A stretch of 43,879 bases of DNA. Origin: Planctomycetota bacterium. Its GTDB lineage: Bacteria; Planctomycetota; Phycisphaerae; UBA1845. Below the pieces are notes generated by a model that was given only the letters and a program-made list of their open reading frames with translations, was not told the origin of the DNA and made no database searches. Below, piece by piece: positions 1 through 43,879 of this stretch; position 1 is the stretch's first letter, and each line of letters opens with the position of its first letter. The stretch is taken from positions 1 through 43,879 of the forward strand of contig JADFPW010000003.1 of NCBI GenBank assembly GCA_022562105.1, written 5' to 3'. Made by a program: the position numbers and the translations under genes.

Positions 1-1398
1 TCCGAGCGCGTCGCCGATGCCATCAACGAGTTTTTCCGCGGGGGTCGAGTGCAACAGAGGTTCATCGCCGTCACCCGCGGTAATCCCAAGAAGGTGCTCA
101 AGACACCCAGCTCAGCCGCACGGCGCGGTGGTCACGCGGCGGATTCCCCAGCCCCCGAGCTGTCGATGCAGGTCATTCGCGCCGGCACGGGCGGGACGCT
201 GCTGGAAATCCGCACCTCGGGTGGGCGCCGGCCGGAGATCACCCGCATCCTTCGCGGAAATCGGCTGCCGATCGTGGGCGATTCGCTCAAGCCCGACGGT
301 TCCGCAGCGACGTCCAACGTGCGGTGTTTCATTCATCTGGCCGAGCTGCGGTTTCCCCATCCCGTCACCGGCAAACGGGTGCAGTTCACCTGTCCGACGC
401 CGCCGGCGTTCACCGAGGTGGTCGCCGGCGACGATGCCCTGGAAGACGCGCTCGACGTCGCCCTGAATGCCCGCTTGGGGCGTCTGACCGACGATCAAAC
501 GGACGTATGTCGATTGATTAACGGCCAGTCGGAAGGCGTTCCGGGCCTGGTCGCGGAACGCTTCGGACAGATCGCCACGCTATGGACGGTTCCCCATCAA
601 TTCGTCGGCGGGGCGAGGAGGCTCGACCGAAGCGCTGCGTTCTATCGTCGAACTCTCGGACTGACCGCGGTCTACCACAAGGTTTCAGTCAAGGATCGAA
701 GCCGAGCCGCCGAGACCGCTACGACCGCGGACGGGGGACTAGTTGGCGGCGAAGCGAGCGAGGCGGAGTTCGCAGTGTCCGAAAGCGGCATGAAGTTCCT
801 GATCCGACCGGACGACGGCCTGATGACCGGCCTGTTCCTGGATCAAAGCAACAATCGACGCAGGATCCGTGAGCTGGCCGACGGGCGACGGGTCTTGAAT
901 ACCTTTGCGTACACGTGCAGTTTCTCGGTAGCGGCGGCGCTCGGTGGGGCGGCTGAAACGGTGAGCGTGGATCTGGCCAAGCGGGCGTTGGAGTGGGGCA
1001 AGCGCAACTTCGAGCTCAATGGACTGGCCCTGGACGCCCACAAGTTCATCTGCTCGGAAATCTTCGACTACTTCAAGCGCGCTCGCCGACAGGGGCGCCG
1101 GTTTGACCTCATCATTCTGGACCCGCCGACCTTCGCCCGCAGCAAGAAACCCAAACGCGTCTTCGCCATCGCCGACCATCTCGGGGCGCTGATTGGCGAA
1201 GCCCTTCAGCTTCTGAATTCCGATGGCGTCATGCTCATCTCCACCAACGCCCGGGCCGTTTCGGTGGGGTTTCTGCGAAGCGCCGTGGAACAAACCACCG
1301 GAAAGCGCCCGTTTCGAATCCTCGCTGTGCCGCGCCCACCCACAGACTGCGCCGCGGACCGGCTACATTCCAAGAGCGTGTTGGTGCAATACGGGTAG
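1..1398 (+). CDS. Partial (5' end outside window) fusion: C-terminal part of an RluA-family pseudouridine synthase followed by a class I SAM-dependent RlmI/RlmK-like rRNA methyltransferase
   Basis: Frame 1 is open from base 1. RluA-like text (FFRGGRVQQRFIAVTRG...GGTLLEIRTSGGRRPEI...LPIVGDSL...RFPHPVTGKRVQF) is followed by methyltransferase text (LINGQSEGVPGLVAERFG, VYHKVSVKDRSR, VLNTFAYTCSFSVAAALGGA, DLIILDPPTFARS). Confidence 0.85.
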   Translation, partial: SERVADAINEFFRGGRVQQRFIAVTRGNPKKVLKTPSSAARRGGHAADSPAPELSMQVIRAGTGGTLLEIRTSGGRRPEITRILRGNRLPIVGDSLKPDGSAATSNVRCFIHLAELRFPHPVTGKRVQFTCPTPPAFTEVVAGDDALEDALDVALNARLGRLTDDQTDVCRLINGQSEGVPGLVAERFGQIATLWTVPHQFVGGARRLDRSAAFYRRTLGLTAVYHKVSVKDRSRAAETATTADGGLVGGEASEAEFAVSESGMKFLIRPDDGLMTGLFLDQSNNRRRIRELADGRRVLNTFAYTCSFSVAAALGGAAETVSVDLAKRALEWGKRNFELNGLALDAHKFICSEIFDYFKRARRQGRRFDLIILDPPTFARSKKPKRVFAIADHLGALIGEALQLLNSDGVMLISTNARAVSVGFLRSAVEQTTGKRPFRILAVPRPPTDCAADRLHSKSVLVQYG

Positions 1399-1468
1399 CG
1401 CTGCCTCGACCCCCGAGACTCGATCGAGAAGTGGAGACCGTCTCGCCCGCCGTCAGTAGCGGGGCGAC

Positions 1469-1556
1469 GGGTGGCACGGTCTGGTACTCCAGGCCGTGGA
1501 GAGCGCTGCCTCGGCGACCCGTCCCCCACGGCCTGGAGTACCAGACCGTGCCACCC
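1469..1556. repeat. Perfect 31-bp inverted repeat (26-nt loop) between two convergent genes
   Basis: gggtggcacggtctggtactccaggccgtgg (1469-1499) / ccacggcctggagtaccagaccgtgccaccc (1526-1556). Confidence 0.95.
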
Positions 1557-1579
1557 AGCATATCGCCCACAACGAAGCG

Positions 1580-3355
1580 CTAGTATTTGCGCATCTCGCC
1601 GGCATCCAGACGGCGGTAGTAGTCCATCGCGGCGCGCACCAGGGTCGGGCCGAGGAACAAAAGCGCAGGCAGGTTGCAGAACACCGTCAATCCGGTCAGC
1701 GCATCTGACAGGTTAACGACGACGGCAAAGTCCTTTTGAATGACGCCCATGAAGATGACCACCACGAAGATGAACTTGTAGGGCAGGATGGCCGTCGGGC
1801 CGAAGAGAAACTCGGTGCCCTTCTCACCATAGTAGCTCCAACTAATCATGGTGCTGAAGGCAAAGAGGCACACACCGACAGTCACCAGATATTTGCCGAA
1901 TCCGGGCAACACGGAATCAAAGGCAAAACGGGTCAGGTCCGCGCCCACTTCGACGCCGACGTGGACCGCTTGGCCCACTTCGAGCCTATCGAGCTCTTCG
2001 CGTTCCTCAGGGAGCAGATCTGCGAAGCCCAGATGCACCTGACCGTTCTGAGCGAAACGCTCGGCCACGCCCGTGCCCCCATCCTGGAGCGTCAGGTCGA
2101 GCTTGTCCGCGAGTGCGGCTTCGAGTTGTTCAAAGTAGACGAACATGGTCGCCCCGTCGCTCATTTCTCGGGCGTAAGAGGCCTGCTGGTTCTCGTTCAA
2201 CTCAGAATTCAGCGCGACGACCAGGTGATCGTCGTGGATCTCGGTGACGTGGCCGGCCGCCGGTCGATTCCAGACGCCGGTGGCCAAGAGAACCAGGGCG
2301 GTCATGGTGCAGACGATGATCGTATCGATGAACGGCCCCATGCCCGCCACGACGCCCTCGCGGATGGGTTCTTCCGTCTTGGCGGCGGCGTGGGCGATCG
2401 CCGCCGACCCCTGACCCGCTTCGTTGGAAAAGACGGCTCGCTTCATGCCCCAGACGAAGGCCATCCATACACTGACTCCGGCAAACGCGCCACCCGCCTC
2501 GCGGGCGGAGAACGCATGCGAAAAAATCAAACCAAAGAGCCTGGGAAGCTCGGTTGCGTGGGACGCGAGGATGAACAACGCCCCGCCCACGTAGATCACA
2601 CACATCAGGGGAACCAGCTTGGAGGCCACCTGCCCAATCCGGCGGATACCTCCGATGATGACCACCGCCACCCCGATGGCGAGAACCGCTCCGGTGATTG
2701 TTCTATCGACACCGAAGTTGGACTCCAGAATGTTGCCTACGTTCCATCCCTGGAAGATGTTGCCACCGCCGAAGGATGCGACGGTGATTACGGCGGCGTA
2801 GATGACCGACAGGCCGCCGAAAACGATCCAGAAGGGGTTGCCTCGCCGGCGCATGGGCTCGGCGATGCCCTTCCAAATGTACCACATGGGTCCACCGCGA
2901 ACCTCGTCGCCGCCGACTTTCTTGGCCCTCGGTTCCGCGCCGGCTTCGGTCGAGCCCGGGGCGCTGGGATCGGGAACCTCTCGCACGTCACGGTGCATGA
3001 CCGACAGGGTGCATTCGGCGAATTTCAGGGCCATCCCGAAGAAGCCCACCACCCACATCCAAAATACCGCCCCCGGACCGCCCAACTGAACGGCCACAGC
3101 CACGCCGGCAATGTTGCCCAACCCGATGGTCGCGCTCAGGGCCGCGGACAGCGCTTGGAAGTGGCTGATGTGACCCGTGTCGTCCGGGTTGTCGAACTTG
3201 CCTCGAATGCAGTCCACGCCGTGGGTCAGCACCCGCCACTGCACGAACTTGGTGACCACCGAATAGGTCAACCCCGCCGCCAGGATCAGAAACAGCAACG
3301 GCGTGGACCAGATGAGGTTCTCGAACCAGGTAGCGAATTCCTTGAATGCGTCCAT
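1580..3355 (-). CDS. Sodium:alanine/glycine symporter, AGCS family
   Basis: TIGLGNIAGVAVAVQLGGPGAVFWMWVVGFFGMALKFAECTL, GGPMWYI, VWGMKRAVFSNEAGQGSAAIAHAAAKTEEPIREG; multiple TM segments. Confidence 0.93.
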   Translation of the reverse strand: MDAFKEFATWFENLIWSTPLLFLILAAGLTYSVVTKFVQWRVLTHGVDCIRGKFDNPDDTGHISHFQALSAALSATIGLGNIAGVAVAVQLGGPGAVFWMWVVGFFGMALKFAECTLSVMHRDVREVPDPSAPGSTEAGAEPRAKKVGGDEVRGGPMWYIWKGIAEPMRRRGNPFWIVFGGLSVIYAAVITVASFGGGNIFQGWNVGNILESNFGVDRTITGAVLAIGVAVVIIGGIRRIGQVASKLVPLMCVIYVGGALFILASHATELPRLFGLIFSHAFSAREAGGAFAGVSVWMAFVWGMKRAVFSNEAGQGSAAIAHAAAKTEEPIREGVVAGMGPFIDTIIVCTMTALVLLATGVWNRPAAGHVTEIHDDHLVVALNSELNENQQASYAREMSDGATMFVYFEQLEAALADKLDLTLQDGGTGVAERFAQNGQVHLGFADLLPEEREELDRLEVGQAVHVGVEVGADLTRFAFDSVLPGFGKYLVTVGVCLFAFSTMISWSYYGEKGTEFLFGPTAILPYKFIFVVVIFMGVIQKDFAVVVNLSDALTGLTVFCNLPALLFLGPTLVRAAMDYYRRLDAGEMRKY

Positions 3356-3602
3356 CCTGTTCTCCGGTTGGGTTGGAAGCGAAGCCCGCGCGCCCGCGGG
3401 GCGGATTGTAGCGGGGCGACATGATCTTGCAATTCATTCGCGACAACCCTGCCGGCGAGGGCTGACCAGCGGGCTCAGGCGTCGAGCATCCGACGCATCT
3501 GATTGCCCGTGCTCGTGGCGAGCCCTATAATAATTGGTTCCGAGGCCGATCTACGTCCTGCGGCAGGCGGGGGCGGGTCTGAAAGATTTCACAGGGGTGC
3601 CG

Positions 3603-4109
3603 ATGGCTGAGTGCTTACTCCAGGCTTCGATTTTCAGCGTGGAACGTCGCCGATATCCTCTGGTAGGGCGCGATCCCGTTGTCCGTGACGTGGTGGTCCA
3701 TCCGGGAGCCGTGGTGATCCTGCCTCGGTTGACTGACGGATCGGTGGTCATGATCCGGCAATATCGCCACGCCGTCGAGCGGGAGCTGTGGGAGCTTCCT
3801 GCTGGAACGCTGGAACCGCCGGAGGAGCCGGCGGACTGCGCCCGACGGGAGCTGGAAGAGGAGACCGGATACCGGGCGGGTCGAATCCAGCCGTTCGGAG
3901 ACTTCTATACCTCGCCGGGGATACTGACCGAGCGCATGTGGGCGTTCCGCGCGGACGACCTGATCCCCGGCGATCCGAGCTGCGAGGTGGACGAAAAGAT
4001 CAAGGTCGAGGTAGTCGCCGACGCCACGCTGCGGGCGATGGTCCTCGATGGAACTATCGTGGACGGCAAGACGCTGGCCGTGTTGGGCCGATACTTCCTT
4101 GATGGGTAG
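3603..4109 (+). CDS. NUDIX hydrolase, ADP-ribose pyrophosphatase-like
   Basis: Nudix box GTLEPPEEPADCARRELEEETGY; start taken at the internal ATG 3603. Confidence 0.9.
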   Translation: MAECLLQASIFSVERRRYPLVGRDPVVRDVVVHPGAVVILPRLTDGSVVMIRQYRHAVERELWELPAGTLEPPEEPADCARRELEEETGYRAGRIQPFGDFYTSPGILTERMWAFRADDLIPGDPSCEVDEKIKVEVVADATLRAMVLDGTIVDGKTLAVLGRYFLDG

Positions 4110-4132
4110 GGTGTCGCCTAGCTTGAGTCTCC

Positions 4133-4208
4133 GGGTGCCATGGGCAAACTTGTTTGCCCGTGAGCCGCGCAGGCACGACACGGGCAAACAAGTTTGCCCA
4201 TGGCACCC
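4133..4208. repeat. Perfect 30-bp inverted repeat (16-nt loop), each arm containing a smaller palindrome
   Basis: gggtgccatgggcaaacttgtttgcccgtg (4133-4162) / cacgggcaaacaagtttgcccatggcaccc (4179-4208). Confidence 0.95.
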
Positions 4209-4283
4209 AACAGAGCCCGTCGTCTGAGCTGTGTCGAAGCGCTAAGCGATAGCCGAACGACCCGAGCCGGAGCTGAATGACGA

Positions 4284-5285
4284 ATGAGTTGGCAGGATCG
4301 AGATTACGCACGAGTTGGAGCCCAGTTTCCGGGCGGTGCCCGAGGCGGTATGGGAGGTATGTACCGTCCGACGAGCTTCTGGGGCGGCGGCCTCTGGGGC
4401 GGCAGCATCGTCAAGAAGCTGATCGTAGCCAACGTGATTCTTTATATTCTATGCTACAGCACCATTTTTGGGGGGGGAACCTCACTTTTGGGCGGGGCGG
4501 TGATGGTTACTCGGTTGGTGCTCCACGGCCAAGTGTGGCGCCTGGTCACGTCACAGTATTTGCACGGCGACACGACGCACCTGTTATTCAACATGATAGG
4601 CCTCTATTTCTTGGGTAGCGCACTCGAACGGGTGTGGGGAAACAAGAAGTTCTTCTTGATCTATACCATCGCCGGTGTCTGCGGAAACCTGCTGCTAATG
4701 GTGGCCAGTTACGTACCGTGGCCTGGTACCGGAAACACGCTAGTCAACCCCGGAACCCCGGCGCTGGGGGCATCGGGGAGCGTTCTAGGCCTACTGGGTG
4801 CTGCGGCGGTCTTGTTCCCCCATGCCCAGATCCTGCTCTTCTTTGTCATTCCGATGCGCATTCGAACGGCGGCGATCGCGTTCACGGCGCTCTACGTCGT
4901 CAACATTCTCACTCGCGGTGGCAACTACGGCGGGGACATCTGTCACCTGGCGGGCATGCTCTTCGGAGCGTGGTGGGCTTGGAAGGGCGATCTTTGGTGG
5001 GCGACGCGTCGCGGAGCACGTGGGCGAGTGCGCGGGGCGACGGCCGGATGGACCGCGCGCCCACGCCCGAAACCGCGGCGAGGCGGCAAGGGTGGCGGCA
5101 CCGGTGCGTGGGCAGCCAAGATGGCTACCCGCCAAGTGGATCATCAGGCGGTGGATCGGATCTTGAAGAAGGTCTACGACGGGGGAGTGCAGAGTCTGAC
5201 GCCTGCGGAACGCAAGACGTTGCTCGAAGCCACCGAACGGCAGCGTAAAGCCGATGCCCGGGCCGATCGGGCGGAACGTCTGTAA
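4284..5285 (+). CDS. Rhomboid-family intramembrane serine protease with C-terminal helical tail
   Basis: HLLFNMIGLYFLGSALERVWG, GASGSVLGLLGA (catalytic Ser motif), CHLAGMLFGAWWAW (catalytic His region). Confidence 0.93.
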   Translation: MSWQDRDYARVGAQFPGGARGGMGGMYRPTSFWGGGLWGGSIVKKLIVANVILYILCYSTIFGGGTSLLGGAVMVTRLVLHGQVWRLVTSQYLHGDTTHLLFNMIGLYFLGSALERVWGNKKFFLIYTIAGVCGNLLLMVASYVPWPGTGNTLVNPGTPALGASGSVLGLLGAAAVLFPHAQILLFFVIPMRIRTAAIAFTALYVVNILTRGGNYGGDICHLAGMLFGAWWAWKGDLWWATRRGARGRVRGATAGWTARPRPKPRRGGKGGGTGAWAAKMATRQVDHQAVDRILKKVYDGGVQSLTPAERKTLLEATERQRKADARADRAERL

Positions 5286-5291
5286 GCGACC

Positions 5292-6350
5292 ATGAACCAC
5301 TCGTCACGTTCGCTGGACAACCCGATCAACTGGTCGTTTCCCATCGGACGACTCTTCGGCATCGCCATCCGCCTGCATCTTTTCTTCGTTTTCGGGGCCC
5401 TGTGGATTATCTTTCAAAGCGTGCCGTCTGCTGACTCGGGAATGCCCTTGTACCGTGGGCTACTCTACGGCGGAGGAACCGCCGCCATGTTGTTTGCCAT
5501 CGTGCTGCTCCACGAGTTCGGGCATTGCTTCGGTGCCCGGTACGTGGGCGGAACGGCCGACGAGATATTGCTCTGGCCGCTCGGCGGGCTGGCGTCGGTC
5601 GCCCCGCCGCATACGCCGTCCGCCAATCTGGTCACCGTGGTCGCCGGTCCCATGGTCAACGTGCTGTTCTGTGCGGTCAGCTCGTTTGCGTTGGTGCTGT
5701 GGGTCGGGGCGGCGGGGGCCGTCCCCTGGAATCCGTTCCATCCGTTCTCTCCGGTCAGCGCCGCCGTGGCGTTCAGCGAGGGTCAGCGGTGGTTACTCTA
5801 TTTTTTCGGCCTCAACTACCTGCTGCTGCTTTTCAACCTGATGCCGGTGTATCCATTTGATGGCGGGCGGATCTTTCAGTGCCTGCTATGGCCTCGCAAG
5901 GGGTATCGGGACGCGACCATGATTGCGTCCGGCGTGGGCATGGTCGGGGCGATCGTCCTGGGCCTGATTGGTCTGCTCGGGGGTCAATACCTGCTGCTTG
6001 GAGTGGCTGTCTTCGGCTATATGACGTGCTATCAACAACGCCAGATGCTCAAGATGGGCGCTTTCGAGTTGGACAGTGAGTTCGGGTACGACTTTTCGCA
6101 GGGTTATCAGTCGCTCGAACGAAGTTCCGAACGCACGCCGCGTCCGTCGTACTGGGCCAGGCGTCGTGCCGCCAAGGCGCTGGCTCGTGAGAGACGCGAA
6201 CGCGAACGGATCGAGGCCCTGCAACAACGAGTTGACGCCATTCTCGTCAAGGTTCACGATCACGGCCTCGACTCTCTGACACCCCAAGAGCGCGGCATCC
6301 TGGAAGAGGCCAGCCAGCGACAACAGACCGGCGATCAACCTCGGACGTGA
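5292..6350 (+). CDS. Site-2 protease-type M50 metalloprotease
   Basis: LLHEFGHCFGARYVGG (HExxH), NLMPVYPFDGGRIF; multiple TM segments. Confidence 0.93.
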   Translation: MNHSSRSLDNPINWSFPIGRLFGIAIRLHLFFVFGALWIIFQSVPSADSGMPLYRGLLYGGGTAAMLFAIVLLHEFGHCFGARYVGGTADEILLWPLGGLASVAPPHTPSANLVTVVAGPMVNVLFCAVSSFALVLWVGAAGAVPWNPFHPFSPVSAAVAFSEGQRWLLYFFGLNYLLLLFNLMPVYPFDGGRIFQCLLWPRKGYRDATMIASGVGMVGAIVLGLIGLLGGQYLLLGVAVFGYMTCYQQRQMLKMGAFELDSEFGYDFSQGYQSLERSSERTPRPSYWARRRAAKALARERRERERIEALQQRVDAILVKVHDHGLDSLTPQERGILEEASQRQQTGDQPRT

Positions 6351-6363
6351 TCCAGCCGTGACC

Positions 6364-6401
6364 TGCCACTGCACTGGTGGGCAAGCCACCAGTGGCACCC
6401 A
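6364..6401. repeat. Imperfect inverted repeat ending in TGGCACCCAA
   Basis: tgccactgcactggtgggcaagccaccagtggcaccc; left arm carries a small insertion relative to the right arm. Confidence 0.7.
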
Positions 6402-6588
6402 ACTGCCCGTACCCGGATCGGGGTCAGGATTCGCAGACCCGAGGCCTGGCGAGTGCCTCCACGGGTCCGCCAGGGCGAATCTTGAAAAAAACCCGCCCGC
6501 AGGCGCGAAATGGTCCGCTCGGCTTCGTTCTTCCTGCCAGTTGAAACCAAGGGCTCGGGTAGCCCTACAATGGCAAGGAGATTGTCGG

Positions 6589-7518
6589 ATGAAACACCCT
6601 TTCGTAATCGCGGTGGCCGCCATGGCGTGGGCGCTTCTAGGCCTTCAAATCGAAGCCCGAGGACAGCCTAGTCGGAGCACGGGCGGAGTTGTGGATGTCG
6701 AGTTCCCCGGTGGCAACGCCCTTGAGTACATCGAGGCCCTGCGGGCTGCGGGCAACGACGTCAACATCGTAGTTTACTCCCCGGAGACCGTCGCCAGCGT
6801 CCGCATGACTGCGGTCACGCTGGCTTCTGTTGACCTGAGCGCCGCATTGGAGCTTCTTGACGGTCGAAAGGGTCAGAGACCGGACGATCGGAAGGTCAAG
6901 CTCAAGGTCTTACTTGTGCGGGGGAATTCGAATAGGGGCATCCCCCTGTACCGGGTGACCTACAACTTCTACGACTCGGAGACGGACGATTCGGTAGTTG
7001 AGATATCGGGAGTTTGGACGGTCGCCGATCTACTGGCCTCTCAGATGGAGTCGAGTGACATACTGACTGCCATCGAAACCGCCCTCGCGCTCTTTACGGA
7101 TCGACCGAAGCCGCCGGAGATGCGGTTTCATGAGCCGACAGGCCTATTGATCGCTCGCGGCGAAGAGGAACAGCTCGAAGTCATCGATAACATCATCGAC
7201 GAGCTTCGCAAAACAATCGACCTACGGCGTGACGCGGCGGAGTTCAGTATCGATGGGTTCATAGACCTAGCGCTTCCGAGTCTCCGTGAGTTCGAAGAGG
7301 CGTTACGAGAGTTCGGAACGGCGACAAGTGTTGAGAAGCTGGGATTTGCCATGTTAGGAACAGACGATTTTGTGAGCAAAGGGGAACAGGTCAAGCGCGA
7401 GCGAGAGCGTCTGTTTGACCGACTGAAGGAGCGAATGGATAATGTCGAGCGGCTCATGGCTGAGGCAGTGGGTCAAGAGAAAGTTGACAAGGCCATCGCA
7501 AAACGCAAAGCTAAATAG
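6589..7518 (+). CDS. Secreted hypothetical protein, weak resemblance to STN/secretin N-domain proteins
   Basis: Signal peptide MKHPFVIAVAAMAWALLGLQIEARG; VVDVEFPGGNALEYIEALRAAGNDVNIVVYSPETVASVRMTAVTLASVDLSAALELL; later EEQLEVIDNIIDELRKTI. Confidence 0.65.
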   Translation: MKHPFVIAVAAMAWALLGLQIEARGQPSRSTGGVVDVEFPGGNALEYIEALRAAGNDVNIVVYSPETVASVRMTAVTLASVDLSAALELLDGRKGQRPDDRKVKLKVLLVRGNSNRGIPLYRVTYNFYDSETDDSVVEISGVWTVADLLASQMESSDILTAIETALALFTDRPKPPEMRFHEPTGLLIARGEEEQLEVIDNIIDELRKTIDLRRDAAEFSIDGFIDLALPSLREFEEALREFGTATSVEKLGFAMLGTDDFVSKGEQVKRERERLFDRLKERMDNVERLMAEAVGQEKVDKAIAKRKAK

Positions 7519-7578
7519 CTATCCGCAAGGAAGCGCCGCTGCGTCCACGCGTCGTTCCGAGCGCAAGGGCGAAGTTCC

Positions 7579-8229
7579 GTGGAGCAATGCGAGGCAATGG
7601 GTCGCGACGCCCAGCATGTCAGGCGGGTGACGCCTTGCACCGGTGCATTGGGATTCGCCACTGCCTGCCCCGTCGATCGGAGCGGAGGATTGAATCGCTC
7701 GGTAAAGGAACTCACGGTTGCAGTCGCTTCCGGAGACTCGGAGGCGTTCGCCGTCTTGTACCGGCAACACTTTGATTCGCTATACGGCGAAGCCCGGCGG
7801 ATCACCGGTCGAGATGAGTCGTTCTGCCTCGATGTCGTTCAAGACACTTTCATGCGCGTCATGCGTTCCATCCCGCGCATGGAGACGGAATCGCGTTTGA
7901 GGCGCTGGCTCAGTTTCGTCGTGCGTTCATGTGCCTACGACCGGCTGCGTCAGATGGCCCGTCGCCGCCACCGGGAGGAGTCGGTAGCGGTGGTGGATGA
8001 CGGTGGGGCGAGCCACGACGATCTGTCCGAACGCCTGGACTGGCTCGAAAGGGAATTGGCCACCATGGACGATCTGCCACGGCAACTGTTGGTCATGCGC
8101 TATCGACTCGGCTGGACGCTCAAGAGGATCGCGGCCGCCACAGGCTTGAAGCCCGGCGCGGTCGATGGACGAGTCGGTCGCGCGTTGGCCGGTCTTCGGC
8201 GGCGCGGGGAGGATGTCTTCGATGAATGA
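7579..8229 (+). CDS. ECF-type RNA polymerase sigma factor (start uncertain)
   Basis: AFAVLYRQHFDSLYGEARRITGRDESFCLDVVQDTFMRVMRSI ... LPRQLLVMRYRLGWTLKRIAAATGLKPGAVDGRVGRALAGLRRRG. Confidence 0.88.
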   Translation: MEQCEAMGRDAQHVRRVTPCTGALGFATACPVDRSGGLNRSVKELTVAVASGDSEAFAVLYRQHFDSLYGEARRITGRDESFCLDVVQDTFMRVMRSIPRMETESRLRRWLSFVVRSCAYDRLRQMARRRHREESVAVVDDGGASHDDLSERLDWLERELATMDDLPRQLLVMRYRLGWTLKRIAAATGLKPGAVDGRVGRALAGLRRRGEDVFDE

Positions 8230-8767
8230 TACCCGCAGAGACGATCTGAGTGCGCTGGGCCAATCGCGTCGTAAGGCCATGCTCGGGGAGCTTGTCGAGT
8301 CGATGGACACGTTGCATCGACGGCGACGGGTCCGGCGACGCCTGGGCACGGGGGTCGGGTTTGGAATGGCAGCGCTTTCGCTGATGGTATTCGCCGGCCC
8401 ATCGATATTTCGAAGCGTGCCCCGTCGCGTAGCAGTCGTCCAACCAGACCCGACTCCTGAGCGCAGCGGTCCTGACCTCGAGGTTCGCCCCTGGCACTTG
8501 GGTATTGAGATCATCCAGACCCGTCCCGAGATTGTCGCGCAATACGCGCCCCGGCTGAGCACACCAATTCACGTACAGCATGTGTCACCGCGCCTGACAT
8601 CGACCGTCGAAGTCATTGGCGACCGGAAGTTGCTTCAAATGTTGGCTCTGATGGACCGCCCGGCGGGTCTGGTTCGGGCGGAGGGCAAGGTCTGGCTTAC
8701 GGCGCCTGTTACCGACGCGGAGCTTGAATCGGCGCGGACTACCGGCGGAACCGGCTCCACGTCGTAA
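8222..8767 (+). CDS. Putative anti-sigma factor / membrane-anchored partner of the ECF sigma
   Basis: Overlaps the sigma stop by 8 bp (translational coupling); basic N-terminus followed by one TM segment (GTGVGFGMAALSLMVFAGPSIF). Confidence 0.6.
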   Translation: MNDTRRDDLSALGQSRRKAMLGELVESMDTLHRRRRVRRRLGTGVGFGMAALSLMVFAGPSIFRSVPRRVAVVQPDPTPERSGPDLEVRPWHLGIEIIQTRPEIVAQYAPRLSTPIHVQHVSPRLTSTVEVIGDRKLLQMLALMDRPAGLVRAEGKVWLTAPVTDAELESARTTGGTGSTS

Positions 8768-8790
8768 CGCGGATGGGCGCTCCACGCTGC

Positions 8791-11700
8791 CTACCCAGCG
8801 CAGTCAACGGCACAGTTGACCGCGTCCTCACTGCCCTCGCAGTTCCCATCCCCACAACAGGAACTCGGGGGCTCGAATTCCGGGTCGCAATCTACCGGGC
8901 ACAAGGCCTCGGATTCCAATACGGGCGTGCATACGCCGTCACCGCAGCAAGCCCAGCAGGCGTCTGGCGTCGGGGAGCATGGGCAGTCGGCCATACAGGT
9001 GAAGCAGTCCTCGCCGTCGCCCTCACAGATACCATCGCCACAGGTTCCGCCGCCGGCGAAACAGTCCTCCGGGCAGTTCACGCAGTCCTCGCCCTCAACG
9101 CATTCGCCGTCAACGACGCAGATGCAGATCGGGTCCAACTCGCAGTCGACATCATCGCAATCGATCAGCTCATCGCAGTCCTCGTCGATTCCGTCGGCAC
9201 AGTTCGTCTCGATGAGCGGCGGCTCGCCGCAATCGATCGGGCATGCGCACGAATCTTCGCCCAGCTCACAAGACTCGTTGCCGCAGCATGAGCTGATCGG
9301 CTCATTCACGCACAGGCCATTCCCAGCGTCACAGCCATCGGTCGTGCACGGGTTGCCATCGTCGCAGTCAATCGGATCGCTGACACACCCGGTGACCGGG
9401 TCGCAACTGTCCAGGGTGCATGCGTCATCGTCGTCGCAGTCGACCGTGTCGTAGGTACATCCCGTGTCGGGATCACAGCCGTCGTTGGTGCATGCGTCTT
9501 CATCGCCGCAGTCGATCGACTCATGGACACATCCGCTGCTTGGCCCACAGCTGTCGGCCGTGCAAGCATCGGCGTCATCGCAATCGACCGGCGTGCTGAA
9601 ACATCTGCCCTCCAAACAGAGGCCGGAGGTGCAGGGGTTTTGATTGTCGCAGTCGGTGTTCGCCGTGCAGGGTCCGCAGTCGATCGTGCAGTTGTCCGCA
9701 AGCTCGTCGCCCTCGCAGATGCCATTGCCGCAGCACGCCCTGGCACACTCCGGCCCCATACAGCGGCAATCATCCGGACAGGAAAAACAGTCCTCCCCGT
9801 CACCGCCGCAGACGCCATCGCCGCAAACGGGCGGAGGGCAGATATTAGGTGCCCTCGGCGTGTCGAATGTCAAATCGTCGAAAAGACCGATCTCCCAATG
9901 GCCGACGCCGTCCGGACACCTGTACACTCGAATGGGCGCAAGAGGCCCGACGGTGGTGTTGCAATAAACCCACTCGCCGGAGCCGACCGTCTCCAGCAGT
10001 CCAATGCAGCCGAGCACCACCGACCAGGGCTCGACATCCAGGATCCCGTCATCGTCGAGATCCAGGTCATCTCCAATGACGCCGACAAAGTCGCTGACCA
10101 ACAGGTGAGTGACGTTGTCGATGTTCTCGAAGTTGAGGTTGGTGATCAGGTCCGGTGTGATGCCATTGAGCGAGAAGGTAGCCTCGGCGACCAGGAAGAA
10201 CCCGCCGGAAGGCACCTCCTGGCCCGAAAGGTCGATGACCGCTTCAATCTCTCCGCTGCCTGCAACCCCGTCGCCAATGACGACATAAGTCAGGCCGTCC
10301 AGCTTCATACTCGGTGGACCCAGAAGCTCAAAGTACTCATCGGTGTCGTCGCCGACCTGATCGACGCGGATCTCATTGAGTGCCACACCGACGGGAATCG
10401 GAATGCAGCGTTCCGCATACTCGTTGCAGAGCGTGCCGCTGTTGCACGGGTCTCCGGCGGAGATGCAGCCATCGTCAGGGTGGCACTCTTCAACACCGTT
10501 GCAGAACAGTCCGTCGTCCTCGCAATTTGCGTCGTCGGCCGTGAAGACGCAGGTACCGTCTTGGCAAGAATCATCCGTGCAGCCTACGCTGTCGTCGCAG
10601 TCGCTGTCTTGAGCGCACTCATCGCACGTGTCCGTATCCTCGTTGCAGAACGTGCCCGGCTCGCAGGGATCCCCGGTCGAGACGCAACCTTCGACAGCGT
10701 CGCACACCTCCGCTCCGTTGCAGAACAACCCGTCGTCCGGGCAGTTGGCATCATTGGCCACGTGGTCGCAGGACTCCGTCTCCTCGTTGCAGGAGTCGTC
10801 CGTGCAGCCTACCGCGTCATCGCAATCGGGAGCCGTCCCGGCCTGACAGTCGTTGACCTCATCGCAGGTCTCCGCCCCGTCACAGAACAGGCCGTTGTCG
10901 CAGTTGGCGTCGTTGGCGAGGTGGTCGCAGGAGTTCGTCTCCTCGTTGCAGGAGTCATCCGTGCAGCCTAGCGCATCATCGCAATCGGGAGCCGTCCCGG
11001 CCTGACAGTCGTTGGCGCCATCGCAGGTCTCCGCCCCGTCACAGAACAAACCGTTGTCGCAGTTGGCGTCGTTGGCGACGCGGTTGCAGGAGTCCGTCTC
11101 CTGGTTGCAGGAGTCGTCCGTGCAGCCTACCGCATCATCGCAATCGGGAGCCGTGCCGGCCTGGCAGTCATTGACCTGGTCGCAGGTCTCGGCCCCGTCA
11201 CAGAACAGGCCGTTGTCGCAGTTGCCGTCATCGGGCGTGGAAACGCACGATCCGTCGACGCACGCGTCGTTGGTGCAGCCGACACCATCGTTGCAGTCGG
11301 CGTCTGCCTGGCACTCATCGCAGGTGTTCGTCGCCTCGTTGCAAAACGTACCCGGTTCGCAGGGGTCACCGCCGGAGACGCATCCCTCGACGGCGTCGCA
11401 TCCCTCGCTGCCGTTGCAGAATAGTCCGTCATCGTCGCAGGCGGCATCATTGGGCATGTAAACGCAAGTTCCGTCTTGGCAGACATCGTCCGTGCAGTCG
11501 ACGCCGTCTTCGCAGTCGTCCGGGCTGTCATCACAGTCAGACACGGGGCACTCCCCGAACCGAGCGATTACGAAGCCGATGTCCAAGAAATCAACGACTC
11601 CATCGCCGTTGACGTCCGCCGGGAAGCAGGGATCTCCTTCCTCGACCTCCTGCCCCAGACAGGCCATTACGGCTCCCAAATCCAGCCCGTCGACCAAGCC

Positions 11701-12378
11701 GTCGCCGTTGACATCGGCGGGACAGTCGTTGGGTTCTTCGGGAAGGTCGACGTCCTCACTGGGGCCCAGGAGCAGATCGAGGTCCAAACCGCCGTCGGAG
11801 GAATCGCCCACCCAACTCGTTACGTCCTGCCAGCCCTTGCTGCGATAGAACACGAGCGACCAGTTCCCCGGCCCCAGGAGGCCGAAGGATTCGTCCCACG
11901 CAAAACTGATCAAGTCGATTCCGAAGAACCACACCGACGGATGAACTAGATCGTCCGGGTCAAAGCTCTCGTCCTTGACGATGTCGGCGGGCAGGATTCC
12001 CGCGGCCGGGATCGTAATAGAGTCCGGGTTCAACAGGCCGAAGAGATCTACCGACGTCTCCCCCTGATTATCAAGCAGGTAGATCAGGTAGGACTCGCCC
12101 TCGTTCAGCTCAACCAGTTCCAGAGCGTCCGGCAGCTCCGTGTCCGGGCCATAGTAGACCGCCGTATAAACCGTCACCAGGAAATCGAATCCGTCGCCGC
12201 CGAACTCATCGACTCGCTCGACGATCGGCGTGCCGCCGAACATCGGCCCGTCGTCGGCGCGCAGCGCCGGCGGCCCGGCGAATGCCGTCAGCCACAAGAC
12301 GGTTATCGTTATGAAGTACGCTCTCAAAAGACCCCTCGCTCCTGGTGGGCTCAAGATTGCTAACCCCCGCTGTCGCAC
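8791..12378 (-). CDS. Large secreted Cys/Asp-rich repeat protein with internal dockerin-type repeats and a lamin-tail-like domain
   Basis: Dockerin-like CPADVNGDGLVDGLDLGAVMACLG...FPADVNGDGVVDFLDIGFVIARFG; many CDDAVGCTDDSCNxETxSC / CDNGLFCDGAETC repeats; NEIRVDQVGDDTDEYFELLGP. Confidence 0.88.
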   Translation of the reverse strand: MRQRGLAILSPPGARGLLRAYFITITVLWLTAFAGPPALRADDGPMFGGTPIVERVDEFGGDGFDFLVTVYTAVYYGPDTELPDALELVELNEGESYLIYLLDNQGETSVDLFGLLNPDSITIPAAGILPADIVKDESFDPDDLVHPSVWFFGIDLISFAWDESFGLLGPGNWSLVFYRSKGWQDVTSWVGDSSDGGLDLDLLLGPSEDVDLPEEPNDCPADVNGDGLVDGLDLGAVMACLGQEVEEGDPCFPADVNGDGVVDFLDIGFVIARFGECPVSDCDDSPDDCEDGVDCTDDVCQDGTCVYMPNDAACDDDGLFCNGSEGCDAVEGCVSGGDPCEPGTFCNEATNTCDECQADADCNDGVGCTNDACVDGSCVSTPDDGNCDNGLFCDGAETCDQVNDCQAGTAPDCDDAVGCTDDSCNQETDSCNRVANDANCDNGLFCDGAETCDGANDCQAGTAPDCDDALGCTDDSCNEETNSCDHLANDANCDNGLFCDGAETCDEVNDCQAGTAPDCDDAVGCTDDSCNEETESCDHVANDANCPDDGLFCNGAEVCDAVEGCVSTGDPCEPGTFCNEDTDTCDECAQDSDCDDSVGCTDDSCQDGTCVFTADDANCEDDGLFCNGVEECHPDDGCISAGDPCNSGTLCNEYAERCIPIPVGVALNEIRVDQVGDDTDEYFELLGPPSMKLDGLTYVVIGDGVAGSGEIEAVIDLSGQEVPSGGFFLVAEATFSLNGITPDLITNLNFENIDNVTHLLVSDFVGVIGDDLDLDDDGILDVEPWSVVLGCIGLLETVGSGEWVYCNTTVGPLAPIRVYRCPDGVGHWEIGLFDDLTFDTPRAPNICPPPVCGDGVCGGDGEDCFSCPDDCRCMGPECARACCGNGICEGDELADNCTIDCGPCTANTDCDNQNPCTSGLCLEGRCFSTPVDCDDADACTADSCGPSSGCVHESIDCGDEDACTNDGCDPDTGCTYDTVDCDDDDACTLDSCDPVTGCVSDPIDCDDGNPCTTDGCDAGNGLCVNEPISSCCGNESCELGEDSCACPIDCGEPPLIETNCADGIDEDCDELIDCDDVDCELDPICICVVDGECVEGEDCVNCPEDCFAGGGTCGDGICEGDGEDCFTCMADCPCSPTPDACWACCGDGVCTPVLESEALCPVDCDPEFEPPSSCCGDGNCEGSEDAVNCAVDCAG
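10760..11240 (-). repeat. Tandem in-frame repeats of about 159 bp (53 aa), three near-identical copies, within the Cys-rich gene
   Basis: CDDAVGCTDDSCNQETDSCNRVANDANCDNGLFCDGAETCDGANDCQAGTAPD repeated; the DNA phrase atcgggagccgt(c/g)ccggcctg(a/g)cagtc recurs at about 10826, 10985 and 11144. Confidence 0.85.
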
Positions 12379-14078
12379 TCGCCGAGGCGGGCCAGAATGA
12401 AACCTACATCCAGCGGGTCCACTGCCCCGTCTGCGTTTTGATCCGCCATGGCGCAGGAAGGATCCTCATCAACCGAGCATCCGAAACGGGCCAAGACGTA
12501 GCCGACGTCCAGGGGATCGACGTGGCCGTCGTCGTTTGCATCGCCGGGGCAGGCGTCGGTTGGAATCTGGAACTCCTGCGCTCCCATGTCCACCAGTGGA
12601 GGCGATCCCTGGCCTGTGTCTTCGGTCTCCGGGTCGTCGACAAACCGTGGCTCCCCGTTCGCATCCATGGGAATCTGCTCGGACGTGTCCCCGTCGCCGT
12701 CCAAGTCGAAGTCATCAAGCGGAACGTAATCGTTGGCCCCGGCATCTATGCAGGGCGACTGCGAGCCCAGGCGGTAGTCATCGTCCGCCGTGCCCACCAT
12801 GCCGTCAGGTCCGGCGGGGTCGACCCACAGGGGATCCTCGCTGATGTTGCCGACTCCAGCGGCGCCGCCCTGGACGCAGCTATACTCGATGGTCAGCGAC
12901 GCTCCGATTCCATCGTTGGCGAACGAGTCCGGCTCGTTGTCCCAGAGCACGGAGTTGACCACCAACATGGTGCCGCTGGAGTTCCTGAACGCTCCTCCCT
13001 GGCTTGCGGCTACGTTGCCGCCGAACGTGCAGTTGGCCACGGTCGTTTGTTGGTTGAACAGCTCTACGTTGGAGATGCCGGCCCCGACGGCGGCTTCATT
13101 CCCGCTGAAGACGCAGTTGGTGAACGAGGCATTGGTATCGTGAAGATGCACCGCCCCGCCGTTCCCCGCGGCCGAGTTGCCGGTCAGCGTACAATTCAGT
13201 AACGTGAGCGTTGCAAGGAAGCTGTAGATGGCCCCGCCGCTGGCGGACGTGTTGGCCTGGAAGGCGCAGCCCAGGAAGGTCGTAGTCGAGAGCGCGGAGT
13301 ACATCGCCCCTCCAAACCCCTGAGCCACATTCGCCTCGAAAACGCACCCGGTGAAACTCGGGGTGCCCCCGAGGAAGTGGAAGGCGCCGCCTCGATTCTC
13401 CGCAACATTGCCGACAAAGGTCGAGTCCGTCGCAACCGGGTTGGAGTTGAGGGAATAGATCGCCCCGCCTGATCCGAGCGCGTGATTGCCCTCGAAGTGG
13501 CAGCGGTCGAGGATCGGATGAAAACCGTCGAGAAATAGCCCGGCGCCGAGCTCGTCGTCGTCTTCTCCGTTGGCATTTCCAGCAACGATGGTGAGCCCAT
13601 CAAGTACGCATGAGGCGCTATCGTCACCAAGCCCCATCAGGACATGAAAGCTGTTCTCGTCGGCGTTCGCCGAATCGGCTGAATCGTCGCCATTGAGATC
13701 GCCGGTGAGGATCGTGGGTTCCCCGTCTGGATCACGCTGGTCGATCTCGGATTCCGTGCCGACAAAACCGCCGTAGAGATCAACCTCGTCGAGCAGTTGG
13801 AAGGAGATGCTGCGGTCACCGCCCGGTGGGGCGGGAGCATAGGTACCTCGGGTGATCCAAACCTCATCGACTTCACCGCCGGAGCCCTCAGCATAGGCCA
13901 ACGCGACCTGCAGGTCGACGAAGGCGTTGTTCCAGCTTGTGCCATCGTTAGCGCCACCGGCTTGGGAATCGACGTAGATGACCGAGTGGGCAAGCGCCGG
14001 CCGGATCATGCAGATTCCTGCCGCTACAGCTACGATGAACCAAACAGTGACTCTGTTCATGCCAATATCCACAGCCAC
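12360..14078 (-). CDS. Secreted right-handed beta-helix (polymorphic/choice-of-anchor-like) protein with C-terminal dockerin-type repeat
   Basis: IYVDSQAGGANDGTSWNNAFVDLQVAL, repeated GGAIYS/GGAFHF/GGAVHL and FTGCVFEANVA motifs, terminal CPGDANDDGHVDPLDVGYVLARFG...ADQNADGAVDPLDVGFILARLGEC. Confidence 0.9.
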   Translation of the reverse strand: MAVDIGMNRVTVWFIVAVAAGICMIRPALAHSVIYVDSQAGGANDGTSWNNAFVDLQVALAYAEGSGGEVDEVWITRGTYAPAPPGGDRSISFQLLDEVDLYGGFVGTESEIDQRDPDGEPTILTGDLNGDDSADSANADENSFHVLMGLGDDSASCVLDGLTIVAGNANGEDDDELGAGLFLDGFHPILDRCHFEGNHALGSGGAIYSLNSNPVATDSTFVGNVAENRGGAFHFLGGTPSFTGCVFEANVAQGFGGAMYSALSTTTFLGCAFQANTSASGGAIYSFLATLTLLNCTLTGNSAAGNGGAVHLHDTNASFTNCVFSGNEAAVGAGISNVELFNQQTTVANCTFGGNVAASQGGAFRNSSGTMLVVNSVLWDNEPDSFANDGIGASLTIEYSCVQGGAAGVGNISEDPLWVDPAGPDGMVGTADDDYRLGSQSPCIDAGANDYVPLDDFDLDGDGDTSEQIPMDANGEPRFVDDPETEDTGQGSPPLVDMGAQEFQIPTDACPGDANDDGHVDPLDVGYVLARFGCSVDEDPSCAMADQNADGAVDPLDVGFILARLGECDSGG

Positions 14079-14388
14079 AGGTGAAGCCCCAGCGCACCGT
14101 ACGCCCGGCTTTCCGCATTCTCAGCTACGCTCGCTCTCATGGGGCGCCGGCCAGCAGGAAATGAACAGCCGGATACGTTCCCCCCGGGCGCGCTGGGCGC
14201 CGCGTGCTGCGCACCAAACCCGTCTTGTTCTCTAGCATTTTCGGCAGTCACCTTCAACGCCTCGCGAACCCACTATTGCTCTTTTCTAGGTAGGTTTTTC
14301 CAAGGACGGAGTGAACGGCGACGTGGACACTTGCGCACACCGGCAGGGACGCGGTGAATCCTGGCGTACATTGCTCGCCACGTCGACG

Positions 14389-15033
14389 TCACTCGCTTCG
14401 CGGGCGACGCAGGAGGGCAAGCATCCCCACCATCAGCAACCCCAGCGAGGCGGGCTCCGGAACTGCGCCAAAGTCGCTTGCATCGTCCGGGCCGCGGATG
14501 AACTTGGCCGCGAATTCCATGTTCATCATCTTGCCGTCTTGACTGAAGTCGATGAAGCTTTCTTTGGTGAAGTCCGTGCCGACGATCTCGAATTCGAATA
14601 TGGCCGTTTCGCCCGGCAGCACCGTTGGATTGGAATCGTTTCCCCACGTAAGGTGGGCGTCGAAGTTGCCGAACCCATCCATATGGCCGGACTCGCCGCT
14701 CTGGTCGAACACGAACATCCAGTCAGCCAAACCCGACGTCAGGATCAGGTCGGTGACCGCGTCCGTCGCATTGAAACCAATTTCGTTGATCTCGAACTCG
14801 GCCTCGGGTACGTTAGTATCCGTGGTGTTGGTGACCATGAGCGTCAGCATGTCCTCGGTGACGCTGAAGTCGAGAATGGCATCGAGGATGTCTGCCGGGT
14901 TGTCGCCGCTGGAAAAGTCACTCAGCACGATCTCGAATCCGTCGGCCGAGGTCGTGCTAGTAAGCGTGCCACCAAGAATAAGTGGCAGCAGAACAAGGGC
15001 CAGCCAGTTTCGAGTTCCACGGTACATGGTCAT
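14389..15033 (-). CDS. PEP-CTERM sorting-domain secreted protein
   Basis: N-terminal signal NWLALVLLPLILGGTLTSTTSA; C-terminus VPEPASLGLLMVGMLALLRRPRSE. Confidence 0.9.
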   Translation of the reverse strand: MTMYRGTRNWLALVLLPLILGGTLTSTTSADGFEIVLSDFSSGDNPADILDAILDFSVTEDMLTLMVTNTTDTNVPEAEFEINEIGFNATDAVTDLILTSGLADWMFVFDQSGESGHMDGFGNFDAHLTWGNDSNPTVLPGETAIFEFEIVGTDFTKESFIDFSQDGKMMNMEFAAKFIRGPDDASDFGAVPEPASLGLLMVGMLALLRRPRSE

Positions 15034-15104
15034 CCTGTCTTCCTCCTCCTACCGCTCGCACCCACTCGATGGGGTTACAACTCAGCCGGTAGCCAACGAA
15101 AAAA

Positions 15105-15133
15105 GGGAAAGGCGCCCCACAACGTGGGCGTCT
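15105..15133 (-). terminator. Terminator/attenuator-like hairpin plus T tract upstream of the PEP-CTERM gene
   Basis: Minus strand gacgcccac gtt gtggggcgcc tttcccttttttcg. Confidence 0.45.
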
Positions 15134-15610
15134 CTCCCTCTGTTCCCTACAGATCCTTCTTCTCTTCCCGAGGATTCAATCTACCCGACTCTCGACGACG
15201 TGGCAAGGCTTTCCCAAAAAAAAGCTGGCATGGAGTGCGACTTTTTCTTCGCGCTACCGCACGCGGCGCCTGTCGCGAAAAGGGGGCGCCTGATCCCTCA
15301 CCAAGCTCGGATCAGGCCGTTGTTCCGTCAAGTTCGGGCAATGGGGATTTGCAGTGGTGCTCTTCGGGCGCCTGTGGTCCCGCGATACCGGGCGAGCGCC
15401 GGGGATGGTGAACCGAAGGCCGGAGCAATCAGCATCGGCCCGGCCCCTGGCGGAGGGGTGCGATGCCCGAGGTCTCGGATTCGGCCTTCTCTGGGCGGCG
15501 GGGTCTATCGGCGCAGGTAGCGTTTCTAGCCCGTCCGGTCCATGGTCGAGCCTCCGGGGCGTCCGCGGTGAGGCCTTGTCGGAGTTAGCGAGGAGTGATA
15601 TACGAACGGA

Positions 15611-16405
15611 ATGATCGCCGAAGCTGAGCAGGGCTCCCTTCGATCGGGTGGGGTGGTCATCGACATCGGGAACAGCAGCATCAAGCTGGGCCTGTGGTGC
15701 GACACCGCCATCACCGGATCGGTACGCCTACCGAACCACGACACCGCCGGACTGGCTGAGGCCATCGCCTTGCTGCGAGGTCGACAGCCTGACGATGCCC
15801 CGACGGACGTGGCTATCGCATCCACACAGCCCGTGGTCTTGAAACGAACGAGGTCCATCTTGGCCGATGGTGGGGCGGACGCGTTGGTGGTCGGCGAGGA
15901 GATACCGCTGCCCCTACCCGTGGACGTCGAAGTGGCCGAACAGGTGGGGGTCGATCGACTCTGTTCCGCGGCGGCGGCTCACCATCGAACGGGGCACGCG
16001 TGCGTCGTGGTCGACTTCGGCAGCGCCATCACGGTGGATCTTATCGGAGACGACGGTGTATTCCTCGGTGGGGCGATCCTTCCCGGACTAGCCATGCAAC
16101 GGTCAGCCCTTCACGAACGAACCGCCGCGCTACCGCTCGTGGAACTGTCCCTGCCGCAGTCTCCGGTTGGACGTAGCACGCAAGAAGCGATTCGAAGCGG
16201 GATTGTCTACGGCACGGTCGGGGCGGTGCGCGGGTTGGTCGAGCAATTCGCCGGCCGGCTGGGGACGTGGCCTCAGGTCGTGGCCACCGGCGGTGATCTG
16301 GAGTTGCTCAAGGATGAGTGCGACTTCTGCGACTCGTGGGTTCCCGATCTCGGCCTGATGGGCGTAGGGCTTGCGTACGAACGGTGGCGCCGCGGTTCAA
16401 GCTGA
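15611..16405 (+). CDS. coaX: Type III pantothenate kinase
   Basis: VVIDIGNSSIKLGLW, VGVDRLCSAAAAHH, CVVVDFGSAITVDLIGDDGVFLGGAILPGLAM, VVATGGDLELL. Confidence 0.92.
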   Translation: MIAEAEQGSLRSGGVVIDIGNSSIKLGLWCDTAITGSVRLPNHDTAGLAEAIALLRGRQPDDAPTDVAIASTQPVVLKRTRSILADGGADALVVGEEIPLPLPVDVEVAEQVGVDRLCSAAAAHHRTGHACVVVDFGSAITVDLIGDDGVFLGGAILPGLAMQRSALHERTAALPLVELSLPQSPVGRSTQEAIRSGIVYGTVGAVRGLVEQFAGRLGTWPQVVATGGDLELLKDECDFCDSWVPDLGLMGVGLAYERWRRGSS

Positions 16406-16512
16406 CCGAGAAGATTGGGGTCAGAGCGCCTTTAGTCGTTAGTGATAACCCAAGGTGTCGCCCGATGAGAATTTGGTTCTGGAGCAAGATTCGTTTTGCC
16501 CTGCGATTCAAG

Positions 16513-16545
16513 GGTGCGTGGCACCGCGCGAACTGAAGTTCGCGG
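16513..16545. repeat. Intergenic palindromic element
   Basis: ggtgcgtggcacc followed by ccgcgcgaactgaagttcgcgg (CGCGAACT/AGTTCGCG arms). Confidence 0.6.
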
Positions 16546-16614
16546 CTTGTTGATGGTCTTGGCATACGTTCCGGATGTTCTTCCCATCCATTTCAGGCAC
16601 GAGGAGAGATTTGA

Positions 16615-17826
16615 TTGAGTTCGGCAGGCACGGCAACACTCTTGACGCCCTACAGAGGTGGGGCGATTGCCGTCATTCGCATACGTGGCTCCAACGCCTG
16701 GTCGATCTGCACGCGTCATCTGCGAACAGGGCAAACTCCGCTCCCCGCTCAACCGTCTTCTAATCGCATCTACTACGGGCACTGGCAAGACGGCGCCACG
16801 CGGATCGACGACGTGTTGGTCTGCGCGCGCTGCGCCGATGGACCAGACGATGTCGTGGATGTTAGCGTGCATGGCGGGGTGCGCGTCGTGCAACGGGTGT
16901 TGATGAGTCTGGAGCACGCGGGCGTTCGGATCGTCGAACGTGACCAGGAGTCGCATTCGAGCTGGCGGCCGGCGGATCGCGTGCAGAGTGAGGCGGATCG
17001 GTTGTTGGTGCGAGCGCCTACTCGCCGTGTCGTGCGATTTCTTAGCAGGCAGCGAGAGCGGCTACCGGACGAACTGCGCCGCCTGGCGGATCGGGCGGAG
17101 CAAGCCCCGCAGGACGTTCGCGAGGCGCTGAGCGCGTTGAGGGATCGGACCAAGGCGGCTCGGCTGCTAGTGGATGGCATTGGCCTTGTGCTCGTGGGTC
17201 CGGTCAACGCGGGCAAGTCGACGCTGGCCAACCGGATGCTGGGACGGACAAGGTCGCTGGTTTCCGACCTGGCCGGCACCACGCGAGATGCAGTGTCCGA
17301 GCCCGGTGCGCTGTGTGGCGTTCCGATCACGGTCGTGGATACGCCCGGACTTCGTCCGTCGGATGACGTTCTCGAATGCGAGTCCATCCGCCGGGCCTTG
17401 CCATGGATTGCCGGCGCCGACCTGGTGCTGGTGGTACTGGATCGATCGGGGCCTTGGCCACGGACGTTTGTCGCCGACGAGGTTCCCCGTTTGCCGAACA
17501 AACCGACGCTGGTAGTGCTCAACAAGCTGGACCTGGGGGATCGGTGGAAATGGCCCCACAAGGGGTGGCCTCGACCCGAGATTAAGGCGGTGGCCCTGTC
17601 TGCGATGACCGGGGAGGGGATCGACCGCCTATCGTTGTCAATACTCGACACGCTTGGTCTGGACGCGGCGGCGGATCCGGAGATCGCACCCTTCACCGAG
17701 CGCCAGGAACGAGCGATTGACGAACTGCTATCGGACCAATCGGCGGCCCCGGCTGCCCTGCGGGCGGGGATCATGCAGCTGCTCGGAGGCGACTTGGTGG
17801 AGAATTCGGGAACCGGGCTGGTATAA
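16615..17826 (+). CDS. MnmE/TrmE-like GTPase, divergent (TTG start)
   Basis: TPYRGGAIAVIRIRG, DVVDVSVHGGVRVVQRVL, GPVNAGKSTLANRMLGRTRSLVSDLAGTTRDAVSEP, VVDTPGLR, LNKLDLGD; no C-terminal C-x-G-K motif. Confidence 0.85.
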   Translation: MSSAGTATLLTPYRGGAIAVIRIRGSNAWSICTRHLRTGQTPLPAQPSSNRIYYGHWQDGATRIDDVLVCARCADGPDDVVDVSVHGGVRVVQRVLMSLEHAGVRIVERDQESHSSWRPADRVQSEADRLLVRAPTRRVVRFLSRQRERLPDELRRLADRAEQAPQDVREALSALRDRTKAARLLVDGIGLVLVGPVNAGKSTLANRMLGRTRSLVSDLAGTTRDAVSEPGALCGVPITVVDTPGLRPSDDVLECESIRRALPWIAGADLVLVVLDRSGPWPRTFVADEVPRLPNKPTLVVLNKLDLGDRWKWPHKGWPRPEIKAVALSAMTGEGIDRLSLSILDTLGLDAAADPEIAPFTERQERAIDELLSDQSAAPAALRAGIMQLLGGDLVENSGTGLV

Positions 17827-18004
17827 TTGGGGGACAGCGTCTAGGCTTCTCGGCCAAGATCCCCGTCGCCCGGTCGATTCGCCTCGGGCATGTGAACCGC
17901 CGGGCAAGGAGGCCGCAAACGACGCCTGCCAGTCCACTTCTCGGCATGGCTGGAGGCCAGTCGGTTGAGGGTGTCGTTGGGGGGCGAGGGTCCGATCTCG
18001 AGCC

Positions 18005-19240
18005 ATGTGTAACCGTGAAGATTCCGAATTCGGGCGTCGAGTGATCGACCTGAAGCTGGCCAGCCCCGGCGAGGTGGCGCTTTGCGTTGACCGGCAGAAG
18101 GAACTGTCGGATCAGGGCAAGGACGTACGGCTTTGGGATCTGCTGATCGAGACGGGGTACATTACGCGGTCTCAAATTGCCCGGCTCAACAAGTCTCTGG
18201 ACGAGGACTCGATGTACCGTCCTGCCCAGCAGATCCCGGGTTTTCAGATCCTGGGCAAACTGGGCCAAGGGGCGATGGCGACGGTGTTCAAAGCCAAGCA
18301 ATTGAGCCTGGATCGAATCGTGGCCATCAAAGTGCTGCCCAAGCGGCTGAGCGACAATCAGGAGTTTGTCGATCGTTTCTACCGCGAGGGTCGGGCCGCC
18401 GCCCAGTTGAACGATCCGAACATCGTCCAGGCCATCGATGTGGGTGAGGCGGGTGGGTACCACTACTTCGTGATGGAGTTCATCGATGGGCGAACGGTGT
18501 ACGACTTGGTCTCCAACGGGAAACCGCTGGAGGAGAAGGACGCGGTTGACATTATCCTGCAGACGGCCCGGGCCCTGGACCACTCGCATGCCCGTGGATT
18601 CATTCACCGGGACGTCAAACCCAAGAACATCATGATCACGAAGGACGGAGCGGTGAAGCTGGCCGACATGGGACTGGCCCGTGAAATCAGCGACTACAAG
18701 ACAGCCAACGCTGAAGCGGGTCGAGCATACGGTACGCCGTATTACATCAGCCCCGAGCAGATTCGCGGCGAGATCAACATCGACTTTCGGGCTGACATCT
18801 ATTCACTCGGGGCCACCTTCTGTCATATGGTCACCGGGCGCGTGCCGTTTGAGGGTGAGACCCCGTCGGCTGTTATGCACAAGCACCTCAAAGAGCCTCT
18901 CACGCCCCCGGACCACATCAACACCCGTCTGTCAGCCGGCGTCGGCGAGATCATCGAGGTGATGATGGCCAAGAAGCGGGAAGACCGGTATCCGAACACG
19001 AAGGACTTGATCGAGGATCTCGACGCCTTCGGGCGTGGGGAGCCCCCCCTGCACGCTCGCAAGCGCTATGACCCGGCGTTGCTGCAGAGCTTGGCCGACG
19101 GGGGCGAGCCGATCGCCGATGTCCATGCATCGACTCCAGTCGTGGCCGGTGGCGGGCAGCAGAATTGGACCCTCCTGCTCATCGTCGGCATCGTTCTCGT
19201 GTTCTCGCTGCTGGTGAACATCCTCCTGCTCGTCCGGTGA
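18005..19240 (+). CDS. Hanks-type serine/threonine protein kinase with C-terminal TM anchor
   Basis: LGKLGQGAMATVFKAKQLSLDRIVAIKVL, FIHRDVKPKNIMIT, KLADMGLAR, GTPYYISPEQIRG; TM LLLIVGIVLVFSLLVNILLLV. Confidence 0.95.
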   Translation: MCNREDSEFGRRVIDLKLASPGEVALCVDRQKELSDQGKDVRLWDLLIETGYITRSQIARLNKSLDEDSMYRPAQQIPGFQILGKLGQGAMATVFKAKQLSLDRIVAIKVLPKRLSDNQEFVDRFYREGRAAAQLNDPNIVQAIDVGEAGGYHYFVMEFIDGRTVYDLVSNGKPLEEKDAVDIILQTARALDHSHARGFIHRDVKPKNIMITKDGAVKLADMGLAREISDYKTANAEAGRAYGTPYYISPEQIRGEINIDFRADIYSLGATFCHMVTGRVPFEGETPSAVMHKHLKEPLTPPDHINTRLSAGVGEIIEVMMAKKREDRYPNTKDLIEDLDAFGRGEPPLHARKRYDPALLQSLADGGEPIADVHASTPVVAGGGQQNWTLLLIVGIVLVFSLLVNILLLVR

Positions 19241-19334
19241 ACATCCTCCTGCCCGACCGTCTCCAGCTCGCTATACTCCACACTGATCAGATGACCGAAG
19301 GTGGATCAGTGAGCGGCACGAGCAGCGGGCAATC

Positions 19335-21593
19335 ATGATCGAGGCGACTATCGGCAACGACCTGCCCCGAGTGGACGGACTGGACAAGCTGTCCGGGGCC
19401 ACACGGTACGTGGACGATTTTCGCATCCCCGGGGTGTTGCATGGCGGAACCATTCGCAGCCCGGCTGCCCGGGGACGAATCACCGGCATTCACTTCGGCC
19501 CGGCCGTCAACTGGAGCGAGTTCGTCGTCGTCGATCATCGGGATATTCCGGGTCCGAACGTGGTCGCCCTGATCGAGCCCGATCAGCCGGCCCTGGTCGC
19601 GGACGAGTTTCATCACAAGCACGAACCCATTGTGCTAATCGCCCATCGATCCATCCGAAAGCTGCGCCAGGCCCTGCGCGCGGTCCGCATCGAGTTTGAT
19701 CCGCTACCTGCCGTCTTCGACCCGCAGCAGGAAGTGGAGCCTGCCCTGATCCAATTCGGGACCGACAACGTCTTCAAGCGCGTTGACATTCGTAAAGGCG
19801 ATCCGGAGGGGGGGTTCGCGCGAGCAGACCACGTGATCGAAGGGGAGTATACGACCGGGTCGCAGGAGCATGTTTATCTGGAGACCCAAGGCATGCTCGC
19901 CTACCACGAAAACGGCCGCCTGGTTCTGAAGGGCAGCATGCAGTGTCCCTACTACGTCCTCGACGCCCTGACCACGCTGTTTGAGAGGCTGCCGGACGAG
20001 TTCCGTGTCGTTCAGACTCCGGTGGGTGGCGGATTTGGAGGCAAGGAGGATTTTCCGTCCATACTGGCGATCCACGCCGCCCTGCTTGCGGAAAAGGCCG
20101 GCGGCCCGGTCAAGATGATATACGACCGGCAGGAAGACATGGCCGTCACCACCAAACGTCACCCGAGCCGCGTGCGACATCGAACAGCGCTGGACGCCGA
20201 GGGCCGATTGCTGGCCATGGAAATCGACATCGTGCTGGACGGTGGGGCGTACGTGACGCTCTCACCCGTGGTGTTGAGTCGAGGAGCGATCCACGCAGCC
20301 GGGCCGTACTCGTGCGATCACATTCACATACACGGCGAAGCTCGGCTAACCAACTCGCCACCCTATGGGGCATTTCGTGGGTTCGGCGCACCCCAGACGT
20401 TGTTCGCCGTGGAGCGTCACATGGACGTCATCGCCCACCGCATCGGCATGGACCCAGTCGAGCTGCGCCGACGCAATCTGTTGCGCGACGGGCAAACCAC
20501 TGCTACCGGACAGGTGGTCCGCGACGGGATCGACATGGTCGAGCTGATGGACCGCTCGCTCTCGCTCGCCGAAGCCAGGCTACGCCGGGAGCAACATGTA
20601 GTTCTCAATCGGACGCATCCGTACCTGCGCCGCGGGCTGGGCCTGTCGACGTTCTTTCACGGGGCCGGTTTCACCGGGTCAGGCGAGGTCCGTCTCGCAT
20701 CGGAGGTCTGGATCGAGGGCAAGCCGGATGGGACGGTCGAGTTGCTCACCGCCCAGACCGATATGGGGCAGGGCACTACCACGATCCTGGCCCAACTGGT
20801 CGCGGATCGCCTGGGATTGCCCATCGAGGCAGTGACGATCGCGGACCCGGACACCTCTCGTGTGCCCAACAGCGGGCCGACGGTGGCCAGTCGAACCGCG
20901 ATGGTGGTGGGTCAGCTCGTCACTCGTGCATGTGACGACTTGACCGGTCGGCTCGGGGGCGATGGCCCGTTGCGTGCATTGGCCGTACAGGACGCAATTC
21001 GCGCGTGGCATCGTGATCATCCCGGCCAATGCCTCCAGGGGCGGGCACGCTATTCCAAACCCGAGTCCATCCACTGGGATGAGGAGTCATACCGGGGCGA
21101 TGCGTACGCCTGCTATTCATGGGCATCCCACGTCGCTGAGGTGGAGGTGGACCTGCGCACGTTTGCCGTGCGGGTGGTCGACTACGTCGCGTTGCAGGAG
21201 GTGGGCAAGGTGCTGAACCCGACGCTGGCCCGCGGGCAGATTCAAGGCGGAGTCGTACAGGGCATCGGGTGGGCATTGTACGAAGAGGTACATCTGCAAG
21301 ACGGTGTGATGACCAACAACCAGATGACCAACTACATTATCCCTGCCAGCGGCGACTTGCCGCCCATTCGAGTGTACTTCGAGGAGCAGCCCTCAAAATA
21401 CGGGCCCGGCGGGGCCAAGGGGCTCGGCGAGCTGCCCATGGACGGGCCGGCCCCGGCGATCGTCAACGCGGTCTGCCAGGCGTTGGGGGTGTCGCTCGAC
21501 GCGATTCCGCTGACACCGGAGCGTCTCAGCGAGAGCCTTGAATCAAGCGGATGGGGTGGCGAGGAGATGCCGCGTTCAGAAAGGTCAACGTAG
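19335..21593 (+). CDS. Molybdopterin-binding large subunit, xanthine dehydrogenase / aldehyde oxidase family
   Basis: KLSGATRYVDDF, VGGGFGGKEDF, YGAFRGFGAPQ, TDMGQGTTTILAQ, GPGGAKGLGELPM. Confidence 0.93.
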   Translation: MIEATIGNDLPRVDGLDKLSGATRYVDDFRIPGVLHGGTIRSPAARGRITGIHFGPAVNWSEFVVVDHRDIPGPNVVALIEPDQPALVADEFHHKHEPIVLIAHRSIRKLRQALRAVRIEFDPLPAVFDPQQEVEPALIQFGTDNVFKRVDIRKGDPEGGFARADHVIEGEYTTGSQEHVYLETQGMLAYHENGRLVLKGSMQCPYYVLDALTTLFERLPDEFRVVQTPVGGGFGGKEDFPSILAIHAALLAEKAGGPVKMIYDRQEDMAVTTKRHPSRVRHRTALDAEGRLLAMEIDIVLDGGAYVTLSPVVLSRGAIHAAGPYSCDHIHIHGEARLTNSPPYGAFRGFGAPQTLFAVERHMDVIAHRIGMDPVELRRRNLLRDGQTTATGQVVRDGIDMVELMDRSLSLAEARLRREQHVVLNRTHPYLRRGLGLSTFFHGAGFTGSGEVRLASEVWIEGKPDGTVELLTAQTDMGQGTTTILAQLVADRLGLPIEAVTIADPDTSRVPNSGPTVASRTAMVVGQLVTRACDDLTGRLGGDGPLRALAVQDAIRAWHRDHPGQCLQGRARYSKPESIHWDEESYRGDAYACYSWASHVAEVEVDLRTFAVRVVDYVALQEVGKVLNPTLARGQIQGGVVQGIGWALYEEVHLQDGVMTNNQMTNYIIPASGDLPPIRVYFEEQPSKYGPGGAKGLGELPMDGPAPAIVNAVCQALGVSLDAIPLTPERLSESLESSGWGGEEMPRSERST

Positions 21594-21647
21594 CCCCCGC
21601 CCGGCGAGGCGCGGGACGCTACTTGTTAGGACGTGGGTCGAACGGTG

Positions 21648-22124
21648 ATGGACAAACAGGAGCTCACGTTCAAGCTTAACGGGGTCGAGGTAGCGTGCAC
21701 CGTCCCTCTCGATGCGCGTTTGCTTGATGTCTTGCGCTATGACTGCGACCAGCCGGGCACCAAGGAGGGGTGCGGGGAAGGCGAATGCGGGTCCTGTGCC
21801 GTGCTGCTCGACGGCCTCCCGGTGAACTCGTGCCTGGTGCCCGCGTTCCAGGTGGCGGGTCGGTGCGTCGAAACAGTTGAATCGGTCGCCCACGATGTGC
21901 TCGACATCCTGAACCAAACCGGAACGTCCCAATGCGGAGCCTGCACGCCGGGGATCGTCATATCCATACGCTGGTTGCTGGACCATCCGGAAGCAGTCGA
22001 CGGCCTGGATCTGCGACAGTTCATGAGTGGGAATCTGTGCAGATGTACCGGCTACGACGGAGTGATCGAGGGGTTGGAACGCGCCCTGGCTGAGTGCGGA
22101 GATCGGTCGCGTGCAGGTTTCTAG
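21648..22124 (+). CDS. [2Fe-2S] small subunit of molybdenum hydroxylase
   Basis: [16 protein letters not shown] and [12 protein letters not shown] ... [12 protein letters not shown]. Confidence 0.95.
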
Positions 22125-22938
22125 TCCGACATCGTTACGCGAGGCCCTGGCCATGCTGGCGAAGGCGGACACCCCGCTGATGCCCGTGGCTGGGGGGACC
22201 GACCTGCTGGTCTCGTGGCATCATCAGGTCAAGGACGATTGGAAGCTGCTGGATCTCTCCAACCTGCACACGGAATTGCAGCCGCTTCGCCTGACCGACG
22301 ATTCGCTGGAAATCGGTGCGCTGACCACCTACTGGGATGTAATGTCATCGCCGTCGGTGGCAGCCGCGTTCCCATTGTTGGCCCAGGCAGCCCGGCAGGT
22401 AGGAGCTATTCAGATCCAGACACGCGGCACCTGGGCGGGTAACATCGCCAATGGATCGCCGGCGGCCGACGGTGTGCCGGTGATGATGGCCTACTCCGCC
22501 ACCGTCGTTCTTGAATCCGTTGACGGTGTGACCGAGGTGCCGCTGGACCGTTATTACACCGGATACAAACAATCGGTGCGCCGACCCGACCAGCTCATTC
22601 GTGCCATACGACTGCCGCGCCGAACACGTCGGGCCGAGTGGTTCCATAAGGTCGGTGCCCGCAGTGCTCAGGCGATCAGCAAGCTCGGCGTCGCCGTGGT
22701 CCACGACGATGATGGATGGCGAGTGGTGGCCAACAGCGTTGCCCCGACGGTACTTCGCTGCCGGGCACTGGAGAGCGCCCTGGACGGCGGAGCGACATTC
22801 GGCACCCCCAATGAAATCCGCCGACTTCTCGATCTCGACATTGCTCCGATCGACGATATGCGTTCGACCGCCCAATACCGGGCCAACGTGCTTAGCCGGC
22901 TGTTGTACCACTGGCTAACCGATTCCGCGGGAGGATGA
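22111..22938 (+). CDS. FAD-binding medium subunit of molybdenum hydroxylase
   Basis: [54 protein letters not shown]; overlaps the [2Fe-2S] gene. Confidence 0.92.
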
Positions 22939-24353
22939 TCATGATAGCCCGATCTTCCATGTTGCTGGCCGCATTTACGGCGATCCATGCGGTCGCGTTC
23001 ACTGCGTTGGCAGACGCCCCCGCCGTGTACGACCCTGATCCACAACATCTTTGGAATCGTTTGTTCGCCGCGTTTTATGTCCGCCAGGTAGAGGTTGTTG
23101 ACCGCGTGATCGTAGATGGTGAGGCAGTGCGCGGCCTACCGCAGACCGTGGTCCTGGGGCCCGACGTGGTCGATCCGCCGCTGGGGCGACATGCCCGGTT
23201 CCTGCTCGATGATGCGCCGTTTCGCAAATGCAACGAAATCCTGGACGAGTTCCTAAGCTCGAGCGGCGCACAGTTGGTTGACGACCCGCTCAAGCGCGTA
23301 TTATTGCAGCGCGATCTTTGGGCGGTATTCGACCTGCTTGCTGCCGATCCGAAACACGCCAGCCACGGGATGTGGCTGGAAGGCGGTCTGCCCGAGCTGA
23401 CGCCAGTGCATGAACAACATCGACAGATCCTCAGTCGCAAGCTTGCTGCCATAATGCGCGCCGTGGCGTTATCGGCCGAGGAAGTGCGACGGTTACCTGA
23501 CACCTACCAGCTGGCCGTGGACTCGCGTGCGTTTCGGACTGAGCCGGAGGGCAGCGAGCCGCCCCATTACCTGCCCGCGGATCTGTTTGACCCACACGGT
23601 ACGTGGCAGCAGATTGTGTACGGGGAGGCCGAGGGCGGCCTGTTTGGACACACTCATCAAACCGACGGTCGGTCGGTGTTCCGCGTGTTCTGGCGCCTGC
23701 CTGAACCCGCAGGCACACCAGAGCAATTGCAAAGATGGCTGACCGGCCGTCAGCGTTCGATGCAAGCTCCGCGCGCTTCGTTGGACCAGCTGCCGGTCGA
23801 AGGGCCGGAGCGGCAAAGGGCCGAGGCGGAAGGGGAGCGGGCACAAGAAGATCTTCCCGTCGGCAGCCGGTTCGTGTTGTTGCGTCAACTTATCTGCCTG
23901 GACGATCAACTCACTCCCGTGGCGACCGGCATCGTCGAGAGCGTTCTGATCCGTGTCGTGCTCGCTTCTATCGAGCCGCCAGCCCACGATATCGACCAAC
24001 TGTTCGAGTCGTTCGAGATGAACCGTTCGCTGTTGCTGGGTGGTCAGCGTGGTGGATTGCATCCAACCCACCCGGGCAGCGACCAGTTCTACGGGCTGTC
24101 CCTGCTCGGGAGACTGCACAGCGACCCGAAGGGCCGGCTGTTAGTCGGTCGGCCATTTCCGGATAACTGTACGAATTGCCACTCCGGTAGAACGCTTTCC
24201 GGTGAGTCGACGATCCAGGCCACTGTACGAAGCTTGCGTGCTGGAGTAGAGGTCCACTCGCCACGCTCGACGATTCAGGCCGAGCGCACCATCCGGTGGA
24301 AGCAACAACGAGATGACTTCCAGCGCCTACGCGAATACTGGAATGATCACTGA
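22935..24353 (+). CDS. Secreted hypothetical protein with a single CxxCH haem-c-like motif
   Basis: Signal peptide [42 protein letters not shown] near the C-terminus; ATGA overlap with preceding gene. Confidence 0.75.
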   Translation: MIMIARSSMLLAAFTAIHAVAFTALADAPAVYDPDPQHLWNRLFAAFYVRQVEVVDRVIVDGEAVRGLPQTVVLGPDVVDPPLGRHARFLLDDAPFRKCNEILDEFLSSSGAQLVDDPLKRVLLQRDLWAVFDLLAADPKHASHGMWLEGGLPELTPVHEQHRQILSRKLAAIMRAVALSAEEVRRLPDTYQLAVDSRAFRTEPEGSEPPHYLPADLFDPHGTWQQIVYGEAEGGLFGHTHQTDGRSVFRVFWRLPEPAGTPEQLQRWLTGRQRSMQAPRASLDQLPVEGPERQRAEAEGERAQEDLPVGSRFVLLRQLICLDDQLTPVATGIVESVLIRVVLASIEPPAHDIDQLFESFEMNRSLLLGGQRGGLHPTHPGSDQFYGLSLLGRLHSDPKGRLLVGRPFPDNCTNCHSGRTLSGESTIQATVRSLRAGVEVHSPRSTIQAERTIRWKQQRDDFQRLREYWNDH

Positions 24354-25353
24354 GCATTATCGAGAGTCAGGTGATCCGCCTGTCGCATCGGTAGCGTCGG
24401 CCGCTCAACGCAAGATCCAGGGCGGAGTGCAAGTCGTCACCGGGGCGTTCGGCTACTCCGGCCGATACATTGCTCGGCGCCTGCTCGACGCTGGGCTTGA
24501 AGTGCGCACGCTGACAAACTCACCGCGAAGAGGCGACGAACTCGGCCCCAGAATCGAGGCTCATCCGTTTCATTTCGATGAACCGAATCGACTCATCAAT
24601 TCGCTGCGCGGGGCGTCCGTCTTGTACAACACCTATTGGGTCCGCTTCAACCACGCCACGTTCAAGCACGCGACCGCCGTGGCGAACACGCTTATACTGT
24701 TCGAGGCGGCGCGCGAGGCGGGCGTCGAGCGCATCGTGCACGTCAGCATCACCAACCCCTCCGAGGATTCCGATCTGGAGTATTTCAGCGGCAAGGCTCG
24801 CCTGGAACGTGCGTTGCTTGAAAGCGGTCTGTCATACGCGATCCTGCGCCCGACGGTTCTGTTTGGTGACGAGGACATCCTCATCAACAACATCGCCTGG
24901 GTATTGCGCACGTTTCCGGTGTTCGGCGTCTTCGGTGACGGGCGATATCGGCTCCAGCCCATCTTCGTCGACGACCTGGCGGCCCTGGCGGTCCGTGAGG
25001 GTACCAGCCGGGAGAACTGCATCATCGACGCCATCGGTCCGGAGACGTTCACCTACCGCGAGCTCGTCCGGCAAATCGGTACCATCATCGGTGAAGACAA
25101 GCCGATCATCTCCCTGCCGCCGTCGATCGGCTACGCCATCGGAGCAATCATCGGTAAGCTGGTGGGCGACGTGGTCATCACCCGCGAGGAGATCACGGGT
25201 TTGATGGCTGATCTTCTACATACCGATTCGCTGCCGGCCGGTCCGACGCGATTGACCGATTGGCTCCGCGCTCACGCGGACACGCTGGGCCGCCGCTACC
25301 GCAGCGAACTCGCCCGCCGCCGCCACGGCACCGTTTCCTACCACACGCGGTGA
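24343..25353 (+). CDS. NAD(P)-binding SDR/NmrA-like (NDUFA9-type) oxidoreductase
   Basis: VVTGAFGYSGRYIARRLLDAG, YFSGKARLERALLESGLSYAILRPTVLFG; overlaps preceding gene. Confidence 0.85.
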   Translation: MITEHYRESGDPPVASVASAAQRKIQGGVQVVTGAFGYSGRYIARRLLDAGLEVRTLTNSPRRGDELGPRIEAHPFHFDEPNRLINSLRGASVLYNTYWVRFNHATFKHATAVANTLILFEAAREAGVERIVHVSITNPSEDSDLEYFSGKARLERALLESGLSYAILRPTVLFGDEDILINNIAWVLRTFPVFGVFGDGRYRLQPIFVDDLAALAVREGTSRENCIIDAIGPETFTYRELVRQIGTIIGEDKPIISLPPSIGYAIGAIIGKLVGDVVITREEITGLMADLLHTDSLPAGPTRLTDWLRAHADTLGRRYRSELARRRHGTVSYHTR

Positions 25354-25384
25354 CGCCCCGAACGCCGACCCCTCCGCCAGCCCC

Positions 25385-25403
25385 ACCGGTTTTAGAAACC
25401 GGT
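25385..25403. repeat. Short intergenic palindrome, possible terminator
   Basis: accggttttagaaaccggt. Confidence 0.5.
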
Positions 25404-25514
25404 TTCACACCCCGCCGTCAGCGTTGACACCCGCAGCGCCCACGCCCTAGAATCTCGGTCTATCCGGGGGCGGACGATCCGCCTACGGCGGACAGGGGTG
25501 TCGAGGATTGCTGC

Positions 25515-26609
25515 GTGCCTGAGTTAACGCTTTCCGAACTGGTCGGCATTCTCGCTGAAAAGGGGATGCCCTGTGGGATCGAGGGTGACCCGTCGGTCGT
25601 GGTGCGGGCGGTCAATACGCTCGCCGACGCCGTCGAGGGCGAACTGAGCTTCCTGGCCAATCCCAAGTACCGCAAACAGCTGACCACCACCCGAGCGTCC
25701 GCCGTTCTGGTGTCAAACAACGCCCCGCCCAACGGACGATGCGTCAAACTCCGCTGTCAGAATCCCTATGCCGCGGTCGCCTTCGCCGTGGACGCGATTC
25801 ACGGCCGACGGCAACATCCTCAATGGGGGCTCAGCGACGCGGCCGACATCAGTCCAAAGGCCAGCATCGGGCCGGGAGCCAACATTGCCGCCGGCGTCTC
25901 CATCGAAGCGGACGTGGTCATCGGGGCCAAAGCGACGATCTATCCCGGTTGTTACGTCGGAAAGGGAGTGACGATCGGCGATGAGGTCACTCTCTTCGCC
26001 AATGCCGTCATTTACGACGGTTCCAAGCTGGGACATCGGGTGACCATCCATGCGGGCACAGTGATCGGCCAGGACGGTGTCGGCTACGCTCCGGTGGATG
26101 GGAAGTGGATCAAGATCCCACAGGCTGGGCACGTTGAACTGGGTGACGACGTTGAGATTGGTGCGTTATGTGCTATCGATCGGGCCACGCTGGGTGTCAC
26201 CCGCATTGGGCGGGGCACCAAGTTCAGCAACCTGATCGCCATCGGCCACGGCACCAAGATTGGCGAGGATTGCATGATGGTTGCTCAGGTGGGAATCGCC
26301 GGTTCGGTGGACGTGGGGAATCACGTTGTTATGGGCGGGCAAGTCGGCGTCGCCGGCCATGTGACCATTGGTGATCGTACGCAGGTGGCCGGTAGGTCCG
26401 GTGTTCTCGCCGATATCCCAGCCGACCAGAAGATCATGGGCCTCCCGGCCGTACCTAGCGGCGACGCTCGTCGGCAGTTGATTCTTGTGCAGCGATTGCC
26501 AGCCATGAGGCTTCAAATCCGCCAGATGCAAGCTGAGATCGACCGGTTGACCCAACTCGTCGAAGGCGAGAAGAGGCCAAGCGGAGGATCGAGCGCGTCC
26601 AGCCGGTGA
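25515..26609 (+). CDS. lpxD: UDP-3-O-acylglucosamine N-acyltransferase
   Basis: Left-handed beta-helix hexapeptide repeats; N-terminal LpxD domain (LSFLANPKYRKQLTTTRASAVLV); VIGQDGVGYAPVDGKWIKIPQAGHVELGDDVEIGALCAIDRATLG. Confidence 0.95.
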   Translation: MPELTLSELVGILAEKGMPCGIEGDPSVVVRAVNTLADAVEGELSFLANPKYRKQLTTTRASAVLVSNNAPPNGRCVKLRCQNPYAAVAFAVDAIHGRRQHPQWGLSDAADISPKASIGPGANIAAGVSIEADVVIGAKATIYPGCYVGKGVTIGDEVTLFANAVIYDGSKLGHRVTIHAGTVIGQDGVGYAPVDGKWIKIPQAGHVELGDDVEIGALCAIDRATLGVTRIGRGTKFSNLIAIGHGTKIGEDCMMVAQVGIAGSVDVGNHVVMGGQVGVAGHVTIGDRTQVAGRSGVLADIPADQKIMGLPAVPSGDARRQLILVQRLPAMRLQIRQMQAEIDRLTQLVEGEKRPSGGSSASSR

Positions 26610-27511
26610 CCAGCCAGCCGAACAACATCGTCGCCGGGTCTCTCCGTGAAACGCCCGTCGGAATCATCGCCGGCGCCGGGGGTTTTCCTTTTCTGGTAGC
26701 CGAGGGCGCCAGACGGCAGGGGCGATCGGTAGTTATCATCGGCCTTCGTGGTTTGGCAGACCCCGACTTGCAGTCGCTAGCCGACGTGTTCCGTTGGTTC
26801 GGAATCGGCCGGCTCGGCGGGTGGATTCGCTTCTTGCGGCGCCACCGGGTGAATCAGGCAGTCATGGCGGGTTGGGTGCGAAAGACGGACATGTATGGGC
26901 GTTTCCGAATGCTTAGCCTCATGCCCGATTGGACGACGGCTCGGCTCTGGTTCTTCGGTCTCAAGGACAAGCGAAATGACACCGTGCTCGGCGCCGTGGC
27001 CGACGTGCTGGCCAAGAAGAACATCCATTTGGACGATTGTGTGCGGTACTGCACGGACGCCTTGGCTCCCGAGGCGGTCCTGACCGACCGTGCCCCATCG
27101 GCGGAACAGTGGAAGGACATCCGTTTCGGCTGGAACATCGCCAAGGAGATGGGTCGGTTGGACATCGGCCAATCCGTCGCGGTCAAGGAGACGGAGGTCA
27201 TCGCCGTCGAAGCCATCGAGGGCACCGATCGAATGATCGAGCGGGCCGGCGATCTCTGCTCGCGAGGCGGATGGATCCTGATCAAAGCGGCCAAGCCGAA
27301 TCAGGACATGCGTTTCGATGTGCCGACGGTGGGCCCCGACACGATCGAGAAGCTGCATCGTCATGGCGGACGTGTCTTGGTCATCGAAGCCGGCACCACG
27401 GTGATCATCGAGCGTGAGCGGATGCTGGAGATGGCCCGACGACTCCAGATCACGGTTGTCGGCTGGTCCGGCCGGGGGACCGAGGCCGATCGCCAGCCAG
27501 AGGCCGGATGA
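26606..27511 (+). CDS. lpxI: UDP-2,3-diacylglucosamine pyrophosphatase LpxI (DUF1009), GTG start overlapping lpxD
   Basis: VGIIAGAGGFPFLVAEGARRQGRSVVIIGLRG, VNQAVMAGWVRK, EAIEGTDRMIERAGDL, DVPTVGPDTIEKLHRHGGRVLVIEAGTTVI. Confidence 0.92.
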   Translation: MTSQPNNIVAGSLRETPVGIIAGAGGFPFLVAEGARRQGRSVVIIGLRGLADPDLQSLADVFRWFGIGRLGGWIRFLRRHRVNQAVMAGWVRKTDMYGRFRMLSLMPDWTTARLWFFGLKDKRNDTVLGAVADVLAKKNIHLDDCVRYCTDALAPEAVLTDRAPSAEQWKDIRFGWNIAKEMGRLDIGQSVAVKETEVIAVEAIEGTDRMIERAGDLCSRGGWILIKAAKPNQDMRFDVPTVGPDTIEKLHRHGGRVLVIEAGTTVIIERERMLEMARRLQITVVGWSGRGTEADRQPEAG

Positions 27512-27741
27512 TTGCTCGGGCGCGGCGCCCGGGGGAGGGCATGTCGCCAGGGCCACGACAGTCGAAACGTCGGAAGGGACACAATAGTCGGAAGTCGGCG
27601 AACGCTCCGTGGCGCTGCGGACCGAAGCAAAGGTGTCAGAATGATCCGTAGAAGAAGGCAAGGAAAACCATCCTGACACGCACATATGTCCGGCACCCTT
27701 CCTTCCACGAAGTCCGTTACGGTGCCGCAGTCACCGGCAAC

Positions 27742-28299
27742 ATGCATGAGGGTTCTTTAATGGCCACATTCGTAGCGCTGCTACGCGGCATCAACGTTGC
27801 GGGAAAGGGCAAGCTCCGCATGGCCACGTTACGCGAGAGTTGCGAAGCCCGAGGTCTAACCAACGTCCGCACCTATCTCCAGAGCGGCAACCTCGTCTTC
27901 GACTGCAAACTGACCAGTGGCGCCAAGGTCGCTGCAATGGTCGAAAGCCTTCTCGAATCACACTTCGGCCTCAACGCGCGCGCAATCATACGTACGCCCG
28001 CCGAGTTGCAGCACATCGTGAAGAACAACCCGTTTGCGTCACACGCCCGAATGGACCCAACCAAGGTTCATGCAACGTTTCTCGCATCGCGTCCGACGGC
28101 AAAGCTTGTTCGACAGCTTGAACGTGTCGATACCCGCGGCGACGCCCTTGTCGTCAGTCGGCAAGAGGTGCTACTCCATTGCCCAAACGGCTACGGGCGA
28201 ACAAAGCTCAACAACGTCTTCCTAGAACACCAACTCCAGGTGGCCGCCACTACGCGCAATTGGAAAACCGTCGAGGCGCTTTGCAGAATGGTCGTCTGA
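27742..28299 (+). CDS. DUF1697 family protein
   Basis: FVALLRGINVAGKGKLRMATLRESCEARGLTNVRTYLQSGNLVF ... ATTRNWKTVEALCRM. Confidence 0.92.
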   Translation: MHEGSLMATFVALLRGINVAGKGKLRMATLRESCEARGLTNVRTYLQSGNLVFDCKLTSGAKVAAMVESLLESHFGLNARAIIRTPAELQHIVKNNPFASHARMDPTKVHATFLASRPTAKLVRQLERVDTRGDALVVSRQEVLLHCPNGYGRTKLNNVFLEHQLQVAATTRNWKTVEALCRMVV

Positions 28300-28641
28300 T
28301 GGCAGGACGGCGATCACCTGTGCCTCCGCCATATGATCGTACGTTTCCCCTAGCCGTGGCGCCCGACGTGAAACCCGCCTGGGCGGTGAGCGTCGAAGCT
28401 GACGAGCTGCGCCCAGCCAGGACGGCCATATCGCGTGGCTAGTCGGGTTTTCTATTCGGCACACGTCGCGCGTACTCGTGGAGCGTTTGCTTGGATACGT
28501 CGACGCCCGGAGCAGGGTCATCGACTTTGGTGAGGCCCGGAGCAGTTCCTCCGCAGGTTGGACTTTTGGTTCGTCAGTCGCGTAAACGGTAACGGCTTCG
28601 CTGACGACGTCCGACCGAGTGAGGACGCGGTTTGTGAGCTA

Positions 28642-28912
28642 GGACACGAGCGCCGCGAACCTCACGCCCGCGAAGGTCACAAAGACCTATCACGGTGATA
28701 TCGAGCAGGAGTCGGCACATGAGTACCCCATGATGTACCGCCACGGTGGAACCGCCTTGTTCGTGGGTCTGGAACGAGTAGTCGGTAACCTCGGCGGGCG
28801 CTCGAGAAGCTTCGTGGTCCCGCACAAACGCACCTTCCAGGGCGACACGGCCGGGGTTGACGGGTTCTTCGTGTCAGGCCCTGGCACCGTCCGCGTTGGC
28901 GAGGGGCGATAA
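28642..28912 (+). pseudogene. Remnant of a DUF3224-like protein lacking a proper start and normal C-terminus
   Basis: Open frame after a stop reads VTKTYHGDIEQESAHEYPMMYRHGGTALFVGLERVVGNLGGRSRSFVVPHKRTFQGDTAGVDGFFVSGPGT, resembling the DUF3224 pattern HGDLE...GY/FVAxERVxGxLxGRxGSFVxQH; truncated. Confidence 0.6.
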
Positions 28913-29087
28913 CCAGGCCCGGACGGCTGGCGATGGAGGGGGGCCAGGGTTCGTCGCCTAGCGCGACTTAGCCGTCAAGGAATCGCCGGCAGCGTGGATA
29001 TGAGACCCAGGCGTCCCGATTGGCTGCAAGGCCCTGTGGGGTCGTGGCCTATGATAGACCCCATGCCCGTTGTGAATGGCATGGAGT

Positions 29088-29110
29088 GCGTTTTCGCTTG
29101 TCGAAAACGC
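29088..29110. repeat. Perfect 9-bp stem hairpin with 5-nt loop
   Basis: gcgttttcg cttgt cgaaaacgc. Confidence 0.7.
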
Positions 29111-29395
29111 CTGGTGGGGGAGGGCGATACCGAAACCCAGCCAGGAGGGAGCGGCTGGGCAGGCCGGCGGTTTGTGGAAGTCCGTGATCCGAACCGACTC
29201 GCCGGACGTTACCCAGCGTCGCTATTTCGACTGAGAAGGCGGGGTACTTGGGGGCCTACGAAGTGGTTGGTGGGGCCTCAGTTCCGCGGGCGGGCGGAGT
29301 GGAATCGGGCCGGGATTTAGCGCGCGATCATGAGGAGGCCATCGGGACCGTCCCGTTTGGCGAGCAGAGCCCAAAAAAAAGCGGGGGAATGGCAC

Positions 29396-29463
29396 TTGAC
29401 CCATCGGGATCCTCGTCGTATACAATGGTATTATGTTATCCTAGGATAATGGTATCCTAGGAC
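29396..29463 (+). promoter_or_regulatory. Sigma70-like promoter plus two tandem palindromic operators upstream of the basic-tailed regulator
   Basis: TTGACC (29396-29401) - 17 bp - TATACA (29419-29424), then TTATCCTAGGATAA (29436-29449) and a second TATCCTAGGA (TCCTAGGA at 29455-29462). Confidence 0.7.
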
Positions 29464-29478
29464 ATCAAGGAGACGGGC

Positions 29479-30723
29479 ATGAATGCGCGTGGAACGACGA
29501 GTGCAGGAGACAGGGGGGCGGCGAGCAACGGAACGAAGTTTCGGGCCGCGGGCGGGGCGAAGGTGAGCAAGACGCGGCGGAAAGCGAGCCCAAGTGCAGC
29601 CCGAGGAGGGCAGAGCAAACGGAAACGGACGATTGCGCCATCCTTCAAACGCAAGACAAATGCGGCGGCAGGGGCGTCGGGCAAACGGGTAGCGAAGGGC
29701 GCGGCTAATCGATCGCTGAAACGGGTGGTCAAGGGCTCGCCCAAACCATCGCTGAAACGGGTGGCTAGGGTGAGCGGCGGTAGGGGGGCGGTAGGGGGGC
29801 GATGGACCCAGAAACCAGTAAGCCCCGCAAGCAACCGACGGTCGAGTGTCGGCGGTAACTCTGGAAGTGCGAGAGCAGAGAAGAGGAAATCCGGACGGGC
29901 GCCGGCCGCGAAGGGGTCAGCCGCCAAGACAAAAATCGACAAGGGTCGGTCCGTCAAAACAAGAGCATCAAAGGGAAAACTGGTCAAGGCACAGGGGTCG
30001 GGACGACGGACGGCGAAGAGCAGCCCAGGGACGGTGGGGGAGAAAGGCAAGCAGAATAGGAGCCGTGCTGGCCGCAGGGCTGGTAGCACAAGCCAGCGAG
30101 TTGGCAGCAAAACCCGAAAGAATCCGTCGAAGGCGGGTCGCACGGTCCCACAAAACAGGACCGGCCACTCGAAGACGGCAAGCAGGGGGGGCAAGGGAAG
30201 GAAGTCGTCGGCATTGGCCACCGGGTTGCTAACCTCCTGTTTTGCCGGGTTACGCAGGCAACGGCCGCCCGATGGGCTAGGCGTGGTGGTAGCGCTGGTC
30301 GAAACGGTGGGGGGGCAAATCGACGCGACGGTGATCGCGTGCGATCGGCTGGGGAACCTTGGCCCACGCGGAGGCGCGCGGGTGAAACCAAGCGTGGCGC
30401 CGGCTCGTCTTGGCGGTAGCGGGCCGAAGTCTACTCGGCATCTGAGCCTGGCCCTGGCCGCCATGGGGCATCCGGTCCGGATCAAGATTCTGACGATGCT
30501 TCTCGACGGACCGGGAGTGTACCGGAGCCTGCAAAAAGTGACCGGGCTGAAACCGGGGCCTTTGTATCACCATGTGAACCAGTTGCGGCTGGCGGGGCTG
30601 ATCGGCCCAAAGGAACGCGATCTCTACGAGCTCACCCGCGCCGGCAGAAATCTGCTGATGGTGACCCTTGCCCTCGAGCCGCTATTGAAAGACCGGCGTC
30701 TTCGCCCGCAGGCGACGGGATGA
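29479..30723 (+). CDS. Histone-H1-like Lys/Arg-rich low-complexity N-terminal tail fused to an ArsR-like winged-helix DNA-binding domain
   Basis: About 240 aa dominated by K/R/S/G/A (e.g. SLKRVVKGSPKPSLKRVARVSGG), then HLSLALAAMGHPVRIKILTMLLDGPGVYRSLQKVTGLKPGPLYHHVNQLRLAGLIGPKERDLYELTRAGRNLL. Confidence 0.82.
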   Translation: MNARGTTSAGDRGAASNGTKFRAAGGAKVSKTRRKASPSAARGGQSKRKRTIAPSFKRKTNAAAGASGKRVAKGAANRSLKRVVKGSPKPSLKRVARVSGGRGAVGGRWTQKPVSPASNRRSSVGGNSGSARAEKRKSGRAPAAKGSAAKTKIDKGRSVKTRASKGKLVKAQGSGRRTAKSSPGTVGEKGKQNRSRAGRRAGSTSQRVGSKTRKNPSKAGRTVPQNRTGHSKTASRGGKGRKSSALATGLLTSCFAGLRRQRPPDGLGVVVALVETVGGQIDATVIACDRLGNLGPRGGARVKPSVAPARLGGSGPKSTRHLSLALAAMGHPVRIKILTMLLDGPGVYRSLQKVTGLKPGPLYHHVNQLRLAGLIGPKERDLYELTRAGRNLLMVTLALEPLLKDRRLRPQATG

Positions 30724-31172
30724 GATCCTGGTACGAGGCGGCCGCGAAGGAGACGGCGTTGGGGCAGGCCCAATCCTGGATGCCACGGATCCAAGCCCGA
30801 AGCCGCAGGGCGAACCAGGCGTCCCGGCGCTTTTGACTCAGCGACTCCCCGAGCGAAACAGTGGGAGGCGTGTCTTTCTGAGTCGCCGGGCGCGATTTCG
30901 TAAGGAACGGGGCGTCGTTGCCGGTGCCCGGAAACCACCCCAAACGGGCCACCCCAGCCGGGTAGCCCCAGGAGAGCGGTGTCGGCGGAGAGGATTTCGT
31001 GATCGGAGGGTTCGAGAGGCCGGGGCAGACCGTCGAATCGGCCCCAGAGGGCTTTGGGGCTGTACGGACGCTCTTCGGATGGCCAAAGCACCGCCCAAAG
31101 TAGCAGGTAGGCAGCTTCGGAGGGCGATTCAGCCCTTCTTATGAACGTCCGATAATATATGTTATGTTGCAT
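30632..31172 (-). pseudogene. Hypothetical gene apparently split by a frameshift near 30950-30970
   Basis: Frame A (from 31172): SPSEAAYLLLWAVLWPSEERPYSPKALWGRFDGLPRPLEPSDHEILSADTALLGLPGWG; frame B (from about 30952): RLGWFPGTGNDAPFLTKSRPATQKDTPPTVSLGESLSQKRRDAWFALRLRAWIRGIQDWACPNAVSFAAASYQDLIPSPAGEDAG; both have high GC3. Confidence 0.45.
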
Positions 31173-31493
31173 ATCACCGCCCAATTGCCCTACCGGTCGC
31201 CATAAGGCAATAGTGCCCAGGCCAGGCGCCAGTCGGTACATAGCTGCGGCCTGTTCCTGGCGCGTGCAACAGCCCGTTCTTGGCGCGGTGCCGAGCGGAC
31301 CTGGAAGAAACCCACGTCGACATGGTCCACAGTTTCGTCGCTGTCCCGGTCGGCCGTGTCGCAGTTTTCCTCACCCTCACCGACCAGGCAGGCGAACTGG
31401 GCCGAAACCGTGACCGCGAGATTCACCCGTTGCAGTTCAGGGTGGCGGCACTTTCGCCCTGCTTGGACTCTCAAGTTTTCGGGCGCGATGATC

Positions 31494-33404
31494 TCACAGG
31501 ACGGGCAAGGAGATATCACTCCGAGCGACGGTGTGGTCTTGCTGTTCGTGGCGCTTCGTATGGCTTCCATCAACATCCCTTGCAAGTCCGGCCACCGAGT
31601 TCAACTCGGCGACCAGGGCTTCCGCATCGAGGTTGTGCTGTCGTGCGGCTGCACGCAGGGATACTGCCCGCGCTAACGTGCGTCTGAGGATTGGACTCTG
31701 AAGCGGGGCGAAACCTTTGGCGAGCAGAACCGGGAGCGTGGCGGGGAACCATTGCACAATCCAGCCAACTTTATCGTCGGCGGTGATACGGGACGGCCGC
31801 TGGACCGCTGCATCCGCTACCGGGCGCCAGCCGGCCATGATACGCCAGAGATGCAGCCCCCAGATGCCGATACCGGCCACTTCCAACAATCCGCTCACGC
31901 CGGTGACCGGGTAGGCCCAATCGGCGAAGTCGGTTCCAATCTGAAAGGACACACGCATGAGGCAACCGGTGTTCACCAGGAAGAATGGAATCCACAGCGA
32001 GCGCAGTTGACGAATGTCCACGCCGTTCAGGGTGGGCACGATCTTGGCAGCCATACCTAAGATCATCAGGCTGATAAAGCCGACCGTGATAGCGTGCCGC
32101 ACCGCCCCACCGTACGCATGCGAGAAGCCGATCTCCACGGCCCGATGCCCACTTGGCGATAGCGACTCCACGGCGGGTAGTACGACGTACATGTACACCG
32201 GTGCGAGCACCAACATCAGCATGGACACGTGCAACCAGATCACCGCCGCCCGCACGAACTTGACGCTGCGATCGGATTCCGTAGGCCGGGCCAATACGCC
32301 CCACCGCAGGGTGAGCCCGACGCTGGTGATTGCGATCAACAACATCGAAATGAGCAAACCGCCGGTGGCGAACGGGCCGCCGTAACGGCGCATGAGGATG
32401 AACATGGTCGCTTCGCCGAGCACCGCGCAAACCAACAACCCAAGCCCCACCCGCACCGCGATCGCGTTCGGCGCTCGCAGGCCGAAAAGTGCGGGCAACA
32501 TTCGCAACCCGACGCCGAGGATCATGAGCAGGGCGAAGCCGTGGATTTGGAGGTCTCGCAGCGGCGCTTGATACACGGACACAAGATAGAGAAGACGCTC
32601 TGGAGCCATGCCGGGCGCCGTTGTTGCGTACAGAAAGCCCAGATCGTAGACGGCCTGCAAGAGGAAAAAGGCCATGGAAGCCAGTATGAACCCGTCATGC
32701 CGTTCAAGTCGTTTTCCGCTGCTCAGGAGCGTTTTCAGAATGATGGTGAGGAACATCCCAATCGCGACGACCTCAGCAAGATTGGCCACTACCGCCAGAC
32801 CACGAAACACCGGTATGTGAAATAGCGGTTCCCCGAGAGCGCGGGCAAAGACGCCGAACACCATTAGGTAGAACGTCATGTTGGCCAGATCCGGGCGCCA
32901 AAGGCTGGTGTGTTTCATTCGGGGAAAGGCTTGGTAAGCGAATCCCATCACGAAGAGCCCAACCCAGCCGAAGATCTGGGCGTGACCGTGGGCGTTGATT
33001 TCGTGAATGGGCAGAGCGGTGAACGAACCCTTGAATCCGATGCGCAGGAGTAGGATGGCGCCCCAAACGGCGCCGGCCGTCATGATCACGACGATTCCGG
33101 CCTTGAAAAATCGGCGGTAGATCGTGTCGGCCAACTCATCCAGGGAATCGCCGGCCGAACGTTGCTCCTCGCTGCTAATCGAGTCGGGGTCTTGAATCGC
33201 AGCATTGAGTTCGTCAACGATCTGCCGGACATCAACGCCGTGTACGCGGGCGAAATACTCGATGGACTCTGCCGGACCTAACGACCCGCCGCATCCCCGC
33301 AGGCCGTAGCGATCGAGAATCGGGCGTACGTGTGGGTGCGCTTCCAACAACTCCGGCAGCATCAGATCAGGTCCGACAGTCGTGAAGCTGTTTGTCATAT
33401 TCAA
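31494..33404 (-). CDS. NnrS-like/haem-copper-like multi-TM membrane protein with N-terminal DUF1858-like domain and a second, weaker DUF1858-like C-terminal segment
   Basis: LMLPELLEAHPHVRPILDRYGLRGCGGSLGPAESIEYFARVHGVDVRQIVDELN; INAHGHAQIFGWVGLFVMGFAYQAFPRM; HGFALLMILGVGLRMLPALFG; C-terminal LPVLLAKGFAPLQSPILRRTLARAVSLRAAARQHNLDAEALVAELN. Confidence 0.8.
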   Translation of the reverse strand: MNMTNSFTTVGPDLMLPELLEAHPHVRPILDRYGLRGCGGSLGPAESIEYFARVHGVDVRQIVDELNAAIQDPDSISSEEQRSAGDSLDELADTIYRRFFKAGIVVIMTAGAVWGAILLLRIGFKGSFTALPIHEINAHGHAQIFGWVGLFVMGFAYQAFPRMKHTSLWRPDLANMTFYLMVFGVFARALGEPLFHIPVFRGLAVVANLAEVVAIGMFLTIILKTLLSSGKRLERHDGFILASMAFFLLQAVYDLGFLYATTAPGMAPERLLYLVSVYQAPLRDLQIHGFALLMILGVGLRMLPALFGLRAPNAIAVRVGLGLLVCAVLGEATMFILMRRYGGPFATGGLLISMLLIAITSVGLTLRWGVLARPTESDRSVKFVRAAVIWLHVSMLMLVLAPVYMYVVLPAVESLSPSGHRAVEIGFSHAYGGAVRHAITVGFISLMILGMAAKIVPTLNGVDIRQLRSLWIPFFLVNTGCLMRVSFQIGTDFADWAYPVTGVSGLLEVAGIGIWGLHLWRIMAGWRPVADAAVQRPSRITADDKVGWIVQWFPATLPVLLAKGFAPLQSPILRRTLARAVSLRAAARQHNLDAEALVAELNSVAGLARDVDGSHTKRHEQQDHTVARSDISLPVL

Positions 33405-33865
33405 GTTCCTCTCTTGGACGGCATCGCAAGGTCGATTGGTTTGACGGGCTGACAGAGTGGCGTGCTCCGCCCCGGCTCGGCGAGTAGCTCGGCGATCGTG
33501 GTCGAAGCGAACGACTGCTCCACCAACGCGGTGGCCTCGTCAAGTCGCTTATGCAGTGGGCAAAGATTCGTTCCGTGCGAATCGATCCCCAGGGGGCAGC
33601 GGTCGATCCGTTTGATCGGGTCTACGGCGTTTACGACTTCAAGAACGGTCAGCTCCTCCGCTGGTCTGGCCAGGGTGAACCCTCCGCCCAGCCCGCGCTT
33701 GGAATGCACCAACCCCGCCCGACGCAGGGTCTGCAGAACCTTGGGCAAATAGCCTGGCGGCACCCTGGTGATCTCCGCGATCGTGGGGGTCACGACGGCC
33801 CCCCCGCTGCTCTGGGCGATGGCCACTATGGCTCTAAGGGCGTACTCGGCGGTGGGTGAAATCAT
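33401..33865 (-). CDS. Rrf2-family transcriptional regulator (NsrR-like position)
   Basis: MISPTAEYALRAIVAIAQ, PPGYLPKVLQTLRRAGLVHSKRGLGGGFTLARP, RCPLGIDSHGTNLCPLHKRL. Confidence 0.93.
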   Translation of the reverse strand: MISPTAEYALRAIVAIAQSSGGAVVTPTIAEITRVPPGYLPKVLQTLRRAGLVHSKRGLGGGFTLARPAEELTVLEVVNAVDPIKRIDRCPLGIDSHGTNLCPLHKRLDEATALVEQSFASTTIAELLAEPGRSTPLCQPVKPIDLAMPSKRGT

Positions 33866-33895
33866 GCGAACGCTCCAATTTTAACTATTTGGGCC

Positions 33896-33934
33896 TTGAT
33901 ATCCAGATTGTAGTCCCTATAGTCGAAGAGTCAA
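33896..33934. promoter_or_regulatory. Overlapping face-to-face promoters between rrf2 and norZ
   Basis: Plus: TTGATA 33896-33901, 16-bp spacer, TATAGT 33918-33923. Minus: TTGACT (33934-33929), 16-bp spacer, TACAAT (33912-33907). Both centred on 33915. Confidence 0.65.
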
Positions 33935-33982
33935 GAGGAGATTTGGACCCAAAGAGGCGTATTCGGGCATGGAACTTGAAGA

Positions 33983-36265
33983 ATGAACACGAAACGGCTG
34001 TGGCTAGCTTTTGTAGCGGTGATTATCGGATCATTTTCGGTGCTGGGGTACTACGGGCTGGTGATCTACCGCGAAGCTCCGCCCATCCCCGACAGGGTCG
34101 TCACCGCCGATGGGCACGTGGTCTTCACCGGCCAGGAGATCCGCGATGGCCAGAACGTGTGGCAATCGATGGGCGGCCAGCAGGTCGGCAGCATCTGGGG
34201 CCACGGGGCCTACGTGGCCCCTGACTGGTCCGCCGACTGGCTGCACCGCGAGGCCGTCTGGCTCCTGGAGCATTGGGCCCAAGATGAGTACCGCAGCGAA
34301 TACGCGTCCGTGCACGAAGAGGTACAGGCAGCCCTTCGCCAACGGGTCAAGACCGAGTTGCGCAGTAATACCTACGATCCGCAGACGGGCGACTTGACGG
34401 TCTCCGCTCGACGAGCAGAAGCGATTCGCGCAGTGGGAACGCACTACACGAAGCTGTTCGGAGACGATGAGACGCTCCAGGAACTTCGCGACGCCTACGC
34501 CATTCCTCCGAACTCGATCAAGACATCGGTGCGGCGACACAAACTAAACGCTTTCTTCTTTTGGGCTTCCTGGGCGTGCTCGACGAATCGGCCTGGTAAG
34601 GACATCACCTACACGAACAACTGGCCGGCGGAAGACTTGATCGACAATGGCCCGACCGGCGCCATCGTGGTGTGGTCGGTGGTCAGCTTCGTGGTTCTGC
34701 TCGCGGGGATCGGGGCACTTTCCTGGTACTTCGCGGTGGCCCGTGAGAAGGAAGAAGCTCCCCACAACATCCCGCAGTCCAATCCCTTGCTGAGCCTTAC
34801 ACCAACGCCCTCCATGAAAGCGACGTTGAAGTATTTTTGGCTGGTGACGGGGCTGATGGTCGTGCAGGTCGGACTCGGTGCCATCACGGCACATTATGCG
34901 GTCGAGGGATCGGGTTTCTATGGCATTCCGCTGGCCAAGTGGTTGCCCTACGCGGTGACCCGAACCTGGCATACTCAGCTTGGCATCTTCTGGATTGCCA
35001 CCGCGTGGTTGGGCACGGGTTTGTTCATGGCACCGGCAGTCTCGGGCCATGAACCCAAGTTTCAACGCCTCGGCGTCCATGTCCTATGGGGCTGCCTGGT
35101 GGTAATCGTTATCGGTTCAATGGTTGGCGAATGGCTCGGCGTACAGCAACGCCTCGGAATGGCGGAAAACTTCTGGTTTGGACATCAAGGCTATGAGTAT
35201 GTCGATCTGGGCCGTTTTTGGCAGATCTTTCTCTTCGTCGGGTTGTTCCTTTGGCTCGGCTTGATGCTGCGTGCCTTGTGGCCTGCGATCAGGACACCGG
35301 GTGAGAACCGTAGTCTTCTGGCGCTTTTCCTCATCGCATCCGCGGCTATCGCCTTGTTCTACGGTGCGGGATTGATGTGGGGGCGACAAACCAACCTGGC
35401 CATTGCCGAGTATTGGCGTTGGTGGGTCATCCATCTGTGGGTCGAAGGCTTCTTCGAGGTGTTCGCGACGGTGGTGATCGCTGTTCTGTTCGTACGTATG
35501 GGGTTGCTGCGCGCGTCCACGGCGACAGCCGCCGCCCTGTTGTCCACGACGATCTTCCTGAGTGGCGGCATCATAGGAACGTTTCACCACCTCTACTTTA
35601 CCGGGACACCGACGGCGATTTTGGCTCTCGGCGCCACCTTCAGTGCCCTCGAAGTGGTCCCGCTGGTACTCATCGGTTTTGAAGCGCATGAGAGTCTCAA
35701 ACTCAGTCGCGCCCGCCCGTGGGTCTCGGCCTACAAGTGGCCGATCTACTTCTTCGTGGCGGTAGCATTCTGGAACTTGGTCGGCGCCGGTCTGTTCGGC
35801 TTCCTGATCAATCCTCCGATCGCGCTTTATTATATGCAGGGGCTGAACACCACGGCCGTACATGCCCATACCGCGCTGTTTGGCGTCTACGGCATGCTCG
35901 GCATTGGACTGATGCTCTTTTGTTTCAAGGGGGTAGCTGTACGTCAGGAGTGGCGTACACGGGTTCTGTCCTACGCCTTTTGGTCAATCAACATTGGGTT
36001 AACGTTGATGGTCTTGATCAGCGTACTGCCGGTAGGACTCATGCAGACTTGGGCCAGCGTGGAGCACGGAATGTGGTACGCACGGTCCGCGGAGTTTCTG
36101 CAAGCGGACGTGTTGGGCACACTTAGATGGCTTCGTGTAATCGGCGACACGATTTTCGCAAGCGGAATCATGGCTCTCGCCTGGTTCATAGTGGGACTCA
36201 AGACCGGTTGGTCAATCAAGCAAGAGCGAGAGCCGCACTTGGAAGGAATCCCCAGCGCGTCGTGA
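33983..36265 (+). CDS. norZ: Quinol-dependent nitric oxide reductase (qNOR)
   Basis: N-terminal GQEIRDGQNVWQSMGGQQVGSIWGHGAYVAPDWSADWLHRE plus C-terminal NorB-like region (YWRWWVIHLWVEGFFEVFATVVIA, GTFHHLYFTGTPTA, HAHTALFGVYGMLGIGLMLF). Confidence 0.93.
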   Translation: MNTKRLWLAFVAVIIGSFSVLGYYGLVIYREAPPIPDRVVTADGHVVFTGQEIRDGQNVWQSMGGQQVGSIWGHGAYVAPDWSADWLHREAVWLLEHWAQDEYRSEYASVHEEVQAALRQRVKTELRSNTYDPQTGDLTVSARRAEAIRAVGTHYTKLFGDDETLQELRDAYAIPPNSIKTSVRRHKLNAFFFWASWACSTNRPGKDITYTNNWPAEDLIDNGPTGAIVVWSVVSFVVLLAGIGALSWYFAVAREKEEAPHNIPQSNPLLSLTPTPSMKATLKYFWLVTGLMVVQVGLGAITAHYAVEGSGFYGIPLAKWLPYAVTRTWHTQLGIFWIATAWLGTGLFMAPAVSGHEPKFQRLGVHVLWGCLVVIVIGSMVGEWLGVQQRLGMAENFWFGHQGYEYVDLGRFWQIFLFVGLFLWLGLMLRALWPAIRTPGENRSLLALFLIASAAIALFYGAGLMWGRQTNLAIAEYWRWWVIHLWVEGFFEVFATVVIAVLFVRMGLLRASTATAAALLSTTIFLSGGIIGTFHHLYFTGTPTAILALGATFSALEVVPLVLIGFEAHESLKLSRARPWVSAYKWPIYFFVAVAFWNLVGAGLFGFLINPPIALYYMQGLNTTAVHAHTALFGVYGMLGIGLMLFCFKGVAVRQEWRTRVLSYAFWSINIGLTLMVLISVLPVGLMQTWASVEHGMWYARSAEFLQADVLGTLRWLRVIGDTIFASGIMALAWFIVGLKTGWSIKQEREPHLEGIPSAS

Positions 36266-36309
36266 CACAACAGTGTTTTGGCTGATGGGGACAAAGGAGG
36301 TAATGAGCT

Positions 36310-37029
36310 ATGACGACTGGAAGCAAGCGAACCGTCGGTGAATGGGTGACTGAGCGTCCGAGTAGGTCACGTGTGTTCGAACGATTCGGAATCGACTATT
36401 GCTGTGGCGGGAAGCAGCCGCTCGATGCGGCTTGCTCCAAGGCCGGCCACGCCCTGAATGATGTGCTGGAGGCGCTTGACGAATCGGACGCGTGCTCTGC
36501 CGGAGAAGAAGATGTCGACTGGTCGCAGGGCAAAATGACGGATCTGATCGATCACATCGTCTCAACGCATCACGCTTATCTGCGCCGGGAGCTTCCGCGA
36601 TTGGAGGCGATGGGGGCCAAGGTCGTAGCAGCACATGGCGATCGGCATCCGGAGGTGGTCACCTGCCAGGAGGTGTTCACCTCGCTGCGAGCCGAACTGG
36701 AGTCGCACATGGATAAGGAGGAACAGATTCTGTTCCCCATGATCAAGTCGCTCGACGGCGCCGAGTCCGTTCCGCAGTTTCATTGTGGGGGCATCGAGAA
36801 CCCGATTGCCGGTTTGGAGGACGAACACGACAACGCCGCTCGGGCGCTGAGGAAGTTGCGAGCCCTTACCCACGGGTATGAGCCTCCGGATGAGGCCTGC
36901 AACACCTACCGAGCATGGCTCGACGGTCTACACGAGGTTGAGGCGGACATGCATCGGCACGTTCACAAAGAGAACAACATCCTGTTTCCGCAGGCGATTC
37001 ATGCCCAAGCGGCCAGCGTCAACCATTGA
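36310..37029 (+). CDS. ric: RIC (ScdA/YtfE)-family di-iron Fe-S cluster repair protein
   Basis: SRSRVFERFGIDYCCGGKQPLDAAC; HHAYLRRELPRLE; HMDKEEQILFPMI; EDEHDNAARAL; HVHKENNILFP. Confidence 0.93.
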   Translation: MTTGSKRTVGEWVTERPSRSRVFERFGIDYCCGGKQPLDAACSKAGHALNDVLEALDESDACSAGEEDVDWSQGKMTDLIDHIVSTHHAYLRRELPRLEAMGAKVVAAHGDRHPEVVTCQEVFTSLRAELESHMDKEEQILFPMIKSLDGAESVPQFHCGGIENPIAGLEDEHDNAARALRKLRALTHGYEPPDEACNTYRAWLDGLHEVEADMHRHVHKENNILFPQAIHAQAASVNH

Positions 37030-37169
37030 CCTGCTTGGGCATGCACAGGTACGGGCGGAGATTGAAAACCCGCCCAACCCTGGCCAGGCGCGAATAAGGG
37101 ACAACGATCGAGCGCTCCGCCGTTGGGTCGGTGTACGGGCTGGCACGCCGCCTAGGGTTGTCCTGCCGG

Positions 37170-37472
37170 TCACCCGCGGCCGCCCGTTCGCTCCCTCATC
37201 GTCTTGAGGTCTTCCGGGCCATGGGCGACCACAATCTGCCCCGCTCGGACATTCAGCGTGTACACCACCATGTATTCAGTGGCGGTATTGATGACGTAGA
37301 CCAACTCCTCATCATTGTGAAGCATGCCGTTGATCATCACGTAGTCCCCGCTCTGGGCGGTCATTCCAGATGCCTGGGCCGGCTCGGGTCGGGAGCTGAT
37401 AATGAACAGCCCGGTGAGCAGGATCACGGCCGTCGTGCTCAGGATGCCGATGCTTAAGTCTTTCGAATCCAT
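37170..37472 (-). CDS. Small secreted/membrane-anchored hypothetical protein
   Basis: N-terminal TM IGILSTTAVILLTGLFIIS; GDYVMINGMLHNDEELVYVINTATEYMVVYTLNVRAGQIVVAHGPEDLKTM. Confidence 0.65.
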   Translation of the reverse strand: MDSKDLSIGILSTTAVILLTGLFIISSRPEPAQASGMTAQSGDYVMINGMLHNDEELVYVINTATEYMVVYTLNVRAGQIVVAHGPEDLKTMRERTGGRG

Positions 37473-37641
37473 GATTGGTTTTCCTATCGGATGGTCTGCC
37501 TTCTTGACATCGTCGTGACTTCATTTTCCAACCAGCGCCGAACGGGTCGCAGCGCGATGGCCGGGGAGGCGCCGGCCGCTACCTGCTCCACTCACGCCCT
37601 GGAACGCGCAATACCTCGTAGCAGTCTCCCCCACCTATCGC

Positions 37642-37932
37642 TTACTTCGGCGGAGTGAAGTCGGGTTTCAGGTTGCGGTAATTGACGTAGGTGAGCCTTC
37701 CGCCCTGCCGCCGATCGGGCACGAAGGCGTGGAGCCGTTGTGCCTTCGCATCCAGGAGGAAAAGCGCGTCGGTATTGGTGTCGATACGGTTGGTGATCAT
37801 CGCGTACCCCCCCCCCACCGCCCCACCGGGTTGGGCCTGGGCGGTCGGCAACGCCGCCGTGGTGAACACCAGCCCCACCACCAGGGCCAGGTTCACACCG
37901 ATCAGTCCGACGATGATCGATTTCTTGCTCAT
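37642..37932 (-). CDS. Small secreted hypothetical protein, paralogue of 37170..37472
   Basis: MSKKSIIVGLIGVNLALVVGLVFTTAALPTAQAQ; GGYAMITNRIDTNTDALFLLDAKAQRLHAFVPDRRQGGRLTYVNYRNLKPDF. Confidence 0.65.
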   Translation of the reverse strand: MSKKSIIVGLIGVNLALVVGLVFTTAALPTAQAQPGGAVGGGYAMITNRIDTNTDALFLLDAKAQRLHAFVPDRRQGGRLTYVNYRNLKPDFTPPK

Positions 37933-38063
37933 GGGATTGTTCTCCAATTCAGGGTATAGGGTGTGTAACCGGGGCTCGTGCGTCCGGACCGCCGCCGGCC
38001 GCCACCTTGGCTCCGAGCCAAGGATCGCCGTAGAGGGACATCATTCTGTGGGTCGCGGGCAGG

Positions 38064-38276
38064 CTAGCTCAGGTGCGACCGTTTGGGGTTCATGAAGGCA
38101 ATGGCCACGCAAACACCGGTGAACAGGGCCGCCAGTACCCACTCGAAGAGAGCCTTGCTCTCTCCTCTCGGCGCGCTCACCGTGTGCTGGGCCAGCGCCG
38201 GAGCAGCTTGCCAGAGCACCAGAAACGCTGAGACCGTGATGGTGGCCGCCATTCGCCCGATGATCGCTCGAATCAT
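38064..38276 (-). CDS. Small two-TM hypothetical protein
   Basis: MIRAIIGRMAATITVSAFLVLWQAAPALAQHTVSAPRGESKALFEWVLAALFTGVCVAIAFMNPKR. Confidence 0.6.
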   Translation of the reverse strand: MIRAIIGRMAATITVSAFLVLWQAAPALAQHTVSAPRGESKALFEWVLAALFTGVCVAIAFMNPKRSHLS

Positions 38277-38368
38277 AGTCAATCCTCCCACTACACGGTG
38301 CATTATAGCAACCACCCGCACCTGGTCCAGCGACGACGAATCCGGCAAACGCGTCAGGGGGCCGCTAG

Positions 38369-39478
38369 GTGACGTTTAGCAAGCTGGACCGCCAATTCAT
38401 GTTGCGGGCACTGACGCTGGCCAAGAGAGGTCAAGGATACGTCGAGCCCAATCCGATGGTCGGCTGCGTGCTGGTTCGGGGCAGGCGGATTGTAGGGGAA
38501 GGCTATCACAGGCGCTTTGGTGGACCACACGCCGAGGTGGATGCCCTTTCTCGAGCCCAAGCGAGTGCCCGCGGTGCGACCGCATACGTCACACTGGAGC
38601 CGTGCGGCCACTTCGGCAAGACCCCGCCATGCACTCGTGCGTTAATCGAGGCCGGCATCCGCCGTGCGATCGTCCCCGCCGAAGATCCCGGGCCATTGGT
38701 CGCCGGTCGTGGACTCAGACAGCTGCGATCAGCCGGTATCCGGGTGGATGTCGGACTGTGCCAGCCGGAGGCCGAGCAGCTCAATAGGCCCTATTTCAAG
38801 ATGTTGCGGACCGGGATGCCCTATGTGATCGCGAAGTGGGCCCAGAGCCTGGACGGCAAGATCGCCACCCGCCGCGGCGACTCCCAGTGGATTTCCGGCG
38901 AAGGTGCTCGGCGCCTGGTGCATCGGCTTCGCGCTCGTGTGGATGCGGTGATCGTCGGAGTGGGAACGGTGCTAGCTGACGACCCCCGCTTGACCGCCCG
39001 CAACACCAAGGTGCGGCGCGTCGCGACCCGGCTGGTATTGGACACCCACCTGCGTACCCCCCCTACCGCGTCGCTCTTCGCCGCGCCCCTTCGCGCCCCG
39101 GTCGAAATCGTCACCATCCGTTCCAGTGCTCAGCGTCATTCACTCCGGGCTCGCCGATTGATCGCCTCCGGCGGCGACATCACCACGGTTCGTCCTGCCG
39201 GCTCGCGTCCCAGTCTTCCTGCGCTTCTTCGCCTCCTGGGAAAGCGAGGCTGGACCAACGTCCTGGTGGAAGGCGGCGCGGCGATAACGAGCACTCTACT
39301 GGATGCGAATCTGGTGGACGAAGTATTTGCATTTGTCTCGCCCCGCCTGATCGGGGGTCTGCATGCCGTACAGGCCTTCGCCGGCCTGGGTTCCGCCACG
39401 TTGTCGACCGCTCAAGTATGGCCCAACGTGGAGGTCCGCCGCGTTGGCTCGGACTGGCTGTTTCGCCTGCGGACGTAG
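38369..39478 (+). CDS. ribD: Bifunctional riboflavin biosynthesis deaminase/reductase RibD
   Basis: VEPNPMVGCVLVRGRRIVGEGYHRRFGGPHAEVDAL, TLEPCGHFGKTPPCTRALIEAGI, KWAQSLDGKIATRRGDSQWISG, NVLVEGGAAITSTLLDANLVDE. Confidence 0.95.
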   Translation: MTFSKLDRQFMLRALTLAKRGQGYVEPNPMVGCVLVRGRRIVGEGYHRRFGGPHAEVDALSRAQASARGATAYVTLEPCGHFGKTPPCTRALIEAGIRRAIVPAEDPGPLVAGRGLRQLRSAGIRVDVGLCQPEAEQLNRPYFKMLRTGMPYVIAKWAQSLDGKIATRRGDSQWISGEGARRLVHRLRARVDAVIVGVGTVLADDPRLTARNTKVRRVATRLVLDTHLRTPPTASLFAAPLRAPVEIVTIRSSAQRHSLRARRLIASGGDITTVRPAGSRPSLPALLRLLGKRGWTNVLVEGGAAITSTLLDANLVDEVFAFVSPRLIGGLHAVQAFAGLGSATLSTAQVWPNVEVRRVGSDWLFRLRT

Positions 39479-40309
39479 TCGCTGGCGCACGTTTGCAACA
39501 TGCCAGTGGCCCTCGACCCCGGCCTTGGCGAGCGAATGATCACCACCTCAGAACAACGGCGGCAGTCCAAAGGTGTCACGCGACCCACGATCTACGACGG
39601 GCAAGGAACACCCATTGCGATCCCCTCCACATGGCCGTCGACTGGCGGCTTTTATGCACCGCGTTTTCGAGTGCACCCGAGTGGTCGATTCACACCGCCG
39701 AGTCAGGCTGAACACGCCGGACTCTTGTTTTCCCACGCACCACCGTCCGCAACCTCCTGTTGATAGTATATCCTGTTATTCTGTTATTACAGTATACCAT
39801 AATAAAGTACTCCACAATGCGCATAGCCGACGTTGCTCGCCAGCGTGAACTCCGCGACGCCCGTAGCCCCCCCCCCGCCTGCCAGACTGTCCGGAACAAC
39901 CCCACCCAGCAGCGCCCATCCCGCAGCAGAATACGCTCACCGGACCACGCGTTCGGCAGCGGGATAGGTTTGCACCCCTGGGGTACCATTCACTCCGCTT
40001 ACCGCCCACCCGGCAACACTATCGCCCTACTCCAACAGCCTGTAACGGCCTCATTGTGCTTCGTCCCCTCTCCATGCGAATGAACGCCTTTCCTCCGCTG
40101 AGCGGCATTCCACCGCATCGGGTAGCTCTCGAAGCATGCTCGCCGAAATGACGCCACTACCGGGCCCGTCTGACCCGGGCGAGTCGGCTGCGACCCATGA
40201 TTGGCCTGCCAAGCCGCGGGTGCTACCCCGACAGTCGGTCATCACCCGCCGGCCGATCGGGGAATGAATGCTGCGAATTGATGGTCGATGCAGAAGCCCA
40301 AAGTCGCTA

Positions 40310-40633
40310 TCAGGTGTTCCATACCGGTCGCGTGCCGGTCAGATAGGTCAGCTGGTGGTAGCAGTACAGCCAGGCCGCGGCGATGGATTGCAGGTCGTCG
40401 ATTGCCGCCCGCGGGGCGCGCATGGTATGCAGGCGTTGGCCGAGTTCGGCTTGAAGATCGATCCACCCGCGCGGCGTATCGAGATTCAAGCGGCCGACAC
40501 GAAGCCCCAACTGTTCGCAGCCACCGGCGGCCCGTTCGCTCAGAGCTCGCATTCGGCGTTCCAGATCCTTGATCGCCGCTCCGAGCCCCTCACCGCCCGC
40601 GGTGGAACTATCCAGATTTCGGGTGTCACGCAT
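40310..40633 (-). CDS. Hypothetical helical protein
   Basis: Plausible residue composition (AAIKDLERRMRALSERAAGGCEQLGLRVGRLNLDTPRGWIDLQAELGQRL); the opposite-strand ORF looks like a shadow. Confidence 0.45.
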   Translation of the reverse strand: MRDTRNLDSSTAGGEGLGAAIKDLERRMRALSERAAGGCEQLGLRVGRLNLDTPRGWIDLQAELGQRLHTMRAPRAAIDDLQSIAAAWLYCYHQLTYLTGTRPVWNT

Positions 40634-40836
40634 CTCGCATTCTCCCGGAGATCAAACCGCCTCGAGTGGCGTCGCCGGGTGGCATTGATCGAGCGCAGCG
40701 GCGCTGGGCACGCTTCCCACGCGCCAAACCAGTTTGGTTCATTCTGGCCCGGACTGCAAGTGGGTGCCTCCCCATCTGCACAGGATCAAGATCGAGGCTT
40801 GTCCAACCTAGGTGCCACAGCATAGACTGCCTTTTC

Positions 40837-42159
40837 ATGGCCAAACTGACGCCAGAAGAATTGACTGCTCGCTTTGCCGATCTGGAACCGGCGATGACCG
40901 ACGGCGAGGCTGTCGTTGAAGCGGGGCGCTGCTTGTTTTGCTTCGACGCGCCATGCACGCGGGCCTGCCCCACCCAGATCGACGTACCGAGGTTTATCCG
41001 CAACATTCTCCACCGGCACTCGATCGCGGCGGCTCGAACGATTTTGGACGCCAACATCTTCGGCGGCTCCTGCGCCCGAGCCTGCCCCACGGAAGTGCTC
41101 TGCGAGGGAGCCTGCGTCGACCACCTGCGCAGCGAAGCACCCGTGCAGATCGGACGGCTGCAACGTTTCGCCTGCGATCAAGCTACCGCCTCCGGGCGGG
41201 AGTTCTTTCGCACTGGGCCCGCCACCGGCCGACGTGCGGCGATCGTGGGAAGCGGACCCGGCGGCCTTACCTGCGCCCATGAGCTACGCAAATACGGTCA
41301 TGAAGTGGTGGTCTTTGAATCCCGCGACGTGGCTGGCGGATTGAACACTCTGGGGATCGCGGCCTACAAGATCTCGACCGAGTTCGCGCTGAGTGAGGTA
41401 GCCCTTGTGCAGCAGCTTGGCGTCGAGATTCGGCTGAACTCGGCGATTGATGGTCCCGGCCTGCGGCGCTTGTTGGACGAGTACGACGCGGTTTTTCTCG
41501 GCATCGGGTTGGGGGTGACGGCGTCGCTGGGGATCGAAGGGGAGGAACTTCCGGGCGTGTGGGAAGCCCTGGAGTTCATCTTTCAGACCCACCGAAAGCC
41601 GTTCGAGGAGTGCGAGGTAGGACAGCGCGTGGTGGTCATCGGCGCGGGCAACACGGCCATCGATGTCGCTACGGCGGCCATTCGGCTCGGAGCGGAGGAG
41701 GTCACGATCGCGTACCGGCGTGATGCCGCGAGCATGCCTGCGTTCGGCTATGAGTATGAGCTGGCTCGGTCAGACGGAGTCGGTTTCGTTTGGTTGGCCC
41801 AACCCCACCGCATCGTTGCTCGAGATGGCAGGGTCGGCGGTGTGGAGTTTGTGCGCACGGAGCTAAGCGGCTCGGGTCGAGCGGCTCGGGTCCGGACCGT
41901 GGACGGAAGCGAGTTCGAGATCGAGGCTGACATGGTGATTGAAGCGCTGGGCCAGGATCCTTGCTACGACTTCCTGCGGTCGATTCCGGAACTGACCGTC
42001 GATCGCGGGCACGTAGTCGTTGATCCGACCAGCTTGGCGACCAGCATACCGAAACTGTTCGCAGGTGGTGACTGTGTTAGCGGCGGAGCCGAGATCGTCG
42101 ACGCCGTTCAGGCGGGGAAGCTCGCGGCTAAAGGGATTCACCAGAGCTTGGCCGGGTAG
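40837..42159 (+). CDS. NAD(P)-dependent oxidoreductase related to PreT / glutamate synthase small subunit
   Basis: CLFCFDAPCTRACPTQIDVPRFIRNI, GGSCARACPTEVLCEGACV, AAIVGSGPGGLTCAHELRKYGHEVVVFES, VVVIGAGNTAIDVATAAIRLGAEEVTIAYRR. Confidence 0.92.
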   Translation: MAKLTPEELTARFADLEPAMTDGEAVVEAGRCLFCFDAPCTRACPTQIDVPRFIRNILHRHSIAAARTILDANIFGGSCARACPTEVLCEGACVDHLRSEAPVQIGRLQRFACDQATASGREFFRTGPATGRRAAIVGSGPGGLTCAHELRKYGHEVVVFESRDVAGGLNTLGIAAYKISTEFALSEVALVQQLGVEIRLNSAIDGPGLRRLLDEYDAVFLGIGLGVTASLGIEGEELPGVWEALEFIFQTHRKPFEECEVGQRVVVIGAGNTAIDVATAAIRLGAEEVTIAYRRDAASMPAFGYEYELARSDGVGFVWLAQPHRIVARDGRVGGVEFVRTELSGSGRAARVRTVDGSEFEIEADMVIEALGQDPCYDFLRSIPELTVDRGHVVVDPTSLATSIPKLFAGGDCVSGGAEIVDAVQAGKLAAKGIHQSLAG

Positions 42160-42216
42160 CGAACCGCGTTTTGGCCGGGTCATTTGCGGGTGAATATGGG
42201 GTTTTGGAAACGGGTA

Positions 42217-42675
42217 TCAGATCGAGTCAACCTTCCCTCGAAGGACTGCGACGCCGCACTCCGGGCAGGCGCCCGAAGTGTTCCCCGTGAGGTCGTAGCC
42301 ACACTTCTGGCAGTGGCCCGGTGGAAATCGACGGTCGCCCCTCCACCATACGATCGTAGCCGATCCGACGGCGAGGAGCGGCATCCACAGGGGTACGAAG
42401 ATATGCGTTGTTCGCGACCCCGAAAACCGGCCGTGAACGAGCTTGGGCACCCAGTATACTTCGTACGGCGCCCGCCCTGCAAACCAGCCTCTGGTTGGTA
42501 ATCCTGCAGGGTACACCGATGTTTCCAGGCACCCGCCCCATAGGTTGACCGACACCGTTGAAGTCTGGTAGCCGAACATCGACCAAAAAGTTCCGATCCA
42601 GCCACAGAACAGCAAGGCGCACACTGCCAGCCCAACCCATTTGACGATCCCTCGGGTTTGTGGCCGTTTCTGCAC
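42217..42675 (-). CDS. Membrane protein with C-terminal zinc ribbon of a Planctomycete-type family
   Basis: TM segments plus PPGHCQKCGYDLTGNTSGACPECG. Confidence 0.8.
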   Translation of the reverse strand: MQKRPQTRGIVKWVGLAVCALLFCGWIGTFWSMFGYQTSTVSVNLWGGCLETSVYPAGLPTRGWFAGRAPYEVYWVPKLVHGRFSGSRTTHIFVPLWMPLLAVGSATIVWWRGDRRFPPGHCQKCGYDLTGNTSGACPECGVAVLRGKVDSI

Positions 42676-42904
42676 GAGATGCAGTATAGGTAACGCCCGG
42701 TATCAGATCCAGCGTGGACATGCGAGTCGGTCAGCTTTCCCGCTTCACGCTCGGTCGGCGCTCGTCACATTCATCGCAAGTCAAACCGCTTGTTATCGGA
42801 ATGGGAGCCAGTCTGCATTGTGGATAGGGTCTCGCCGAGTACGCCGAATCTCCCTTAATGGGTCAACGCTGCATACGCCGGCGCCGATGTAAGGAGGTAT
42901 TCGA

Positions 42905-43792
42905 TTGGATTTCGGGCGTCAACAAGCTGAAAAGGGCTCACCAATGTCCATTGTCGCTTCCCCATCGGTCCCAGTCTCGGAGAGCTCCGCCGGCGCACCA
43001 TCGGCTGCGACTGCGACGTCGGGCCATTTGGACTTCAGCCGGCTCACCGATCAGCAGTTCATGGCTGCTGCGGATCACATGGGACTCGAACAGGAGATAC
43101 AGGTCATTCTGCGATCGCCCTACCGCGAGCTGGTGGTGCAGATCCCGGTGCGAATGGACGACGGACAGCTGGCCGTCTTCTATGGATACCGGGTCCAACA
43201 CAACGGCGTGCGCGGTCCGTACAAGGGCGGCATTCGCTATCACCCGGAAGTTGATCTCAACGAAGTACGCGCGTTGGCCGCATTGATGACTTGGAAGACG
43301 GCTCTGGTGGACGTTCCCTTCGGAGGCGCTAAGGGCGGAGTCACCTGCGACCCCGGACGCATGAGTCGCCACGAGTTGCAAGCCATGACCCGCGGATTCA
43401 CCCAGAAGATCGACATGGCCCTGGGAGTCTATCGAGACATCCCCGCCCCCGACGTCAACACCAACGCCCAGATCATGGCCTGGATCATGGACGAATACGG
43501 CAAGAAGCACGGCTATACGCCGGCGATCGTGACCGGCAAGCCGCTGAACCTCGGCGGCTCATTGGGGCGTGAGGAAGCCACCGGGCGTGGCGTCGTGATC
43601 ATAGCCCGAGAAGCGTGGCGGGCGATGATGGGGGCCGATCTACGCGGGACTACCGTCGCCATACAGGGATTCGGCAACGTGGGCTCGTGGGCAGCCCGGC
43701 TGTTTCACGAGTGTGGGGCCAGAGTTCAGGCCGTCTCCGATGTCAACGGCGGAGCCCGGATATTTCACGAGTGTGAGGTGGTTTGCGCATAG
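42905..43792 (+). pseudogene. Glu/Leu/Phe/Val-type (glutamate) dehydrogenase truncated in its NAD(P)-binding domain
   Basis: Strong SD taaggaggt; [90 protein letters not shown] followed by non-[15 protein letters not shown] and a stop. Confidence 0.88.
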
Positions 43793-43879
43793 AGACGGCC
43801 TTCTCGACCTTGTATGATAGGGTTTTGACGACTCAACCATACGAAGGCAAGGAGGCCGTTCCGTGACAGAGTGTAACCG
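43753..43879 (+). mobile_element. Probable left end of an insertion sequence with leader hairpin and transposase start (GTG at 43863), truncated by the window
   Basis: Abrupt loss of GDH homology; strong SD aaggagg (43846-43852) before gtgacagagtgtaac (MTECN...), reminiscent of IS1380-type transposase N-termini; imperfect hairpin in the leader. Confidence 0.5.

Follow-up and report, generated by a model that had tools for sequence, protein, structure and literature searches.

The gene at 29479-30723 on the forward strand of the window (the whole 43,879-nucleotide stretch of DNA analysed here) encodes a 414-residue winged-helix regulator with a long basic N-terminal tail. To judge from its sequence and that of its relatives, it is probably an autorepressor that fills an array of 8-bp repeats in its own promoter as a multimer, with the tail adding nonspecific affinity for DNA. 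The features on which this reading draws are the following.

29396-29426, forward strand: predicted sigma-70-type promoter (from sequence and scoring), TTGACC at 29396-29401 with TATACA at 29419-29424 (17-bp spacer) or TACAAT at 29421-29426
29421-29460, unstranded: array 1, tandem 8-bp MYRKWATW units over the predicted -10 and the leader (from upstream occurrence, periodicity and genome rarity)
29467-29472, forward strand: Shine-Dalgarno sequence AAGGAG, 6 nt before the ATG
29479-30723, forward strand: gene for the 414-residue basic-tailed winged-helix regulator (from the ORF and its homologues)
29479-30204, forward strand: basic low-complexity N-terminal tail, residues 1-242 (from composition and an open-frame test)
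29683-29754, forward strand: a tandem pair of 36-bp copies (78% identity) that encodes the SLKRV repeats
30280-30345, forward strand: conserved beta-hairpin, about residues 268-289 (from the alignment and the AlphaFold model)
30424-30687, forward strand: ArsR-fold winged helix, about residues 316-403, with a near-invariant GPLYHH recognition-helix motif (from Pfam, a PDB match, alignment, AlphaFold and Foldseek)
39769-39808, unstranded: array 2, the better-matching one, with three overlapping exact matches

The reading frame is intact from its ATG over 414 codons. The sequence-only reading had described some 240 residues of basic low complexity with internal SLKRV repeats ahead of a complete ArsR-type winged helix, and each of these elements is real. 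The tail is N-terminal and free of stops, with 29% Lys plus Arg, 2% Asp plus Glu, and abundant Lys, Arg, Ser, Gly and Ala. Its stop-free length is matched by only 0.05% of base-shuffled segments, and the other two forward frames across it contain 8 and 6 stops. A 342-codon antisense frame (29457-30485, reverse strand) is also wholly open opposite the tail, probably because of the skewed base composition there (28% A, 9% T). The codon-position GC pattern shifts at the end of the tail, consistent with the changed amino-acid make-up at that point. The basic region is very probably translated, since both the Shine-Dalgarno sequence and a promoter array conserved in the family lie just 5' of the ATG. 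An internal start that leaves the tail untranslated, which would count against the earlier proposal, is ruled out by these two elements and by the basic tails of the orthologues. AT-hook and SPKK motifs are sparse in the family tails, at 0-2 per tail.

The conserved beta-hairpin sits between the tail and the winged helix. The regulator matches Pfam HTH_5 with an E-value of 1.6e-4 and 21.9 bits against a cut-off of 22, and it scores 26 bits with the same model in the genome search. Its best sequence match in the PDB is E. coli YgaV (3cuo, E 2.5e-6). Residues 243-414 were modelled with AlphaFold using 38 relatives; the model has a mean pLDDT of 87 and a pTM of 0.80, and its best Foldseek matches among PDB structures all belong to the ArsR family (HlyU, BigR, SmtB, CadC and others; E about 1e-4, TM-score by target about 0.7). 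By sequence and by model, the predicted fold is thus of the ArsR type. The NCBI metalloregulator model NF033788 gives only 23.3 bits against a cut-off of 55, and the family alignment contains no conserved cysteine, metal motif or Cys/His sensor site beyond the His pair of the recognition helix. No H1 or Hc family model in Pfam matches the regulator at E-values up to 1; models of this type cope poorly with compositionally biased tails. Across the family alignment the recognition helix hardly varies, as expected if the DNA site is conserved.

Homologues are present in 31 of 60 genomes, comprising the window's own and its relatives in the Phycisphaerae, most of them incomplete metagenome-assembled genomes (MAGs). 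Named relatives in the public collection are MAGs of Phycisphaerae, Phycisphaerales or unclassified Planctomycetota, along with four distant non-planctomycete ones. A phylum-wide sample of 294 genomes outside the order yielded nothing beyond the window's own genome apart from three weak matches. By these searches the gene is a marker of one order of Phycisphaerae. The family is apparently undescribed, as no description of it was found in the open-access literature. One member, L150, is found with its array on a contig of 53.6 kb that is classified as viral (IMGVR_UViG_3300033407_000965); this contig could be a bacterial one filed wrongly or part of a provirus.

Nearly all Phycisphaerae members have a Lys/Arg-rich, acid-poor N-terminus. 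The 39 N-termini measured are 12 to 260 residues long (median 52), and their median composition is 31% Lys plus Arg and 2% Asp plus Glu; a rule fixed where each starts and ends, so not every limit is certain, and L091 and L103 are the least convincing. The tails cannot be aligned and retain their composition, while the hairpin and winged helix are conserved. The window's tail is the longest and is an outlier within the family. The member whose winged helix is most similar to that of the window's protein (L012/L085, 68% identical) has only about 20 basic residues ahead of its hairpin. Together with the wide range of tail lengths, this indicates that the family can do without a long tail. Orthologues lacking the tail, which would also speak against the earlier proposal, do not appear in the Phycisphaerae; only the distant relatives (one from a Thermoprotei MAG, three from Bacillota MAGs) begin with something other than a basic tail, and these also lack the array.

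Short AT-rich repeats lie 5' of nearly all orthologues. The autocorrelation of the upstream DNA has z-scores of 12.8 at lag 8, 10.9 at lag 16 and 7.1 at lag 24, and the fitted 8-bp unit, [AC][CT][AG][GT][AT]AT[AT], is nearly self-complementary and occurs in arrays of roughly 3 to 6 units. Scanning the neighbourhoods with this model located an array 5' of 25 of the 31 family genes and found none in shuffled sequence. The model was fitted on most of these first 31 loci, so that nine loci fetched later provide a fair test; all nine have an array just upstream, bringing the total to 34 of 40. A motif-free check on the AT-richest upstream window of the same nine loci gives a z-score of 7.7 at lag 8, compared with -0.3 for AT-rich control windows elsewhere in the loci. 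These control windows and a backward-read pattern rule out AT-rich noise as the source of the array. Six of the 40 family members lack an above-threshold array upstream, and one of the six lies at a contig end. A single palindromic operator, TTATCCTAGGATAA, was considered and has been superseded by the 8-bp array.

The arrays tend to coincide with predicted promoters. Predicted sigma-70 promoters scoring at least 12 overlap 12 of the 34 arrays; flank shuffles give 2.5 such cases and the opposite strand gives 1, and no shuffle set attains the mean promoter score seen at the arrays. In the best cases TTGACA is followed, after a 17-bp spacer, by TATAAT or TATACT, and this -10 falls within the array. 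The match of the window's own predicted promoter is moderate (TTGACC), and the significance holds only as a family trend. A predicted -10 element within the array is the geometry of a repressor site, and array 1 is likely to be the autoregulatory operator of the gene.

The array is also rare and travels with the gene. At up to two mismatches the window's 4.19-Mb genome contains it twice, both times in the window, and the backward-read pattern has 0 matches there; since this MAG is 79% complete, the organism may have more arrays. Across the 60 genomes the array and the gene co-occur (Fisher p 2.7e-8, or 3.5e-7 without two coding-region matches). The second array matches of G053 and G059 lie where the two genomes share a coding-region homologue, and they were excluded as promoter arrays. 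The sole genome with an array but without a detected gene is G039, where the array lies at a contig end. The array is not a phylum-wide element, as its match frequency outside the order is about equal to that of the backward control. An out-of-order planctomycete with no detected family member carries a regular 8-bp AT-rich array (L155, G132:C348:2328-2379), which may be a simple tandem repeat or the site of another regulator.

Array 2 is the best match in the whole genome. It lies between a RibD-like gene ending at 39478 and an ORF for a dihydropyrimidine-dehydrogenase/GltD-like oxidoreductase (40666-42159), in a long stretch between genes where no regulated gene could be recognised, which is a point against the autorepressor reading. 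A weak promoter-like TTGATA...TGTTAT is present at array 2 in the forward direction. Array 2 does not appear to be the remnant of a second gene copy, since 39479-40840 has no homology to the family gene or its neighbourhood. No Rfam match to a structured RNA was found within the window.

As an autorepressor, the regulator would act as a dimer through its winged helix, like other ArsR proteins, and several copies would bind cooperatively, side by side, on the 8-bp AT-rich units. The occupied array would cover the -10 region and the start of the regulator's own promoter, and the gene would be shut off. The disordered basic tail would contact DNA phosphates independently of sequence, giving higher affinity and a longer residence time. 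The sequence evidence suggests that the regulator is the ligand of the array and that it represses and multimerises there, with the role of the tail a matter of inference; that the array is bound by the encoded protein for self-control is very probable. The usual site of an ArsR protein is one longer inverted repeat, or two, rather than short tandem units, and proteins of this fold are not known for arrays of this kind.

The sequence-only reading had also proposed that a sequence-specific domain joined to such a tail makes a chromatin-type regulator. The first half of this proposal has gained a likely target in the 8-bp array, but the chromatin-type role is unsupported so far. With an array at two places in 4.19 Mb, one of them the gene's own promoter, the evidence points first to autoregulation and argues against a genome-wide silencer acting through the array. 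A chromatin role is possible, and the tail itself is the sole positive pointer to it. It might take several forms. In one, which we regard as unlikely, chromosome compaction is the main job of the protein: the tail coats bulk DNA, and excess protein fills the array and stops further synthesis, so that autoregulation sets the level. Conservation of the composition rather than the sequence of the tail and the near confinement of the site to the gene's own promoter would both fit, and the H1-like Hc2 of Chlamydia is likewise variable in length through lysine-rich repeats (PMC2848022). However, about half of the relatives do not have the gene, which argues against an essential packaging protein, and many family tails are short (12-60 residues). 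An equally slim chance attaches to a self-limiting chromatin factor resembling a linker histone, in which the winged helix on the array would sense the free pool and also nucleate tail-driven compaction.

Slightly less likely again is that the array nucleates local compaction or spreading silencing, the winged helix docking there and the tails condensing nearby DNA. The putative docking array adjoins a gene for a 242-residue basic tail, the two arrays of the window are 10 kb apart and could be bridged, and Rok, with a basic arm before its winged helix and a preference for TpA-rich DNA, offers a precedent (PMC6212790). However, there are only two sites per genome, and most relatives combine one array with a short tail.

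The neighbourhood of the regulator suggests a different connection. A tRNA-queuosine mannosyltransferase gene (PF12038) lies 3' on the same strand in 17 of 40 loci, usually close by, and a gene for a small membrane protein without a Pfam family lies within the fetched stretch in 28 of 40; both counts are limited by contig ends. Where the former shares an operon with the regulator, autorepression would shut it off too. In G016 the regulator and mannosyltransferase genes have a separate array between them. In the window the small membrane protein is represented at 37170-37472 on the reverse strand (about 100 residues, one N-terminal transmembrane stretch, no Pfam family), and its homologues near the regulator often form a tandem pair. 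The two genes lie close to each other in relatives and are separated here by a nitric-oxide-related cluster (31494-37029) that encodes NnrS, an Rrf2-type regulator, a NorB-like reductase ORF and a ScdA_N/hemerythrin (RIC-type) protein, with Pfam support for three of its proteins. Elsewhere in the window, the ORF list includes a 1195-residue ORF with many cysteine-rich repeats and dockerin-like motifs (8791-12378, reverse strand) and a PEP-CTERM-like protein (14389-15033).

The mannosyltransferase gene might be the output of a system in which the tail binds a non-DNA ligand, such as tRNA, other RNA or polyphosphate, in competition with DNA. Its position in the 17 loci is consistent with this, and the H1-like AlgP acts on polyphosphate granules (PMC9239181), but the window's genome has its mannosyltransferase gene on a different contig, on which the scan found no array, and we consider the idea improbable. 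Least probable is that another regulator binds the array and the tailed protein works elsewhere: the pairing of array and protein is deduced from sequence, and the array is unfamiliar for this fold, but array and gene travel together and the genome holds almost no other targets, as autoregulation predicts.

A winged-helix protein with a histone-like tail here has a candidate target that is almost unique in the genome, which offers a direct way to ask how such tails contribute to the recognition of specific DNA. For a protein of the ArsR fold an array of 8-bp units would be an unusual operator, and it predicts that the protein binds as a multimer. The regulators of this order of Phycisphaerae are little studied, and the frequent position before the queuosine mannosyltransferase gene suggests a link to tRNA modification.

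Among known systems, the ArsR/SmtB repressors (YgaV, HlyU, BigR, SmtB, CadC) share the winged-helix fold and sequence similarity with the regulator, which differs from them in falling far below the metalloregulator cut-off, in lacking a conserved cysteine or metal motif, and in adding the hairpin, the basic tail and an 8-bp array in place of a single inverted repeat. Rok, the xenogeneic silencer of Bacillus, contacts DNA through the basic arm before its winged helix and prefers TACTA, AACTA and repeated TpA steps (PMC6212790), all of them sequences that the family arrays contain too. However, Rok silences many AT-rich regions, whereas the array as defined is found at two places in the window's genome, to which weaker or non-array binding may add sites. 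The winged-helix protein BldC of Streptomyces multimerises on a variable number of 9-bp direct repeats (PMC5859096), and arrays of about 3-6 units would fit such a cooperative mode; BldC has a MerR-like fold and no basic tail, whereas the regulator matches ArsR rather than MerR and its 8-bp unit is nearly self-complementary. Rok and BldC are thus analogies of working, not of membership. The regulator tail resembles H1, Hc2 and AlgP in being a long basic low-complexity region of variable length. Eukaryotic linker histone H1 likewise combines a winged helix with basic tails. Unlike these H1-like proteins, the regulator has no H1-type Pfam match, and its globular part is ArsR-like with an apparent specific operator.
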